Shown here piece by piece: positions 1 through 64,000 of a DNA stretch of 64,000 nucleotides. Source of the stretch: Rhodobacterales bacterium LSUCC0031. GTDB lineage: Bacteria > Pseudomonadota > Alphaproteobacteria > Rhodobacterales > Rhodobacteraceae. Numbering within the stretch: the first letter of the stretch is position 1; every line of letters starts with the position of its first letter. Where the stretch lies: assembly GCA_015689735.1 (NCBI GenBank), contig WVSP01000001.1, positions 546,001 to 610,000 of the forward strand, read 5' to 3'. The position numbers were made by a program, and so were the translations under genes. The notes below the pieces were generated by a model. That model made no database searches. It had not been told where the DNA came from and saw nothing but the letters and a program-made list of their open reading frames with translations.

Positions 1-1
1 G

Positions 2-415
2 GCACCGCTATGGCAGCGGGCGTTGATTGCCTACATGAATGTCGATCAGACCTACGCGCTCGCGATCAATGATTACGAGGCGGCACCCAAGCAAAGCACC
101 GCGGCCAAGGCCGCCTTTTTCTTTGGTGCCTCGACCCCCATCATTCCGATTTGGATCGGTGCCTCGGCGCTGGGCATCGTCCTGGGCGAGGCGATCCCGC
201 CTGCGTTGGCCCTCGATTTCGCAGTGCCGATCACCTTTATCGCATTGATCGCACCTGCGCTTCGGACATTGGCACATGTGGCTGCCGCCCTCACCTCGAT
301 CGTCATGGCGATCTTGCTGGCTTTCTTGCCATGGAACCTATGGCTCTTGTTCGCAGGGCTGGCCGCGATGATGGTTGGGGCCGAGGTTGAGCGCCGCATG
401 GGGGCGCGGCCATGA
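2..415 (+). CDS. azlC: AzlC family branched-chain amino acid exporter, large subunit (5' truncated)
   Basis: The reading frame is open from the window edge, so only the C-terminal ~137 residues of a usually ~230-residue inner-membrane protein are present. The part seen has a tract resembling the AzlC core (LWQRALIAYMNVDQTYAL, then two or three hydrophobic segments) and ends with a short basic tail. The stop codon overlaps the ATG of the next gene (ATGA), which is the AzlD partner; AzlCD pairs form two-component exporters of branched-chain or related amino acids. Substrate is inferred from the family only. The true start lies upstream of base 1. Confidence 0.8.
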   Translation, partial: APLWQRALIAYMNVDQTYALAINDYEAAPKQSTAAKAAFFFGASTPIIPIWIGASALGIVLGEAIPPALALDFAVPITFIALIAPALRTLAHVAAALTSIVMAILLAFLPWNLWLLFAGLAAMMVGAEVERRMGARP

Positions 416-741
416 ATTACTCCATGACCGAGATCTGGATCGTCATCCTGGCCTTGGGTGCGGGAACCTTTGTCATCCGTATCTCGTTTCTGGGGATTTT
501 GGGCGACCGTGCATTGCCGGTGTGGGTGCTGAGGCATCTGCGCTACACCGCTGTCGGCATCCTGCCTGCCATGGTCACGCCCTTGGTGCTTTGGCCGCAA
601 GCCACCGGCGGGCAGATGGAGGCGGGCCGCATCGCCGCCGCGATGCTGGCGCTTGCCATCGGCCTATGGAGCAAAAGCGCGATCTGGGCGATTGTGGTCG
701 GCATGGCCACCTTGTGGGGGCTTGGTTGGCTGCTCGGCTGA
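412..741 (+). CDS. azlD: AzlD family branched-chain amino acid transport protein
   Basis: This 109-residue protein has about four hydrophobic segments and the AzlD hallmark around residues 20-50 (GTFVIRISFLGILGD, then LRHLRYTAVGILPAMV). Length is typical of the family. The ATG overlaps the stop of the upstream AzlC gene by 4 bp, indicating translational coupling and a stoichiometric two-subunit exporter. No other partner follows; the next gene starts about 100 bp downstream behind its own inverted repeat. Confidence 0.85.
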   Translation: MNYSMTEIWIVILALGAGTFVIRISFLGILGDRALPVWVLRHLRYTAVGILPAMVTPLVLWPQATGGQMEAGRIAAAMLALAIGLWSKSAIWAIVVGMATLWGLGWLLG

Positions 742-742
742 T

Positions 743-761
743 CGTTCGATAATTAAGAACG
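743..761. promoter_or_regulatory. Inverted repeat upstream of the SbtA-type permease gene
   Basis: CGTTC and GAACG arms are separated by nine AT-rich bases, giving a 19-bp dyad 82 bp before the permease ATG. Its size fits a LysR-type operator, and a LysR regulator lies directly downstream of the permease. A half-similar sequence (ATCGTTCTAATTTAGCG) lies at 1923-1939 just before the regulator start. Operator function is inferred. Confidence 0.35.
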
Positions 762-843
762 TATTACACAAAAGCTGTATTTTTCTTTCAGAACCCGGAG
801 CGGCATATCCCCGGCAAACTTGGATGGTTTCGGGGGTTGCGCC

Positions 844-1896
844 ATGGACATGCTGTTCGACATCACTGCGACCTTGGTCGCCCAATTGCAAAAGCCGACG
901 CTGGCCTTTCTGATCGGCGGCATGATGCTGGCAGCAATGGGCAGCAAGCTATCCGTGCCGGACCCCGTATATAAATTCATCGTTCTGGTCTTGCTGCTCA
1001 AGGTGGGATTGGGCGCGGGCATCTCAGTGCGCGAGGCCAATTTGATCGCGTTGGCGGTGCCTGCCCTGGCCGCCGCCTTGGTCGGTGTTGCGATTGTACT
1101 GCTGGGTGCGCAGACATTGGCGCGCACACCAGGTGTGTCGCGGATGGATGGCATGGCGACAGCGGGTCTTTTCGGCGCGGTCTCGGCCTCGACGCTTGCG
1201 GCGGGGATGGTGATGCTCGACGCCGAAGGCATCGCCTATGAGGGGTTCATCGGCGCGCTCTACCCCTTCATGGATATCGCGGCGCTGGTTACGGCAATCT
1301 TGCTGGCCCGGATGAGTGCCGCGCGTGCAGCCAATGCACAGCTTGCCGGAGGCGGCACCGCGATGCTGACGGTTGGGGGTGGCGGCGCTGGCGGTGACGG
1401 GGTCGTGAAAGAGATCTTGACCGACACGCTGAGAAGCCCTGCCATCTCTGCCTTGTTGTTGGGGCTTGCCATCGGCCTGCTTGGTCGGCCCGAACAGGTC
1501 TATGCCAGCTTTTACGAACCGTTGTTCCGGGGGCTTTTGTCGATCCTGATGCTGATCATGGGGATGGAGGCATGGGCGCGGCTGGGCGAGATGCGGAAAG
1601 TGGCGCATGCCTATGTCGCCTATGGGATCGCGGCCCCATTTGTTCATGGCGCGCTTGGCTTTGGGGCCGGGCTCATCGCCCATCACCTGACCGGGTTTTC
1701 CGCGGGTGGCGTGGTGCTGTTGGCAGTGATGGCGGCGTCAAGCTCGGACATTTCCGGCCCGCCAACGCTACGGGGCGCGTTGCCCGAGGCGAACCCAAGC
1801 GCCTATGTCGGCACCTCGACAGGCATCGGGACGCCGGTTGCGATCTTGTCGATCCCGGTGTGGATCGCGCTTGCCGAATGGTTGATTGGCATATGA
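844..1896 (+). CDS. SbtA-type sodium-dependent bicarbonate transport family permease
   Basis: A 350-residue polytopic inner-membrane protein with around ten hydrophobic segments. The C-terminal block SSSDISGPPTLRGALPEA followed by NPSAYVGTSTGIGTPVAI is the SbtA (DUF897) signature, where cyanobacterial relatives import bicarbonate with sodium. A glycine-rich cytosolic loop lies near residues 170-185. The start is the ATG at 844; an in-frame ATG 24 bp upstream would add MDGFGGCA and lacks the usual hydrophobic N-terminus. It is followed 47 bp later by a LysR regulator, a common pairing. In non-autotrophs the substrate is not established. Confidence 0.85.
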   Translation: MDMLFDITATLVAQLQKPTLAFLIGGMMLAAMGSKLSVPDPVYKFIVLVLLLKVGLGAGISVREANLIALAVPALAAALVGVAIVLLGAQTLARTPGVSRMDGMATAGLFGAVSASTLAAGMVMLDAEGIAYEGFIGALYPFMDIAALVTAILLARMSAARAANAQLAGGGTAMLTVGGGGAGGDGVVKEILTDTLRSPAISALLLGLAIGLLGRPEQVYASFYEPLFRGLLSILMLIMGMEAWARLGEMRKVAHAYVAYGIAAPFVHGALGFGAGLIAHHLTGFSAGGVVLLAVMAASSSDISGPPTLRGALPEANPSAYVGTSTGIGTPVAILSIPVWIALAEWLIGI

Positions 1897-1943
1897 TCTT
1901 ATTTTTCTGTCAATTCTGACCTATCGTTCTAATTTAGCGAATT

Positions 1944-2828
1944 ATGGATCGGCTGAACTATCACCATCTGCGCTATTTTCGCGAAGTCGCGCGCGAGGGG
2001 CATCTGACCCGCGTGGCATCGCGGCTCAACTTGTCGCAATCGGCGCTGTCGGCACAGATCCGCCAGCTTGAAGATCGACTGGGTCATGCGCTTTTTGCGC
2101 GGCGTGGGCGGCAGTTGATCCTGACCGAGGCGGGTCGGATTGCCCTTGATCACGCCGAGCGCATCTTTGGCGCGGGCGAAGAATTATTGGGCGTTCTTGG
2201 CGATGGGGAAGGGCGGGCGCGCCCCCTGCGGGTCGGTGCGCTTTCGACATTGTCGCGCAATTTCCAATTGCAGTTCTTGCGCCCTGTGCTTGCCGCAGGG
2301 TCCGAGCCATTGCCATTGGCGCTGGTGTCCGGCTCGGCAGGGGTGTTGTTGCCGCGATTGGCCGGTTTGGCGCTGGATGTCGTGCTATCGACCGAACCCC
2401 ATGATGCCACCGCCTATCCGGGGCTCAATGCGCATCATATTGCGGCCCAGCCCGTCGCGCTGGTGGGCCATGCAGACAGGGTTGCAGGCCGAAGCGCGGC
2501 GTGGCTTTTGGGCCATCAGCCTGTCATCTTGCCTACTGAAAGCTCGATCCGCACGGGCTTTGACGCCTACTGCGCGCGGATGGGGATCACCCCTTCCATC
2601 GTGGCCGAGGTTGATGACATGGCCATGGTCCGCTTGCTGGCACGGCAAAATGTCGGTGTCGCCCTGGCTCCTCGTGTTGTGCTGGAGGATGAGATCGCTG
2701 CCGGCCTGATCATGCAAGCGCCCGATGATCTCGGCATCGTCGAGCGATTTTACGCCATCACCGCAACCCGCGATTTCCCCCACCCCGCAATGGCGCGGCT
2801 GATCGCTGAAGGTGTGATCAATCCCTGA
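1944..2828 (+). CDS. LysR family transcriptional regulator (NhaR-like)
   Basis: A 294-residue LysR-type regulator. Residues 4-62 hold the winged helix-turn-helix (NYHHLRYFREVAREGHLT, then LNLSQSALSAQIRQLEDRLG), followed by a linker helix and a substrate-binding domain from about residue 90. The YHHLRYFREVAREGHLTRVA style is seen in NhaR-like regulators, which respond to sodium. It sits 47 bp behind the SbtA-type permease on the same strand and probably controls it. Its last 11 bp overlap the convergent pheA gene. Confidence 0.85.
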   Translation: MDRLNYHHLRYFREVAREGHLTRVASRLNLSQSALSAQIRQLEDRLGHALFARRGRQLILTEAGRIALDHAERIFGAGEELLGVLGDGEGRARPLRVGALSTLSRNFQLQFLRPVLAAGSEPLPLALVSGSAGVLLPRLAGLALDVVLSTEPHDATAYPGLNAHHIAAQPVALVGHADRVAGRSAAWLLGHQPVILPTESSIRTGFDAYCARMGITPSIVAEVDDMAMVRLLARQNVGVALAPRVVLEDEIAAGLIMQAPDDLGIVERFYAITATRDFPHPAMARLIAEGVINP

Positions 2829-3648
2829 CGGATGCCGCAGGGTAAGTGCCGAGGACTTTCAGGAAGCTGGTGAAATAGGCCAGTTCCTCGAGCGCGCGCT
2901 TGACGTTGTCATCCTCGGGGTGGCCCTCGATATCGGCGTAGAATTGCGTCGCGGTGAACGAGCCGTCGACCATGTAGCTTTCCAGCTTGGTCATGTTCAC
3001 GCCATTGGTGGCGAAACCGCCCATCGCCTTGTAAAGCGCGGCGGGTATGTTGCGCACGCGGAAGACGAAGGTTGTCATCATGTGATCGGCGCGCCGCCGC
3101 AAATCGGGTTCGCGCGCCATGATCAAAAACCGTGTGGTGTTGGTGTCGCTGTCTTCGATATGGCGAGCCAACACGTTCAGCCCATAAATCTCGCCCGCCA
3201 GTTCCGACGCAAGCGCCGCCTTGGTCTTGTCACCCCAAGCCGCGACATCGCGTGCTGCGCGGGCATTGTCCGACGACACGCGGCCCGTGATCGCGTTCTC
3301 GCGCAAAAAGCTTGCGCATTGCGGCAAAAGTACAAGGTGGCTGTGCGCCTCGCGGATATCGGCCAGCGTTGCCCCCGGCACCGCCAAAAGGTTGATATGC
3401 ACCCGCACAAAGGCCTCGTCCACGATGTGCAGGCCAGATTGCGGCAAGAGGCGGTGAATGTCGGCCACACGCCCATAGGTCGTGTTTTCCACCGGCAGCA
3501 TCGCTTGCGCGGCCACGCCCGATTGCACGGCGGTGATCGCCTCTTCGAAGGTGGCACAAGGCAACGCTTCCATGCCGGGGCGCGCGTCATGGATGGCCTG
3601 ATGCGAATAGGCTCCCGGCTCTCCTTGAAATGCGATGCGGTTGGTCAT
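2818..3648 (-). CDS. pheA: Prephenate dehydratase
   Basis: Converts prephenate to phenylpyruvate in phenylalanine synthesis. The 276-residue protein has the periplasmic-binding-like catalytic domain starting IAFQGEPGAYSHQA and contains the catalytic TRF motif (DTNTTRFLIMA, about residue 170). A C-terminal ACT domain (about 190-265) carries variants of the GALV and ESRP phenylalanine-binding motifs (PAALYKAM and KLESYMV), so feedback inhibition is likely. There is no fused chorismate mutase. The gene is divergent from the cytochrome c gene, with about 100 bp between them for both promoters. Confidence 0.95.
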   Translation of the reverse strand: MTNRIAFQGEPGAYSHQAIHDARPGMEALPCATFEEAITAVQSGVAAQAMLPVENTTYGRVADIHRLLPQSGLHIVDEAFVRVHINLLAVPGATLADIREAHSHLVLLPQCASFLRENAITGRVSSDNARAARDVAAWGDKTKAALASELAGEIYGLNVLARHIEDSDTNTTRFLIMAREPDLRRRADHMMTTFVFRVRNIPAALYKAMGGFATNGVNMTKLESYMVDGSFTATQFYADIEGHPEDDNVKRALEELAYFTSFLKVLGTYPAASVRD

Positions 3649-3752
3649 GGCGAACCTTTCGATGGGGGCGTTTCGTCGCGCTCCCTACACCTTGCCATGT
3701 GTTGGTGAAACCCCATAGATACCCGGGAAATCGCGAGACGGATGGGAAAACC

Positions 3753-4271
3753 ATGTTTGATACCATGACCATCACCAAGGCCTTCGCCTCTGTATGCGGC
3801 GCATTGCTGGTGCTTTTGTTGGGCGGCTGGGCCGCTGAAAGCCTGTACAATATCGAAAAGCACGGTGACGATCACGTCTCGGGCTATGCGATCCTTACCG
3901 AAGAGCATGGCGAAGAAGAAGTCGCCGAAGAGGTGGTCGAGGTCGCCTTTGCCGATGTCTATGCCAGCGCCGATGCGGCTGCAGGCGAGCGGTTGTGGCG
4001 CCAGTGCGGTGCATGTCACCAACTGAACCCCGGCGCTAATGGTGTCGGCCCCTATCTGCACGGTGTCGTGGGTCGCCCAAAGGGCGCCGCTGTGGGCTTC
4101 AACTATTCTGCCACGCTGGCCGGCATGGGTGGCGAATGGTCGCCTGAAAATCTGGCCGGTTTCTTGGAAAACCCGCGTGGCTACGCCCCCGGCACCTCGA
4201 TGTCGTATAGCGGCATGCGTGACGTCGAGGATCGCGCCAACCTGATCGCCTATCTCGCGACCTTCCAATAA
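3753..4271 (+). CDS. Membrane-anchored class I cytochrome c (CycM / cytochrome cy type)
   Basis: The 172-residue product has an uncleaved N-terminal membrane anchor (about residues 11-29), an acidic linker (HGEEEVAEEVVEV) and a c-type haem domain with CGACH at residues 85-89 and the distal methionine in PGTSM (Met150). This is the layout of CycM/cytochrome cy, which carries electrons from the bc1 complex to terminal oxidases while tethered in the membrane. The linker is shorter than in Rhodobacter capsulatus cytochrome cy. It is divergent from pheA, a neighbour order common in Rhodobacterales. A strong terminator follows. Confidence 0.88.
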   Translation: MFDTMTITKAFASVCGALLVLLLGGWAAESLYNIEKHGDDHVSGYAILTEEHGEEEVAEEVVEVAFADVYASADAAAGERLWRQCGACHQLNPGANGVGPYLHGVVGRPKGAAVGFNYSATLAGMGGEWSPENLAGFLENPRGYAPGTSMSYSGMRDVEDRANLIAYLATFQ

Positions 4272-4296
4272 GCGCATCGCCTCCGGGAAAGCAAAG

Positions 4297-4326
4297 GGCC
4301 GCCGATCATGGCGGCCTTTTCGTTTT
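4297..4326 (+). terminator. Rho-independent terminator after the cytochrome c gene
   Basis: A perfect 7-bp stem (GGCCGCC / GGCGGCC) with a six-base loop is followed by TTTTCGTTTT, 25 bp after the cytochrome stop codon. Confidence 0.85.
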
Positions 4327-4448
4327 CGCCTTCGTCAAGAACGCCGTGATCACGCAATCTCAACTTGAACCTTGGTGGGGGTGGTCCTTAACGTGATCTG
4401 ACCCAAATATATCGCGAGACCTGCCTTGCGATTTGTCCGGAGATCCAG

Positions 4449-6350
4449 ATGACCGAATATTTTGCCGCCGATTTCTCGTTTCGCCGCGCTCTCTCGGTTC
4501 CCATTGTGGCGGCCTTGGCGCTGGCGCTTGCCAGCCCCAGCGCTGATGCCCAACAAGACGGTCTGATCACGACCCATGCGGTGGCCACCTTCGGAATTTC
4601 CGACCTGACCTATCCCGCAGATTTCACGCATCTCTCGTATGTGAACCCTGACGCGCCCAAGGGCGGCGAGATGTCGATGAGCTGGTCAAGCGGCGGTGGC
4701 AGCTTTGACTCGCTGCATCCATACACCAACCAAGGCAATCCGGCGGTGCTGTCGTCGATCTTCTTCGAATCAATACTTGAGGGGACATCGGACACGATCG
4801 GCGAAAGCTATTGCCTCTTGTGTGAAAGCATTGCCTTCCCCGAGGATCGGTCGTTCGTCATCTTCACCTTGCGCGATGGGGTGCGGTTTTCCGATGGAAC
4901 GGCAATGACCGCCGATGATGTGCTCTTTTCCTACGAGATTTTGCGCGATGAGGGCTTGCCGTCGTTTCGTGCCAGTATCCCCCTGACCATTGCAGGTGCC
5001 GAGGTTCTGGACGACCGGCGTATCCGTTTCGATTTCAACCCTGAAAGCCAGCTACGTGGCCGGATCGAGTCGGCAGGCGGTCTTCCCGTGTTCAGCCGTG
5101 CCAGCCATGAGGCAAGCGGCCTGCCCTTTTCGGATAACCGCCTGATACCGCTGACGGGCTCTGGTCCGTATGTCTTGGGCGATGTCGATCCTGGCCGTTC
5201 TACGGTCTTTGTGCGCAACCCCGATTACTGGGGCCGGGATCTGCCAATCAATCGAGGTCGGCATAATTTCGACAGCATCCGGGTTGAGTATTACGCCGAT
5301 GCAATTGCGGCTTTCGAGGGGTTCACAGCCGGGAACTACCTGTTCCGGCAGGAAAACAGCTCGCAGAATTGGGCCAATAACTACAACTTCCCCCGCCTGA
5401 CCGACGGTGTGGTGATCCGTGAAGAAATTCCTCAAGGGGTGATCGCAAGCGGTCAAAGCTTTATCTTCAACCTGCGTCGAGAGAAATTCCAAGATCCCCG
5501 TGTACGCGAGGCGATCGCGCTGATGTTCAACTTCGAATGGACGAACCAGACACTTTTCTATGGGCTTTATGCGCCGATCGACAGCTTTTGGGAAAATACC
5601 CATCTCGAAGCCGCGGGTATCTTGGCGGGTGATGAATTGGCGGTGCTGGAACCGTTCCGTGGCCGGTTGCCCGACGAGGTCTTCACCGACGAACCCTTTG
5701 CGACGCCGCCATCCGATGTCGCCCGCACATTTGACCGGGCGCAGGCCCGTCGTGCGGCGGCCCTGCTTGAGGAGGCGGGCTGGACACCGGGTGGGGACGG
5801 GCTGTTGCGCAATGCCGCAGGCCAGACGCTCGAGGTTGAGTTCCTGAACGCCTCCCCGCTGTTTGACAGGATCATCAACCCCTATGTCGAAAACTTGCGC
5901 GCGATCGGTGTCGATGCGCGACTAACCCGGGTCGATGGGGCGCAGATGAACCAGCGTCAGCGCGATGCCGATTTCGACATGCTGACCGGCAATTTCCCCA
6001 TGGGCTATGAGCCAAGCAGCGGTTTGCGGCAATATTTCGGCTCTCTGGGTGCGCAAGAATCGCTGTTCAATGTGGCAGGCCTTGCCGACCCGGCGGTTGA
6101 TGAACTGCTCGAAAGCGTGATCCGCGCCGAAACCCGTGCCGAGATGGAGACAGCCACCCGCGCGCTTGACCGCGTTTTGCGCAGCCTGCGCATCCGTGTG
6201 CCGCAATGGTACAACCAGAACGCCTGGGTGGCCTATTACAACCACTACCGCTACCCCGAAGAATTGCCGCCCTACGGGATCGGTTTTCTCGATTTCTGGT
6301 GGGTCGATCCCGTTGCCGAGCAAGCCTTGCGCGCTCAAGGCGTCCTGTAA
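4449..6350 (+). CDS. yejA: Extracellular solute-binding protein family 5, YejA-type peptide/microcin C-like binding protein
   Basis: A 633-residue periplasmic binding protein of ABC peptide importers. An N-terminal signal segment ends around ADA/QQ at residue 34. The mature part shows family-5 features (FSDGTAMTADDVLFSYE near residue 150; GSGPYVLGDVDPGR near 235) and ends with the YejA-type tryptophan-rich sequence QWYNQNAWVAYYNHYRYPE. The gene opens an operon with two permeases and a double ATPase, all within a few bases of each other. Relatives bind oligopeptides or microcin C-like peptides; the actual ligand here is unknown. Confidence 0.92.
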   Translation: MTEYFAADFSFRRALSVPIVAALALALASPSADAQQDGLITTHAVATFGISDLTYPADFTHLSYVNPDAPKGGEMSMSWSSGGGSFDSLHPYTNQGNPAVLSSIFFESILEGTSDTIGESYCLLCESIAFPEDRSFVIFTLRDGVRFSDGTAMTADDVLFSYEILRDEGLPSFRASIPLTIAGAEVLDDRRIRFDFNPESQLRGRIESAGGLPVFSRASHEASGLPFSDNRLIPLTGSGPYVLGDVDPGRSTVFVRNPDYWGRDLPINRGRHNFDSIRVEYYADAIAAFEGFTAGNYLFRQENSSQNWANNYNFPRLTDGVVIREEIPQGVIASGQSFIFNLRREKFQDPRVREAIALMFNFEWTNQTLFYGLYAPIDSFWENTHLEAAGILAGDELAVLEPFRGRLPDEVFTDEPFATPPSDVARTFDRAQARRAAALLEEAGWTPGGDGLLRNAAGQTLEVEFLNASPLFDRIINPYVENLRAIGVDARLTRVDGAQMNQRQRDADFDMLTGNFPMGYEPSSGLRQYFGSLGAQESLFNVAGLADPAVDELLESVIRAETRAEMETATRALDRVLRSLRIRVPQWYNQNAWVAYYNHYRYPEELPPYGIGFLDFWWVDPVAEQALRAQGVL

Positions 6351-6356
6351 GGGCTG

Positions 6357-7511
6357 ATGGGAAGCTACATCCTCAGACGCGTGCTGTTGATGATCCCGAC
6401 ACTGCTCGGGATCATGGTGATCAATTTTGGGCTCACGCAATTCGTACCGGGCGGTCCGATCGAACAGGTCATCGCCCAGCTCGAAGGCGAGGGGGATGTA
6501 TTCGCCGGCATCTCGGGCAGCGGGTCCGAGGCGGGGGGCGCAAGCGAGATTGAGGGCATCGGCTACGAGGGCGCGCGGGGCTTGCCACCGCAGTTCCTTG
6601 ATGAGTTGCGTGTGCAGTTCAAATTCGCCCGCATTGTTTGTGAGGCGGGCTTCTCCGGCACGCCGAACCTACGCGATCCGGCCTGCATGGCCGAGGATAT
6701 TCCGGGGCTGGAACGCTTTGGCCTCATGATGTGGGATTATGTCCGCTTCGATTTCGGCGAGAGCTATTTCCGCTCGATCTCGGTCATTGATCTGGTGCTC
6801 GAAAAGATGCCTGTTTCGATCACCTTGGGTCTGTGGTCCACACTCATCGCTTATCTCGTGTCGATCCCCTTGGGCATCGCCAAGGCCACGCGCGATGGCA
6901 CACGGTTCGACACCTGGACGAGCGGTGTGATCATCGTGGCCTATGCAATCCCCGGTTTCTTGTTCGCGATCATGCTGTTGGTGCTGTTCGCTGGGGGGCG
7001 GTATTACCAGATCTTCCCGCTGCGTGGCCTGACCTCGGACGGGTGGGAGGACATGACGCTTATCCAGCAGATCGGCGATTATTTCTGGCATATCACCTTG
7101 CCGGTTTTGGCCTCGACCATCTCGGCATTTGCCACGCTGACGCTCTTGACCAAGAACAGCTTCCTCGACGAGATCCGCAAGCAATACGTCATGACCGCGC
7201 GCGCCAAGGGTCTGGCAGAGGCGCGCGTACTTTACGGCCATGTCTTTCGCAACGCGATGCTGATCGTGATCGCGGGCTTTCCCGCCGTTTTCGTCGGCGT
7301 CTTCTTCGGCGGCAGCCTGATCATCGAGACGATCTTTTCGCTCGATGGGCTGGGGCGGCTGGCCTTCGAGGCCGCGGTCAGCCGCGATTACCCGGTGATT
7401 TTCGGCACGCTCTTCGTGTTCGGGCTGATCGGGCTGGTGGTCAATATCCTGTCCGATCTGATGTATGTCTGGATCGACCCCCGCATCGACTTCGATACGC
7501 GCGAGGGGTGA
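6357..7511 (+). CDS. yejB: Peptide ABC transporter permease YejB
   Basis: The 384-residue inner-membrane permease begins with the DppB/YejB-type N-terminus (YILRRVLLMIPTLLGIMVINF). A long periplasmic loop (about residues 45-135) follows the first helix, as is usual for YejB. The cytoplasmic EAA-loop, which contacts the ATPase, is seen at about residues 278-300 (MTARAKGLAEARVLYGHVFR). It starts 6 bp after the binding-protein gene and is followed 3 bp later by the second permease. Confidence 0.93.
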   Translation: MGSYILRRVLLMIPTLLGIMVINFGLTQFVPGGPIEQVIAQLEGEGDVFAGISGSGSEAGGASEIEGIGYEGARGLPPQFLDELRVQFKFARIVCEAGFSGTPNLRDPACMAEDIPGLERFGLMMWDYVRFDFGESYFRSISVIDLVLEKMPVSITLGLWSTLIAYLVSIPLGIAKATRDGTRFDTWTSGVIIVAYAIPGFLFAIMLLVLFAGGRYYQIFPLRGLTSDGWEDMTLIQQIGDYFWHITLPVLASTISAFATLTLLTKNSFLDEIRKQYVMTARAKGLAEARVLYGHVFRNAMLIVIAGFPAVFVGVFFGGSLIIETIFSLDGLGRLAFEAAVSRDYPVIFGTLFVFGLIGLVVNILSDLMYVWIDPRIDFDTREG

Positions 7512-7514
7512 AAG

Positions 7515-8683
7515 ATGGCCTTGCCCGACCAGAGCCCGGCCCATGACGCGCCAGCCCCGCCGCCGGAGGCCCCGCGCGGCTGGCTGTCGCCGCTGAACCG
7601 CCGCCGTTGGGAGAATTTCAGGGCCAACAGGCGCGCCTATTGGTCCTTGATGATCTTTGCGGTGCTTTACGGGCTTAGCCTGTTTGCCGAGTTCATCGCC
7701 AATGATCGCCCGATTCTCGTGCGCTATCAGGGCAGCTACTATACACCGATCTTCAACTTCTATCCCGAGACAGAATTCGGCGGCGATTTCCGCACCGAAG
7801 CCGTCTATCGCGATGTCGAGGTGCAATGCCTGATCATCTCGGGCGGCTTGCAGGATTGCTGGGACGACCCCGAGGGCGTGATCGAAACGGTGCAAGCGAC
7901 CGGCAGCTTCAATGGCGAACGCGTGGTGCAAGGTTGGCTTTTGTGGCCGCTCATTCCCTATAGCTACAACACCGTCAACGATATCGGCCGCGCCGCACCT
8001 TCGCCGCCCGATGGCAACCACTGGCTTGGCACCGACGATACTGCACGCGACGTGTTGGCCCGGGTCATTTACGGCTTTCGCCTGTCAGTCAGTTTCGCGC
8101 TTGTCGTGACCTTCCTGACCTCGGTGATCGGCATCGCGGCGGGGGCGGCACAGGGCTACTACGGCGGCTGGCTCGACCTGATCTTTCAACGCGTGATCGA
8201 GATCTGGAACTCGACCCCCAGTCTTTACATCATCATCATCATCTCGGCGATTTTCGTGATGGATTTCTGGCTTCTCGTTTTCCTGATGGTGCTGTTCGGC
8301 TGGACGGGCCTGGTTGGCGTGGTGCGCGCCGAGTTTCTGCGCGCGCGCAATTTCGAATATGTCCGTGCGGCGCGTGCGCTAGGCGTGAGCGATGGCACCA
8401 TCATGTTCCGCCATGTACTGCTCAATGCGATGGTCGCGACACTGACCTTTCTGCCCTTTATCGTGACAGGCACGATCGGCGGTCTTGCAAGCCTCGATTT
8501 CCTTGGTTTCGGCCTGCCGTCCTCGGCGCCGAGCCTTGGCGAAATGACCTTACAGGCCAAGAACAATCTTCAGGCGACATGGCTTGCCTTTACCGCGTTT
8601 TTCGCCTTTGCGGTGATGCTGTCGCTGTTGGTCTTCATCTTCGAAGGGGTGCGCGACGCGTTCGACCCGAGAAAGACATTTCG

Positions 8684-8687
<4 letters not shown>
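7515..8687 (+). CDS. yejE: Peptide ABC transporter permease YejE
   Basis: A 390-residue permease of the DppC/YejE type. The N-terminus has the conserved cytoplasmic start LNRRRWENFRANRRAYWSL before the first helix. A periplasmic domain ends in the family motif NHWLGTDDTARDVLARVIYG. The EAA-loop sequence EYVRAARALGVSDGTIMFRH lies around residues 280-300. The stop codon overlaps the ATG of the ATPase gene (ATGA), so permease and ATPase are probably translationally coupled. Confidence 0.93.
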
Positions 8688-10264
<1,577 letters not shown>

Positions 10265-10268
10265 CCCA

Positions 10269-11624
10269 TCAGATCGCCGAGGAATGCCCTTCGGCCCGCA
10301 GCTCATAGGCGTCAAAGGCGCGCGCGATCATCCGTGTCAGCGCGCGACCTTCGGGATTGATCGTCAGCCCATGCCCTTCGAGGCGCAACATGCCGGGGAA
10401 TTTTGCGGCCGCGTCAGTGAACATGGCGTCAAGTGCCGTGGGCGTGACATCGAAATCGCGCAAGATCGCCGCGCCATCGATACGGAAATCGCACATCAGC
10501 ATTTCGATCATCCGCGCGCGCAAGCAATCCTCGCCCCTGAAGACATGGCCGCGGCCCGTCGCCATCTCGCCTGCCCGCACAGCCTTTTGATAGGCAGCGG
10601 TCGAGCTGGCATTTTGCGCGAAACCTTGCGGAAACCGCGAAATCGCCGAGGCGCCCATCCCGATCAGCACATCGCAGGTGTCGTCGGTATAGCCTTGGAA
10701 GTTGCGCCGCAAATGCCCGGTTTTCGCCGCTTGCGCCATGCTGTCTCCGGGCTTGGCGAAATGGTCGATGCCGATCTGGGCGTAACCATCCCACTTGAAC
10801 AGTCGGCGCGCCGTGTCGAACAGTGCCAGCCGCATCTCGGGCGAGGGCAGCGCCTCGGTCGGGATCAGGGCTTGGCGCTTGGCCATCCATGGCACATGGG
10901 CATAGCCGTAAAGCGCCACCCGGTCAGGCGATAGCGACAAAAGCATCTGCACAGAATCTGTCAGCCGCGCCTGTGTCTGCTCTGGCAGGCCGAACAGGAT
11001 ATCGGCGTTGAGCGAGTGAATACCAGCCGCGCGCAACCCTTCGACCGCCGCGCGCGTCACCGCGTAGGATTGGACGCGCCCGATGATCTGCTGGATATCG
11101 GGGTCAAAATCCTGCACCCCGATCGAGGCGCGGTTCATCCCCGCCGCGGCCAGCGCCGCGATGCGCGGTGCGTCGATCTCGTTGGGGTCGATCTCGACCG
11201 AGAATTCCGCATCAGGCGTGAAGGTGAAGCTTGCCTGCAACATATCGGCCAGATCACGCATCATCGCGGCTGACAAAAGCGTTGGTGTGCCGCCACCCCA
11301 ATGGAGCCGCGCGACCGTGACACCGGCAGGCAGTGCCGCGGCAATCAAGGCAATCTCTTGCTTCAGAGTGGTAAGGTATGCGGCCACCGGTTCGTCAGAG
11401 CGCACACCTTGCGTGCGACAGGCGCAGAACCAACACAACCTGCGGCAGAAAGGCACATGGAGATAAAGCGAGATCCGCGCGCCTGGCGCGATCTTGCGCA
11501 ACCAATCAAGAAATAACTGCCCTGTCACGTCATTGGAGAATTTCGTGGCCGGCGGATAGCTCGTGTAACGCGGGACTTTCGCGTCGAACAGGCCAAGTTG
11601 GCGAAGTTGATTAACATGTTCCAT
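10269..11624 (-). CDS. hemN: Oxygen-independent coproporphyrinogen III oxidase
   Basis: A radical SAM enzyme of 451 residues that converts coproporphyrinogen III to protoporphyrinogen IX without oxygen. The [4Fe-4S] motif CRRLCWFC is at residues 60-67 (Cys60, Cys64, Cys67) after the HemN-type YLHVPF. Further HemN motifs are GGGTPT and SIGVQDFDP. The ATG giving MEHVNQLRQL was chosen because the length then matches the family. It is divergent from fnrL with a perfect FNR box between them, which fits induction at low oxygen. Confidence 0.95.
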   Translation of the reverse strand: MEHVNQLRQLGLFDAKVPRYTSYPPATKFSNDVTGQLFLDWLRKIAPGARISLYLHVPFCRRLCWFCACRTQGVRSDEPVAAYLTTLKQEIALIAAALPAGVTVARLHWGGGTPTLLSAAMMRDLADMLQASFTFTPDAEFSVEIDPNEIDAPRIAALAAAGMNRASIGVQDFDPDIQQIIGRVQSYAVTRAAVEGLRAAGIHSLNADILFGLPEQTQARLTDSVQMLLSLSPDRVALYGYAHVPWMAKRQALIPTEALPSPEMRLALFDTARRLFKWDGYAQIGIDHFAKPGDSMAQAAKTGHLRRNFQGYTDDTCDVLIGMGASAISRFPQGFAQNASSTAAYQKAVRAGEMATGRGHVFRGEDCLRARMIEMLMCDFRIDGAAILRDFDVTPTALDAMFTDAAAKFPGMLRLEGHGLTINPEGRALTRMIARAFDAYELRAEGHSSAI

Positions 11625-11660
11625 TGCAGTACGTCTAAGGTCATGACGCGCCGTTTGACC

Positions 11661-11674
11661 TTGATCTGGATCAA
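11661..11674. promoter_or_regulatory. FNR box between hemN and fnrL
   Basis: TTGATCTGGATCAA is a perfect match to the FNR consensus TTGAT-N4-ATCAA. It lies 36 bp upstream of the hemN start codon and 53 bp upstream of fnrL, so it can serve both divergent promoters and would allow FnrL autoregulation. Confidence 0.85.
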
Positions 11675-11727
11675 GCGAGCCCTGAGCGCCTGCCGGATGA
11701 CAGACCACCGGCATTGAGGGTGAGTTT

Positions 11728-12474
11728 ATGAGCCAAAGGCAGATTACATTTCCGCAGCGTGAATGTGCGGATTGCCCGATCCGGCACCGTGCCGTTTGCG
11801 CCCGCTGCGAAAGCGACGAACTCGAACAACTTGAAGCGATCAAGTATTATCGCAACTACGAGGCGGGCCAGACGATCGTCTGGGCTGGCGACAAGATGGA
11901 TTTCGTCGCCTCGGTTGTGCATGGCGTGGCGACACTCAGCCAAACGATGGAAGATGGGCGCCGCCAGATGGTGGGGCTTTTGCTGCCCTCCGATTTCCTC
12001 GGCCGCCCCAATCGCGACCGTGTCGCCTATGACGTAACCGCGACGACTGATTTGCAGCTGTGTTGTTTCCGCCGCCTCCCGTTTCAAGAGTTGCTGGGTT
12101 CGACCCCCCATGTCAGCCAACGTCTGCTTGAGATGACGCTCGATGAACTCGACGCGGCGCGGGAATGGATGCTGCTTCTGGGCCGCAAGACGGCGCGCGA
12201 AAAGATCGCAAGCTTCCTGTCAATCATCGCGCGGCGCGATGCGGCGCAAAGCCAGCCCGCCAAGGGCCATGGCGTTGCATTCGACCTGCCACTCACCCGC
12301 GAGGCGATGGCCGATTACCTTGGCCTGACGCTGGAAACTGTCAGTCGCCAGATGACAGCCCTCAAGAATGACGGGGTGATCAAGCTTGACGGCAAACGCC
12401 GCATCATCGTGCCTGATTTCGCAGCCCTGATGGATGAAACCGGCGATGATGCCGATGGCGGTGTTCTGAGCTAA
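11728..12474 (+). CDS. fnrL: FnrL, oxygen-sensing Crp/Fnr family regulator
   Basis: A 248-residue Crp/Fnr regulator. The N-terminal cysteine cluster (Cys13, Cys16, Cys24, Cys27 in CADCPIRHRAVCARC) plus Cys112/113 supplies ligands for an oxygen-labile [4Fe-4S] cluster. The cyclic-nucleotide-binding-like domain spans about residues 40-130, with a dimerisation helix next. The C-terminal helix-turn-helix reads TREAMADYLGLTLETVSRQM. Placement between hemN and the cbb3 oxidase genes, with FNR boxes in each promoter region, identifies it as FnrL rather than a generic Fnr paralogue. Confidence 0.95.
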   Translation: MSQRQITFPQRECADCPIRHRAVCARCESDELEQLEAIKYYRNYEAGQTIVWAGDKMDFVASVVHGVATLSQTMEDGRRQMVGLLLPSDFLGRPNRDRVAYDVTATTDLQLCCFRRLPFQELLGSTPHVSQRLLEMTLDELDAAREWMLLLGRKTAREKIASFLSIIARRDAAQSQPAKGHGVAFDLPLTREAMADYLGLTLETVSRQMTALKNDGVIKLDGKRRIIVPDFAALMDETGDDADGGVLS

Positions 12475-12536
12475 CTCCATCATCGCGGTTGCGGGCTGTG
12501 TCAGATGCCCTCGAAGGCACACCCTGTGCAGGGCGC

Positions 12537-13376
12537 TCAATGCGCCATGAAGACGGGTATGGTCGCGTGCTCCAACATGTTGCGCGTGGCCCCACCCAAG
12601 ATCGCCTCGCGAAAACGCGAATGGCCATAGGCCCCCATTACCAAGAGATCGGCATCGGTGTCGGCGATGTGGCGCGCGATCACCTCCGAGACGCGTGGCA
12701 AGGTCTGCGCGATGATCGAGACCGAGACCTTGACCCCGTGCCGTGACAGCATGCGCGACAATTCTGCACCGGGATCGGCGACATCGGGGCTGTGGCGCTC
12801 GGGCGCGATGATGCAGATATCCACATCCTTGGCGGCTTGCAGCAGCGGCAAGGCATGGCGCACCGCAATCATCGCCTCGGGTGACTCGTTCCATGCGACC
12901 ACGACCCGATCCGGTTTGGCCATGAGCGCATCCTGACCGCCAAGGATCATCACCGGCACATTGCCCTGAAACATCGCGGCCTCGGGGATGACCGGCGCAT
13001 CAGCATATTTGTCCTTGCCATAGGGTTTGGGCAAGATCACCAGATCGGCAAAACGCGACCGGCGCGCGACCAGCCCCGAGATCGAGGCCGATTGCGCAAC
13101 CATGCTTTCCAGTCCCCAGGAAATCGCGCTGCGTTCAAGGATCTTGCGCGCCTCTTGTTCGATGGCATGGGCCTCGGATTGGGCTTGCAGGATCGTTTCT
13201 TCATGGACCAGGGCGGTCGCCCCGGCAAAGTAGTAGCCCGTTTGCGTGCGATCGATGCCAAGGCAAAGCACCTCGAGATGGGCGCCGTTCCCCTCCGCAA
13301 AGGTGATGGCATCCGTCAGCACGGCGGCGATGTCATTGGGTTCGGTCAGGATGGTCAGGATCGATTTGTAGGCCAT
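12537..13376 (-). CDS. Universal stress protein, tandem UspA-type
   Basis: A 279-residue protein whose C-terminal half is a complete Usp domain with the ATP-binding motif [15 protein letters not shown] near residue 250; the N-terminal half is a more divergent Usp-like fold. Such double-Usp genes are frequently found beside fnrL and ccoNOQP in Rhodobacteraceae. It is convergent with fnrL and divergent from ccoN, and shares the promoter region that holds two FNR-type boxes, so anaerobic induction is likely. The precise role is not known. Confidence 0.88.
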
Positions 13377-13432
13377 AGGTCGCTCCTCGGTCTGGTCTGC
13401 CGCCCATCTAATCAGGGACAGCGCGTCGCACC

Positions 13433-13446
13433 TTGACCTGCGTCAA
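13433..13446. promoter_or_regulatory. FNR-type box, proximal to usp
   Basis: TTGACCTGCGTCAA fits TTGAY-N4-RTCAA with C/G at the fifth positions. It lies 56 bp upstream of the usp start on the minus strand and is the first of two such boxes in the usp-ccoN intergenic region. Confidence 0.7.
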
Positions 13447-13464
13447 GCAAATGGCCGGCCGGAT

Positions 13465-13478
13465 TTGACATGGATCAA
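13465..13478. promoter_or_regulatory. FNR-type box, proximal to ccoN
   Basis: TTGACATGGATCAA is a near-consensus FNR site (one half-site exact) 97 bp upstream of the ccoN start codon, the expected distance for a class II site with a leader. Confidence 0.75.
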
Positions 13479-13575
13479 GGCCAGCCGCCGCCCCTTGGAC
13501 GATGTGAGGGGCAGATGGAACAGCGCCGGGCGGCTTGACCCGAGTCGGAACCGGTGCATCACGAAGGGACGATCG

Positions 13576-15177
13576 ATGCTTGATTATGTAAAGCTGCTGA
13601 TCCTCGGCCTTGTGGCGGTCTGTGCCGCCATCGCGGCCAATTACGCGCGCGACGTGGCCTATCTGGTCCACGCGCTTTTGATCATGGGTGCGGCCGCGAT
13701 CACATTCGTGATCGTGCTGCGCCAGACGGACGAGGCGAAACAAGCCGTCTTGGCCAATGAATACATGGACGGGCCGGTCAAGGCCGCCGCGATTGCCACC
13801 GCCTTTTGGGGCGTTGTGGGCTTTCTTGCAGGAACCTTTATCGCCTTTCAGTTGGCCTACCCGGCGCTGAATTTCCATTGGGCCGATGGCTATCTGAATT
13901 TTGGGCGGCTGCGGCCCTTGCACACCTCGGCGGTGATTTTCGCCTTTGGTGGCAACGCGCTGATCGCGGCGAGTTTCTACATCGTGCAGCGCACCAGCGC
14001 TGTGCGGCTTTGGGGGGGCAACACCGCATGGTTCGTGTTCTGGGGCTATCAGCTGTTCATCGTGATGGCGGCCACCGGCTACCTGCTCGGATCGACCCAA
14101 GGGCAGGAATACGCCGAGCCCGAATGGCTGACCGATCTGTGGCTCACGATCGTTTGGGTTGCCTTTTTGGCGGTTTACATGGGTACGCTGATCAAGCGGA
14201 AGGAACCCCATATCTACGTCGCCAACTGGTTCCTTCTGTCCTTCATCGTCACCGTGGCGATGCTGCATGTGGTCAACAACCTGCAAATCCCGGTGTCGTT
14301 CTTCGGCTCGCGCTCGGTCACCGTGATGTCGGGCGTGCAGAACGCCATGACGCAATGGTGGTATGGCCATAACGCGGTGGGGTTCTTCCTGACCGCGGGT
14401 TTCCTGGGCATGATGTATTACTTCATCCCCAAGCAGGCCGAGCGCCCGGTCTATAGCTACAAGCTGTCGATCATCCACTTCTGGGCGCTGATCTTTCTTT
14501 ATATATGGGCCGGTCCCCATCACCTTCATTACACCGCGCTGCCTGATTGGGCCTCGACCCTTGGGATGGTGTTCTCGATCGTGCTGTGGATGCCGTCCTG
14601 GGGCGGCATGATCAACGGGCTGATGACGCTGTCGGGCGCATGGGACAAGCTGCGCACTGACCCCGTCTTGCGGATGATGGTCACCTCGGTCGCCTTTTAC
14701 GGCATGTCCACCTTCGAGGGGCCGATGATGTCGATCCGCGCGGTCAACAGCCTCTCGCATTACACCGACTGGACCATCGGCCATGTCCATTCCGGCGCGC
14801 TGGGCTGGAACGGGATGATCACCTTCGGGATGCTCTATTACCTGTTCCCGAAACTGTGGAACAAGGAGCGGCTCTATTCCTTGCGCGCCGTCAGCTGGCA
14901 CTACTGGCTCGCCACCATCGGGATCGTTCTCTACGCGGCCTCCATGTGGGTGACCGGCATCATGGAAGGGCTGATGTGGCGTGAAGTGGATGCCCAAGGG
15001 TTCCTCGTCAATTCCTTTGCCGACACCGTCGCCGCCAAGTTCCCGATGTATGTGGTGCGCGGTTTGGGTGGGGTTCTCTACCTTGCCGGGGCGCTGATCA
15101 TGGCGTGGAACCTGTACATGACCGTTCGCAAGGCCGCCGTCCGCCGTGACGCAGCCTTTGCCACGCCTGCCGAATAA
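13576..15177 (+). CDS. ccoN: cbb3-type cytochrome c oxidase catalytic subunit I
   Basis: The 533-residue integral membrane subunit of the high-affinity cbb3 oxidase, with about twelve helices. Visible metal ligands are the low-spin haem histidine in RLRPLHTSA, CuB histidines in [10 protein letters not shown] and [15 protein letters not shown], and the haem histidines in [19 protein letters not shown]. The ATG giving MLDYVKLL was chosen, with GAAGGGACG as ribosome binding site. It is the first gene of ccoNOQP and lies behind FNR-type boxes. Confidence 0.97.
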
Positions 15178-15191
15178 GGAGGGACCGCAAG

Positions 15192-15920
15192 ATGGCACTT
15201 GAAGGTCACAAGAAGATCGAAACCAACGCGACCCTCCTTTTGACGCTCAGCTTTCTGGTCGTCACCGTGGGGGGGATCGTGGAAATCGCGCCGCTCTTTT
15301 ATCTCGAGAACACCATCGAAGATGTCGATGGCATGCGGCCCTATGCGCCGCTGGAACTGGCGGGGCGCGAGATTTACATCCGCGAGGGCTGTTATGTCTG
15401 TCATAGCCAGATGATCCGCCCCATGCGGGACGAGGTCGAGCGCTACGGCCATTACAGCCTCGCCGCCGAAAGCCAGTATGACCACCCGTTCCAATGGGGC
15501 TCAAAACGTACCGGCCCCGATCTGGCGCGTGTTGGTGGGCGCTATTCCGATAGTTGGCATATGGACCATTTCACCGACCCGCAATCGGTCGTGCCTGAAT
15601 CGGTGATGCCGGCCTATGCCTATCTCGCCGATACCGTGCTTCAACCGGCTTATATCGTCGATCTGATGGAGACACACCGCATGGTCGGTGTTCCCTACAC
15701 CGACGAGATGCTGGAAAACGCGGCCAGCGACTTCATCCAGCAGGCCACCGATTTCGGCGATCCCGGCGTGGTCGAACGCTACCCCGGCGCGCCGCAGCGC
15801 GATTTCGACGGTCGACCCGAAGTCACCGAGATGGATGCGCTGATCGCCTACATGCAGATGCTCGGCACGCTGGTCGATTTCTCGACCTTCATGCCCGACG
15901 AAGCCTTTGCAAGCCGGTAA
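15192..15920 (+). CDS. ccoO: cbb3-type cytochrome c oxidase mono-haem subunit II
   Basis: A 242-residue membrane-anchored c-type cytochrome with one transmembrane helix (about residues 13-36) and a single haem c site CYVCH at 67-71 in the strongly conserved [15 protein letters not shown]. It passes electrons from CcoP to CcoN. It follows ccoN by 14 bp with a GGAGGGA ribosome binding site. Confidence 0.97.
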
Positions 15921-15933
15921 GGGGGGCGGATCG

Positions 15934-16152
15934 ATGGAAGATAGCTACACGATCATGCAGATCATTGCCCGCAGCTGGGGTGCGCTCTTCATGTTCGCGG
16001 TGTTTCTCGGCGTGATCGCATTCACGCTGCGCCCCGGAAGCCGCGGGCTGCACCGCGACATCGCCGATATCCCGTTTCGCCATGATGACCGCCCTGCGCC
16101 CCAAGATGCGGCGCAGGCCCAGACCCATGAGTTCAAGGAGGCGCGGCAATGA
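15934..16152 (+). CDS. ccoQ: cbb3-type cytochrome c oxidase small subunit IV
   Basis: A 72-residue small subunit with one membrane helix (about residues 14-32, WGALFMFAVFLGVIAFTL) and a polar cytoplasmic tail. CcoQ stabilises the oxidase and in Rhodobacter also takes part in redox signalling. The start is the ATG at 15934; its stop overlaps the ccoP start (ATGA). Length and position between ccoO and ccoP settle the identity. Confidence 0.92.
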   Translation: MEDSYTIMQIIARSWGALFMFAVFLGVIAFTLRPGSRGLHRDIADIPFRHDDRPAPQDAAQAQTHEFKEARQ

Positions 16153-17063
16153 GCGACCACCACACGTCCCATCCCGAAGAGCAAAAGCTTTTGCCGGGCG
16201 ATCCCGATACCACCGGCCATAGCTGGGACGGGATCAAGGAATTCAACAACCCGTTGCCACGCTGGTGGCTGTGGACGTTCTATGCCACCATCGTCTGGGG
16301 CATCGCCTATACCGTGATGTATCCGGCATGGCCCATGATCAACGGGGCGACGCCGGGCGTGTTGGGCTTCTCCAGCCGCGCCAATGTGGCCGAGGATATC
16401 GCGCGCTTCGACGCGATGAACGCCGATATCCGCACCCGCATCGCGCAGGTGGAACTGGCATCCATCACCCCCGACCAGCACCCCGATCTTTATAATTACG
16501 CGATCCAGGGTGGGGCGGCGACATTCGCCACCTTCTGCTCGCAATGCCACGGCTCGGGCGCGGCAGGGGTGCAGGCCTCGGGCTATCCCAACCTGTTGGA
16601 TGATGACTGGCTTTGGGGCGGCACGATCGAGGATATCCATTTCACGATCAGCCACGGCATCCGCAACGAGGATGATCCCGATGCCCGCTATTCCGAGATG
16701 ACCGCCTTTGACGGCATGCTGTCAGATGATGAGATCGCGGCGGTGGTCCAATATGTGCGCAATATCTCGGGGCAGTCGGCCGATGCGGCGCTGGCCGCGG
16801 CGGGCGAGGGGGTCTATCGCGACAATTGCGCGGCCTGCCACCTCGATGACGGAACGGGCGACCGCTATCTTGGCGCGCCGAACCTCACGGATGCGATCTG
16901 GCTTTATGGCGGCACGCCCGAGGCGATCGAGCAGACCGTGCGCTATGCCCGCTTTGGCATCATGCCGCCTTGGTCGGCCGATGCCTCGGACGCAGGGCGC
17001 CTGACCGAAGATCAGATCCGCGCCGTCGCGGTCTATGTCCATGCCTTGGGCGGCGGCGAGTAA
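16149..17063 (+). CDS. ccoP: cbb3-type cytochrome c oxidase di-haem subunit III
   Basis: The 304-residue product has the CcoP N-terminus (HSWDGIKEFNNPLPRWW), a membrane helix at about 38-60 and two haem c sites, CSQCH at residues 130-134 and CAACH at 227-231. It is the electron entry point of the oxidase and accepts electrons from the periplasmic or membrane-bound cytochrome c. It ends the ccoNOQP operon. A 12-bp inverted repeat lies 46 bp after the stop codon. Confidence 0.96.
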   Translation: MSDHHTSHPEEQKLLPGDPDTTGHSWDGIKEFNNPLPRWWLWTFYATIVWGIAYTVMYPAWPMINGATPGVLGFSSRANVAEDIARFDAMNADIRTRIAQVELASITPDQHPDLYNYAIQGGAATFATFCSQCHGSGAAGVQASGYPNLLDDDWLWGGTIEDIHFTISHGIRNEDDPDARYSEMTAFDGMLSDDEIAAVVQYVRNISGQSADAALAAAGEGVYRDNCAACHLDDGTGDRYLGAPNLTDAIWLYGGTPEAIEQTVRYARFGIMPPWSADASDAGRLTEDQIRAVAVYVHALGGGE

Positions 17064-17108
17064 ACTGTCCAAGCACAAGTTTCTGCCGATCCCTCCCGGT
17101 TGGCGGAA

Positions 17109-17157
17109 TGGCACCGGTCCCGGTCCTGTTCGCGCGTTTCCTGCGGGACCGGTGCCA
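17109..17157. repeat. 12-bp perfect inverted repeat after ccoP
   Basis: TGGCACCGGTCC and GGACCGGTGCCA flank a 25-base loop between ccoP and ccoG. No T-run follows, so it is not a standard intrinsic terminator; it may stabilise the ccoNOQP mRNA 3' end or limit readthrough. The 270-bp ccoP-ccoG gap otherwise holds only the FNR-type box. Confidence 0.5.
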
Positions 17158-17249
17158 CATCTTTGCCCGCCCCGGCCATCCGTCGCGATGGGCGGGGCGC
17201 GGCCATGAAAGATGATTGACGCAATCAATTTTCACCAACGCACTGCCAC

Positions 17250-17263
17250 TTGATCCAAGTCAA
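17250..17263. promoter_or_regulatory. FNR-type box upstream of ccoG
   Basis: TTGATCCAAGTCAA has one perfect and one near-perfect half-site with the correct four-base spacer. It is 70 bp upstream of the ccoG start, indicating a separate FnrL-controlled promoter for ccoGHIS. Confidence 0.75.
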
Positions 17264-17333
17264 AGTGATCGCGCCCCGCCCAGCCTAGAACCGCCATGCG
17301 CAGGACCACGATCTTCACGGGGGAAATCCGTCA

Positions 17334-18755
17334 ATGACCACCACAAGCGAGCCGCCAAAGCTATATGCCGCGCGCGAGCCTGTCTTTCCAAAGCGGGTCT
17401 ATGGCCATTTCCGCAATCTGAAATGTGCGATCCTGGTCGTCACGCTGGGCATCTACTACATCACCCCTTGGATCAGGTGGGATCGCGGCCCGGCGCTGCC
17501 CGATCAGGCGGTGCTGCTCGATCTGGCGAACCGGCGCTTCTTTTTCTTCTGGATCGAGATTTGGCCGCATGAGTTTTACTTCGTGGCCGGCCTTTTGATC
17601 ATGGCGGGGTTGGGGCTGTTCTTGTTCACCTCGGCGCTTGGCCGCGTCTGGTGCGGCTATTCCTGCCCGCAAACCGTATGGACCGACCTGTTCTTTACCG
17701 TCGAACGCTGGATCGAAGGCGACCGCAACGCGCGTCTGCGGCTGTGGAACGGCAAATGGGATTTCCGCAAATGGCGGCTCAGGCTGGCGAAATGGGCGGT
17801 CTGGCTGGTGATCTCGGTCGCGACGGGCGGGGCATGGGTGTTCTATTTCGCCGATGCGCCGACGCTTTTCGTCGATCTGTTCTCCGGGCAGGCGGCGCTG
17901 GTGGCCTATGCGACCATTGCAATCCTGACCGCGACGACCTTTGTCTTTGGCGGCTTCATGCGCGAACAGGTCTGTATCTACATGTGTCCCTGGCCACGCA
18001 TCCAGGCCGCGATGATGGATGAGCATTCCATCACGGTCGCCTATCGCGATTGGCGGGGCGAACCGCGCGGACGCGGCAAAGAGCGCGAGGGGCTGGGCGA
18101 TTGCATCGATTGCAACGCTTGCGTCAATGTCTGCCCCACGGGCATCGACATTCGCGATGGCCAACAGCTTGAATGCATCACCTGCGCGCTGTGCATCGAT
18201 GCTTGCGACGACATCATGGCCAAGGTGGGCAAGCCGCGCGGGCTGATCGACTACATGGCCCTGACAGACGAGGCCAATGAACGCGCGGGCAAGCCCAAGA
18301 TCTCGATCTGGAAGCATATCTTCCGGCTGCGCACGATTATCTATACGGCTTTGTGGGCCGGCATCGGTGTTGGGCTGGTCTTTTTGCTGTTTGTGCGCGC
18401 CGATATCGACATGACCGTGGCCCCGGTGCGCAACCCGCAATTCGTGACGCTGTCGGATGGCTCGATCCGCAACACCTATGACGTGCGCATCCGCAACATG
18501 TCGCATGAAGACAGCGCCTTCGCGATTTCGCTTGTCGCGGATGCACCGCTTGAAGTTACGCTTGAGGGGCAGCCGGGCCAAAGCGTTACAGTGCCGCTCA
18601 ATTCCACCCATCTGCAACGCGTCTATGTCACCGCCCCCGCAGGCAGTGCGGCAGCTACGGCCGAGCGCACCGATTTTCGCCTGTGGGTCGAGGACGAGGC
18701 CACCACCCACCGCGCCTTTCGCGACACCACGTTTTTTGGAAGGGTCCCGCAATGA
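17334..18755 (+). CDS. ccoG: Cytochrome c oxidase accessory protein CcoG (polyferredoxin)
   Basis: A 473-residue membrane protein required for cbb3 oxidase assembly; family members reduce cupric copper for delivery to CuB. It has several membrane helices, the cysteine motifs WCGYSCPQTVW and VCIYMCPWPR, and two [4Fe-4S] ferredoxin motifs (CIDCNACVNVCP and CITCALCIDACD) at about residues 257-285. A last helix near 330-350 precedes a periplasmic Ig-like C-terminal domain. The stop overlaps the ccoH start (ATGA). Confidence 0.96.
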   Translation: MTTTSEPPKLYAAREPVFPKRVYGHFRNLKCAILVVTLGIYYITPWIRWDRGPALPDQAVLLDLANRRFFFFWIEIWPHEFYFVAGLLIMAGLGLFLFTSALGRVWCGYSCPQTVWTDLFFTVERWIEGDRNARLRLWNGKWDFRKWRLRLAKWAVWLVISVATGGAWVFYFADAPTLFVDLFSGQAALVAYATIAILTATTFVFGGFMREQVCIYMCPWPRIQAAMMDEHSITVAYRDWRGEPRGRGKEREGLGDCIDCNACVNVCPTGIDIRDGQQLECITCALCIDACDDIMAKVGKPRGLIDYMALTDEANERAGKPKISIWKHIFRLRTIIYTALWAGIGVGLVFLLFVRADIDMTVAPVRNPQFVTLSDGSIRNTYDVRIRNMSHEDSAFAISLVADAPLEVTLEGQPGQSVTVPLNSTHLQRVYVTAPAGSAAATAERTDFRLWVEDEATTHRAFRDTTFFGRVPQ

Positions 18756-19234
18756 GCCAAGTAACCGATGCCACCGCGCCCCGCACACTGACCGGGGGCC
18801 ATGTTCTGGCGATCTTCGTCGCGGGCTTTGGCCTGATCTTCGCGGTGAATTTCTTCATGGCGTATCGCGCGATCTCGACATTTCCCGGCATGGAGGTGTC
18901 GTCCAGCTATGCCGACAGCCAAAGCTTTGATGTGCGCCGCGATGCGCAAGAGGCCTTGGGCTGGAGTGCGCATGTCGCCATTCCGGGCGATGGGACGCTG
19001 GTTTTGCACCTGTTGGACCGCGAGGGCGCGCTGGTGGCCCCGGCCGAGCTGACCGCGCTCTTGACCCGGCCGACCAACCGAACCGATGACCAGCTGTTGG
19101 CGTTGCGGCGCGAAAACGGGGCCTTCGTGGCACCTGCCGATCTGTCGGACGGGCAATGGCGGTTGCGCCTGACGGGCGTCGCGCGCGACGGAACCGAATA
19201 CCGCCACAACATCACCTTCCGCTATTTCGAGTAG
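18752..19234 (+). CDS. ccoH: cbb3 oxidase assembly protein CcoH (FixH)
   Basis: A 160-residue single-helix membrane protein. The anchor is around residues 17-40, followed by the FixH-type MEVSSSYADSQSFD and a periplasmic domain. CcoH is needed for stable assembly of the oxidase subunits. The ATG at 18752 overlaps the ccoG stop; ccoI follows 6 bp downstream. Confidence 0.93.
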   Translation: MSQVTDATAPRTLTGGHVLAIFVAGFGLIFAVNFFMAYRAISTFPGMEVSSSYADSQSFDVRRDAQEALGWSAHVAIPGDGTLVLHLLDREGALVAPAELTALLTRPTNRTDDQLLALRRENGAFVAPADLSDGQWRLRLTGVARDGTEYRHNITFRYFE

Positions 19235-19240
19235 GCCCCC

Positions 19241-21424
19241 GTGACCGCCACCTTCGAGCATATCCGCCCTTCGGCTTGCCCGGCCTGCAACGCCGCCCCC
19301 GCGGCCGCGCATCTGGCGGACTTGCCGAAACAGGCGGCCTTGATGCTGTCCTTGCCGGGCATCCACTGCGCAGGCTGCATCTCGGGGGTGGAGCGCGCAC
19401 TTTTGGCCGTGCCGGGCGTGACAGAGGCGCGGGTGAACCTGACGCTGCGCCGCGCCGCCGTGCAGGGCGCGCCCGATGTCACGCCCGCGGCGCTGACCGA
19501 TGCGCTGGCCCGCGCCGGATACGAGGCGCATGAGCTGGACGCAGGCGTTCTGGCCAGCACCTTCGCCGACCGGCAGGGGCGCGACCTGTTGATGCGCTTG
19601 GCCGTGGCGTTCTTCGCCATGATGAACGTCATGCTTTTGTCGGTCGCCGTCTGGTCCGGGGCCGATGGCGTCACCCGCGACATGATGCATTGGATCAGCG
19701 CAGCCATCGCCATTCCGGCGGTGATCTTTGCAGGCCAACCCTTTTACGTCTCGGCTTGGGGCGCGCTCAAGGGGCGGCGGCTGAACATGGATGTGCCGAT
19801 CACGCTCGCCATCGCGCTCGCGGTCGGCACCTCGCTTTACGAGACGATCCATTCGGGTCATCACGCCTATTTTGATGCCGCCATCTCGCTTTGCACATTC
19901 CTGCTTGCGGGGCGTTACCTTGATCATCGCACCCGCGCATCGGCCCGGTCGGCAGCGCAGGAATTGGCCGCGCTGGAGGTGCCGCGCGCCTTGCGCATCA
20001 TAGATGGGCGCGAGGAAACCGTTGCCGTTGCAGCCCTTGCCCCCGGCGATATCGTGCGGGTCAAGCCGGGCGGGCGCATCCCGGTCGATGGCGTGGTGCA
20101 AATCGGCCAATCCGAGATCGATCGCAGCCTGATGACCGGCGAAAGCCTGCCCGTCTTTGCCGGGATCGGCACCCGTGTCAGCGCGGGCGAGGTGAACCTG
20201 ACCGGCCCTCTCACGGTCGAGGTGACGGCCGTTGGGCGTGACACGACGCTCCACCGCATCGCCGATCTGGTCGCCACGGCCGAGGCGGGGCGCGCCAATT
20301 ACAACTCCCTCGCCGATCAGGCGGCCAAGCTTTATGCACCATTCGTGCATATTCTCTCGGTTGTGGCGGCGGTGGGCTGGTGGCTTTATACCCAAGATAT
20401 GCGCATTGCGCTGAACATCGCGGCGGCGGTGCTGATCATCACTTGCCCTTGCGCGTTGGGCCTTGCCGTGCCTGCGGTCACCACTGCCGCTTCGGGGCGG
20501 TTGTTTCGCAAGGGGATGCTGATCAAGAACGGCACCGCGCTGGAACGTCTGGCCGAGGTCGATACGGTCGTGTTCGACAAGACCGGCACCCTGACCGATG
20601 GCGCGCCTCTGCCCATCAGGCTCGATGCGCTACCGGGCGATGCCGCGCGCGTGGCGCTGGCATTGGCGCAAGGATCGGCGCATCCGCTGTCGGTCAGCCT
20701 TGCCAAGGGGTTGGCCGATCTGGGCATCCGCCCTGCCCATGTCACCGATCTGGTCGAGGTTCCGGGTCACGGGGTCGAGGGCCGCTGGCAGGGTCGCGTC
20801 GTGCGGCTTGGCCGTGCCGCATGGCTGGGCGCCGCCGCACCGGCCCAAACGGCCAGTTTCCTGTCGCTAGGCGAAGGCCCGGCCATCGCCATCACCTTTG
20901 CCGACCGCCTGCGCGACGGCGCGGCCGATCTGGTCGCGGCGCTGCAAGCGCAAGGCAAGCGGGTGATCCTGATTTCGGGCGACACCAAGGGCGCGGTTAT
21001 CCGCTTTGCCCAAACGATCGGCATCACCGAAGTCATCGGCGAGGCGCTGCCACAGGAAAAATCGGCGCTGGTGGCCGATCTGGCGGCCCAAGGGGCCAAG
21101 GTCTTGATGGTGGGCGACGGCTTGAACGACACAGCAGCTTTGGCCGCGGCCCATGTCTCGATCTCGCCTGCCTCGGCGCTTGATGCGGCGCGCAGTGCGT
21201 CGGACATTGTGCTGATGGGCAAAAGCATCGCCCCCATCGCCGATGCAATGCGCACCGCCGTATCGGCGCGCGCGCGTATCCGCGAGAATTTCACCATCGC
21301 CACGGTCTATAACGTCTTGGCCGTACCCTTGGCGGTGGCGGGGCTGTGTTCGCCCCTGATCGCCGCCTTGGCGATGTCAACCTCGTCGATTACCGTTGGG
21401 TTGAACGCACTCAGGCTGAGGTAG
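19241..21424 (+). CDS. ccoI: Copper-translocating P-type ATPase CcoI
   Basis: A 727-residue P1B-type ATPase that exports copper to the periplasm for cbb3 oxidase assembly. It has an N-terminal CPAC motif, a heavy-metal-associated domain with GIHCAGC (Cys43, Cys46), the transmembrane metal site CPC at 402-404, the phosphorylation motif DKTGTLTD (Asp446) and GDGLNDTAAL near residue 630. The start codon is GTG. It sits between ccoH and ccoS, which separates it from copper-tolerance CopA enzymes. Confidence 0.95.
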   Translation: MTATFEHIRPSACPACNAAPAAAHLADLPKQAALMLSLPGIHCAGCISGVERALLAVPGVTEARVNLTLRRAAVQGAPDVTPAALTDALARAGYEAHELDAGVLASTFADRQGRDLLMRLAVAFFAMMNVMLLSVAVWSGADGVTRDMMHWISAAIAIPAVIFAGQPFYVSAWGALKGRRLNMDVPITLAIALAVGTSLYETIHSGHHAYFDAAISLCTFLLAGRYLDHRTRASARSAAQELAALEVPRALRIIDGREETVAVAALAPGDIVRVKPGGRIPVDGVVQIGQSEIDRSLMTGESLPVFAGIGTRVSAGEVNLTGPLTVEVTAVGRDTTLHRIADLVATAEAGRANYNSLADQAAKLYAPFVHILSVVAAVGWWLYTQDMRIALNIAAAVLIITCPCALGLAVPAVTTAASGRLFRKGMLIKNGTALERLAEVDTVVFDKTGTLTDGAPLPIRLDALPGDAARVALALAQGSAHPLSVSLAKGLADLGIRPAHVTDLVEVPGHGVEGRWQGRVVRLGRAAWLGAAAPAQTASFLSLGEGPAIAITFADRLRDGAADLVAALQAQGKRVILISGDTKGAVIRFAQTIGITEVIGEALPQEKSALVADLAAQGAKVLMVGDGLNDTAALAAAHVSISPASALDAARSASDIVLMGKSIAPIADAMRTAVSARARIRENFTIATVYNVLAVPLAVAGLCSPLIAALAMSTSSITVGLNALRLR

Positions 21425-21431
21425 GACCGCG

Positions 21432-21590
21432 ATGGATGTGCTTGGCCTTTTGATCCCCGTCAGCCTGTTTCTGGGCGCTGTGGGCCTCGCGGCGTTCTGG
21501 TGGATGCTGCGCAAGGGCCAGTTCGACGATCCCGACGGGGACGCCCATCGCATCTTGCGCGACGATTACGACGACCACCCCAAGGGCTAG
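21432..21590 (+). CDS. ccoS: cbb3 oxidase maturation protein CcoS
   Basis: This 52-residue protein has an N-terminal hydrophobic helix (MDVLGLLIPVSLFLGAVGLA), a tryptophan pair (FWWMLRKGQFDD) and an acidic tail with DPDGDAHRIL, all typical of CcoS (FixS), which is needed for haem b and copper insertion into CcoN. It follows ccoI by 7 bp and ends the ccoGHIS operon. Its stop overlaps by 3 bases the stop of the convergent transporter gene. Confidence 0.93.
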   Translation: MDVLGLLIPVSLFLGAVGLAAFWWMLRKGQFDDPDGDAHRILRDDYDDHPKG

Positions 21591-22465
21591 TCGCCCGCTT
21601 TTTCCTTGGCACGGGTGCGCAAGAGCGTGAACACACCCGCCGCTACGACAAGTGCCGCGCCCAGCGCCACGTTCCACTCCAAGCTTTCGCCGAACACCGT
21701 GATCCCCAGCGTCGCGGCAAAGACCAGTTGCAGATAGGCGAAGGGCTGAACGGCGCTTGCCTCGGCCACGTCATAGGTCTTGATCAGCAGCCAGTGACCG
21801 AGCGCGCCCGTGACGCACAAGACCCCCATCCAGGCCCAATCAGGGCCGCGCATCGGTTCCCAGAACCAGATGCCGATCACGGTCATCACCACCGCCCCCA
21901 CAGTGCCGGTATAAAAGAAACTGGTCGCAGCACTGTCGCGGCGCGCGGCATACCGTGTCATCAACCCGTAAAGCGCGAACATGAAGGCCGAGGCCAGCGG
22001 CACAAGCGCCTCGATCTGGAAGACCCGGAAACCGGGCTGCAAGATGATCAAGACGCCGACAAATCCCACGCCGATCGCTGTCCAACGCCGCCAGCCGACC
22101 TTTTCGCCCAAGATCGGCCCCGAAAGGGCCGCAACCAAAAGCGGGTAGCTGGTAAAGATCGCATGGCTTTCGACTAGCCCCAGCATCACAAAGGCCAGAA
22201 CCATCACGCAAATCTCGGTGGCCAGCAGGACACCGCGGAAAATCTGCACACCGGGCTGGCTGGTCGCCGCCGCAGCCCTCAGGCCGCCGGCCTTGCGCGC
22301 GGCAACGGCCATCACGAAGGCGGCGAAGAACCAGTAGCGGATCATCACCACCATCAGCACGTTGTATTCGCCTGCCAGATGCCGGCTGATCCCGTCTTGC
22401 ATGGCAAAGACAAAGGTGGTGGCGACCATCAACCAGATGCCAAGCCGCGTGTTCTGTGTGCTCAT
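21587..22465 (-). CDS. DMT superfamily (EamA) transporter
   Basis: A 292-residue membrane protein with ten predicted helices and two EamA repeats; the first starts LGIWLMVATTFVFAMQDGISRHLA. The start ATG (MSTQNTRLG) overlaps the stop of the upstream mnmD gene (ATGA), so the two are probably co-transcribed. Substrate unknown; members export amino acids, metabolites or drugs. It resembles the second EamA gene of this window (37037-38035) in overall layout. Confidence 0.85.
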   Translation of the reverse strand: MSTQNTRLGIWLMVATTFVFAMQDGISRHLAGEYNVLMVVMIRYWFFAAFVMAVAARKAGGLRAAAATSQPGVQIFRGVLLATEICVMVLAFVMLGLVESHAIFTSYPLLVAALSGPILGEKVGWRRWTAIGVGFVGVLIILQPGFRVFQIEALVPLASAFMFALYGLMTRYAARRDSAATSFFYTGTVGAVVMTVIGIWFWEPMRGPDWAWMGVLCVTGALGHWLLIKTYDVAEASAVQPFAYLQLVFAATLGITVFGESLEWNVALGAALVVAAGVFTLLRTRAKEKAGD

Positions 22466-23130
22466 GAAAGCCGTCCGATCGTCATATGCCGTTTGCGCCC
22501 ATAGCCGGGGATGCGGGTGACGGCAAATCCCGCATCGCCAAGCGCCGCACGCACGGCACCCGCTGCCGAATAGGTCGCGCAAGTGCCGCCCGGCAAGGTA
22601 TGATCCGCAACCGCGCGCAGCAGCGCAGGCTCCCATAACTCGGGGTTGCGGGCCGGCGCGAAGCCGTCGAGAAACCAAGCATCGGCCCGCCCCTCCCATG
22701 CAGGCAGGGTGGCGCGGGCATCGCCGAAAACGATCCGCCCCGAAAGGCCGGGCAGGTCGATCTTGCCATCACCCTCAATTGCCGTGGCGATGGCGTCGAT
22801 GAACGGCGCGGCCTCGGCAAAGCCTGCAAGCGCCATGCACAGATCAGCACCCGACAGCGGAAAGGCCTCGAAACTGGTGAAATGCAATGTGCCTTGCTGG
22901 CCGGATGCCGCCCAAGCAAGGGCGGATGCGATCAGGTTCAACCCCGTACCGAAGCCAAGCTCGGCGATGTGGAAGCCGGGGCGAAAGCGCGCGGGAAGGT
23001 CATTGCCGGTCAAGAACACAAGACGTGTTTCCTCCAGCCCGTTTTCGAGCGAATAGAAGGGATCGTCAAAATGGCGCGATACCGGCACATTGCCGTTGCG
23101 CCAATCTACGGAATGTCGTGGCTGGCCCAT
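22462..23130 (-). CDS. mnmD: tRNA U34 5-methylaminomethyl-2-thiouridine methyltransferase MnmD
   Basis: The 222-residue SAM-dependent methyltransferase has motif I ELGFGTGLNL (about residues 53-62) and the MnmC/MnmD signature WFLDGFAPARNPELW (about 147-161). It catalyses the last methylation of the mnm5s2U34 wobble base. In Escherichia coli this domain is fused to a FAD oxidase in MnmC; here the oxidase-like protein is a separate, divergent gene starting 79 bp away. Start chosen at MGQPRHSVDW; a slightly longer form is possible. Confidence 0.87.
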   Translation of the reverse strand: MGQPRHSVDWRNGNVPVSRHFDDPFYSLENGLEETRLVFLTGNDLPARFRPGFHIAELGFGTGLNLIASALAWAASGQQGTLHFTSFEAFPLSGADLCMALAGFAEAAPFIDAIATAIEGDGKIDLPGLSGRIVFGDARATLPAWEGRADAWFLDGFAPARNPELWEPALLRAVADHTLPGGTCATYSAAGAVRAALGDAGFAVTRIPGYGRKRHMTIGRLS

Positions 23131-23209
23131 GCCCTGCGGCTCGTCTAATGCTGCGCCGCGATCGGCCGCATGCGCGCGGCGACACTGGGGCAAGGACAAG
23201 GGATTGGCA

Positions 23210-24244
23210 ATGGCCGAACTACGAGTCTTCGGCGCGGGCATATTCGGCCTGTCTATCGCGTGGGAGGCCGCGCGCCGCGGCGTCCGCGTCGAGGTGGTCG
23301 ACCCTTTCGGCATCGGCGCCGGTGCCTCGGGCGGGATCGTCGGCGCGCTTGCCCCGCATGTGCCGGAAAACTGGAACCCCAAGAAACAGGTGCAGTTCGA
23401 CAGCCTCGTAATGGCCGAAAGCTTTTGGGCTGGTGTCGCTACGGCGGGTGGCGCCGATCCCGGCTATGCGCGCAGCGGTCGGTTGCAGCCCATCGCAGAC
23501 GAAGGCGGTCTGGCCTTGGCGCGCGCCCGGGCGGCAACGGCCCGCGATCTGTGGCAAGGCCGCTATCATTGGCAGGTCGTGCCGGAAGGGGAATTCCCCG
23601 GCTTGCTCGCCAGCCCGACGGGGTGGCTGATCCACGATACGCTGAGCGCAAGGTTGCATCCGCGCAGCGCTTGCGCAGCCCTTGCCGCCGCCATCCGCGC
23701 CAAGGGTGGCCGGATCATGCCCGAGGCCAGCGCACGTCCCATGCCCGCGCTTTGGGCGACAGGTGCGGCCGGTCTGGCAGAGCTTTCGCAAGAGATGGGC
23801 CGCCCGATCGGCAGTGGGGTCAAGGGACAGGCGGCCCTTTTCGCGACCGATCTGCGCCACGCGCCTCAGCTTTTCGCCGATGCGCTCCATATCGTGCCGC
23901 AAGCTGACGGGACAGTCGCCGTCGGCTCTACCTCCGAGCGCGACTATGCCGATCCAAGCAGCACCGACGCGCAACTCGATCCGCTGATCGACAGCGCGCG
24001 CCGCCATTGCCCGATGCTTGCCAACGCGCCGGTGATCGCCCGCTGGGCGGGCCTGCGCCCCCGCGCCCGGTCGCGCGCGCCGATGTTGGGCGCACATCCG
24101 ACAAGGGCAGGCGATTTCATCGCCAATGGCGGCTTCAAGATCGGCTTCGGCATGGCGCCGATGATCGCCCAGCTGATGGCCGATCTGATCCTCGAGGGGC
24201 GCGATGCGATCCCCGAAAGCTTTCGGGTCGACGCCAGCCTCTAG
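23210..24244 (+). CDS. FAD-dependent oxidoreductase (DAO family, MnmC oxidase-like)
   Basis: A 344-residue flavoprotein. The N-terminal dinucleotide-binding motif GAGIFGLSIAWEAARRG is followed by an acidic residue (VEVVD), then GIGAGASGGIVGALAPHVP, which is typical of glycine-oxidase/MnmC C-domain proteins. A C-terminal WAGLRPRARSRAPMLG and NGGFKIGFGMAP complete the FAD site. Its divergent position to mnmD suggests it supplies the oxidase half of MnmC, removing the carboxymethyl group from cmnm5s2U34; glycine or D-amino acid oxidation remains possible. It is about 25-50 residues shorter than typical glycine oxidase fusions. Confidence 0.75.
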   Translation: MAELRVFGAGIFGLSIAWEAARRGVRVEVVDPFGIGAGASGGIVGALAPHVPENWNPKKQVQFDSLVMAESFWAGVATAGGADPGYARSGRLQPIADEGGLALARARAATARDLWQGRYHWQVVPEGEFPGLLASPTGWLIHDTLSARLHPRSACAALAAAIRAKGGRIMPEASARPMPALWATGAAGLAELSQEMGRPIGSGVKGQAALFATDLRHAPQLFADALHIVPQADGTVAVGSTSERDYADPSSTDAQLDPLIDSARRHCPMLANAPVIARWAGLRPRARSRAPMLGAHPTRAGDFIANGGFKIGFGMAPMIAQLMADLILEGRDAIPESFRVDASL

Positions 24245-24792
24245 CCTGCCGCCCGCGCCTCGGCCGCGGCGCGCAAATCGCCCATCAATTCTGACAAGAG
24301 CTTGATCGGCATTTCGCCACTCAGCCGCCCATCGGTGTCGAATTCACGCTCGGGTGCCGCGATCATCACCTCCGGCCCCGGCAGCACATGCGCGCGGAAC
24401 GGGTTCATCGCGTGGCGCATCGTCATCTGGCTGCGCTCGCCGCCCGCGCGCCCCGCTGCCGCCGACATGATCGCCACCGGCTTGTCGCGCCACGGACCGC
24501 CCTTGGTGCGGCTGACCCAATCTAGCGCGTTCTTCAGCACACCGGACAGCGCCTTGTTGTATTCCGGCCCCGCGATCACCACCGCATCGGCCGCTTTGAT
24601 CTGATCGGCCAAAAGCTGCACCTCGGGCGGTATGCCCCGATCCTCCAGATCGCCATCGTATAGCGGCAGGCGCAGGTTGGCATCGATGAATTCAGCAGGC
24701 CCAAACAGGCGCGCCGCCTCAAGCATCAGCTTGCGGTTCCAAGATGCCGCCCGCAGCGATCCGCACATTCCCACCAGCCGCAACTCCGCCAT
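24241..24792 (-). CDS. NADPH-dependent FMN reductase family protein
   Basis: A 183-residue flavodoxin-like protein with the phosphate-binding loop GSLRAASWNRK (residues 12-22) and the FMN-contacting motif PEYNKALSGVLKNALDW (about 96-112). Relatives such as ChrR reduce quinones, azo dyes or chromate using NAD(P)H. It overlaps the 3' end of the convergent FAD oxidoreductase gene by 4 bp. The physiological substrate cannot be told from sequence. Confidence 0.85.
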   Translation of the reverse strand: MAELRLVGMCGSLRAASWNRKLMLEAARLFGPAEFIDANLRLPLYDGDLEDRGIPPEVQLLADQIKAADAVVIAGPEYNKALSGVLKNALDWVSRTKGGPWRDKPVAIMSAAAGRAGGERSQMTMRHAMNPFRAHVLPGPEVMIAAPEREFDTDGRLSGEMPIKLLSELMGDLRAAAEARAAG

Positions 24793-24989
24793 GACCAGAC
24801 CCTTTCAAACCGCCTCGCTGCGCGTCACCTAATCCGCGCGCCCGCCATGTCCAAGTCGCGGGCTGGAAATTCCCCGACTTCGCCGCCAAGCACGCGTATT
24901 CTTGGCCCTTGCCTGTCCCGCAGCGATGATGCTTTTGGTAGCGCGCGCTGCACCGGTTCGCTGCGTGCCATCACCGCAGAGGAGGCGAC

Positions 24990-25694
24990 ATGACACTTGA
25001 CCCCACGATCATCGCAACGCTCAAGGGCGTTTCGACCGCGACGTTGACCACCATCCTTTTGAAAAAGGGGCTGCGCAATGTCTGGCTGCGCGGGTCGGTG
25101 CCGATCAGGCAAGGGCAGCCGCGCCTCGTGGGCCGCGCCTTCACCTTGCGATTCGTGCCCGCGCGCGAGGATCTGGCCACACCGGCAAGCTGGGCATCGC
25201 CGATTTCCACCCGCGCCGCAATCGAGGCGATGCCCGAAGGTTGCATCGCGGTGGCCGATGCGATGGGCGTGACCGATGCCGGGATCTTTGGCGATATCTT
25301 GTGCAACCGCATGGTTCAGCGCAAGGTCGCCGCGCTGATCACCGACGGCGTGGTGCGCGATGCAGCCGGCGTCTTGTCCACCGGCCTGCCGGTCTGGTGC
25401 CGCGGTGTCGCGGCACCGCCGTCCGTCGCGGGGCTGACATTCGTCGGCTGGCAAGAACCCATCGCCTGCGGCGGTGTCGCGGTATTTCCCGATGATGTGA
25501 TCGTGGTCGATGATGATGGCGCCGTGCTGATCCCGCAGGCGCTGCTTAACGAGGTTGTGGCCGAAGCCCCCGAGCAAGAGCGGATGGAGGCCTGGATCAT
25601 GACCGAGGTCGATCGCGGCGTCCCCCTGCCGGGTCTTTACCCGATGAATGCGGAAACCAAGGCCCGCTACGAAGCTTGGAAAAAGGCGCAGTAA
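24990..25694 (+). CDS. RraA-like / HMG-CHA aldolase family protein
   Basis: A 234-residue member of the RraA-like fold (older name dimethylmenaquinone methyltransferase). The conserved active-site segment is TDGVVRDAAG (about residues 115-124), where Arg and Asp bind substrate and metal in HMG/CHA aldolases and oxaloacetate decarboxylases. The C-terminus has PDDVIVVDDDGAVLIP. A true RraA ribonuclease inhibitor is usually ~160 residues, so an aldolase or decarboxylase role is more likely. It precedes a ThDP enzyme by 87 bp, which hints at a shared 2-oxoacid pathway. Confidence 0.82.
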   Translation: MTLDPTIIATLKGVSTATLTTILLKKGLRNVWLRGSVPIRQGQPRLVGRAFTLRFVPAREDLATPASWASPISTRAAIEAMPEGCIAVADAMGVTDAGIFGDILCNRMVQRKVAALITDGVVRDAAGVLSTGLPVWCRGVAAPPSVAGLTFVGWQEPIACGGVAVFPDDVIVVDDDGAVLIPQALLNEVVAEAPEQERMEAWIMTEVDRGVPLPGLYPMNAETKARYEAWKKAQ

Positions 25695-25781
25695 CCCGGC
25701 GTCCCCATGCCCGGCGCGCTGGACATTCCGCGCGCCGGGCGATCAACTCGCCTCCAAAGGCACCGGGAGAGGGAAAGACAG

Positions 25782-27404
25782 ATGTCCATGCGCCACGGGG
25801 GCAAGATCCTCGCCGATCATCTGGCGATCAACGGGGTGCGCCGCGTTTTCTCGGTGCCGGGCGAAAGCTTTCTGGCGGCGCTTGATGGGCTCTACGACCA
25901 CGCGATCGAGAACATCGTCTGCCGCCAGGAGGGTGGCGCCGCCATGATGGCCGAGGCACATGGCAAGTTGACAGGCCGCCCCGGTGTCGTGTTCGTGACC
26001 CGCGGCCCCGGCGCCACCAATGCCGCCTCCGGCCTGCATGTTGCGATGCAAGACAGCACGCCCATGGTGGTTTTCGTGGGCCAAGTCGCCCTTGCCGACC
26101 GCGACCGCGGCGCGTTCCAGGAAGTGGATTACCGCCGCTTCTTCAGCCCCTTGGTGAAATGGGTGGCCGAGGTGGAAACCACCGCGCGCCTGCCGGAATA
26201 TATCAGCCGCGCCTTTCATATCGCGCAATCTGGCCGCCCCGGCCCGGTGGTGCTGGCCCTGCCGGAAGATATCCTTTCCGCCGTCGTAGATGTCCCCGAT
26301 CTGGCCCCCGTCAAACCCGCCGCGGCGGGGGTCGATCCCGCGCGCGCCCATGCGCTGCTCGACCGGCTTCTCGCCCATGACCGCCCAATGATCGTGGCCG
26401 GCGGCCCAGGCTGGGGTGCTGAGGCCCAAGCCGATCTGGAGGCGCTCGCCACCACCACCGGCCTGCCTGTCGCCGTCACCTTCCGGCGACAGGATTACAT
26501 CGATAACGCCCATCCGAATTACATCGGCGATCTGGGCGTGGGGATGAACCCAAAGCTCGCCCAGCGCTTGCGCGCGGCTGACGCGCTGTTGATCCTGGGC
26601 GCGCGCATGGGCGAGACGGCGACCAATGGCTACACGCTGATCGACCCGGCCGCACCGGGCAAGACGATCTTGCACATCCATCCCGACCCGGACGAGATCG
26701 GCGCGGTCTATCAGCCCAGCGATAGCTTGGTTGCATCCGCGCCTGCCTTTCTTGTCGCTCTGCGCGGCGCGACCGGCCAGATCCGCGACGCGGCATGGAC
26801 GCGCGCGGCGCGCACCGATTACGAAGCCTGGCAAGTGCCGCAGGAAACCCCCGGCGCGGTCAAGATGGAACAGGTCGTGCGCATGATCTCCGACCGCTAC
26901 GCGGGCCGCGCGATCGTGACCAATGGCGCGGGCAATTACGCGGCCTTCGTGCATCGCTACACACGCTATCACGGCTATCGCAGTCAGCTTGCGCCGACGT
27001 CTGGCTCGATGGGCTATGGCCTGCCCGCAGCAATTGCTGCGAAACTGGAAAATCCCCACCGCCCGGTGATCTGTTTCGCTGGCGATGGCTGCTTGCAGAT
27101 GACGATCCAGGAGCTTTCGACCGCGCGCCAATTCGGGGCCGATATCACCGTGATCATCGCCAATAACGGCCGCTACGGCACGATCCGGATGCATCAGGAA
27201 AACCACTATCCCGGCCGCGTCTCGGGAACAGAGCTGTTCAATCCTGATTATTCGCAATTGGCCGCCGCCTATGGCGGCACCGGGCATCGGGTCACGGCGC
27301 TCGACCAGCTCAGCCCGGCGCTTGATGCCGCCGACAAGGGCGGCCTGCACCTGATCGAGCTGTGCCTCGATCCCATGATGCTCTCTACGACGCGATCGCT
27401 CTGA
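25782..27404 (+). CDS. Thiamine diphosphate-dependent enzyme, acetolactate synthase-like
   Basis: A 540-residue ThDP enzyme with the three-domain layout of acetolactate synthase and its relatives. The catalytic glutamate is in CRQEGGAAMMAEA (about residue 50), and the ThDP/Mg motif is GDGCLQMTIQEL running to ANN (about 435-465). The FAD-binding and regulatory-subunit features of biosynthetic IlvB are not evident and no ilvN follows, so it may be a decarboxylase or lyase rather than the valine-pathway enzyme. Start ATG chosen with GGGAGAGGGAAAGACAG upstream. Confidence 0.85.
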   Translation: MSMRHGGKILADHLAINGVRRVFSVPGESFLAALDGLYDHAIENIVCRQEGGAAMMAEAHGKLTGRPGVVFVTRGPGATNAASGLHVAMQDSTPMVVFVGQVALADRDRGAFQEVDYRRFFSPLVKWVAEVETTARLPEYISRAFHIAQSGRPGPVVLALPEDILSAVVDVPDLAPVKPAAAGVDPARAHALLDRLLAHDRPMIVAGGPGWGAEAQADLEALATTTGLPVAVTFRRQDYIDNAHPNYIGDLGVGMNPKLAQRLRAADALLILGARMGETATNGYTLIDPAAPGKTILHIHPDPDEIGAVYQPSDSLVASAPAFLVALRGATGQIRDAAWTRAARTDYEAWQVPQETPGAVKMEQVVRMISDRYAGRAIVTNGAGNYAAFVHRYTRYHGYRSQLAPTSGSMGYGLPAAIAAKLENPHRPVICFAGDGCLQMTIQELSTARQFGADITVIIANNGRYGTIRMHQENHYPGRVSGTELFNPDYSQLAAAYGGTGHRVTALDQLSPALDAADKGGLHLIELCLDPMMLSTTRSL

Positions 27405-27435
27405 TCATCTTTGCTTTCCAAATACTCCGGGGGGA

Positions 27436-27466
27436 CGCGCCACAGGCGCGGGGGGGCAGAGCCCCC
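27436..27466. repeat. Twin hairpins of Rhodobacterales intergenic-repeat type
   Basis: Two adjacent stem-loops: CGCGCC/GGCGCG around ACA (27436-27450) and GGGGGC/GCCCCC around AGA (27452-27466). They lie between the ThDP enzyme and leuC. The surrounding text (CTTTCCAAATACTCC, then the G-rich hairpin and TTAAACAA) resembles a 3'-end element repeated in many Rhodobacterales genomes; that is recalled knowledge. It may terminate transcription on either strand. Confidence 0.5.
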
Positions 27467-27503
27467 TTAAACAAAAGCGATGCGCCAGCGGCGCGCCTTT
27501 GGA

Positions 27504-27602
27504 TCACACCCTTGCAAGCCGGCGGGCGGCCCAGTAGATCAAGGCCCCATGACCGGGTTTTTCAACATATCGGATCGGGCGCGCCTGCCTTGGCGCTTTC
27601 AC
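27504..27602 (-). CDS. Possible 32-residue basic peptide upstream of leuC
   Basis: A GTG-started minus-strand frame encodes KAPRQARPIRY followed by VEKPGHGALIYWAARRLARV. It lies in the leuC upstream region, which has no other gene, and the G-rich hairpin follows its stop as a potential terminator. The frame continues far upstream without a stop, there is no clear ribosome binding site, and no known family was recognised, so it may be chance. Confidence 0.25.
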   Translation of the reverse strand: MKAPRQARPIRYVEKPGHGALIYWAARRLARV

Positions 27603-27689
27603 GGTGCGCGCCGGTCGCGGTTGGGTGGGCTTTGACGCCCTGCGCCCCCTTTGACCTCCGATAGTCCCGCCATCAAGGATGCTGAAACG

Positions 27690-29093
27690 ATGACCGGCAA
27701 GACACTCTACGACAAGATCTGGGATGCCCATCTCGCCCATGAGGCCGAGGATGGCACCAGCCTTCTCTACATCGACCGCCACCTCGTGCACGAGGTGACC
27801 AGCCCGCAAGCGTTCGAGGGGCTGCGCATGACTGGCCGCAAGGTCCGCGCGCCCGAGAAAACCATTGCAGTGCCGGATCACAACGTGCCGACGACGGCAG
27901 GCCGCGAGAACCCCGACCAGATGCCCGAGGAAAGCCGCATTCAGGTGGCGGCACTCGACAAGAACGCGCGCGATTTCGGCATTCATTACTATCCCGTTAC
28001 CGATATCCGTCAGGGCATCGTGCATATTGTCGGCCCTGAACAGGGCTGGACGCTGCCGGGCATGACCGTCGTCTGCGGTGACAGCCACACCGCGACCCAT
28101 GGCGCCTTCGGTGCGCTCGCGCATGGGATCGGCACGTCGGAGGTCGAGCATGTTCTGGCCACGCAAACGCTGATCCAGAAGAAATCGAAGAACATGAAGG
28201 TCGAGATCACGGGCAAGCTTGCGCCCGGTGTCACGGCCAAGGACATCACGCTGTCCGTCATCGGCCTGACCGGCACGGCGGGCGGCACAGGCTATGTGAT
28301 CGAATATTGCGGTCAGGCGATCCGCGATCTGTCGATGGAAGGGCGCATGACCGTGTGCAACATGGCGATCGAGGGTGGCGCGCGCGCGGGCCTGATCGCG
28401 CCGGATGAAAAGACCTTCGCCTATGTTCAGGGCCGCCCCCATGCGCCGAAAGCGGCCCAGTGGGAAGCGGCACTTGCGTGGTGGAAGACGCTGTATTCCG
28501 ACGATGACGCGCATTGGGACAAGGTCGTGACCATCCGGGGCGAGGATATCGCGCCCGTGGTGACCTGGGGCACCTCGCCCGAGGATGTGCTGCCGATCAC
28601 GGCCACGGTCCCCGCGCCCGAGGACTTCAAGGGTGGCAAGGTCGATGCGGCCAAGCGGTCGCTTGATTACATGGGCCTTCAGCCCGGTACGCGCTTGCAG
28701 GATGTGGAGATCGACACGGTTTTCATCGGCTCTTGCACCAATGGCCGCATCGAGGATTTGCGCGCCGCAGCCGAGATCCTCAAGGGCAAGAAGATCGCCG
28801 TCAAACGTGCGATGGTGGTCCCTGGATCGGGCCTCGTGCGCCTCCAGGCCGAGGAGGAGGGGCTCGCCGACATCTTCCGCGAGGCGGGCTTTGAATGGCG
28901 CCTTGCGGGTTGTTCCATGTGCCTTGCGATGAACCCCGATCAGCTTCAGCCGGGCGAGCGTTGCGCCGCGACCTCGAACCGCAATTTCGAGGGGCGTCAG
29001 GGCCGTGGCGGGCGCACCCATCTGATGAGCCCCGCGATGGCGGCGGCGGCGGCCGTCACCGGGCGCCTTACGGATGTGCGCGAATTGATGTAA
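27690..29093 (+). CDS. leuC: 3-isopropylmalate dehydratase large subunit
   Basis: Interconverts 2- and 3-isopropylmalate in leucine synthesis, together with LeuD. The 467-residue aconitase-family protein shows [22 protein letters not shown] (starts near residue 127), and the three [4Fe-4S] cysteines in [10 protein letters not shown] (about 348) and [13 protein letters not shown] (about 409-412). The ATG is preceded by AAGGA. A TTG 39 bp upstream would add 13 unusual residues. A terminator follows, so leuC is not co-transcribed with leuD about 3.3 kb away. Confidence 0.97.
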
Positions 29094-29105
29094 TCCCTTT
29101 GCAGG

Positions 29106-29130
29106 CGGGCGCCCCCTCGGGCGCCCGTTT
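29106..29130. terminator. Bidirectional terminator between leuC and the MFS gene
   Basis: A perfect 9-bp stem (CGGGCGCCC / GGGCGCCCG) with a four-base loop and a short T-run, located in the 41-bp gap between two convergent genes. Confidence 0.75.
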
Positions 29131-29134
29131 CGCA

Positions 29135-30346
29135 TCAACCGCCGCGCAGGATGCGGCGCATGACCGGCCACATGGCCAGCGACAGCCCGAAACACCAGAT
29201 CGCCATGACGCCCGCCTGTTGCGGCACGCTGATGCCGGCGTCGATGATCACGCCCCCCATCCCCGGCCCGAGCGCGGTCGAGATGACCAGCACGGCGCTT
29301 GCCACCGCGCGGACCGATCCGATGTGGTTGGTCCCATAGGTCGCGGGCAACAGCGTGCCCCAAACCGTGTTGGTCATCCCTTGGGTCACGCCGATCAGGC
29401 CCACGCCGATGACCCATGCAAGCGGCGTCTCGCCCATGCCGATCAGCGCGATCCCCACCCCCATCGGTAGCAGCGCGAAGGGCAAAAGCCGCGCAGGGCC
29501 GAAGCGGTCGGCAAACCAGCCTGCGGCGAAGACGGCAACAACTTCGGACAGCGCCCATGCGGCGTAGCCGGGGGCCATCGCGACAAGCGACCAGCCCTTG
29601 ATCTCGGCGACATGGACCTGATGGAAAAAGGCGACCGTGCCGACATAGCCCGGCGTCAGCATCAAGGGGACCAAGGCCCAGAAAAGCCAGTGGCGCAGGG
29701 CGTCGGACCGCCGCCAATGCCGCCCGCCAAGGCCGGGGGCGCCGACCACGCCGCCCGCGCTGCCCGAGGGCGCGCGGTCATGCCGGAGCAGCCAGATGAG
29801 CAAGGGCAGAATGACGCAAAGCAGGATCGCGGCCACCACCAGCCAGCTTGCCCGCCAGCCGATCCAACCCATCAGCAGGACCGCCGGAAGCGGCAAGAGG
29901 ATCTGGCCCGTCGTGTAGCCCAGATTGGCGATTGCCATGGCACGGCCACGCGTGGCGACAAACCAGCGTGCCATCGCCGTCTGCTGGATATGGCTGAACA
30001 TGCCTTGCCCGCAAAACCGCAACAAGAACACCGCGATGCCAAGCAGCCAGACCGATTGCCCCAAGGCCATCAGCATGGCCGCCCCGGCAAAGGCCACCGC
30101 GATGATCGGCGCAAGCCGCGACAGGGGCACGGTATCGGCCCAACCGCCCCGCCCGAACAAAAGCGCCGCCGAACTCAGCGTTGCCGCCGTGTAGATCAGC
30201 CCCCATTGTCCATCGCTCAGCCCATATTCGGCGCGGATCTCGCCTGCGAAAAGTGCGATGAACCATGTATGCCCAAGACATGCCCCAAGCGCGAGCAAGA
30301 CGCCCGTCGCCAGCCACCGTTTGTTCTCGGCCAGAAAGCGCAGCAA
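29135..30346 (-). CDS. MFS transporter
   Basis: A 403-residue protein with twelve predicted helices, beginning RWLATGVLLALGACLGHTWFIALFAGEIR; a MFS-type loop motif follows helix 2 (GRGGWADTV). The start is a TTG at 30346, since a stop codon lies two codons further upstream. It begins 11 bp after the HupE/UreJ gene on the same strand and is probably co-transcribed with it. Substrate not predictable; if the HupE-like protein handles nickel or cobalt, this carrier could be part of the same process. Confidence 0.82.
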   Translation of the reverse strand: MLRFLAENKRWLATGVLLALGACLGHTWFIALFAGEIRAEYGLSDGQWGLIYTAATLSSAALLFGRGGWADTVPLSRLAPIIAVAFAGAAMLMALGQSVWLLGIAVFLLRFCGQGMFSHIQQTAMARWFVATRGRAMAIANLGYTTGQILLPLPAVLLMGWIGWRASWLVVAAILLCVILPLLIWLLRHDRAPSGSAGGVVGAPGLGGRHWRRSDALRHWLFWALVPLMLTPGYVGTVAFFHQVHVAEIKGWSLVAMAPGYAAWALSEVVAVFAAGWFADRFGPARLLPFALLPMGVGIALIGMGETPLAWVIGVGLIGVTQGMTNTVWGTLLPATYGTNHIGSVRAVASAVLVISTALGPGMGGVIIDAGISVPQQAGVMAIWCFGLSLAMWPVMRRILRGG

Positions 30347-30357
30347 TTTCGGTCAGG

Positions 30358-31488
30358 TCACAGCAAGGTGCGTTCCACCACCCAATACGCCCCGATCGTC
30401 GCGATCACCAGCGAAGATGGAATGGCGATCGCACTGCGATACCAGCGCCGCGTGATGAACCAGCCCGTCGCGGCAAAGGCCATCGCGATGACGGTCAGCT
30501 GCCCTAGCTCGACCCCGATGTTGAAGCCGATCAGCGCCTGCACGAAGCGGCCCGAAGCGATACCGTAATCGCCCAACACGCTGGCAAAGCCCAAGCCGTG
30601 CAGTAGCCCCAAGCCAAAGACCAGCGCCGTGCGTCCCCTGAGGTTGCGCCGTCCGATGATGTTTTCCACGCCCACATAGACGATCGAGGCCGCGATCAAG
30701 GGCTCGACGATGCTGGCGGGGATCTTGACCACACCGGTGGCCGCCAAGGCCAGCGTGATCGTGTGGGCCAGCGTAAAGGCCGAAACCTGCCACAAGAGCG
30801 GCCCCATCCGCGTGGCGAAGAAATAAAGTCCCAGCACGAACAGGATGTGATCCAACCCCAAGGGCAGGATATGTTCGAACCCCACAACGATGTAGCGCAA
30901 GAAGACCGACATCCCGCTTTCGGTCAGGATACCCAACCGCGGCAGGGGGGGTGTCATCTCGCCGCCGTTCAGGAACCCCTCATAGGCATCGGCGCCGCCC
31001 CCCATCTGGCGCGGCACAAAGCTGCCAAAGCCCGGTGCCAGCCCAAGGCTGACACCCGCATCGCCCGGCGGCAGGGTGGCGGTGATGGTCAATGTGCTGT
31101 CGCGGGGCAGTTCCAGATCGCCGGGGGCGGGGATCGTCACCTCGGCGATCTCGGGTGTCAGCGCCATGCCGTCGACATCGATCAGGAAACCCTGCGCGAT
31201 GCGTTGCCATTCGGCGCGCAGCAGGGCCTCCAGTTGATCGGCAGGCAGGGCGCGCAGGCTGTCATAGATCGCCACTTCGGGGGCATCATTGGTATCTTGC
31301 ACGCTGGCCAGATCGATCCCGGCCAAAAGCGTTTCCAAGGTGATGCGCAGCGTCATCGTGACGGTGTCGTCCCCCACTTCGACATCGGCGATGGTCGGCC
31401 GGATCTCATGTGCGGCTGCGCCGGTGCTCACCGCTGCGAACAGCGCTATTGACATCGCGCAGGCGCGCAGCAGGTTCATGACCGACAT
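30358..31488 (-). CDS. HupE/UreJ family membrane protein (HupE/UreJ_2 type)
   Basis: A 376-residue protein with a signal peptide (cleavage near AAA/HE at about residue 26), a periplasmic domain to about residue 190, and then about six helices with GFEHILPLGLDHILFVLGLY and a histidine-bearing LLHGLGFASVL. HupE/UreJ proteins are nickel or cobalt permeases; the metal is inferred from family only. Start codon is ATG (MSVMNLLRA), only 15 bp from the divergent DUF4198 gene start, an unusually tight head-to-head pair. Confidence 0.83.
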   Translation of the reverse strand: MSVMNLLRACAMSIALFAAVSTGAAAHEIRPTIADVEVGDDTVTMTLRITLETLLAGIDLASVQDTNDAPEVAIYDSLRALPADQLEALLRAEWQRIAQGFLIDVDGMALTPEIAEVTIPAPGDLELPRDSTLTITATLPPGDAGVSLGLAPGFGSFVPRQMGGGADAYEGFLNGGEMTPPLPRLGILTESGMSVFLRYIVVGFEHILPLGLDHILFVLGLYFFATRMGPLLWQVSAFTLAHTITLALAATGVVKIPASIVEPLIAASIVYVGVENIIGRRNLRGRTALVFGLGLLHGLGFASVLGDYGIASGRFVQALIGFNIGVELGQLTVIAMAFAATGWFITRRWYRSAIAIPSSLVIATIGAYWVVERTLL

Positions 31489-31503
31489 GAGAAGGGACAC
31501 CTT

Positions 31504-32304
31504 TTGAAGATACGGACATTGCTCGGCACAATCGCGCTCATGGCGATCACTGGCAAGGGTGCGTTTGCCCATGAGTTCTGGATTGATCCCACGGCCTTTG
31601 TCGTGCCGCCAGATACGATGCTCGCCGCCGATCTGCGTGTGGGCGAGGCGTATCGCGGTGGCCCGCAACCCTATCTGACCCAAAGCTTTACCCGCTTCGA
31701 GATTGTCCAAGGTGGCGTGGCGCAACCCGTGGCAGGGCGGTTGGGCAATATCCCCGCGCTTCAGGACGTGGCGCTGTCCGAGGGGCTTGCGGTGATCGTG
31801 CATCAGACAACGGGCCAAATGCTGACGTGGACGGGCTGGGATCGTTTCCTGGCCTTTGCCGAACACAAGGATCTGGGCGATGTCACCGCGATGCAGGCCG
31901 CGCGCGGCCTCGACCAGGAGGGGGTGACCGAGGTCTATATCCGCTACGCCAAATCGCTGGTCGCAATGGGTGATGGTGCAGGTGCGGATGGGCGGATGGG
32001 CCTGCGCACCGAATTCGTGGCGCTGACCAACCCCTATCGCGACGATCCGGCGCAAGGTTTTGCCGCGCAGTTATGGCTGGACGACGCGCCGCGTGCCGAT
32101 GTGCAGGTCGAGGTTTTCGCCAAGGCCCCCGATGGGACGGTCGCGGTCAGTCTGCACCGCACCGATGGCGACGGGATCGTGCGCCTGCCTGTCGTGGCGG
32201 GGATGCGCTACATGCTCGATGCCGTTGTGCTTGAGCCCCTCGAGGCGGGCGATGCTGAATGGCGCACGCTGTGGGCCAACCTGACCTTTGGTGTCCCAGA
32301 CTAA
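31504..32304 (+). CDS. DUF4198 domain-containing periplasmic protein
   Basis: A 266-residue secreted protein with a TTG start, a signal peptide (cleavage near AFA/HE) and the DUF4198 start HEFWIDPTAFVVPP with an exposed histidine close to the mature N-terminus. DUF4198 proteins are linked to nickel/cobalt uptake and often sit beside metal permeases, which agrees with the divergent HupE/UreJ gene. A GAGAAGGG ribosome binding site overlaps the start of the opposite gene. The in-frame ATG further down would remove the signal peptide, so TTG is preferred. Confidence 0.8.
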   Translation: MKIRTLLGTIALMAITGKGAFAHEFWIDPTAFVVPPDTMLAADLRVGEAYRGGPQPYLTQSFTRFEIVQGGVAQPVAGRLGNIPALQDVALSEGLAVIVHQTTGQMLTWTGWDRFLAFAEHKDLGDVTAMQAARGLDQEGVTEVYIRYAKSLVAMGDGAGADGRMGLRTEFVALTNPYRDDPAQGFAAQLWLDDAPRADVQVEVFAKAPDGTVAVSLHRTDGDGIVRLPVVAGMRYMLDAVVLEPLEAGDAEWRTLWANLTFGVPD

Positions 32305-32370
32305 GCCGCGCGTCTTGCTGTCGCGTGACCAAGCGGCTAAAGCGTCCCCGACCCTGCGAGGAGACGACCG

Positions 32371-32976
32371 ATGGACAAGTTCACCACCCTGACCGGCATC
32401 GCTGCACCGCTGCCCCTGATCAATGTCGATACCGACATGATCATTCCCAAGCAGTTCCTCAAGACGATCCAGCGCTCGGGGCTTGGCAAGAACCTGTTCG
32501 ACGAAATGCGCTATACCGCCGACGGGGCCGAGATCGCCGATTTCGTGCTCAACAAACCCGCCTATCGCAATGCCCAGATCATCGTCGCAGGCGACAATTT
32601 CGGCTGCGGCTCGTCGCGCGAACATGCGCCTTGGGCGCTCTTGGATTTCGGCATACGCTGCGTGATCGCACCGGCATTCGCCGATATTTTCTACAATAAC
32701 TGCTTCAAGAACGGCATCTTGCCCATCGTCTTGCCCCAAGAGATCGTGGACCAATTGATGGACGATGCCAAGAATGGCGCAAATGCGACTTTGACCGTCG
32801 ATCTTGATAACCAGACCATCACCCGCCCTGACGGACAACAGGTCACCTTCGAGGTGGATGCTTTCCGCAAGCATTGCTTGCTCAACGGTCTCGATGATAT
32901 CGGCCTGACCATGGAAAAAGCCGCGGCCATTGAAAGTTTCGAGGCAAAGGCCGCGCAAGAGCGCCCTTGGGTCTGA
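32371..32976 (+). CDS. leuD: 3-isopropylmalate dehydratase small subunit
   Basis: A 201-residue aconitase swivel-domain protein that pairs with LeuC. It begins [21 protein letters not shown] and contains the active-site loop [16 protein letters not shown] (about residues 71-86). The ATG is preceded by GAGGAG. It is separated from leuB by an uncharacterised gene pair, all on the plus strand. Confidence 0.97.
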
Positions 32977-33017
32977 TCAGCGCAGCAAGCCCGTCCTGTG
33001 ATGCAAACAAGCGACAC

Positions 33018-33037
33018 CCGCCCCGTGAATGGGGCGG
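33018..33037. repeat. Hairpin downstream of leuD
   Basis: A perfect 7-bp GC stem (CCGCCCC / GGGGCGG) around a six-base loop lies 42 bp after the leuD stop. There is no T-run, so termination would be inefficient on the plus strand. The remainder of this 205-bp gap shows only a short GCGAATTCGC palindrome. Confidence 0.4.
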
Positions 33038-33181
33038 AAATATGGCGAATTCGCGTCACGATTCTTGTCAGCTGGTCCAGCTTTCGGCACTTTACGGTCA
33101 AAAGAATGCTTTCAATGCGCACCAACAAGCGCTTGGCGGCTAAAAAGGCGGGTCAGAGTCCGTCATTTTGAGGTAGAGTAG

Positions 33182-34018
33182 GTGTTGTCCATGTTTCTGG
33201 GCGCAGTCATGCGTGCGGCCATCGTGGTGCTGGTGGTGGCGACGCCATCCCTGATGCTTCCGGGAACAACGCCGGAGGGGGCCGAGCTTGCCATGTTGCT
33301 GGCGCTCGTTTTGGCCGGGTTCACGGCGAGCGAGTATAGCTCACTTTATCCCGCGATGATCGAATTTCGCGATGCACCGCCATTTAACCGGCTGCGGCTG
33401 ATATCGCTTTGTCTCATGGTCTTTGCTCTGAGCCTCGTGGCAAGTGGCGCTGACGGGTCGAGCCTTGTTCTTTTGTTGTCGGTTCTCGGCCTGCTCGTGG
33501 GCCAGGTTCTCACGTATTCGGGTGGACCATTGGCCGCGATCGTCCAATACGTGCCGATGCATACCGAAGTCTTGAGCGCCTTTCAGATCAAGGCGATGGC
33601 CGGGATTGCCTTTTTCATTGCTTGCGTTGTGCTTGGCATCTTTGCCTTGATGTTAAGGATGAAAAGATGGCCCGATCCAGCACACGCGTTCAATGTCTGG
33701 ATCAATCTGCCGACATTCGACCCAACGGCAGGCGGGGATGTCATCAACAGGTTGATCCGCGATGCGCGCGTTAACGCGATCTTAGGGTTTGTCATCACAT
33801 TCATTTTGCCAACGGTCGGGCTGATGATGTCCGATCATTTCGACATCCATGTCTTTACCTCGTTACACGGGTTGGTCTGGGGGGTGGCGCTGTGGATGTT
33901 CTTGCCGTTAAGCTTGTTCATGCGGGCGCTGGCCTTGGCCCGCATTGCGGCAATGATCCGCGAACAACGCGCAAGGCTGGTCGCAAGTATCAATTCGGAT
34001 GGCCCACAGCCAGCGTGA
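33182..34018 (+). CDS. Uncharacterised multi-span membrane protein
   Basis: A 278-residue protein with six or seven hydrophobic segments (around residues 8-24, 34-48, 72-90, 94-112, 133-158, 203-222 and 228-252) and a basic cytoplasmic C-terminus. No family was recognised. A GTG start at 33182 has GAGG eight bases upstream; the ATG at 33191 is an alternative. The stop overlaps the GTG start of the next gene (GTGA), so the two are probably translated together. The pair lies between leuD and leuB, but nothing links it to leucine synthesis. Confidence 0.7.
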   Translation: MLSMFLGAVMRAAIVVLVVATPSLMLPGTTPEGAELAMLLALVLAGFTASEYSSLYPAMIEFRDAPPFNRLRLISLCLMVFALSLVASGADGSSLVLLLSVLGLLVGQVLTYSGGPLAAIVQYVPMHTEVLSAFQIKAMAGIAFFIACVVLGIFALMLRMKRWPDPAHAFNVWINLPTFDPTAGGDVINRLIRDARVNAILGFVITFILPTVGLMMSDHFDIHVFTSLHGLVWGVALWMFLPLSLFMRALALARIAAMIREQRARLVASINSDGPQPA

Positions 34019-35052
34019 CCCTTGCCTTATGGCTTTGCTTTTGCGTCAATGCCGCTATGGCCGAGACGGTGCGATTGGCCAATTTTCACACGCAGCTTAG
34101 CCGGTCAGGTCCGGGGCTATTGCTGGGTGATCTGCGACGCGGCGATGATGCGCAGATCGCTGCCAGCGTTGCGGTGATCGTGGCGGCACAGGCCGATATC
34201 TTGCTGTTGCAGGATATCGACTTCGATGCTGAGGGGGCGGCGCTTGGTGCTTTGGCCGATGCCTTGGCGGCAGGCGGTGCGCCCTATCCCTTTCAGCTCA
34301 GTCTTCGGCCCAACACGGGTTGGCCCACAGGGGTTGATATCGATGGCGACGGGCGTAGCCACCGTGCGCGCGACGCGCATGGCTATGGGCGCTTCAACGG
34401 CCAAGGGGGCATGGCGCTGCTGTCGCGCTACCCGATCGGCGCGGTACGCGATTTCAGCACCTTTCTATGGGCCGATCTGCCCGACAGCAGGGCGCCCTTG
34501 GTGCTTAGCCCCGATGCTTTGGCGGTGTTGCGCCTTGCCACGGTGGCGGCATGGGATGTGGTGATCGACTTGCCAGATGGTCCTTTCCATATCCTCGCCC
34601 TGCATGCAGGGCCGCCCGTTTTTGATGGACCCGAGGATCGCAACGGTCACCGCAATGCGGATGAGTTGCGTTTTTGGCAGCTTTATCTCGATGGCTGGTC
34701 GCCCGATGGCCTTCCCTTCGCCGCGACACGCTTCGCGCTTATCGGCACTTTGAACCTCGACCCCGACAAGGGCGAGGGGCGGCGCGCGGTGTTGCGCGAT
34801 CTGCTCGATCATCCGCTGTTGCAAGATCCGGTTCCACTGCGCCCCGGGGGCGGGCCTGAGACAGCCGATTGGCCCGAACCCGTGCCGGGCGATCTCAGGG
34901 TCGATTACATCTTGCCCGCTGCCGATATGGCGGTGCGCGCGTCGGGTGTGATCTGGCCTATAGACGCACGCGGGACACCGCCTTTGTCGGTGGTAAGAGC
35001 GGCGTCGGATCACCGGCTGGTTTGGATCGATCTGACAACCACCCTTCCTTGA
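34015..35052 (+). CDS. Secreted endonuclease/exonuclease/phosphatase family protein
   Basis: A 345-residue exported protein. A GTG start gives a signal peptide (TLALWLCFCVNAAMA/ET), so it acts in the periplasm or outside. The EEP fold is indicated by RLANFHTQLS, the metal-site region ILLLQDIDFD (a glutamate is normally expected where Gln-Asp occurs), and the C-terminal DYILPAADM, then SDHRLVWIDL with the catalytic Ser-Asp-His. Its start overlaps the preceding membrane-protein stop. Substrate (nucleic acid, lipid or sugar phosphate) is unknown. Confidence 0.75.
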   Translation: MTLALWLCFCVNAAMAETVRLANFHTQLSRSGPGLLLGDLRRGDDAQIAASVAVIVAAQADILLLQDIDFDAEGAALGALADALAAGGAPYPFQLSLRPNTGWPTGVDIDGDGRSHRARDAHGYGRFNGQGGMALLSRYPIGAVRDFSTFLWADLPDSRAPLVLSPDALAVLRLATVAAWDVVIDLPDGPFHILALHAGPPVFDGPEDRNGHRNADELRFWQLYLDGWSPDGLPFAATRFALIGTLNLDPDKGEGRRAVLRDLLDHPLLQDPVPLRPGGGPETADWPEPVPGDLRVDYILPAADMAVRASGVIWPIDARGTPPLSVVRAASDHRLVWIDLTTTLP

Positions 35053-35109
35053 CGCCCCGCCGCGTCAAGGCTACGCGAGGGCGGTGGATTCAACCAAGGG
35101 ACAGCGCAA

Positions 35110-36213
35110 ATGACCACTCGTTCACTCCTCATCCTGCCCGGTGACGGGATCGGCCCCGAAGTCATGGCCGAGGTCCGCAAGGTCATCGATTGGTTTGGCA
35201 CGCAAGGTATCGCCTTTGACGTGACCGAGGATTTGGTGGGAGGTTGCGCCTATGACGCGCATGGTACCCCCCTGACCGACGCCACGATGGCGAAGGCGCA
35301 AGAGGTTGACGCCGTGTTGCTGGGTGCCGTGGGCGGCCCGAAATATGATACGCTCGATTTCTCGGTCAAACCCGAGCGTGGGCTTTTGCGCTTGCGCAAG
35401 GAGATGGACCTTTACGCCAATCTGCGCCCGGCTCAGTGCTTTGACGCACTGGCAGATTTCTCGTCGCTGAAAAAGGATGTCGTCGCGGGCCTCGACATCA
35501 TGATCATTCGCGAGCTGACAAGCGGCGTTTATTTCGGTGAGCCGCGCGGGATCATCAAGGAAGGAAATGAGCGGGTGGGCATCAACACCCAGCGCTATAC
35601 GGAGTCTGAGATCGCGCGCGTTGCGCGCTCGGCCTTTGAGATGGCGCGGCGGCGCAACAACAAGGTCTGTTCGATGGAAAAGGCCAACGTGATGGAATCG
35701 GGCGTGTTGTGGCGCGACGTAGTGCAGGAAATCCACGATGCGGAATACCCCGATGTTGAGCTGTCGCATATGTATGCCGATGCCGGCGCGATGCAGCTGA
35801 CCCGGTGGCCCAAACAGTTCGATGTGATCGTGACCGACAACCTGTTCGGTGATCTGTTGTCCGACCTCGCCGCGATGCTGACCGGCTCGCTTGGCATGCT
35901 GCCTTCGGCCTCGCTTGGCGCACCGATGGAAAATGGTCGGCCCAAGGCGCTTTACGAACCCGTCCACGGCTCGGCACCCGATATCGCCGGTCAAGGCCGC
36001 GCCAACCCCATCGCCTGTATCCTGAGCTTTGCCATGGCGCTGCGCTACTCCTTCGATCTGGGCGCCGAGGCCGAGCGGCTTGAGCATGCCGTCAACGCGG
36101 TTCTGGCCGATGGTTTGCGCACTGCCGATCTGATGGGGCCAGAGGGCGGACAACCCGTCTCGACTGCTGCGATGGGCGACGCCATCGTCGCCAAGCTCGC
36201 CGCGAGCGTCTGA
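35110..36213 (+). CDS. leuB: 3-isopropylmalate dehydrogenase
   Basis: Oxidises and decarboxylates 3-isopropylmalate with NAD in leucine synthesis. The 367-residue protein shows [14 protein letters not shown] at the start, GAVGGPKYD, the substrate-binding arginines in [17 protein letters not shown], the Lys/Tyr region [14 protein letters not shown], metal-binding aspartates in [15 protein letters not shown], and the NAD motif [13 protein letters not shown]. An SDR gene begins 1 bp after its stop and may be co-transcribed. Confidence 0.97.
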
Positions 36214-36214
36214 G

Positions 36215-36958
36215 ATGCAGACCGCGCTCGTCACCGGAGCGGCGCGGGGCATCGGACTGGCCACCACGCGCTTGTTTGTCGAACACGGCTGGCGCGTGGT
36301 CATGGTGGATCGCGACGCGCCCGCACTGGCTGACGCCGCAGGTCAGGTGCAGGCCCAAGCCATCTGCGCCGATGTCGCGATCCCCGAAGATGTGGCCCGC
36401 ATCGCTGCTGAAGCCGGATTGGCGGCTGGGCTGGATGCGCTGGTCAACAATGCCGGTGTGGCTGATTTCGGACCGATCGCGGAGACAGGCTTTGATCGCT
36501 GGCGCCGGGTGATGGACACCAACCTCGACGGTGTGTTCCTGATGACCCAAGCCTTGACGCCCGCCTTGCGTCAAGCGCGGGGCGCGATCGTCAATATCGC
36601 CTCGATCTCGGGGCTACGCGCTTCGACGCTCAGGGTGGCCTATGGGACGTCCAAGGCTGCGGTGATCCAACTGACCCGGCAACAGGCGGTGGAATTGGGC
36701 GAGCATGGTATTCGTGCCAATTGCGTCTGTCCGGGGCCAGTGCGCACCAAACTCGCCATGGCTGTCCATAGCCAAGACATCATCGACGCCTATCACGATG
36801 CCATCCCGCTGAACCGTTACGGGACGGAGCGCGAAATCGCCGAGGCGATTACGTTTCTCTGCTCGGAAAGGGCCAGCTACATTACCGGCCAGACGCTCGC
36901 CGTTGATGGCGGGTTCGAGGCGACGGGTGTTGGTCTTCCCGCGCTGCGCAAGCCGTGA
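36215..36958 (+). CDS. SDR family oxidoreductase
   Basis: A 247-residue classical short-chain dehydrogenase: TGAARGIG cofactor motif at residues 6-13, NNAGVADFG near 77, catalytic Ser in SISG and Tyr-x3-Lys in YGTSKAA (about 146-150), and the C-terminal YITGQTLAVDGGF. An aspartate after the second strand (VMVDRD) favours NAD. It starts immediately after leuB, so it may be read through from the leuB promoter, but its substrate is not evident. Confidence 0.88.
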   Translation: MQTALVTGAARGIGLATTRLFVEHGWRVVMVDRDAPALADAAGQVQAQAICADVAIPEDVARIAAEAGLAAGLDALVNNAGVADFGPIAETGFDRWRRVMDTNLDGVFLMTQALTPALRQARGAIVNIASISGLRASTLRVAYGTSKAAVIQLTRQQAVELGEHGIRANCVCPGPVRTKLAMAVHSQDIIDAYHDAIPLNRYGTEREIAEAITFLCSERASYITGQTLAVDGGFEATGVGLPALRKP

Positions 36959-37036
36959 TACCGCGCGCACCAGCACCTTTGCGGCGGACCGCAGGGCTGC
37001 TATCGCTAAGCCAGTAGCAGCGGTTTGGATCAGGTC

Positions 37037-38035
37037 ATGGCCGTCGATAAATCGACCCAATTTCGCGGTGTTGCCATCGCCCTTGCATCCTTTGCGATCT
37101 ATGCCACCCATGATGTGTTGATCAAATACCTCGGTGGCATCTATTCGCCCTTTCAGATCGTGTTTTTCAGCGTCTTGTTCGGCTTTCCGATGATGGCGGT
37201 CTTTCTGCTGCGCGATGCCAAGGGAGCCTCGCTTAGGCCGGTCTATCCGATGTGGATGGCGCTGCGCACCGCGATCATCGTTCTGAACGCGGCCACCGCC
37301 TTTTATGCGTTCGCGGTTCTGCCATTGGCACAGACCTATGCGATCTTGTTTGCTGCACCCTTGCTGATCACGCTCTTGGCGATCCCGATGCTGGGAGAAC
37401 GTGTCGGGCTTCGGCGCGGTGCAGCCGTCTGCATCGGGCTTTTTGGTGTGATCATCGTGCTGCAACCGGGCGTGACTGCATTCAGCCTTGGGCATGTGGC
37501 AGCACTCGTCGCAGCGGTGTGCAGTGCGCTCAACGCGGTCATCATGCGCAAGATCGGCGGCGAAGAGCGCGCCGTTGTGCTCTTGCTTTACCCGATGATT
37601 GCCAATGTGGTGGTCATGGGTGCCGCGCTGCCATTTGTGTATCAGCCCATGCCGGGTGTCGATCTATTGGCCGCCGCGATCATCGCGGCCTTTGCTTTGA
37701 TTGCGACATGGCTGTTGATCCTTGCCTATCGCATGGCACCGGCGGCCAAGGTGGCACCGATGCAATATTCCCAGATCATTTGGGCGACGATCTTTGGCAC
37801 GCTCTTCTTCAATGAGGCGCTGGAATGGAGTACGGCGCTTGGCACGGCGGTGATTGTCGCCTCGGGGATTTATATCGTCTTCCGCGAGGATCGCGGGGGG
37901 CGTTCGGCCACCACACCCGTCTTGCGCAACCGCACGCGCCCCGGCCCATCGGCCATGCCATCGGTCAGCGCCTTGCCAACCGAGGCCGAGGCAGCGCATG
38001 ACTTGCGCGCCCTTCCTACCACCGACAAGGCCTAG
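37037..38035 (+). CDS. DMT superfamily (EamA) transporter
   Basis: A 332-residue membrane protein with ten helices and two EamA repeats, starting FRGVAIALASFAIYATHDVLIKYLG. A ~50-residue polar, proline- and arginine-rich C-terminal tail extends beyond the last helix, which is longer than usual. The ATG at 37037 was preferred over an upstream TTG. It is the last chromosomal gene before the tRNA-Pro that hosts the genomic island. Substrate unknown. Confidence 0.85.
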   Translation: MAVDKSTQFRGVAIALASFAIYATHDVLIKYLGGIYSPFQIVFFSVLFGFPMMAVFLLRDAKGASLRPVYPMWMALRTAIIVLNAATAFYAFAVLPLAQTYAILFAAPLLITLLAIPMLGERVGLRRGAAVCIGLFGVIIVLQPGVTAFSLGHVAALVAAVCSALNAVIMRKIGGEERAVVLLLYPMIANVVVMGAALPFVYQPMPGVDLLAAAIIAAFALIATWLLILAYRMAPAAKVAPMQYSQIIWATIFGTLFFNEALEWSTALGTAVIVASGIYIVFREDRGGRSATTPVLRNRTRPGPSAMPSVSALPTEAEAAHDLRALPTTDKA

Positions 38036-38089
38036 CCGCATTGCACCCCTTGCAAAGGCCCCGCCCCTTGGGTAAGCCGCGCGCACGGT

Positions 38090-38166
38090 CGGAGTGTAGC
38101 TCAGCCTGGTAGAGCACTGTCTTCGGGAGGCAGGGGCCGGAGGTTCGAATCCTCTCACTCCGACCA
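38090..38166 (+). tRNA. tRNA-Pro (anticodon CGG)
   Basis: A 77-nt cloverleaf: acceptor CGGAGTG/CACTCCG, D arm AGCTCAGCCTGGTAGAGC, anticodon stem CTGTC/GGCAG with loop TTCGGGA (anticodon CGG, codon CCG), T arm GGAGG-TTCGAAT-CCTCT and encoded CCA. Its 3' half is part of a 60-bp direct repeat that marks the left end of an integrated island. Confidence 0.95.
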
Positions 38167-38176
38167 GATTTTCCAA
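38117..38176. repeat. attL: 60-bp direct repeat in the 3' half of tRNA-Pro
   Basis: The segment from the anticodon stem through ten bases past CCA is repeated at 46614-46673 with one mismatch (C at 38137, T at 46634). A tyrosine integrase gene starts 72 bp downstream. This is the classic pattern of integration into a tRNA gene, where the element restores the 3' end. Confidence 0.9.
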
Positions 38177-38220
38177 GCACTTAGCGGCTTTTCTCACGGA
38201 GAAGTGCGTTCGGTTGGTCA

Positions 38221-38236
38221 CACTGTTGTCACAGTG
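38221..38236. promoter_or_regulatory. Hairpin/operator-like dyad just before the integrase gene
   Basis: CACTGT-TGTC-ACAGTG forms a perfect 6-bp inverted repeat ending 11 bp before the integrase ATG. The position overlaps the expected ribosome binding site region, so it could be a repressor or excisionase site or a translational hairpin. Role inferred. Confidence 0.35.
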
Positions 38237-38247
38237 GAGATCATTCG

Positions 38248-39243
38248 ATGCCGACGATCAGAAAGCGCAACGGAAAATTTCAGGTTCAAGTGCGGATTGC
38301 CGGGCAGTTTATGTCACGGACTTTCGACACTCGGACCCAAGCTTTCGCATGGGGGCAGGAAACCGAGAAGGACATTCTGAGTGGTGGGTATGGAGCGCAA
38401 AGCTATACACCGGCCAACCTCGCGGAAGTGCTTCGCCGATACATCCGTGACTGCACTCCGAGAAAGGCTGATCCTAAGGCTGAGCGATATGTTCTTGAGG
38501 CAATGCTCAAGGAGCCGTGGTCGCAAATGCCACTATGCAAAGTTCGCACTGCGCATATAGCACATTACCGCGACGAACGCCTCAAGACGGTTAAGCCCAG
38601 CACCCTTAAGCGGCAGATCGGTATACTGCGGACGGCCTGCCTGACCGCCCAGCGCGAATGGGCGTGGCAAGTGCCGACAAAATTTGTGACCAGTGTTAAG
38701 CTCCCAGCCGTGCAGGAGACCGTAATAAGGCGTATCACCGCGCAGGATGAACACGATTTGCTCAGTGCCGCCAGCGTTACTGGGCATCACTACATTGCTG
38801 AAGTGATAACCTTGGCTATTGAGACGGGAATGAGGCGTTCGGAGATCGCGCGGATGTCGGTAGAAGACGTCGATCTTGAGCGGAAAATCATCGTCTTGCC
38901 AAGTACCAAGAATGGCCGCTGGCGCAAAGTGCCGATCTCACGGAGGCTTGAGGCCAAGTGCTTCTCTGGGCAAGACATTAACCAAGCCAGCGTCTTTGAG
39001 GCAAGTATTGACGGTATCAAATCCGCATTCCGGAAAGTCTTGGAAGTCAAGGCTGGCCGGCGAATACGGTTTCATGACCTCAGGCACGAGGCCATCAGCC
39101 GATTCTTCGAGCGAGGTCTTTCTGTTCCTGAAGTCGCTGCAATAAGCGGGCATCGTGATCTTGCTGTACTAGCACGCTACTCGCATGCGGATATTGATAG
39201 AATTATTTCTATTATTCATGACCATGAAAGTGATAAATTATAA
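38248..39243 (+). CDS. Tyrosine recombinase/integrase of the genomic island
   Basis: A 331-residue phage-type integrase. An N-terminal arm-binding segment (about 1-55) and a SAM-like core-binding domain (about 56-150) precede the catalytic domain. Catalytic residues are all visible: Arg196 in TGMRRSEIARM, Lys221 in STKNGRW, His276 and Arg279 in FHDLRHEA, His302 in SGHRD and Tyr311 in ARYSHAD. The gene lies directly downstream of tRNA-Pro and reads away from it; integration into tRNA-Pro with a 60-bp core is supported by the repeats. It looks intact. Confidence 0.95.
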   Translation: MPTIRKRNGKFQVQVRIAGQFMSRTFDTRTQAFAWGQETEKDILSGGYGAQSYTPANLAEVLRRYIRDCTPRKADPKAERYVLEAMLKEPWSQMPLCKVRTAHIAHYRDERLKTVKPSTLKRQIGILRTACLTAQREWAWQVPTKFVTSVKLPAVQETVIRRITAQDEHDLLSAASVTGHHYIAEVITLAIETGMRRSEIARMSVEDVDLERKIIVLPSTKNGRWRKVPISRRLEAKCFSGQDINQASVFEASIDGIKSAFRKVLEVKAGRRIRFHDLRHEAISRFFERGLSVPEVAAISGHRDLAVLARYSHADIDRIISIIHDHESDKL

Positions 39244-39693
39244 TATAAATATTCAAGTTGAATCTAAGGTTTTCTGTTGCCACCTGACTGAACTCATGAA
39301 TAATAAGCGCAATTGTGTGTGGAGTTTTGTGTTCGACATAAATGGCCGTAAAGGTAGTCAAGATTTCGCAATCGCGAATGGAGTGGCATAGACCCCGGCT
39401 GGGGGAAGCAGTAGCCCCGGTGCTGACACACACCACCAGCTGCACGAGCAGGGGAAGAACCTGCGGATAGCCATGGGGTCGCTCGGTTGGCCTTCTGGTG
39501 TTTCTGCGTTGTTAAGCAGCGCATAAAGGGGAGACAGCGCAACCGCCCCCTACCTCACGTGAGGTGACGCTAACCGAGCCGAGTGACCGAGGACATGGCT
39601 CCGGGGATCACACGTCGTTAGCCCTTCGCGGGCTAACTGTGTCTTTAGTTTGGCGAAGCCAAGTTCCCTCAAACAATCACCAAGGATCAGCAG
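39244..39693 (+). other. 450-bp non-coding stretch with structured leader before a small gene
   Basis: No convincing gene. After an AT-rich start (39244-39320) the DNA becomes GC-rich and dense in inverted repeats: the 14-bp palindrome ACCTCACGTGAGGT at 39552-39565, GTTAGCCC-TTCGC-GGGCTAAC at 39617-39637, and TTGGC-GAA-GCCAA at 39650-39662, ending 18 bp before the AAGGA ribosome binding site of the 68-residue gene. It could be a long structured 5' leader or an RNA gene; no known RNA family was recognised. Confidence 0.4.
39617..39637 (+). repeat. 8-bp hairpin in the small-gene leader
   Basis: GTTAGCCC and GGGCTAAC pair around a TTCGC loop, extended by CAC/GTG further out. TGTGTCTTTAGTTT follows, so it may act as an attenuator-like or weak terminator 57 bp ahead of the small gene at 39694. 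Confidence 0.5.
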
Positions 39694-39900
39694 ATGTTCT
39701 ATGAAGTAACCGAAAATCAAAAAGAACAGTTGCTTAACCGTATACTTGATGCCAACTGCGCAGCGCAAAAAAAGCGCTGCGTGGAAGATGCTTCAAACTT
39801 GAGGTTGCTCTATAAAAAAGTGCAGAATCTCCCTGTTGGTGGAAGTATGAAACCTGAAATTGTAGTTACTCTAAAAGCGCTTCTGAAGAAGTACAGGTAA
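39694..39900 (+). CDS. Small hypothetical protein of the island (68 aa)
   Basis: A 68-residue basic, mostly helical protein starting MFYEVTENQKEQLLNRILD and ending LKALLKKYR, with two cysteines in the middle. A good ribosome binding site (AAGGA, seven bases before ATG) supports expression. No family was recognised; there is no signal peptide or membrane segment. Its AT-richer codon use matches other island small genes, and it lies behind a structured leader. Confidence 0.6.
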   Translation: MFYEVTENQKEQLLNRILDANCAAQKKRCVEDASNLRLLYKKVQNLPVGGSMKPEIVVTLKALLKKYR

Positions 39901-40217
39901 TATTCGATGTCGCATTTTTTTATCGTTAAATTACGATGTATGCGCGAAGTCCAATAGGGTGGTCCAGCGCGCTGTGGGCGCGCAAATGTATTGAGAGAAA
40001 GTCAGTACAGATAGGCCAAATTAGAGCCTGACCTGACAATCCCCGCAGGTATGCTTAATGCTCTTGTGCCACCCGCAGTGGCACCTTTGCCGCTTGAAAT
40101 GATCAACAATGCCGGCGACAACCCGTCACGAGATTTTTCAAGGCGCAGCAGGCGCCAAATTGGACGAACAGCTGGCTGAACCCATCGCACAGAGGAAGGA
40201 CCAGTAGGCCGTTAGGG
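39901..40217. other. 317-bp gap without a convincing gene
   Basis: An AT-rich start (39901-39945) and a short dyad around CCAGCGCGCTGTGGGCGCGC (39964-39983) are the only visible structures. The frame ending at 40206 reads FQGAAGAKLDEQLAEPIAQRKDQ without a start or ribosome binding site and may be a decayed gene end, possibly phage-derived; this is a guess. Confidence 0.3.
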
Positions 40218-40640
40218 TTATGCGCACCCCTTGCTATGCTGCGCCAGCCGGGCACGAATAGCTGCCTCAATTTCATCCACGCTGCGGTCGGTCAAATTCT
40301 TGGTCTCGACCCGGTCGGTAAACAGCCCGAGATGCTTACCCAAAAGTTCAATTGCACGAATTCTCGCGCTGTCAGTTCTGGCACTGAGAGCTTCCTTCTC
40401 CAGCTGGGCAAGAATGGCCTCCTCACGCCCCACTAACATGGTCTGCCGCACCTGCTCAGCCTCGGCCCTCAACTCGCCAATCCTTTGGGCCACCATAGGG
40501 TGCTTAGCCAGCTGACTGGCCTCCGTCCAGATGGCAGGCGGCGACATGCGATCAGCATTATAAGCAGTGCGATAAGCGGCCGCTTGATCAGCTCCATCCG
40601 CGATAGCACATGCGAAGATTTCCTGTTTCCGGGTCAGCAT
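40218..40640 (-). CDS. Phage terminase small subunit-like protein (orphan)
   Basis: A 140-residue protein whose N-terminal ~65 residues (LTRKQEIFACAIADGADQ, then AYRTAYNADRMSPPAIW) match the DNA-binding helix-turn-helix of phage terminase small subunits, which select the packaging site. The C-terminal half is a charged helical region with ARTDSARIRAIELLGKHLGLF. No large terminase, portal or capsid gene follows, so it is an orphan, possibly used by a phage-satellite-like element. Start chosen at MLTRKQ, preceded by GAGG; a form five residues longer is possible. Confidence 0.65.
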   Translation of the reverse strand: MLTRKQEIFACAIADGADQAAAYRTAYNADRMSPPAIWTEASQLAKHPMVAQRIGELRAEAEQVRQTMLVGREEAILAQLEKEALSARTDSARIRAIELLGKHLGLFTDRVETKNLTDRSVDEIEAAIRARLAQHSKGCA

Positions 40641-40740
40641 ATCAACCTCATGCACATTTATATTCGAAATATGCCACTTTTGTGCATTTTTGTTAACATG
40701 CTTTCATGGCGAAGGCACCCTCCAACCTCTGGCTGGATAG

Positions 40741-40758
40741 GTGCATTTGCACTTTTCT
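40741..40758. promoter_or_regulatory. Copy A of an 18-nt repeat with GTGCA/TGCAC dyad
   Basis: Reading on the minus strand, AGAAAAGTGCAAATGCAC is identical to the sequence at 42495-42512 on the plus strand. The 12-bp core is a dyad (GTGCA-N2-TGCAC). This copy lies 101 bp upstream of the terminase-like gene start. A shared operator for island genes is the simplest reading. Confidence 0.4.
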
Positions 40759-40872
40759 TGAGCCTTGTACCTGTGGTGCGGAACCTGAGCCGCGCTCGTT
40801 GTTCGCATACGTTCTATGGATGCTCGACGCAATTGCACAGGATCGGCACTTCGATTCTGCCGTTTCAGCCGC

Positions 40873-41640
40873 TTACCGCGGCGCCATCCTGATCGCTCCA
40901 TCAAGCCTGATCACTTCACCGTTCAACATCGGGTTGCGGGTGATGTGTCCAACCATTTCTGCATACTCGGCAGGGTCACCTAGGCGCGCTGGGAACGGCA
41001 CCTGCGCACCAAGTGAGGCCTGCACCTCCTCAGGTAGCCCAGCCATCAGGGGTGTTCTGAACAGCCCCGGCGCGATTGCGCAGACGCGGACGCCCTTATC
41101 AGCCAGATCACGCGCCATCGGAAGTGTCATCGCAGCGATTGCGCCCTTAGAGGCAGCATAGGCAAGTTGGCCCACCTGTCCGTCGAAGGCCGCGACCGAA
41201 GCTGTTGATATGATCACACCTCTCGCACCGTCCGAGCCGACAGGGTCGCAACCCACCATGAGTGCCGCCGCTTGGCTCGCACAGTTGAAGCTACCGATCA
41301 AGTTGACGCGAATGACGCGCTCGAACAATGCCGGATCATGTGCCGTCCCACGTGAGACTGTCTTTGCGCCTGCCGCGATACCGGCACAATTAACCAAGAC
41401 CCTCGGAGCGCCGTGAGCCGTACATGCAATCGCGAACCCTTCGGCAACCTCAGCGACATCGCTGACATCAACCTTCGCGAACCTCCCACCGATACTGGCT
41501 GCATGTGCCTGTCCTTGTTCGACACTCAGGTCGAAGATCGTCACCTTCATGCCTGCCCGCGCCAGCAAAGCTGCCGTTGCAGCCCCAAGTCCAGAGGCAC
41601 CGCCCGTCACTACAGCACCATAACCTGCCCAATCTTGCAT
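40873..41640 (-). CDS. SDR family dehydrogenase, 3-hydroxyacyl-CoA dehydrogenase type II-like
   Basis: A 255-residue short-chain dehydrogenase: TGGASGLGAATA cofactor motif (about 12-23), Asp in TIFDLS favouring NAD, NCAGIA near 87, catalytic Ser and Tyr-x3-Lys in YAASKGA. The sequence PMARDLADKGVRVCAIAPGLFRTPL and RLGDPAEYAEMVGHI are typical of HSD17B10-like 3-hydroxyacyl-CoA dehydrogenases. With the thioesterase on the same strand upstream it suggests acyl-CoA metabolism as island cargo. A small unknown frame lies between them. Confidence 0.82.
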   Translation of the reverse strand: MQDWAGYGAVVTGGASGLGAATAALLARAGMKVTIFDLSVEQGQAHAASIGGRFAKVDVSDVAEVAEGFAIACTAHGAPRVLVNCAGIAAGAKTVSRGTAHDPALFERVIRVNLIGSFNCASQAAALMVGCDPVGSDGARGVIISTASVAAFDGQVGQLAYAASKGAIAAMTLPMARDLADKGVRVCAIAPGLFRTPLMAGLPEEVQASLGAQVPFPARLGDPAEYAEMVGHITRNPMLNGEVIRLDGAIRMAPR

Positions 41641-41726
41641 GAAGTCTCTCCCGCTGGCTTGATCCGTCTGATCACGTTCGGAGTATTGCACAGTCAGTTC
41701 CAACAAGACCCACAAAAAAGCCCCTG

Positions 41727-41912
41727 TTAGAAGACTGGCAATTCTCCTGTATCAGCACCAACGTCTGACAGTAGAAGGTCGTTCAGGTCGTCATTGACCT
41801 GCAACGATCTGAGTTCATCTGACGTCAAACCATAGGGACTATCCTCAAGCTTTACGCGCAAGTGCGTATCGCCCCAGACCGCTGTGATGATGTGGCGCTC
41901 TTCATTTGTCAT
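41727..41912 (-). CDS. Small hypothetical acidic protein (61 aa)
   Basis: A 61-residue frame starting MTNEERHIITAVWGD and ending in an acidic tail rich in Asp and Leu. A GAGAAGGG tract lies just before the ATG but the spacing is only one or two bases, and a GTG 63 bp further upstream is also possible. It fits between thioesterase and dehydrogenase genes on the same strand, which is the main support. No family recognised. Confidence 0.4.
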   Translation of the reverse strand: MTNEERHIITAVWGDTHLRVKLEDSPYGLTSDELRSLQVNDDLNDLLLSDVGADTGELPVF

Positions 41913-42016
41913 ACCCTTCTCAACGACACAAAACCCGACTGTGTTAGGCGAAGCATGGTCAAGAGTTGGGTACACCGACTGCTGATGCGCCCAAGACAGC
42001 CCGAGTATCTGAGGCC

Positions 42017-42436
42017 TTACACAGGTACTGGCACCATTGTACCGATAAGGGTGGCGATCAGGGTTTCTTCACCTTTGTGCCTGACGAAGACATCAGCTCC
42101 CGCGACCACCAAACGGCGCCCCGCACGGATCACACGACCACGCGCGATCAATTCGTCACCCGCCCCCGGAGCAAGAAGGTGTATCGACATCTCCGAGGTC
42201 AGAACCTCTGTTTCCGCCGACATCACGCTCAGTGCGGAATATCCGGCCGCGCTGTCACCAATTGCGAATGTTAGCCCGGCATGTGCGAAGCCCTGCTGTT
42301 GCTGCGTCGCAGGCGTCAGAGGTGCGGTGATCTCAACACATCCCGGCTCAATCCGCGTGATGCGCGCGCCAAGAGTGTCCATTAGCCCCTGCTTGCGAAA
42401 GCTTGCCTCGATCCGCGATGCAATTGATGATGCCAT
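42017..42436 (-). CDS. PaaI-type acyl-CoA thioesterase (hotdog fold)
   Basis: A 139-residue hotdog thioesterase. The PaaI-type active-site segment is QQQGFAHAGLTFAIGDSAAG (about residues 48-67), with the usual HGG loop appearing as HAG and the catalytic Asp in GDSAAG. Start chosen at the ATG giving MASSIASRIE, preceded by GAGAGGGTGTC. One copy of the GTGCA/TGCAC repeat lies 58 bp upstream of the start, on the divergent promoter region shared with the methyltransferase gene. Confidence 0.82.
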   Translation of the reverse strand: MASSIASRIEASFRKQGLMDTLGARITRIEPGCVEITAPLTPATQQQQGFAHAGLTFAIGDSAAGYSALSVMSAETEVLTSEMSIHLLAPGAGDELIARGRVIRAGRRLVVAGADVFVRHKGEETLIATLIGTMVPVPV

Positions 42437-42494
42437 GACACCCTCTCTGACTTGAACGACACATACCATGATCTGTGTTGGGCAGGAGACAATC

Positions 42495-42512
42495 AGAAAA
42501 GTGCAAATGCAC
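42495..42512. promoter_or_regulatory. Copy B of the 18-nt repeat with GTGCA/TGCAC dyad
   Basis: AGAAAAGTGCAAATGCAC, identical to the reverse complement of 40741-40758. It lies between the divergent thioesterase (58 bp away) and methyltransferase genes, a natural operator position. The rest of this 279-bp gap shows nothing else convincing. Confidence 0.45.
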
Positions 42513-42715
42513 TTCTGGCAAACGCAGCATTCAACTCCGCGGCACAAGTCCTCCAGCGCACCCAGATGGCCGAGCCATTGGCCACACATACTTCCGGCAG
42601 ACACAGTGCCGACCGTGCTGACCAAGGCCGTGACTAGTGCTTTCCTTTGGCGACAAACTTGCTTGCTGCCATAACGCAGCTTTAACATGCGGCGACAGAA
42701 ACAAAGGCTCGACCA

Positions 42716-43339
42716 ATGGCTGATCTTGAGGGTGCCTACTCCATCGCCTCGACCGCTGAGGCACAGCGCGTGTATGCCGGGTGGGCAACCACATACGATG
42801 CCAGCTTTGCCGGTAGGTTGGGGTATGTTGCACCACAGCGGATCGCAGCGCTGTTTCTTGCGGAAGGCGGTCAGGCGGCACAGGCGGTTCTTGATATCGG
42901 CGCAGGCACTGGATTGGTCGCAGAGGCGCTGCCGGGAATTGAGATCGATGGCATTGACCTCTCACCTGAGATGCTGGCGCAGGCGGAAGCAAAAGGGCTG
43001 TATCGAAACCGGATTGTAGCAGACCTGACAGGCCCCTTGCCTGTCGCGGATGGTACCTACCATGGGTTCGTCTCTGCTGGCACCTTCACTCACGGACATG
43101 TGGGGGCCGAGTGTCTGCCGGAACTTCTGCGGATAGCAGCGCCGGGAGCGCTGTTCTGCTGTGGCACGAGACCAGCGGTATATGACGGTATGGGTTTCGG
43201 CTCAGCGCTTGCGCTTGCGGCCGCTCGCGGACAGATCACGCCACCGCATTTCCATGAGATCGGTATCTATAATGGCGATCATGATCACGCGAGCGATGTG
43301 GCTTTGGTGATGGTTTTTGCACGCTTGTTGGAGACTTGA
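42716..43339 (+). CDS. Class I SAM-dependent methyltransferase
   Basis: A 207-residue cytoplasmic methyltransferase with motif I VLDIGAGTGLVAEAL (about 58-72), an acidic residue after the second strand (IDGIDLSPEMLAQA) and motif post-I/II region GTYHGFVSAGTFTHGHVG. The N-terminal VYAGWATTYDASFAGRLGYVAP resembles small-molecule methyltransferases of the UbiE/Williams-Beuren type. The GC-rich codon use is closer to the chromosome than to the neighbouring beta-barrel gene. Substrate unknown. Confidence 0.82.
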   Translation: MADLEGAYSIASTAEAQRVYAGWATTYDASFAGRLGYVAPQRIAALFLAEGGQAAQAVLDIGAGTGLVAEALPGIEIDGIDLSPEMLAQAEAKGLYRNRIVADLTGPLPVADGTYHGFVSAGTFTHGHVGAECLPELLRIAAPGALFCCGTRPAVYDGMGFGSALALAAARGQITPPHFHEIGIYNGDHDHASDVALVMVFARLLET

Positions 43340-43388
43340 CGGCTCGCGGCAGACCGCTACACCTCACTCCAAAGGCTGAGGTCTCACA

Positions 43389-44330
43389 ATGATACGCAAT
43401 ATCACTATTTTCACGCTATGCGTTTGCCCGCTCACTGTCGCAGCGGAAGGCACCGGAACGTCCTCCCAGCTGCTTTCGACCTTTGTGACGGCTACGAACT
43501 CGAGCAACCCGGTGGGTGTGACCCAGCAGGCAGTAGAGGGTTTCGCCCTCTCAACACTTAACAATGAATTGAACAATCAATCTTCTAACCTACTGGGTGA
43601 TAAGCTGAAATACCTCAGCCTGTCCGTTGGCCGTGATCGGGACGAGCTTTTTTTGGAGGGCATGTCGGTTTATGGGCTTTATGAAAACCAGAACTGGTTT
43701 TTGTTCAACCAAACATCGTTGATCAACTATGATGGCAGAAACACCCTAAACTTCGGCCTCGGTGCGCGACACATCAACGATCCTGAGACAGTCATTGTGG
43801 GGGTGAACGCCTTCTATGATTTTGAGTTTGGATCAGAGCATCGCCGCAGTGGCATTGGCGCTGAACTACTCACATCACTGCTACAGATGCGGGCCAACTA
43901 CTATGTCTCAGCGACAGGTGAGCGGCTCGTCGATGGTATTTTCGAGGAGGCGCTGAGCGGAAATGATCTGCGACTGACATACGAACTGCCGTATTTCTAT
44001 CAGTCAGATGTCTATCTCCTTGCATCGAACTGGTATGATGGTCGCGGTTACAGCACGTTCAGCCGTGAGTACGGATTTACTGCTGAAATTGCTCCCAACC
44101 TGATGCTCGAACTAGCGTCAACAAGTGACCGAGGGCGCGCTGATCGTTTCTCTGGATCGCTTACATATCGCTTCACACTTGGATCAGAACCAGATCGACG
44201 TGTGCCTCGTGATGGCGTTTTCCGTTTCGCTCTAGAACCGGTTCGAGAGATGCTTTACGAGCCGGTTCAGCGCGAAAATCGAATAATGAAAAAATCTGTA
44301 ACGCTTGGGATAACTGCAAGTGGCTTCTAA
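43389..44330 (+). CDS. Inverse autotransporter beta-domain protein without passenger
   Basis: A 313-residue protein with a signal peptide (cleavage near VAA/EG, residue 19). The middle shows the inverse-autotransporter beta-barrel hallmark GVNAFYDFEFG (about 138-148) with RRSGIGAEL, and repeated amphipathic strands such as LTYELPYFYQSDVYLLASNWYD. In intimin and invasin the barrel is followed by a passenger of Ig-like repeats; here the protein ends about 35 residues after the last strand, so no passenger is fused. GAGG lies seven bases before the ATG. The next secreted-protein gene starts one base after its stop. Confidence 0.78.
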   Translation: MIRNITIFTLCVCPLTVAAEGTGTSSQLLSTFVTATNSSNPVGVTQQAVEGFALSTLNNELNNQSSNLLGDKLKYLSLSVGRDRDELFLEGMSVYGLYENQNWFLFNQTSLINYDGRNTLNFGLGARHINDPETVIVGVNAFYDFEFGSEHRRSGIGAELLTSLLQMRANYYVSATGERLVDGIFEEALSGNDLRLTYELPYFYQSDVYLLASNWYDGRGYSTFSREYGFTAEIAPNLMLELASTSDRGRADRFSGSLTYRFTLGSEPDRRVPRDGVFRFALEPVREMLYEPVQRENRIMKKSVTLGITASGF

Positions 44331-44331
44331 T

Positions 44332-45222
44332 ATGTTGAAGAACGATCAAGCGAAAATCACCGATCAGATCGCACTGATAGCAACCTTTAGTGCTTTACTC
44401 ACATTGACCACAGCTAGTGTAGCCGTTGCCGACACATCTTGCTCATCAAACTCTTGGTTCAATACACACACGGCTGGAAATGCAGCCAACGGGAACGCAG
44501 GGTACTGCTTTTTTACGCCACAAGCCATGAACATAAGGCTGTATGAGTTCGGCTTGTGTACTTCTGCGGCAAGCCCAAGTACTCGCGCGCAATGTACAAC
44601 TCTCTTTTCCAACCCATCGGGTACAGCGTTGGAACTAAGCGCAGGGATTAGCCTTCCACTTGCGGCGGGCGTTTCGATTTCTGAAGGCACTTACACGCAT
44701 GCGTTCGTGGTTCTCAGCAATGTGACCTCGCTGGAGACGGTCATTGAGTTTTCCAATGCCCGCACCGATGATCGTGGTTCAACCGGGAACTATTGCTATA
44801 CAGATGGGCGCAGTATTAACACTTCAGACTCAATTATCTCATGCGGAAACGATCCTGCAGCAGTGACCGCTTCAACGGAAGTAATTGGATTGGGTGGGGG
44901 GGGCTATTCAAATACCTTGCTTAATTACACAGTGAATATGCGGGGCGAGTCTGTTGTCACTGATCTCTATGCCATTACGAGCGCTGGAACATTGTCTTCG
45001 AACGCAGGCGATGATTTTGCTCTGTTTGGAAGTCAAATTCTTAACTCACCAATTTCAATCACACCAAACACCTCAAATATTGATATAGGTTTTTCAATAA
45101 CTGATGGCGTGACACTTGGATTTGTGAATGGTGGTCCTCCGTTCAATGCGCCAGCTCAAAGTACAGATGCACCAGTCGATGCAGTATTCGAGGGCCTTAA
45201 GTTTTTAATTTCTGCACAGTGA
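44332..45222 (+). CDS. Secreted protein of unknown function, partner of the beta-barrel gene
   Basis: A 296-residue exported protein: N-terminal signal segment (DQIALIATFSALLTLTTASVAVA, cleavage near residue 33), then a Ser/Thr/Asn/Gly-rich, mostly beta-type sequence with three or four pairs of cysteines in the first 150 residues (SCSSNSW, GYCFF, GLCTS, AQCTTLF, NYCYTD, IISCG). No family recognised. It starts one base after the inverse-autotransporter barrel stop, so it may be the passenger or cargo of that barrel. A GTG 12 bp upstream would overlap the previous gene. Low GC indicates foreign origin. Confidence 0.65.
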   Translation: MLKNDQAKITDQIALIATFSALLTLTTASVAVADTSCSSNSWFNTHTAGNAANGNAGYCFFTPQAMNIRLYEFGLCTSAASPSTRAQCTTLFSNPSGTALELSAGISLPLAAGVSISEGTYTHAFVVLSNVTSLETVIEFSNARTDDRGSTGNYCYTDGRSINTSDSIISCGNDPAAVTASTEVIGLGGGGYSNTLLNYTVNMRGESVVTDLYAITSAGTLSSNAGDDFALFGSQILNSPISITPNTSNIDIGFSITDGVTLGFVNGGPPFNAPAQSTDAPVDAVFEGLKFLISAQ

Positions 45223-45341
45223 TTTTTGACAGCTCAAAAAATTTAGCACCTCCACAAAAATTAATTTATTTCTTGACTATTCGAAAGACCGTATACAACA
45301 TTGCGGTACGGGCCTCCGGTTGTAGAGTCGGGGGTTAATCA

Positions 45342-45359
45342 ACCAGCGCTAGCGCTGGT
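45342..45359. repeat. 18-bp perfect palindrome ahead of a small gene
   Basis: ACCAGCGCTAGCGCTGGT is its own reverse complement. It lies 117 bp upstream of the 67-residue gene at 45476, inside a 253-bp gap that also has a TTGACT -35-like hexamer at 45273-45278. It could be an operator or a hairpin in the leader. Nothing else recognisable is present in the gap. Confidence 0.55.
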
Positions 45360-45475
45360 CCTTAGGGCGGACTTAGCCACCCGCCTGCTGGTCGCGGTAA
45401 GGCTCGGCATGGCACTCTGATAGAAATCAATTGGCTTCGCTCTGCGTTCCCATTGGTCAATAGAGGAGATGCTCA

Positions 45476-45679
45476 ATGACCACTTCTACAAGCAGCCTTC
45501 GTAAAAAGGCACGCAATTTGGAACTGAAGCTTTCTGTACGGAACGGTATGTTCCAAGTGTTCGAATACTGGCCAGAGCATAATTTCTGGCAGCCAGTTGA
45601 AGAATGCTGGGGGCAAATGCCGTACAGTCTGTTCCCTGAGGATGTTGAAGACATCTTGAGGGACAGGCTTCAGGCCTAA
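45476..45679 (+). CDS. Small hypothetical protein of the island (67 aa)
   Basis: A 67-residue soluble protein with a basic N-terminal third (SLRKKARNLELKLSVRNGMF) and an aromatic, acidic C-terminal part (EYWPEHNFWQPVEECWG, LFPEDVEDILRDRLQA). The ribosome binding site GAGGAG is seven bases before the ATG and a strong terminator follows directly, so it is a self-contained transcription unit. No family was recognised. Confidence 0.65.
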   Translation: MTTSTSSLRKKARNLELKLSVRNGMFQVFEYWPEHNFWQPVEECWGQMPYSLFPEDVEDILRDRLQA

Positions 45680-45687
45680 CAGCAAGG

Positions 45688-45723
45688 CCCTCTCAGCTGA
45701 AAAGCTGGGAGGGTTTATTTTTT
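45688..45723 (+). terminator. Rho-independent terminator after the 67-aa gene
   Basis: An 11-bp stem (CCCTCTCAGCT / AGCTGGGAGGG, one G-T pair) with a GAAA tetraloop is followed by TTTATTTTTT, nine bases after the stop codon. Confidence 0.92.
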
Positions 45724-45914
45724 CCAGTGCAGAAATATGGGTGCGATCTCCTCTTGACCACACCCGCGGCTGCCGCCATCCATGGATCATCATCAAGAGT
45801 TGAGCAGCTGCTCACGCCAACCTGCCCGACCGGCGAGGTGGTCTCCCGCGAGGGGATGGGGCCAAAAGGCAAACAAAGGTCGCATGTGACGTCAGCTCTT
45901 CAAAGGAGAGCGTC

Positions 45915-46388
45915 ATGGAACATCTTCACCCATCCATCGAGAAACTCATCGCCACAGCCCCTACAAGTGCCGTTGCAGCCGCTATCGGGCGCGATGCGTC
46001 CCTAACCTCACAACTCGATCCCTTCGCGGGCGTCCGGCTGTCTGTGAGCGTGCAAGGCCAGCCTCGGAGCCTGATCATCGGTCGATGGGATACCTGCGCA
46101 GAAGCTGTTCTGGACTTGCTGCATGCCAATCAGGCCAGCGCGTTTCTGCTCTTCAAGGGCGGCTCTCAGGGACGCGAGTACGCCTTCTTGGACCTGTGCC
46201 GCGAGAAGAGGTGGCATTTCGAGCGCGCGATGATCCTGCGCAGCGACAGCATGTTCCAACATGGGCAGGCCTTCATCATCCCATGGATCAGCCTGACAGA
46301 GGCCGACAGCATCGCATACCAGTTCAATATGGCAGCGTTCATTTACATGGAGCGAGGGCTGCCGGTGCGGCTGGCGGTCACCGGATGA
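45915..46388 (+). CDS. Hypothetical protein of the island (157 aa)
   Basis: A 157-residue soluble protein starting MEHLHPSIEKLIATAPTSA with central WDTCAEAVLDLLHANQASAFLLF and C-terminal ISLTEADSIAYQFNMAAFIY. An excellent ribosome binding site (AAAGGAG) precedes the ATG. GC content and codon use look chromosomal rather than island-like. No family recognised; there is no signal peptide or membrane segment. It is the last gene before attR. Confidence 0.6.
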   Translation: MEHLHPSIEKLIATAPTSAVAAAIGRDASLTSQLDPFAGVRLSVSVQGQPRSLIIGRWDTCAEAVLDLLHANQASAFLLFKGGSQGREYAFLDLCREKRWHFERAMILRSDSMFQHGQAFIIPWISLTEADSIAYQFNMAAFIYMERGLPVRLAVTG

Positions 46389-46613
46389 GCGAAATGCCAT
46401 GTAAGGTGAACCTGTGGAGGTTACGCCATTTCGCCCCTTCCCCCCCGGGTGGGGTCTGGAGGGGTGCCGTCAGAAAGAAAGAGAGGGGGTATCAGCTTGT
46501 CACACCGCTGGCACACACCGCTTGATTTTTGATAGAATGCAATCTAACTCCGACAGTGTGATCAACGTCGTGCTTTGAAATTGTTGAGTTTTTCTTGGAG
46601 TATGCTGATAAGG

Positions 46614-46673
46614 CTGTCTTCGGGAGGCAGGGGTCGGAGGTTCGAATCCTCTCACTCCGACCAGATTTTCCAA
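46614..46673. repeat. attR: right-end direct repeat of tRNA-Pro 3' half
   Basis: Sixty bases identical to 38117-38176 except T instead of C at 46634. It contains the anticodon stem, T arm, acceptor 3' strand and CCA of tRNA-Pro but not the 5' half, so it cannot make a tRNA. It marks the right end of the ~8.5-kb island; host sequence resumes at 46674. Confidence 0.9.
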
Positions 46674-46817
46674 ATCGCCGTGCCTGCGCAATTGTCCTTT
46701 TTCAAGGGCTGGTTGACGGGTCTCAATGCGCCGCACATCCGTTGCGATAGCGTGTTTGCGGTAGGGCATGGGCAGGATCGCTCGCCCGGCTAAAGGATGC
46801 GGCAGGGCAAGGGCGCG

Positions 46818-47288
46818 ATGAAGATTTCACAAGATACTTGGGTGATCCTGGCCGATGGCGCGAAATATCTCGCCATGCGCAATATCGGTGACGCCGCTTT
46901 CTTGCAACTTGAGGTGGTGGCACAAGAGACAAGCCACCAGCTACCTGCGCGCGATTTGGCCTCGGACCGTCCCGGACGGCGCAATGATGCAAGCCGCGCG
47001 ATGCCCGGCGGGGTCACGGCTTGGGGCAAAAGTGCCATGGAACAAACCGATTTGCACATGCGTGCCGAAATGGATTTCGCAGCGCATCTGGCACGGCGCT
47101 TGGCCGAGTGGGCAGATGCCCAGCGGTTCGCAAGGCTTGTCGTCATTGCCGCGCCGCGGATGTTGGGGCATTTGCGCGCCGCATGGGATGACCGGGTCGC
47201 CACACGGGTGATCACCGTGATCGACAAGGACCTGACAGGGCTTCCTGTTCCGCGCATCGAAGCCGTGATCATGGGGATCGAAGCCTAG
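46818..47288 (+). CDS. Host attachment family protein
   Basis: A 156-residue cytoplasmic protein of the host attachment family (named after an Agrobacterium protein, role unclear). Family features are WVILADGAKYLAMRN at the start, a middle block ARDLASDRPGRRND and the C-terminal RLVVIAAPRMLGHLRAAW. The start at 46818 was chosen; an ATG seven codons upstream has a badly placed AAAGG. It overlaps the 3' end of the convergent P-type ATPase gene by 20 bp and is the first host gene after the island. Confidence 0.82.
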   Translation: MKISQDTWVILADGAKYLAMRNIGDAAFLQLEVVAQETSHQLPARDLASDRPGRRNDASRAMPGGVTAWGKSAMEQTDLHMRAEMDFAAHLARRLAEWADAQRFARLVVIAAPRMLGHLRAAWDDRVATRVITVIDKDLTGLPVPRIEAVIMGIEA

Positions 47289-49989
47289 CCTTTATGCGCG
47301 GCGGGCGCTGTGTCAAGGCGATCCAGATCTGCCCAAATCCCAACGGCACAAGGCTTGCCGCCGCCGCAAGCCCAAGCCCTGCCATACCGGGCCAAGCCAA
47401 GCGCAACACCTCGGCCAAGAGCGGCACCCAAAGGGCTGCGCCGATCAAGATCAGGCAGAGCAGGATGGCCCCCCAGACAAATGGGTTGGCAGTGACATCG
47501 TTGTGCAGCATCCCCGCCGCGGGGTTGCGCAGGTTGAACACATTCCACATCTGCGCGAGGGCCAAGGTTACAAAGGCGACCGTGATCGCGGCCGATGTGT
47601 CCATTGCCAGCCAAAACAGCGCCAAACCAAAGGCCCCAAGCGTTGCCAAGGTGATCGCGCCACCCAAGACGGCTAGCAATATCCAATGCCGCCGGGTCAC
47701 AATCGGCGCGCGCGGATCGCGGGGGGGGCGCGTCATGACATGTGCATCGCCACGCCCGAACCCCAACGCGAAAGCCGGGAAAATATCGGTCACCAGATTG
47801 AGATAGAGGATTTGGAGCGGCAAGAGCGGCGTCGGCAAGCCACTTGCCACAGCAAGACCCACCACCAGCACTTCGCTCACGTTGCACGACATGAGGTAGA
47901 TGACGAAATTGCGGATATTGCCAAAGATAACGCGACCTTGCCGCATCGCCACGATGATCGTCGCAAAGGCATCGTCGCGCAGCACCATATGCGCAGCCTC
48001 CTTGGCGACCTCGGTGCCACGTAGGCCCATGGCGATGCCAATATCGGCTTTTTTCAAGGCGGGCGCATCATTAACGCCATCGCCGGTCATCGCCACCACG
48101 TGGCCCGCCTGTTGATATAGGGTCACAAGCGTCATCTTCGTCTCCGGCGTGACACGCGCGAAAACATCAGCTGCGAGGATGTCTTGACGCTGATCCTCGC
48201 TGATCGTGTCGGCTGTCAGACCGGCAAGCGCCTTGCCCTCGATCACTTTCAGCGCACCATCGCCAAGACCTGCTGCTTCGGCAATGGCACGGGCAGTATC
48301 GGCATGATCGCCGGTCAGCATCACCACTCGCACACCGGCCGCGCGGCTATCGGCGATGGCCTTTGGCACATCGGCCCGGATCGGGTCACGCAGGCATACA
48401 AGCCCGATCAAGGTCAGATCAGCATAAGGATCGTCGCGCGCATTGCCGCCCTGTTTCTTGGCAAGCGCCAGGAGTCGTAACCCCGATTTTGCGGCATCGG
48501 CGCTTTTCTTGGCCCAATCCTTGCGCGCCATGGCTGTCAGGGGGGTGGCGGTTCCATCTTGCGCCATCACATCGCGACAGATGTCGAGCACACGCTCCGG
48601 CGCGCCCTTGACGGTGGTCAAAATCCCGGCGGCGTCGCGATGCATGGTTGCCATCATCTTTCGCGCGGGATCAAACCCAAGCGTTCCCTCCTCGGGAAGG
48701 TCGATTGCGATCAAGGCTTCGGGCAATCCTGCTTGCGCGATTGGCCGCAAAAGCGCCTGCTCCATCGGATCGCCAAGCCCCCCCTCGGTCGAGCCGTCGC
48801 CAAGATGGGCTGTGTTGCACAAGGCCCCGACCCGCAACGCCCATAAAAGCCGCGGATCATCGCTTGGTGCGACCGCGTGATCCCCATTGTGAAAGCGTAA
48901 GCCCCTCTCTTGTGGCAATAAATCGACCCGTTGATCTGCGAAAAGGTACGCCACCGCTGTCATGCGGTTCTCGGTCAGGGTGCCGGTCTTGTCGGTCAAG
49001 ATCACGGTTGTCGCCCCCAGTGTCTCGACCGAGGACAGCCGCGTGATCAGCGCATTATGCGCACTCATCCGCCACATCCCGCGCGCCAGGCTGAGTGTGG
49101 CCACCACCGGCAACCCTTCTGGCACGGCGGCGACGGCCAAGGCCACGCCGGTTTGGACCATCTCGGTCAATGCATGGCCACGCAAAAGACCCAGCCCGAT
49201 CGTCAGAAGGGCGAGGCCAAGGGTCAGCCACACCAGCCGATGGCCCAGACGGTCAAGCCGTTTTTCCAGTGGCGCAACTTCGCCCTTGGCGCTTTGAACC
49301 AATGCGCTGATCCGGCCAAGTGCTGTCTCCATCCCGGTTGTGACGACGAGTCCCCTGCCTGCACCTTGTGTGACGGCGGTGCCTTTGTAGGCCATGTTGG
49401 CATGGGCCGGGCTGGTCGGCTCATCCGCGCAGATCGCGACTGTCTTGCTGACCGGCACCGACTCGCCCGTCATGATGGCTTCGTCGATCTGAAGATTGGT
49501 CCCCTCCGTCAGCCGCAGATCGGCGGTCACAACATCGCCCGGTTCCAAGATCACCAGATCACCCGGCACAAGCTCGCGCGCGTTTATCATGCGCTCGGAC
49601 CCATCGCGGCGCACCCGACTGCGCACCTCCGCAATCCGCATTAGCGCCTCCATGGAGCGCGACCCCTTGAGTTCGGTGAAAAAGCCGATGGCGCTATTGA
49701 TGGCAAGCACGATCAGGATTGCTGCACCTTCGACGAGATCCCCGAGCAGGAAAGACAAGACCGCCGCTCCTGCCAAAAGCCAGACGATCACACTCTCGAT
49801 CTGGTGCAGCAAGATCGCCCAGACCCCCTTTGGCCGTTTGCGGCGCAGCATGTTAGGACCATAGCGGTGCTGGCGTGCGATGACGTCGTCATTGCTTAAC
49901 CCTTGCACCAGATCAGCATCCAGCGCGGCGGCCACGGCATCAGGTGCCATTGCATGAGCGGGGATGCCATGTGTTTGCGGGCTATTCAT
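47269..49989 (-). CDS. Calcium-type (P2A-like) cation-transporting P-type ATPase
   Basis: A 906-residue P2-type ATPase with an N-terminal cation-transporter domain (GLSNDDVIARQHRYGPNML), actuator TGESVPV (about residue 175), phosphorylation motif DKTGTLTENR (about 334), hinge TGDGVNDAPALKKADIG (about 640) and C-terminal helices. The NP-rich helix-6 sequence (LQILYLNLVTDIFPA) fits calcium or manganese transport rather than copper. A phasin-like gene is immediately upstream; family members often occur beside stress and anaerobic genes in alphaproteobacteria. Confidence 0.9.
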   Translation of the reverse strand: MNSPQTHGIPAHAMAPDAVAAALDADLVQGLSNDDVIARQHRYGPNMLRRKRPKGVWAILLHQIESVIVWLLAGAAVLSFLLGDLVEGAAILIVLAINSAIGFFTELKGSRSMEALMRIAEVRSRVRRDGSERMINARELVPGDLVILEPGDVVTADLRLTEGTNLQIDEAIMTGESVPVSKTVAICADEPTSPAHANMAYKGTAVTQGAGRGLVVTTGMETALGRISALVQSAKGEVAPLEKRLDRLGHRLVWLTLGLALLTIGLGLLRGHALTEMVQTGVALAVAAVPEGLPVVATLSLARGMWRMSAHNALITRLSSVETLGATTVILTDKTGTLTENRMTAVAYLFADQRVDLLPQERGLRFHNGDHAVAPSDDPRLLWALRVGALCNTAHLGDGSTEGGLGDPMEQALLRPIAQAGLPEALIAIDLPEEGTLGFDPARKMMATMHRDAAGILTTVKGAPERVLDICRDVMAQDGTATPLTAMARKDWAKKSADAAKSGLRLLALAKKQGGNARDDPYADLTLIGLVCLRDPIRADVPKAIADSRAAGVRVVMLTGDHADTARAIAEAAGLGDGALKVIEGKALAGLTADTISEDQRQDILAADVFARVTPETKMTLVTLYQQAGHVVAMTGDGVNDAPALKKADIGIAMGLRGTEVAKEAAHMVLRDDAFATIIVAMRQGRVIFGNIRNFVIYLMSCNVSEVLVVGLAVASGLPTPLLPLQILYLNLVTDIFPAFALGFGRGDAHVMTRPPRDPRAPIVTRRHWILLAVLGGAITLATLGAFGLALFWLAMDTSAAITVAFVTLALAQMWNVFNLRNPAAGMLHNDVTANPFVWGAILLCLILIGAALWVPLLAEVLRLAWPGMAGLGLAAAASLVPLGFGQIWIALTQRPPRIKARLRSP

Positions 49990-49998
49990 CGGCGGGAT

Positions 49999-50433
49999 CT
50001 AAACCGGTGTTGCATGCCGCGTGCTGGTCATGGCTTTCGTGCGCTTTTCGGTTTCTTGCAAGATATCTTCGGCCGCTTCGCTTTCGGCGGTTGCGATCCG
50101 CCCTGCGCAATGGGCGCAAAGGCTCATCCAGTGTTCCAGATCCTCGGCCATGCGTTCGAAAGAATGACGCTGCCACTCCGACATTGCCTGCAACGCGGTG
50201 GCGGGTTCGGGGGTCTTGCCATTCATCTCGCGTACAATCTGCAACGCCGAGCGTATGGCCTCGTGGCGGCGCGTGAACCACGCCCGGCTAAAGGCCTCGG
50301 CCTCATCGAGGACGCCAGCCTGCGCGCGCCAGAATTGTTCGCATTGCGGCGCCCATGTGGGGTTGAATGCCATCATCCCTTGCATCTGTTTCATCATGTC
50401 AGTGACGCGCGGGGTCAGGTCTTTCTTGGGCAT
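49999..50433 (-). CDS. Phasin-like protein
   Basis: A 144-residue helical, soluble protein with MMKQMQGMMAFNPTWAP, a central REMNGKTPEPATALQAM, WQRHSFERMAEDLEHWMSL and an Ala/Glu-rich end, similar to small phasins that coat polyhydroxyalkanoate granules. The ATG at 50433 was preferred; a GTG 54 bp upstream would add 18 residues. It ends 9 bp before the calcium-type ATPase gene. Family assignment is by overall pattern and so only moderate. Confidence 0.6.
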   Translation of the reverse strand: MPKKDLTPRVTDMMKQMQGMMAFNPTWAPQCEQFWRAQAGVLDEAEAFSRAWFTRRHEAIRSALQIVREMNGKTPEPATALQAMSEWQRHSFERMAEDLEHWMSLCAHCAGRIATAESEAAEDILQETEKRTKAMTSTRHATPV

Positions 50434-50653
50434 GGCGCTTGCTTTCTTGTTAAACTGGGTAGCGCCTTTCTGGGACGGTTTCGTCACAGACGCGTTAACT
50501 TGGGTTATTGGTCGCGGTTTATGGGCGAGAACCGGCCAGAGGTTCGGGTGCAGATCGCCCGCCCTGTTTGCGTGTCGTCAATGCATGGGCGCGCGCGCTG
50601 CCATTTTTTCAAAGCGAGGATGTTACCGAAAATCGGATAGGGGTGATCACGCG

Positions 50654-51400
50654 ATGGAACATGCGCCTTGGTCGCAAAAGGGGCATCCGTTTGCCGCCTA
50701 CTGGAATTTAGGCTGTGCCGAGGCAAATGCCGCCTTTGCCCATCTGATCAAGCAATTGCTACGCGAGACGCGGGGGCGCTGTGTACTTCAACTGGCAGGC
50801 GATCCATCGGCCTATGTCTTTTTGCCGGTCGAAGGATGGTTAATGACCGCCAAGGTCGATCCTGATGGTGCGCGTCAGATCGTGGATTTCGCCTTGCCAG
50901 GCGATGTGCTTGATCCTGCCTCGGCCAGCATGGCCTATGCGGCGGCCGATGTCGTGACGCTTGGGCGTGGCCGATTGGCGATGATCCCGCGCGAAGGATG
51001 GCAGCGCTACTTGGTCGCGCATCCATCGGCAGCAGGGCTCTTTGCCCGCCAGAGCGCTGCGCGATATGCGCGGATGGCCGAGCGTATGCTGCGCTTGGGC
51101 AAAAGCAGCGGCGAGACCCGGATCGCTTATGCGATTTGCGAGCTTTTCCTGCGCGCCAACCCTTTCGGCCTTGTCACGCATACTCCGTTTCATTTGCCCG
51201 TGACCCAACAGGTGTTGGGCGAATTCGTCGGCTTGTCCTCGGTGCATGTCAATCGCACCATTCGCGCCATGGCGCGCGCGGGGGTGCTGACTTATCGTGG
51301 GCAACTCGATGTAGTTATCCATGATCTGCCGACACTCGCCGCCATGGCCCAGATCGATCCAACTGAATTGCAGGCGACCATCATCCCTTCGCCCGGCTGA
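50654..51400 (+). CDS. Crp/Fnr family transcriptional regulator
   Basis: A 248-residue regulator with a cyclic-nucleotide-binding-like sensor domain (about 20-130) and a C-terminal winged helix (TQQVLGEFVGLSSVHVNRTI, about 190-210). Only one or two cysteines are near the N-terminus, so it lacks the FnrL-type iron-sulphur cluster and must sense something else, for example nitric oxide or a haem ligand as in Dnr/NnrR-like members. It is divergent from the phasin/ATPase genes and may control them. Confidence 0.85.
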   Translation: MEHAPWSQKGHPFAAYWNLGCAEANAAFAHLIKQLLRETRGRCVLQLAGDPSAYVFLPVEGWLMTAKVDPDGARQIVDFALPGDVLDPASASMAYAAADVVTLGRGRLAMIPREGWQRYLVAHPSAAGLFARQSAARYARMAERMLRLGKSSGETRIAYAICELFLRANPFGLVTHTPFHLPVTQQVLGEFVGLSSVHVNRTIRAMARAGVLTYRGQLDVVIHDLPTLAAMAQIDPTELQATIIPSPG

Positions 51401-51451
51401 CGGCTTGGCGCGACAAGCGCCAGAGCACGCCCCAAGGCATCGCTACACAGC

Positions 51452-52147
51452 CTAGATCGCGACTTGGGCAAAGATATCTTGCCGGGTCACATCGGCGGCC
51501 TTTGCCGATAGCACCACCCGCCCGCGGTTCAGCACGCAAAAGCGGTCGGCCAGCCCATAGGCAAAGTCGAAATACTGCTCGACCAGCACAATCGCAATCT
51601 CGCCCTCTTCGCGGAGAAGTTCGATCACCTTGCCGATCTGCTTGATGATGTTGGGCTGGATGCCTTCGGTCGGTTCATCGAGCAAGAGCACGCGCGGCTT
51701 GGCGATCAGCGCGCGCGCGATGGCAAGCTGTTGTTGCTGGCCGCCCGACAGATCGCCGCCTCGGCGGTTCTCCATCTGCTTGAGGACGGGGAACAGTTCG
51801 TAGATTCGTTCGGGAATGCGCCGTTCGCCGCGCGGAAGGCAGGCAAAGCCCGTTTCCAGATTCTCGGTCACCGTCAGAAGCGGAAAGATCTCCCGCCCCT
51901 GCGGCACATAGGCGATGCCTGCGCGCGCGGCCTGCACCGCTGTCGCTTGGCCCATGGGCCTGCCATCCATCGCGATGGTACCGCCCGAATGAGGGTGACG
52001 CCCCGCGATGGCGCGCAACAGGCTGGTCTTGCCCACGCCATTCGTGCCCATCACGGCTGTCACCGATCCGGGCCGCGCCGTCAACGACACCCCGTGCAGG
52101 ATCTGCGAGCCGCTGTAATGCAGCGAAAGGTCGGTCACATCGAGCAT
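51452..52147 (-). CDS. urtE: Urea ABC transporter ATP-binding protein UrtE
   Basis: A 231-residue LivF-type ATPase: Walker A GTNGVGKTSLL (about 33-43), signature DLSGGQQQQLAIARAL (about 134-149), Walker B VLLLDEPTEGIQPNI. The GIQPNIIKQIG tract is typical of UrtE, and it is the last gene of urtABCDE. Together with UrtD it powers urea import from the periplasm. Confidence 0.95.
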   Translation of the reverse strand: MLDVTDLSLHYSGSQILHGVSLTARPGSVTAVMGTNGVGKTSLLRAIAGRHPHSGGTIAMDGRPMGQATAVQAARAGIAYVPQGREIFPLLTVTENLETGFACLPRGERRIPERIYELFPVLKQMENRRGGDLSGGQQQQLAIARALIAKPRVLLLDEPTEGIQPNIIKQIGKVIELLREEGEIAIVLVEQYFDFAYGLADRFCVLNRGRVVLSAKAADVTRQDIFAQVAI

Positions 52148-52150
52148 GCT

Positions 52151-52891
52151 TTAACGCCCCAGATAGACATCGATCACCTGTTGGTTCTTGGTGACATGAT
52201 CAAGCGAGCCTTCGGCCAGGACCGACCCCTCGTGCAGCACGGTCACCCGGCAATCGAGGCGGCGGATGAAGTCCATGTCATGTTCGATCACCATCACCGC
52301 CCGCGTCTGCGCCGCGCGCTTGAGCAGGTCGGTGGTATGTTCCCGCTCGGATGGCGTCATCCCGGCGGCGGGTTCATCGACAAGCAACAGCCGCGGATCT
52401 TGTGCAAGAAGCATCCCGATCTCGAGCCATTGCTTTTGCCCGTGGCTCAGATCGCCCGCCCGGTCGTCGAGGCGTTCGGTCAGGCCGATCTCTTCGGCCA
52501 GTTCGGCGATGCGCTGGTGATCCTGCACGGTCGCCCGCCAGATTAGCACGGCGAAGGGGCCGCGCTTGTTGCGCACCGCCATCGACAGGTTGGCGCGCAC
52601 GCTTTGATCCTCGAAGACGGTGGGTTTTTGGAATTTCCGCCCGATCCCCTCGCGCGCGATCTGGCTTTCGGACAGGCGCAACAGGTCGATCTGCCGCTCG
52701 CCCCACAAGACCTCGCCGCTGTCGGGGCGCGTCTTGCCGGTGACGATATCCATGAAGGTGGTCTTGCCCGCACCATTCGGGCCGATCACCGCACGCAGTT
52801 CCGGCTCGCCGATCGAGAGCGACAAGTTGTTGATCGCGCGAAACCCGTCGAAGCTGACCGAGACATCGCGCACTTCGAGTAAGGTCATCAT
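52151..52891 (-). CDS. urtD: Urea ABC transporter ATP-binding protein UrtD
   Basis: A 246-residue LivG-type ATPase with Walker A GPNGAGKTTFMD, QIAREGIGRKFQKPTVFE and signature LSHGQKQWLEIGMLLAQDP, the last being characteristic of UrtD. The start ATG (MMTLLEVRDV) overlaps the urtC stop (ATGA); urtE follows after 3 bp. Confidence 0.95.
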   Translation of the reverse strand: MMTLLEVRDVSVSFDGFRAINNLSLSIGEPELRAVIGPNGAGKTTFMDIVTGKTRPDSGEVLWGERQIDLLRLSESQIAREGIGRKFQKPTVFEDQSVRANLSMAVRNKRGPFAVLIWRATVQDHQRIAELAEEIGLTERLDDRAGDLSHGQKQWLEIGMLLAQDPRLLLVDEPAAGMTPSEREHTTDLLKRAAQTRAVMVIEHDMDFIRRLDCRVTVLHEGSVLAEGSLDHVTKNQQVIDVYLGR

Positions 52892-54129
52892 GGCGCTTTC
52901 CTCACGATCTTGTCGAAAAGCCCGCCGATCCCCTTGGGAAAGAACAGCGTGACCGCGACAAAGCCAAGGCCCAAGAGCACCAGCCACCAATCGGCCCACA
53001 TCAAGCGAAAGGCCCCGATCTCGATATTGGGCGCGCCGCCGCCCGTCAGCCAGCTTGACAGAAGCGACACGGTCGCAGCCCCGATCACCGCGCCGTAAAG
53101 CCGCCCGCGCCCGCCGATGGCGACCCAAACGGCCAGATAGATCGAGGCGATGGGGGCAAGCTCGGCGGGGTTGATGATGCCTGCTTGCGGGTAATATAGC
53201 GCCCCTGCGATGCCGGAGACGATGGCCGTGAGCGTGAAGACGAAGAGCTTGTAGCCTTCGACATTGTAGCCAAGGAAGCGCACCCGCGCCTCGTTGTCGC
53301 GAATGGCGCGGATGACCGAGCCGAACTTGCCCGATACGACCCAAGCAAACAGCAGATACCCTAAGCCGAGCGCCGTGGCCGAGGCCCAGAGGAACCACAC
53401 CGCCAGCACCGCTTGCGGCACATCAAGCAGACCGGGGATGTTCTGCAACCCCGACAGCCCGTTATTGCCGCGAAGCCCCGTATCGTTCTGAAACAGGTAA
53501 AGCGCCAAGGCGAGCGTCATGGCCTGCGTCAGGATCGACAGGTAAACCCCCGTTACCCGGCTGCGAAAGGCGAGCCAGCCAAAGACCAGCGCGAGTAGCC
53601 CTGGCACCGCCACCACCAGCGCCAGTTGCGCGGGCAGCGAATGGGCGAAGCTCCAGATCAGCGGCAATTCCGAACTGCCAACGACCCCGAAAATCTGGGC
53701 CGCGACCGCCTCGGACAGCTCCGCGTCGGTCGGCGGCAGCACGGCACCCGCCATGCTGTCGCGGATCACGATTTCCGTGCGCGCATACATCAGCCACATG
53801 CCGATGGCGTAGCCGCCCAGCCCAAAAAAGGCGAAATGGCCCAAGGACAGGATCCCGCAATAGCCCCAGACCACGTCCATCGCGATGGCGATCAGGCACA
53901 GGCATAATGTCATCCCAAGGATCTTGACCATCGAGGTCGAAAGCGCGCCGATGCCCAAGCCCTCGGACAGGACGCTGACGATCACGGTGAAGATCGTCAA
54001 AAGCCCCAGGAACCACGGGATCGAGGGGTTCTCGCGCAGGAAACTGCGCCGGGGCGGCGGTGACGCCTCGGCCCCTTGGGCAAGGATCGGGGGGGTGGCG
54101 GCGACGGGGGGGCGGTTGATCAGCGTCAT
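52888..54129 (-). CDS. urtC: Urea ABC transporter permease UrtC
   Basis: A 413-residue LivM-type permease with an extended cytoplasmic N-terminus and about nine helices. It shows WGYCGILSLGHFAFFGLGGY, RSRVTGVYLSILTQAMT and the ATPase-contact loop IRAIRDNEARVRFLGYNVE. Spacing of 4 bp to urtB upstream and overlap with urtD downstream place it in one operon. Confidence 0.95.
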   Translation of the reverse strand: MTLINRPPVAATPPILAQGAEASPPPRRSFLRENPSIPWFLGLLTIFTVIVSVLSEGLGIGALSTSMVKILGMTLCLCLIAIAMDVVWGYCGILSLGHFAFFGLGGYAIGMWLMYARTEIVIRDSMAGAVLPPTDAELSEAVAAQIFGVVGSSELPLIWSFAHSLPAQLALVVAVPGLLALVFGWLAFRSRVTGVYLSILTQAMTLALALYLFQNDTGLRGNNGLSGLQNIPGLLDVPQAVLAVWFLWASATALGLGYLLFAWVVSGKFGSVIRAIRDNEARVRFLGYNVEGYKLFVFTLTAIVSGIAGALYYPQAGIINPAELAPIASIYLAVWVAIGGRGRLYGAVIGAATVSLLSSWLTGGGAPNIEIGAFRLMWADWWLVLLGLGFVAVTLFFPKGIGGLFDKIVRKAP

Positions 54130-54133
54130 GGCG

Positions 54134-56086
54134 TCATTCCCCCGCCGCGCGGCCCTTGAGCGCGATGATACCGCGCGGCCGGAACTGGATGAACAAGATG
54201 ATGAACAGCACCATGTAGGTCTGGGCCGCCAGTGTGTTGGACGGGTTGAACCACTCGATCCCCTTTTGCAGGAAGCCGATCAGCCCCGCGCCTGCCAGTG
54301 TCCCCCAGACATTGCCGACACCGCCCACGACCACGGTCATAAAGCTTTGCACGATGTAATTGGCCCCCATTTCCGATGTGACCTGCGCGTAAAGCCCGAT
54401 GGCCACGCCCGCGACCCCTGCGATCCCCGAACCAAGGCCGAAGGTCAGCATGTTGATGCGGTCGGGGTTGATGCCCATGCTGGCTGCCATACCGGGGTTT
54501 TGCGTCACGGCCCGCACCTCGAGCCCCAGCCGTGTGCGCTTGAGCATGAGCAGTAAGGCCGCCAGAAAGATCAACGCCAATACAAAGATCGCCACCCGGA
54601 TCGTGCTGATCGAGACGACATCGTTAAGGCTGATCGCACCTGCCAGCCAATCGGGCGCGGTGAGCGGCCGGGCCTGCGTGCCAAAGATGTTCTTGGCCAA
54701 TTGCTGGAGCGCGATGGAAATGCCGAAGGTCGCAAGCAGCGTCTCGAGCGGCCTTGTATAAAGATGCCGGATCACCAGCCGCTCCATCGCCACCCCGGCG
54801 GCAAATGCGACAGCAAAGGCAAGTGGCAGCGCCACGATCAGGCTGACGGTGTAATCGGGGATGATTGTCTGAACGACGTAGCCCGTATAGGCGCCGATCA
54901 TGATGAACTCACCATGCGCCATGTTGATCACCCGCATCACGCCGAAGGTGATGGCAAGCCCGATGGCCGCGAGGAAAAAGATCGAGGCGAGCGACAGCGC
55001 GTCAAGCGAGATGGCGAGCCATTGAAACAAGGTCAGCCGCGTATCGGTCTGGTCAAGTGCCGCGCGGGCGGCATCGGTCACTGCCGGGTCGGGTTCAAGA
55101 TAGGCGTCGAAGAACACAAAGTCTGCAAGTGTCGCGGCGATCTCGGCCTCGCCCACCAGCGGAGGGACCAACCCTTGCGCCACGAGCGCGTCATGGGCCG
55201 TGGCGCGCAATTCAGGGTCCGCCATGCGGTGCGTGGGCAGGCCGCCCACCATGCCGTCGGCCACATGCGCCAACAGCGCATCGCGGATGCTGTTGCGGTC
55301 GGCGCGCCCAGGCACAAGGCCATCAGCGACGAGCCGATCATAGGCCTCCTCGGGCCTCAGGTCTTGGCCAGGGATCAAAACCCGCGCGATATTGCGATCT
55401 TGCGGCAGGGTGGGAGCAAAACCTTGCTCGGTCGCAAGGATCTGGTTCAGCATCCGCCTTGCCTCGGTCGAGACATCGCCGCCGAGTGCGCGGATGGCGG
55501 CAATCCGGGTGTCGGGATCGGGGGCGAAGCGTGCATTTAGAAGGGCCAACAGCCGTTCCTTGCGCGCGCGAATATCGGCGTCAGCTTCATCGGGGATCGC
55601 GGCCTGAAGCAGTGGAATTTGTTCAGCATCGGGGCTGCGCCCAATCGCCTCTAGTGCGGCAAGCCTGCGGGCGGGGTCAGGGGCGGACAATTCGAAACGT
55701 ACAAGGGCCGCCCCGATCTCGCGGCGCACACCAGCATTGGGGCGGATGGCGGTCACATCGCGGCTGGCAACGCGGGCGGCCTCGACACCGGTATCAACAT
55801 CGATCAGGGCCAGTTGGCGGCCCTCCACCTCGGTTGCATAGAAAAATAGCCCTGTAGCGGGGTCTTCGACCAAAGCGCGCTCTTGCCATTGGCGTAGGAA
55901 TGCATCGGTCCCGGGTGCATCGGCCGCCAGCAGCGCCGTGATCACCTCACCCACCGTCCCGCGCGAAGGGTTGGCGACATCCTCCCTGTTGGCTTGTAGC
56001 ACATCTTGCAACGGGGTCTGCGCGGCAAGGGGGGCGGCGATCCCCAAACACAGGATGAGCGCCAAAAGGCGGGCGAGAAAGGGCAT
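54134..56086 (-). CDS. urtB: Urea ABC transporter permease UrtB with long periplasmic N-terminal domain
   Basis: About 650 residues: signal-like segment (LARLLALILCLGIAAPLAAQ), a ~330-residue exported region with HEAT-like helical repeats (ARRLAALEAIGRSPDAEQI, DTRIAAIRALGGDVS), then a LivH-type permease domain from about residue 360 with GLAITFGVMRVINMAHGEFI. This extended form is usual for UrtB in proteobacteria. An alternative ATG 21 bp upstream would add seven residues. It transports urea with UrtC, UrtD and UrtE. Confidence 0.93.
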   Translation of the reverse strand: MPFLARLLALILCLGIAAPLAAQTPLQDVLQANREDVANPSRGTVGEVITALLAADAPGTDAFLRQWQERALVEDPATGLFFYATEVEGRQLALIDVDTGVEAARVASRDVTAIRPNAGVRREIGAALVRFELSAPDPARRLAALEAIGRSPDAEQIPLLQAAIPDEADADIRARKERLLALLNARFAPDPDTRIAAIRALGGDVSTEARRMLNQILATEQGFAPTLPQDRNIARVLIPGQDLRPEEAYDRLVADGLVPGRADRNSIRDALLAHVADGMVGGLPTHRMADPELRATAHDALVAQGLVPPLVGEAEIAATLADFVFFDAYLEPDPAVTDAARAALDQTDTRLTLFQWLAISLDALSLASIFFLAAIGLAITFGVMRVINMAHGEFIMIGAYTGYVVQTIIPDYTVSLIVALPLAFAVAFAAGVAMERLVIRHLYTRPLETLLATFGISIALQQLAKNIFGTQARPLTAPDWLAGAISLNDVVSISTIRVAIFVLALIFLAALLLMLKRTRLGLEVRAVTQNPGMAASMGINPDRINMLTFGLGSGIAGVAGVAIGLYAQVTSEMGANYIVQSFMTVVVGGVGNVWGTLAGAGLIGFLQKGIEWFNPSNTLAAQTYMVLFIILFIQFRPRGIIALKGRAAGE

Positions 56087-56155
56087 GATCTTGGGGCCTT
56101 TGGTCATCGGTCGGGTAGGGGATGCGCGCGCCGTGCCCGCGCATCCCCAGATCGC

Positions 56156-57433
56156 TCAGTAGTTCGATGTCAGCTGAACGCAGGTCGATGTCGCGGTGTC
56201 ATACATGCCGCAGCCCAGCGTTTCCCAATCCGAGGTCAGCGTCGCGCTTTCCGGTAGGAAAGGCGTCCATGCCGCGCCCGGCACTTCGGTCGTCTGGCTG
56301 ATGATGTCGAACTGCCCATCGGCGCGGATTTCACCGATCAGGACGGGCTTGGACAGATGGTGGTTGGGTAGCATAACGGCCGTGCCGCCGGTCAGGTTCG
56401 GAAACTCCTGTCCCCACATCGCCGCGCGCACCGCATCCACATCGGTTGTGCCTGCCTCTGTCACAGCGTTCACCCACATGTTGAAGCCGATGTAATGGGC
56501 TTCCATCGGGTCATTGGTGGGCCGTGCCGTGTCGCCGATAAAGGCGTGCCATGCTGCGATGAAAGCCTCGTTCTCCGGCGTGTCAGCCGACATGAAGTAG
56601 TTCCACGCCGCCAGATGCCCCACCAGCCGCGAGGTATCGAGGCCTGAGAGTTCCTCTTCGCCGACCGAGAAGGCGACAACGGGGATATCATCGGCGCTGA
56701 CACCTTGGGCGGCCAATTCGGTGTAGAAACCGATATTGGCGTCGCCATTGATGGTCGAGATCACGCCGACCTGTTCGCCGCCCGCACCCAGCGCTACCAC
56801 ATCCGATACAATCGTGGACCAGTCGCTATGCCCAAAGGGCGTGTAGTTCACGAAGATGTTCTCGGGCGCGATGCCCTTGCTGAGTAGATATGCCTCGAGA
56901 ATCGCGTTGGTCGTGCGGGGATAGACGTAATCGGTGCCTAAGAGCGCAAAGCTCGTGACGCCAAGCTCTTCAAGGTAGTAATCGACCGCCGGGATCGCCT
57001 GCTGGTTCGGGGCGGCACCTGTGTAGAACACATTGCGCGAGCTTTCCTGGCCTTCGTATTGGACTGGGTAGAACATCAGCCCGTTGAGTTCTTCTAAAAC
57101 GGGAAGAACCGATTTCCGGCTCACCGATGTCCAGGCGCCGAAAATCACATCGACTTCGGACACGGTCAGCAGCTCACGCGCGCGCTCGGCGAACAGCGGC
57201 CAATCCGAGGCCGGATCGACGACGACCGGCTCGATCTGGCAGCCCAAAAGGCCACCAGCGGCGTTTTGTTGTTCGACAAGCATCAGCATCACATCGCGCA
57301 GCGTGGTTTCCGAGATCGCCATGCTACCTGAGAGCGAATGCAGAACGCCGATCTTGATGGGGCAGTCCGCCAAGGCGGGGGAGGAGAGCAAAGCCAATGC
57401 CGTGGCCGATGCGAGGAGGGGTTTGAAGGCCAT
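56156..57433 (-). CDS. urtA: Urea ABC transporter substrate-binding protein UrtA
   Basis: A 425-residue periplasmic binding protein with a cleaved signal peptide (ALA/DC near residue 22). UrtA hallmarks are KIGVLHSLSGSMAISE, FGAWTSVSRKSVLPV, LNGLMFYPVQYEGQE and NHHLSKPVLIGEI. First gene of urtABCDE. The ATG giving MAFKPLLAS was chosen; upstream frame is not supported by a ribosome binding site. In related bacteria the operon is induced by nitrogen limitation, but no sigma-54 promoter was recognised here. Confidence 0.96.
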   Translation of the reverse strand: MAFKPLLASATALALLSSPALADCPIKIGVLHSLSGSMAISETTLRDVMLMLVEQQNAAGGLLGCQIEPVVVDPASDWPLFAERARELLTVSEVDVIFGAWTSVSRKSVLPVLEELNGLMFYPVQYEGQESSRNVFYTGAAPNQQAIPAVDYYLEELGVTSFALLGTDYVYPRTTNAILEAYLLSKGIAPENIFVNYTPFGHSDWSTIVSDVVALGAGGEQVGVISTINGDANIGFYTELAAQGVSADDIPVVAFSVGEEELSGLDTSRLVGHLAAWNYFMSADTPENEAFIAAWHAFIGDTARPTNDPMEAHYIGFNMWVNAVTEAGTTDVDAVRAAMWGQEFPNLTGGTAVMLPNHHLSKPVLIGEIRADGQFDIISQTTEVPGAAWTPFLPESATLTSDWETLGCGMYDTATSTCVQLTSNY

Positions 57434-57814
57434 TTTACGCAGTTTCCCTAGGTGGTGCTGCGCGTCAGCGGCGCGAAAGGCTTGCTTTTGCAAGCGTTCC
57501 ACCCCATGTCCGGCGGGCAGCAGATCATGTTGTGACTGCCCGGCTGTTTCTTTCTTGCAGGAATGGTGCAGCCGGGCGGTGTTCATGCCGGGGCAGTCCC
57601 GGCGCGCTCAGGCTGTCGGCCCGCAGGATCATTCTACAACCCCCACCGGCTTAATCCGCGCCGCTGTCGTCACGCGACACGCTGGGCTGCATGAATATTG
57701 TGCAGTTGCAGCATCGCCGATGAAAAATGCGGCGCATGCAAATGTGCTGAGATTTTTGCAAATGAAACCAACGACGCCGAGGCTGGAATCACGCACCTTG
57801 AATACGGCGCAAGT
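57434..57814. other. 381-bp upstream region of urtA
   Basis: No gene was recognised. Two dyads are present: GCTTGC-TTTT-GCAAGC (57480-57495), and GCCCGGCTG/CAGCCGGGC around 22 bases (57538-57577), extendable to 12 bp with one G-T pair. These probably belong to the urtA leader or to the 3' end of the phosphatase transcript. An AT-rich patch at 57690-57780 could carry the promoter. Confidence 0.4.
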
Positions 57815-58486
57815 TTAGCGGCCCGCCATGCCGTCAAAGCGCGCCTGAAGATCGGCAGCATCGTAATGATGCGTGACCCAATGGGCGAAATCGTGCTGTC
57901 CCGAGGCCGCGAAATCGTCCAGCAGCATGTCAAGCACGCCAGCTTTCAGAAAATGCGCATGTAGGTAGCGAAGCGATAACATGCGGCGCGCAACCGCCAA
58001 GGGCTGATCTTCAATCACCATGAGGTAGATCGCACTGGCAAGCCCGGTGCGGTCAGCCCCCGATTTGCAATGGATCAAGATCGGGCGGTCGAGCTTACGG
58101 AACAGATCAATCAATGTTTCCAATGTCTCGCGTTGCGGTGCCGCGGCCGAGCGCATGGGGATGGCGTGAAGGCCGATTGCATGACGCGCGCAGGCTTCTT
58201 GTTCAAGCAAGAGCCATGGGGTCGTGGTGTCGCCGCGCAAAGTGATGATATGGGCAAGGCCCATTTCCGACAGCTTGGCAATCCGGGCAGCATCGGGATA
58301 GTTCGATCGCCAAACACCCGGTGCGATCTGGTGCTGGTTGTGCCAGACAGACCGCAAAATGCCGTGATCATGCCAGCGCATGAAATGCAACACGCGGCGC
58401 CGCCCCTTGGCGGTCGAGATATCCTCAGGGCGTTTTGGGCGCAGGTATTGGCGCCAAAGCTGTCGCAGCTTGTTCTTTTGCACCAT
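57815..58486 (-). CDS. Tyrosine/dual-specificity phosphatase family protein
   Basis: A 223-residue cytoplasmic phosphatase. The catalytic P-loop HCKSGADRTG (about residues 138-147) contains the Cys-x5-Arg active site; an aspartate-bearing region lies upstream. The N-terminal WRSNYPDAARIAKLSEMGLAHIITLRG is typical of prokaryotic DSP-like proteins. It is divergent from icd. The substrate, protein or phosphoinositide-like, is unknown. Confidence 0.82.
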   Translation of the reverse strand: MVQKNKLRQLWRQYLRPKRPEDISTAKGRRRVLHFMRWHDHGILRSVWHNQHQIAPGVWRSNYPDAARIAKLSEMGLAHIITLRGDTTTPWLLLEQEACARHAIGLHAIPMRSAAAPQRETLETLIDLFRKLDRPILIHCKSGADRTGLASAIYLMVIEDQPLAVARRMLSLRYLHAHFLKAGVLDMLLDDFAASGQHDFAHWVTHHYDAADLQARFDGMAGR

Positions 58487-58690
58487 CTTTACCGAATTAC
58501 GCCCCGTTTCCGTGATGCTCGCAGCCTTGCCCGTCCCGCTTACGCGGTTGTCGCCGTAATGGCCAGTCTCGCGATTGGTGTAATCGCAGGGTGCGCGGCA
58601 ACTCGTCTCGCTTGGCGGGCTGTCGCGGCTGTGGACGTCCTGCTGTTTGTGTACTATTGCATACCAAACTTTGAGCCCCTGGGGATTGCC

Positions 58691-60898
58691 ATGACCGACC
58701 AGTTCGACGCCGATATCATCATCACCAAGGTCGACGAAGCGCCCGAGCTTGCCTCGGCCTCGCTTTTGCCGATTGTTCGCAGCTTTGCAGCCGCAGCCGA
58801 TGTCAGCATCGGCATTGGCGACATCTCGCTTGCGGGCCGTATTCTAGCGGCCTTTCCCGAGCATCTGAGCGCCGATCAGCGTGTCGCGGATGATCTGGCG
58901 ATCCTTGGCGATCTGGTCAAGACGCCTGCGGCGAATGTCGTCAAGCTGCCCAATATCTCGGCCTCGGTGCCGCAGCTTGTTGCCGCGATCAAGGAATTGC
59001 AGGGCCAAGGCTATGGCGTGCCTGATTATCCAGAAGCGCCAAGCAATGAGGCAGAGAAAGCGGTGCGCGCAAAGTATGACGCGATCAAGGGCTCGGCTGT
59101 GAACCCGGTGCTGCGCGAAGGCAATTCTGACCGCCGCGCGGCCAAGGCAGTTAAATCCTATGCCCAAGCCAACCCGCACCGCATGGGCGATTGGACAACC
59201 GATAGCAAAACGCGCGTTGCCGCAATGTCGGGCGGTGATTTCCGCTCAAACGAGGCGTCGGCCACACTGCCCAAGGCGGCGGCGGCCAAGATCGTGTTGA
59301 AGGCCGCCGATGGCGGCACGCATGTCCTGAAGGAAAACATCACCTATCCCGCTGGCACCGTGGTTGATGCGACCTTCATGAGCGCAAAGGCGCTGCAAGA
59401 TTTTCTGGCAGCCGAGATCGATCGCACCAAAGCCGAGGGGATACTGTTCTCGCTGCATCTGAAAGCCACGATGATGAAGGTCTCGGACCCGATCATTTTT
59501 GGCCATGGCGTGCGTGCCTATCTTGCCCCCGTCTTTGTCGAGTTCGGCGACAAGATGAAAGCACTGGGTGTAAACCCGAATTCGGGTCTTGGCGACCTGC
59601 TTGAGCGGGTCAAGGGTGATGCGCAGATCATGGCGGCGATCGACGCCTGCATGGCCACCCGCCCGCCGCTTTACATGGTCGATAGCGATCGCGGCATCAC
59701 CAATTTGCACGTTCCCTCGGACGTTATCATCGACGCCTCGATGCCCGCGCTGATCCGCGCCGGTGGCAAGGGCTGGGGGCCGGACGGCCGCGAACATGAC
59801 GCGGTCTGTGTCATCCCCGATGATTCTTACGCGCCTGTCTATGATGAAACGATCAAGTTCTTCAAAGCCAACGGTAAGCTGAACCCCGCCACCGCAGGGA
59901 CGGTACAGAATATCGGGCTGATGGCGCAAAAAGCCGAGGAATATGGCAGCCATCCCACCACCTTCGAGATTGCGCAAGCGGGTGTGGTGCAGATGATCCT
60001 CGATGACGGCACGGTGCTGCACGAACATGCGGTCCAGGCCGGTGATATCTGGCGGTCGGCGTCGACCCGCAAGGCCCCGATCGAGGATTGGGTGAACCTC
60101 GCCATCGACCGCCAGCGCGCTGAGGGGTGCCGGGCGATCTTCTGGCTTGATGAGACGCGCGCCCATGACGCTGAATTGATCGCCTATGTGAAACCGATCC
60201 TTGCGGCCAAGGGTGTTGCCCACCTGTTCGAGATCATGGACCCGCGCGCGGCAACCCGTGCCAGCCTCGAGACGATCACCGAAGGCAAGAATTGTATCGC
60301 GATCACCGGCAATGTGCTGCGCGACTACCTGACTGACCTCTTCCCGATCCTTGAGCTTGCGACCTCGGCCAAGATGCTGTCGATCGTCAAGCTGATGCAG
60401 GGCGGTGGTCTGTTCGAGACAGGCGCGGGCGGATCCGCGCCCAAGCATGTGCAGCAGCTTCAGGGTGAGAACCATCTGCGCTGGGATAGCTTGGGCGAAT
60501 TCTGTGCGCTTGGTGAAAGTTTCAAGTTCTTGGCCGATGCCAAGGCCAATGAAAAGGCACGCGTACTTGGCAATGCGATCGATGCGGCGACCCAAGGAGT
60601 CCTGGATCATGACCGCTCGCCGGGTCGCAAGGCAGGCGAGCCGGACAATCGCGATAGCCACTACTGGTTTGCCCGCTATTGGGCCGAGGCGCTGGCGGCA
60701 CAAAACGATGATGCCCAACTGGCCGCCCACTTTGCTCCGATTGCCAAAGCGCTGGCTGAGAATGAGTCCAAGATCCTCGCCGAATTGCACGCCGCGCGCG
60801 GACAGGCGGTCGATACAGGCGGCTACTACCACAATGATCCGGTGAAAACGGCCGCGATCATGCGCCCATCGGCCACGATGAACGCGATCATCGGCTAA
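58691..60898 (+). CDS. icd: Monomeric NADP-dependent isocitrate dehydrogenase
   Basis: A 735-residue enzyme of the monomeric IDH family that oxidises isocitrate to 2-oxoglutarate in the TCA cycle, giving NADPH. Family markers are [36 protein letters not shown], substrate-binding [35 protein letters not shown]-type metal/substrate region (near residue 335-360), and [15 protein letters not shown] near the end. Not related in sequence to the homodimeric Icd. ATG with GGGGATTGCC in front. A weak terminator follows. Confidence 0.96.
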
Positions 60899-60924
60899 GT
60901 CCGGCGAACGCTCCAGCGGCGAAA

Positions 60925-60948
60925 GCTCCGGCATTTGCCGGGGCCTTT
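60925..60948 (+). terminator. Probable terminator after icd
   Basis: A 9-bp stem (GCTCCGGCA / TGCCGGGGC, one G-T pair) with a two-base loop, followed by CTTT. The T-run is short, so efficiency is uncertain. Confidence 0.5.
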
Positions 60949-60961
60949 GTCGTGAGGGCGG

Positions 60962-61822
60962 TCATCGTGACGGCAAGGGGATGACCATGCCGTCATGGCC
61001 GATATCGAGCGCACCCTGCCATGTTTGGCGCACGGCTTCGTGCCAATCCGCCGGGCCAAAGGCCGGGTCATCGGCCGGTACCAAGTGGTGCAACACTAAA
61101 CGCCCCACTTGAGCTTGTGTCGCGATCTGACCCGCTTGTGCTGCTGTAGAATGGCTTGCCATGATATGCTGGCGCAGCTTTTCTCCGCCATTGCTGCGGG
61201 TCACCAGCGCATCGACGCCGTCAGGCAAAAGCGCTTCATGCACCAGCACATCGGCACCTTGGACGAAATCGGCCAAGGGCGGAAAGAATCGCGTATCGGC
61301 CGAGAAGGCGATCGAAGCCGATGCATCGAAACGCAGCGCGAAGCAATCGGTCACGGGCGGGTGTTCGACCCGGCATGCGCCGACACGCATACCGCCTTCG
61401 TCAAGGACAAGACCGGGGCCATATTCGATGACTGTGACCAGATCCGAGAGCGGGATGCGTCCCTCGTCGCGGACCCGGATATCGCAGTCAAAGGCCATTG
61501 AGGCCATGAACCCCTCCCACAGCGCGCGCGTGCCAATAGGCCCGAAGATACGCAATGGCTGTTTGAGGCCCGTGGTCCACGCCGTATGCACCAGCCCGCC
61601 CAATTCCAGCACATGATCGGAATGCAAGTGGGTGATGAAGATCAGCGAGAGTTGCCGCAGATCAAGCCCGGCATTCACTGCCGCGCGCGTCACCCCAAGC
61701 CCACAGTCCACGATCATCGGCCGCCCCCGAAGCCATAGCAGGCTAGACGTCGGCATCGGCCCGCCGGGGCGCACCGCCGGTCCGCCCTTGGTGCCAAGCA
61801 AGATCAAGCGGTCTTGTTCCAT
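60962..61822 (-). CDS. Metallo-beta-lactamase-fold hydrolase (RNase Z/arylsulfatase-like)
   Basis: A 286-residue MBL-fold enzyme. The zinc motif is ITHLHSDHVLELGGL (about residues 62-76), with later ligand regions FSADTRFFPPL (about 172) and MASHSTAAQAGQIA and the closing histidine in LVLHHLVPADD. The layout resembles RNase Z-like and alkylsulfatase-like hydrolases with no tRNA-binding arm. It is convergent with icd. Reaction unknown. Confidence 0.82.
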   Translation of the reverse strand: MEQDRLILLGTKGGPAVRPGGPMPTSSLLWLRGRPMIVDCGLGVTRAAVNAGLDLRQLSLIFITHLHSDHVLELGGLVHTAWTTGLKQPLRIFGPIGTRALWEGFMASMAFDCDIRVRDEGRIPLSDLVTVIEYGPGLVLDEGGMRVGACRVEHPPVTDCFALRFDASASIAFSADTRFFPPLADFVQGADVLVHEALLPDGVDALVTRSNGGEKLRQHIMASHSTAAQAGQIATQAQVGRLVLHHLVPADDPAFGPADWHEAVRQTWQGALDIGHDGMVIPLPSR

Positions 61823-61921
61823 GCATCACCTCCATCCTCAGCCATTATGCTGCACGCCAAGGGAAAGAGGGCAAGACTGTCTTGCGAGTTTGAAAGACAG
61901 TCGGCGCGTGTAGAAGGTGTT

Positions 61922-61997
<76 letters not shown>

Positions 61998-62138
61998 GAG
62001 ATCAAGGGTATGTCTCCCTTGCGAGTGGTCGGCGGTGTAAGCGAGGGCGGTAGCCTGTGCAAGGGAAAAATCGTGTGTTTCCCGGCCCAATTCACCGCCC
62101 TCGATGGTTGTCAGATCATTGCGGCGCGCCGCAGGTAA

Positions 62139-62477
62139 TCAGTCTTCGTCGCCGGGGCCTGCGACATCGGCGAGGTCGTCAAGCGCGACTGTATCGCCAT
62201 CATCGTCATCGTCGAGCACATCATCATCAAGCTCGACATCAGCGTCATCATCGAGTTCGATATCATCATCAAGGACGAGATCATCATCATCCATGATCGC
62301 CTCTTTCGCGACCTTCTTGTCGGCTTTGCTGGCGACAAGGCCACGGCCCGGCTTGGCGGCGTCGATATCGACAACCTCGCCGGTATAGGGGCTGATGATG
62401 GGCTTGCGGTTCAGATCGTAGAACCGTTTGCCGGTCGTGGGACAGACGCGTTTGACGCCCCATTCCTCTTTGGGCAT
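62139..62477 (-). CDS. TIGR02300 / FYDLN-acid domain protein
   Basis: A 112-residue protein with the family start GVKRVCPTTGKRFYDLNRKPIISPYTGE and a very acidic C-terminal half made of Asp and a few Leu/Val. This conserved alphaproteobacterial family has one zinc-ribbon-like CP site at the N-terminus; only one cysteine is present here. Function is unknown. It is divergent from the metallopeptidase gene. Confidence 0.92.
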   Translation of the reverse strand: MPKEEWGVKRVCPTTGKRFYDLNRKPIISPYTGEVVDIDAAKPGRGLVASKADKKVAKEAIMDDDDLVLDDDIELDDDADVELDDDVLDDDDDGDTVALDDLADVAGPGDED

Positions 62478-62596
62478 GAAACCCCCTTCAAAGAAGTCTT
62501 CGGTATCGCTGGATGCGGTCCTCTGCCATAGTAGCGTGATGCTGTAAACCCCGTATGCTTGGCGACGACTGCCGCTTGCTCAGGACGATCGATCTG

Positions 62597-63325
62597 GTGA
62601 CGAAAAAACGCCTTTCGACCCATATTCTTCCCGGCGACCCGCCGGTTGAGATTGCGCTCAAACGCTCGCACCGTGCGACTCGGTTCAGCTTGCGTGTCTC
62701 GCGCGCCGATGGGCGTGTGAGCCTGTCCTTGCCGGTTTGGGCGCCCGAGACCGAAGCCTTGGCCTTTCTGCGCGCCCGCGAGGCATGGCTACGGGGGCAT
62801 CTGGCTCATGCCTTAGCTGTGCAAAGCGCGCAGATCGGGGCTTGGGTGCCGATATGTGGCACTCCGCGTGAGGTGGTCGCTGGCCAAAGCCGCGCCACCC
62901 GTTTTCGCGATGGTCGGATCGAAGTGCCTGATGGGCCGCGTGCAGGCCCGCGCATCCGTGCGCTTCTGGCGGCCTTGGCGCGTGAGCGGCTGACCCAAGC
63001 CGCGCAGCTACATGCCGCAAAGCTTGGTCGCGACATCGGGCGCATCACCTTGCGCGACCCGCGCAGCAGATGGGGCAGTTGCACATCCAAAGGCGATCTG
63101 ATGTTTTCTTGGCGGTTGATCATGGCGCCCTCGGCGGTGCTGGATTACGTCGCCGCCCACGAGGTCGCCCATCTGGCCGAGATGAACCATTCCGCTGCTT
63201 TTTGGCAGGTTTGCCAGCATCTCAGGCCAGATTACGAGATCCATCGCGCATGGTTGAAACGGCATGGCGCAACATTGCTGGCTTGGCGCTTCGATACCAT
63301 GCAGGAGCCGCCATCATGCAAATGA
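62597..63325 (+). CDS. YgjP-like (DUF45/SprT-related) zinc metallopeptidase
   Basis: A 242-residue protein of the YgjP-like family. The zinc-binding motif is HEVAHLAEMNHSAAFW (about residues 193-208), with the preceding RWGSCTSKGDLMFSWRL typical of the family. The GTG start at 62597 was preferred because AGGA lies about ten bases upstream; an ATG 42 bp earlier lacks a ribosome binding site. The last 10 bp overlap the GntR gene. The cellular substrate is not known. Confidence 0.85.
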   Translation: MTKKRLSTHILPGDPPVEIALKRSHRATRFSLRVSRADGRVSLSLPVWAPETEALAFLRAREAWLRGHLAHALAVQSAQIGAWVPICGTPREVVAGQSRATRFRDGRIEVPDGPRAGPRIRALLAALARERLTQAAQLHAAKLGRDIGRITLRDPRSRWGSCTSKGDLMFSWRLIMAPSAVLDYVAAHEVAHLAEMNHSAAFWQVCQHLRPDYEIHRAWLKRHGATLLAWRFDTMQEPPSCK

Positions 63326-63969
63326 ACCCCCGCCCAACAGAGACAGGGGCTGCCGTGGCCCATGACCGTGTCTATCGCGCCCTGCGCGCGCGGATCATGC
63401 ATGGCGAGGTGGGGCCGGGGCAGGCGATGACGCTGCGCGGTCTGGGGGCCGAATTCGGCGTCTCGATGACCCCTGCGCGCGAGGCGGTTCGGCGGTTGGT
63501 CAGCGAGGGCGCGCTGTTTCTGTCCAGCTCGGGCCGCGTCTCGACGCCGGAATTGTCCAATGAGCGGATCGAGGAACTGGCCGCGCTGCGCGCGCTGTTG
63601 GAGCCGGAACTGGCCACACGCGCCTTGCCGCGTGCGCACCCCGCGCTAATCGAGCGGATGGAGGCGATCAACGCCACGATCGGCCAAGCGATCGCGCGGC
63701 GCGATGCGGTGGCCTATATCCGGCGCAATCTCGAATTTCATCGCACGCTTTACCTGCGCGCGCAGGCACCCGCGATGCTGGCCTTGACCGAAACCGTGTG
63801 GCTGCAACTCGGCCCGACCATGCGGGCGCTTTACGGGCGGCTCAATCGCACGGAACTGCCGCAGCATCACCGCTTGATCGTGGCCGCCCTCAAGGCGGGA
63901 GATGAACCGGGGTTGCGGCTGGCCGTGCGGGCCGATGTGACGCAAGGTTTGCGGCTTTTGGCGGGGTAA
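63316..63969 (+). CDS. GntR family transcriptional regulator (FadR/FCD type)
   Basis: A 217-residue regulator with an N-terminal winged helix (RVYRALRARIMHGEVGPG, GAEFGVSMTPAREAVRRL; about 18-75) and an all-helical FCD ligand domain with the metal-site residues EFHRTLY and ELPQHHRLIVAALKAGD. The start ATG at 63316 lies inside the 3' end of the metallopeptidase gene, so both are probably co-transcribed. The ligand cannot be predicted; no target operon is visible before the window ends. Confidence 0.88.
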   Translation: MQMNPRPTETGAAVAHDRVYRALRARIMHGEVGPGQAMTLRGLGAEFGVSMTPAREAVRRLVSEGALFLSSSGRVSTPELSNERIEELAALRALLEPELATRALPRAHPALIERMEAINATIGQAIARRDAVAYIRRNLEFHRTLYLRAQAPAMLALTETVWLQLGPTMRALYGRLNRTELPQHHRLIVAALKAGDEPGLRLAVRADVTQGLRLLAG

Positions 63970-64000
63970 GGCCCTTTGGAAAGGGCCTTGCCGGGGGTTT

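What the first reader, a model, noticed from the sequence alone, without database searches (positions are those of the whole stretch)
38090..46673. A compact ~8.5-kb genomic island integrated in tRNA-Pro(CGG)
The sequence shows a complete tRNA-Pro, an intact tyrosine integrase 82 bp downstream, and a 60-bp direct repeat (59/60) of the tRNA 3' half at 46614-46673. Contents differ from the flanks: AT-richer small genes, palindromic leaders and genes of unknown function. With no structural phage genes but an orphan terminase small subunit, it resembles a small satellite-like or cargo element rather than a prophage. Its accessory genes are mostly undescribed.
Basis: partly seen in the sequence, partly recalled or inferred. 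Interest (0 to 1): 0.75.

Follow-up and report, generated by a model that had tools for sequence, protein, structure and literature searches.

The report
Satellite-like island with SAM riboswitch
A small mobile DNA island sits in a proline tRNA gene of a marine-type alphaproteobacterium; it looks like a slimmed-down phage parasite and ends in an RNA switch for the metabolite SAM in front of an undescribed gene, an arrangement shared with sister islands.

Summary
tRNA-Pro(CGG) 38090-38166, a tyrosine integrase behind it and a 60-bp repeat (59/60) at 46614-46673 bound an 8.5-kb insert of lower G+C (53.5 vs 62.3%).

(1) The last 1 kb (67-aa ORF, Rfam-grade SAM-I/IV riboswitch 45785-45886, 157-aa ORF) is 86% identical in a second island of this genome (at tRNA-Ser); riboswitch and 157-aa gene also end an IMG/VR contig that starts with a tRNA-Lys piece. 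Both sisters carry integrase, AlpA/HTH protein, Prim-Pol primase and TerS, in the same order. (2) In this bacterial family the riboswitch mostly precedes genes of unknown function, several in integrative elements: of 18 places 9 precede a Tat-signal protein, 3 the 157-aa gene, 1 metK; 5 are unassigned.

Best reading: a reduced, cargo-loaded relative of PICI/PICMI-type satellites. It lacks AlpA and primase, so it is filed under neither. Helper packaging and SAM control are inferred; there are no helper, excision or ligand data. The 157-aa protein's function is unknown (poor model). New variant of a known kind.

The parts
38090..38166 (+). tRNA-Pro(CGG), target of integration; its 3' part is attL (repeat 38117-38176)
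   Evidence: ARAGORN; repeat
38248..39243 (+). tyrosine integrase, 331 aa
   Evidence: Pfam PF00589 1.8e-21, PHROG 1 7.2e-48; a 51%-identical integrase sits behind the same tRNA in G010
39694..39900 (+). 68-aa ORF of unknown function behind a G+C-rich, possibly structured stretch 39340-39695
   Evidence: no family over cut-off
40218..40655 (-). terminase small subunit (TerS), 145 aa
   Evidence: PHROG 51 5.9e-15; 49% identical to TerS of sister element L076; 46% to TerS on phage contig L117, which has a large terminase and portal downstream
40741..40758 (.). 18-nt inverted repeat copy 1 with palindromic core GTGCATTTGCAC, 85 nt upstream of the TerS ORF start
   Evidence: core found at only 2 places in the 2.98-Mb genome
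40873..41640 (-). short-chain dehydrogenase (cargo)
   Evidence: Pfam adh_short 4.5e-39
41727..41975 (-). 82-aa ORF, no family
42017..42436 (-). PaaI-type hotdog thioesterase (cargo)
   Evidence: 96% identical copy in G010
42495..42512 (.). 18-nt inverted repeat copy 2, 58 nt upstream of the thioesterase start
42716..43339 (+). methyltransferase-domain protein (cargo)
   Evidence: Pfam Methyltransf_11 3.2e-11; window 41961-43273 is 88% identical to a segment of G010
43389..44330 (+). inverse-autotransporter beta-domain protein, 313 aa, without passenger
   Evidence: Pfam IAT_beta 8.7e-32
44320..45222 (+). 300-aa protein with a signal-peptide-like start (by eye), no relatives found
   Evidence: no Pfam match better than E 0.28; 1 of 147 genomes, the own one; no plasmid match
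45476..45679 (+). 67-aa ORF of the end module, followed by a terminator-like hairpin (by eye)
   Evidence: 83% identical over 65 aa in the C4 island; dN/dS 0.36
45785..45886 (+). SAM-I/IV riboswitch aptamer RF01725
   Evidence: 62.4 bits against gathering 41.1; 19-sequence alignment with 6 of 26 pairs showing two-sided changes
45915..46388 (+). 157-aa protein of unknown function under the riboswitch
   Evidence: 85% identical copy in the C4 island; dN/dS 0.22; no family over cut-off
46389..46491 (+). conserved 3' flank of the end module, next to att
   Evidence: kept in the C4 island and G007
46614..46673 (+). attR, partial tRNA-Pro repeat
   Evidence: has the base of the G008 empty site at the one mismatch

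Best explanation
SHOWN: an 8.5-kb integrase-bearing element is inserted in the 3' end of tRNA-Pro(CGG), leaving a whole tRNA on one side and a partial copy on the other; a congener holds the unoccupied site. It shares a terminal module (SAM-I/IV riboswitch, then a 157-aa gene) and a TerS gene on the opposite strand with two other elements, one in the same genome and one on an IMG/VR contig; those two also carry an AlpA/HTH protein and a Prim-Pol primase. INFERRED: it is a reduced, cargo-loaded satellite-like element. Int and att let it move in and out of the chromosome; TerS would bring its DNA to the large terminase of a co-resident phage, since no capsid, portal or large terminase of its own was found; the SDR, thioesterase, methyltransferase and surface-protein genes are cargo. 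The riboswitch most likely controls translation of the 157-aa protein through a hairpin over its ribosome-binding site, in the usual sense of SAM riboswitches (low SAM on, high SAM off; recalled), so that this gene follows the SAM level of the host.
For: Repeat, tRNA and integrase; empty site, whose base at the mismatch equals attR. Sister in the same genome, G000:C4: 14-nt repeat at tRNA-Ser, Int, HTH_17 protein, Prim-Pol, TerS(-), IS3-like genes (by eye), 67-aa remnant, riboswitch, 157-aa gene. Sister on IMG/VR contig L076: tRNA-Lys piece, Int, AlpA, Prim-Pol/VapE, TerS(-), riboswitch, 157-aa gene cut by the contig end. Module 86% identical over 1 kb between window and C4; 157-aa gene under purifying selection, dN/dS 0.22. 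TerS kin lie upstream of a large terminase on two phage contigs, with a portal gene next on one. RF01725 well above its cut-off with covariation among 19 copies. Ribosome-site hairpins before the start codon in the 18 leaders folded (no control leaders were folded).
Against: No AlpA or primase in the window element, so it may be unable to replicate or excise on its own. No helper phage identified; the only Terminase_6N protein in the genome belongs to what looks like a gene-transfer-agent cluster, and other large-terminase families were not searched. TerS is below Pfam's cut-off. Of 33 viral TerS loci only L076 itself (as L116) showed integrase, AlpA, primase or riboswitch by the queries used, so most TerS kin are in phages, not satellites. 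The ribosome-site hairpin forms with or without P1 in the folding test, so the on/off sense is not supported by it. The 157-aa model is poor (pLDDT 44).
Confidence: 0.55

Rival explanations
1. A plain cargo island: an integrase moves host-useful genes (acyl-CoA-type enzymes, surface protein), and TerS is a bystander or serves another role. No helper phage is exploited.
For: Most of the middle is metabolic cargo; the thioesterase/methyltransferase pair is 88% identical to a segment of congener G010 that has other neighbours; AlpA and primase absent.
Against: TerS kept in three elements with the same end module and order; sisters carry the satellite set.
Confidence: 0.27
2. Remnant of a decayed prophage that kept integrase and TerS.
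For: TerS is related to TerS on viral contigs, up to 48% identity apart from L076, and most of those loci show no satellite genes.
Against: No structural, lysis or large-terminase family among the ORFs scanned; two sister elements of about 10 kb keep the same order and add the satellite genes; precise 59/60 att repeat.
Confidence: 0.12
3. The riboswitch is a hitch-hiker: a methionine-gene leader carried along, no longer doing anything for the element.
For: In two genomes of other families RF01725 precedes metA; the expression logic is unresolved.
Against: Aptamer core invariant and P2 covarying in 19 copies; aptamer 50-74 nt before the start codon of two unrelated gene families; metK follows at only 1 of 18 places in this family.
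Confidence: 0.15

Closest known systems
Phage-inducible chromosomal islands (PICI), Gram-negative type (PMC6092414, passages read)
   Same: integrase at one end, specific att site, TerS in some, no structural or lysis genes; sisters have AlpA/HTH and a primase
   Different: window element lacks AlpA and primase; 8.5 kb against the ~15 kb given for Gram-positive PICIs; induction and packaging untested; carries a SAM riboswitch
PICMI, minimalist satellites of Vibrionaceae (PMC10803314, abstract and passages read)
   Same: very small size, int-alpA-prim core in the sisters, no capsid genes
   Different: PICMIs lie next to fis; 'terminase' does not occur in that main text ('terS' once); here tRNA genes and TerS; the window copy lacks alpA and prim; Rhodobacterales
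SAM-I/IV riboswitch RF01725 (PMC2864571, passages read)
   Same: aptamer fold and conserved core, over the gathering score
   Different: here in front of genes of unknown function in integrative elements; metA and metK copies exist elsewhere
Inverse autotransporters (intimin/invasin-type beta domain, PF11924)
   Same: beta domain over cut-off
   Different: 313 aa, no passenger; followed by a separate 300-aa protein with a signal-peptide-like start

Membership tests
tRNA-integrated genomic island | tRNA target, adjacent integrase, direct repeats | tested here: met
tRNA-integrated genomic island | unoccupied site in a relative | tested here: met
   G008
tRNA-integrated genomic island | excision as a circle | not testable with these tools
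   needs PCR or reads
PICI | integrase and specific att site | tested here: met
PICI | AlpA/MerR-type regulator | tested here: not met
   no AlpA/HTH family in 20 scanned ORFs; tblastn with four AlpA-type queries best E 0.043 over 10 aa. Met in the two sisters
PICI | primase/replication gene | tested here: not met
   Met in the two sisters
PICI | TerS or phage cos/pac site | tested here: met
   TerS: PHROG 51 5.9e-15, 49% to sister TerS; Pfam below cut-off
PICI | absence of structural and lytic genes | tested here: met
   (scanned ORFs only)
PICI | helper-phage induction and packaging | not testable with these tools
   needs phage and lysates
PICMI | int, alpA and prim together | tested here: not met
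   window element lacks alpA and prim; the sisters have an integrase, an AlpA or HTH_17 protein and a Prim-Pol protein
PICMI | integration next to fis | tested here: not met
   site is tRNA-Pro
SAM-I/IV riboswitch RF01725 | score over Rfam gathering threshold | tested here: met
   62.4 against 41.1 bits
SAM-I/IV riboswitch RF01725 | binds SAM and regulates | not testable with these tools
   needs in-line probing and a reporter

The most novel reading that the evidence does not exclude
Rhodobacterales integrative elements, phage satellites among them, have repeatedly captured a SAM-I/IV riboswitch to read the host's SAM level and express an att-end effector when SAM falls, for example when an invading phage destroys SAM or when the host is starved of methionine. 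A metabolite riboswitch would then be the sensor of a mobile element's accessory or defence gene.
Probability: 0.22. Interest if true: 0.82.

Novelty: new variant of a known kind. Interest (0 to 1): 0.56.

Why it matters
Satellites are known best from enterobacteria, vibrios and Gram-positive cocci (partly recalled); a TerS-bearing family in Rhodobacterales would add a major marine group. More unusual is a SAM riboswitch as a recurrent companion of integrative elements, in front of two unrelated unknown protein families. Riboswitches are mostly taken as housekeeping controls; here they may give mobile DNA a read-out of host metabolism, and the question is directly testable with one RNA and one reporter.

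Tried and rejected
Leads that gave nothing: the G+C-rich stretch 39250-40060 has no relative in plasmids or phages, nor in the loci fetched up. The 157-aa protein: no Pfam match up to E 1, one NCBIfam match at E 0.078 far below its cut-off, one PHROG match of unknown function at E 0.0057, none in PADLOC, none in plasmids or phages, none in genome contigs, one in IMG/VR, no solved relative (best E 0.18). Its AlphaFold model from 2 sequences had pLDDT 44 and was not searched. The Tat-signal family has a usable model (pLDDT 79.6) but no PDB fold match better than E 0.42, no solved sequence relative and no relative in IMG/VR. The integrase has no IMG/VR relative by the pattern-based scan.

Considered and rejected: a resemblance of the 157-aa protein to phage SAM-degrading enzymes or to DUF3293 (recalled, no call supports it). 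The 18-nt inverted repeat as transposon ends: no target duplication by eye; a shared operator in front of TerS and the thioesterase operon fits better, but no regulator was found. Reading on/off logic from folding: not resolved. The gene transfer agent as helper: only a possibility; the island is 8.5 kb and RcGTA heads are recalled to hold about 4 kb. A single weak PADLOC match of the methyltransferase (mad2, E 7.8e-10) is put down to the common methyltransferase domain.

Corrected on re-check: I first took the single mismatch of the repeat (C in the whole tRNA, T in attR) as a mark of occupied sites. One search shows that G006, where both copies read T, is probably occupied too, so only the agreement of attR with the G008 empty site is used now.

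Rows dropped: of 22 loci given to, 3 lacked the pattern (L105, L110, L090) and 2 leaders had no recognised ribosome site (L113, L109), leaving 18 leaders. L108 of 15 Tat-protein loci lacks the riboswitch core by regex. L108, L109 and L113 were left out of alignment A6 (12 of 15). Alignment A8 (19 sequences) holds 15 of the 18 places of this family (G050, G238 and G413 left out) plus L076, L105, L109 and L110. One search's pattern matched 8 of the 18 loci L003-L020 (and both window copies). Two places below the cut-off (G342, G198) are not counted among the 18.
Full report
1. The observation. ARAGORN gives tRNA-Pro(CGG) at 38090-38166. A 60-nt direct repeat, 38117-38176 and 46614-46673, differs at one base; the next best ungapped match in the window has 32 of 60. 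The integrase, 38248-39243, is a full open frame. The stretch between has 53.5% G+C against 62.3% for the rest of the window. Its 'palindromic leaders' fold only slightly better than shuffles (z -2.05 and -1.45).

2. Empty site. All 13 genomes of the genus held (own included) match the repeat. In G008 the order EamA - tRNA-Pro - host-attachment gene is uninterrupted. At the one mismatch attR has T, as has the empty site of G008, which is what replacement of the tRNA 3' end by an attP copy would leave; the base is no general marker, since both T and C occur among the other congeners. The site is reused: G010 has a 51%-identical integrase behind the same tRNA, and G006 has an integrase-like fragment (by eye) behind it and a second 55-nt copy, without tRNA gene, on another contig.

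3. Gene content. Integrase; 68-aa ORF; TerS(-); SDR(-), 82-aa ORF(-), PaaI-type thioesterase(-); methyltransferase; inverse-autotransporter beta domain; 300-aa protein with a signal-peptide-like start; 67-aa ORF; 157-aa ORF. TerS is below Pfam's cut-off but clear in PHROGs (5.9e-15) and 49% identical to the TerS of a sister element. In IMG/VR 33 loci encode relatives, L076 among them. I read three: in L117 and L125 a Terminase_6C protein follows some way downstream, and in L117 an SU10-type portal comes next; L120 ends before that. So the gene belongs to a family of real packaging genes. No AlpA and no primase were found. The thioesterase is 96% identical to one in G010, where it stands beside the same methyltransferase but among other genes: the middle of the island looks like acquired cargo.

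4. The riboswitch. Rfam finds SAM-I/IV (RF01725) at 45785-45886, 62.4 bits against a gathering score of 41.1, 28 nt before the ATG of the 157-aa gene.

5. Sister elements. The same genome has a second copy on C4 (157-aa protein 85% identical), with its own riboswitch and TerS. That element has a 14-nt repeat at 6653 and at the 3' end of tRNA-Ser at 17246 of L061, then Int, an HTH_17 protein, Prim-Pol, TerS(-), an IS3-like pair (by eye), the 67-aa remnant, riboswitch and 157-aa gene. A riboswitch pattern scan of IMG/VR gave four contigs; one, L076 (9643 bp), reads tRNA-Lys piece - Int - AlpA - Prim-Pol/VapE - TerS(-) - ... - riboswitch - 157-aa gene, the last cut by the contig end (the tRNA piece scores 30.5 bits in Rfam, its Lys anticodon is read by eye). 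G010 has riboswitch and gene start at a contig end; G007 keeps a broken 3' part next to tRNA-Arg. Window 45481-46481 is 86% identical to C4 over 1 kb. The distance from the gene's end to the att/tRNA end is 225, 310 and 265 nt in window, C4 and G007. The 157-aa gene has dN/dS 0.22 (window against C4), 0.33 (window against L076) and 0.50 (C4 against L076), the last two over 81 codons, so it looks like a selected protein. It is rare: 3 of 147 genomes (two of them with fragments), none in genome contigs by the pattern-based scan (the window's own genome may be left out there), 1 viral contig.

6. How wide the riboswitch habit is. RF01725 was found over its cut-off in 11 of 147 relatives and 12 of 394 family genomes (the sets overlap). 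Of the 18 places over the cut-off in genomes of this family, 9 precede a protein with a Tat-type signal (about 200 aa, motif QPDHWRMIDEGWF; TAT_signal E 6.5e-4, below its cut-off), 3 the 157-aa gene, 1 a metK with a small ORF between (TIGR01034 over its cut-off), and 5 could not be assigned. In two genomes of other families it precedes metA (just under the closest model's cut-off). A scan of genome contigs with the Tat-type family gave 15 loci, whose titles name Rhodobacterales, Rhodobacteraceae, Paracoccaceae or genera that I know as such; 14 of 15 have the riboswitch core upstream of the gene; 5 of 15 have an integrase by my six queries, and 3 others have a tRNA gene within about 0.4 kb behind the match; for the other 7 the link to a mobile element was not shown. 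Contig lengths suggest that G005 is Roseibacterium persicicum KMU-115 and G006 Rhodobacterales HKCCSP123. In 19 aligned copies P2 changes on both sides while pairing is kept; 6 of 26 pairs show such changes. So this is a selected RNA that recurs in integrative elements, in front of two unrelated gene families.

7. Mechanism, with its limits. In each of the 18 leaders folded the ribosome-binding site is at least half paired (mean unpaired probability 0.50 or less), mostly in a hairpin just before the start codon (no control leaders were folded), pointing to control of translation. The test did not separate the two states: the hairpin forms with and without P1. The sense 'low SAM on' is carried over from the class as I recall it. 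TerS acting on a helper's large terminase is inferred from PICIs (PMC6092414, passages read: some PICIs carry terS, others a cos or pac site). The only Terminase_6N protein in the genome lies in a capsid-portal cluster beside acpP- and fabF-like genes (by eye), read by me as the gene transfer agent; no helper prophage was identified, and other large-terminase families were not searched.

8. A possible regulatory link. An 18-nt inverted repeat with core GTGCATTTGCAC stands 58 nt before the thioesterase ORF and 85 nt before the TerS ORF; the core (GTGCAWWTGCAC) occurs at only these two places in 2.98 Mb. A shared operator would tie TerS to the cargo operon. No regulator was found.

9. Comparison. 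By architecture the family is closest to PICIs and PICMIs. The window element fails their AlpA and primase requirements and is not filed there; its sisters come closer (PICMI model: int, alpA, prim, fis; PMC10803314, passages read). SAM-I/IV RNAs were described from several phyla and typically from metagenomes (PMC2864571, passages read). Literature searches for riboswitches with satellites, prophages, genomic islands or Rhodobacterales phages listed no paper that by title and abstract start describes SAM riboswitches in satellites or integrative islands; two searches for satellites with terminase returned nothing. This covers only the held open-access library, and of the riboswitch listings only PMC2864571 and PMC12452182 were opened (passages).

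10. Verdict. A real, well-bounded island, correctly read by the first stage, and a member of an apparently undescribed group of satellite-like elements whose most unusual part, the SAM riboswitch end-module, had been missed.

Noticed in passing
L074 (IMGVR_UViG_3300043434_001186) 541-642 and 725-793: A SAM-I/IV riboswitch followed by a SAM-V riboswitch in tandem upstream of a metK gene (798-2072) on a contig classed as viral.
   Followed up: partly
window 40741-40758 and 42495-42512: 18-nt inverted repeat with palindromic core GTGCATTTGCAC, core at only two places in the genome, upstream of TerS and of the thioesterase operon.
   Followed up: partly
L062 7302-7405 and 8714-8817 (G005:C3): Two SAM-I/IV riboswitches on either side of an integrase gene within 1.5 kb; the first precedes an unassigned ORF, the second a Tat-signal protein.
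   Followed up: no
L150 (G000:C5:46000-65900): Capsid-portal-terminase cluster beside acpP- and fabF-like genes, probably the gene transfer agent and the only Terminase_6N locus of the genome.
   Followed up: partly
window 46389-46491: Conserved 3' flank with a CCCCCGGGTGGGGTCTGG block, near the att/tRNA end in three elements; could be a terminator, an integrase arm region or a packaging site.
   Followed up: partly
L022 3126-4094 (G010:C269); L026 918-1139 and L033 9338-9392 (G006): The same tRNA-Pro is used by other elements in two congeners: a 51%-identical integrase in G010, an integrase-like fragment plus a second partial tRNA copy on another contig in G006.
   Followed up: partly
window 39340-39695: G+C-rich, possibly structured stretch in AT-rich surroundings before a 68-aa ORF; no Rfam family over threshold, no relatives found.
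   Followed up: partly
window 43389-45222: Inverse-autotransporter beta domain without passenger, followed by a 300-aa protein with a signal-peptide-like start and no relatives found; possibly a split surface system.
   Followed up: partly
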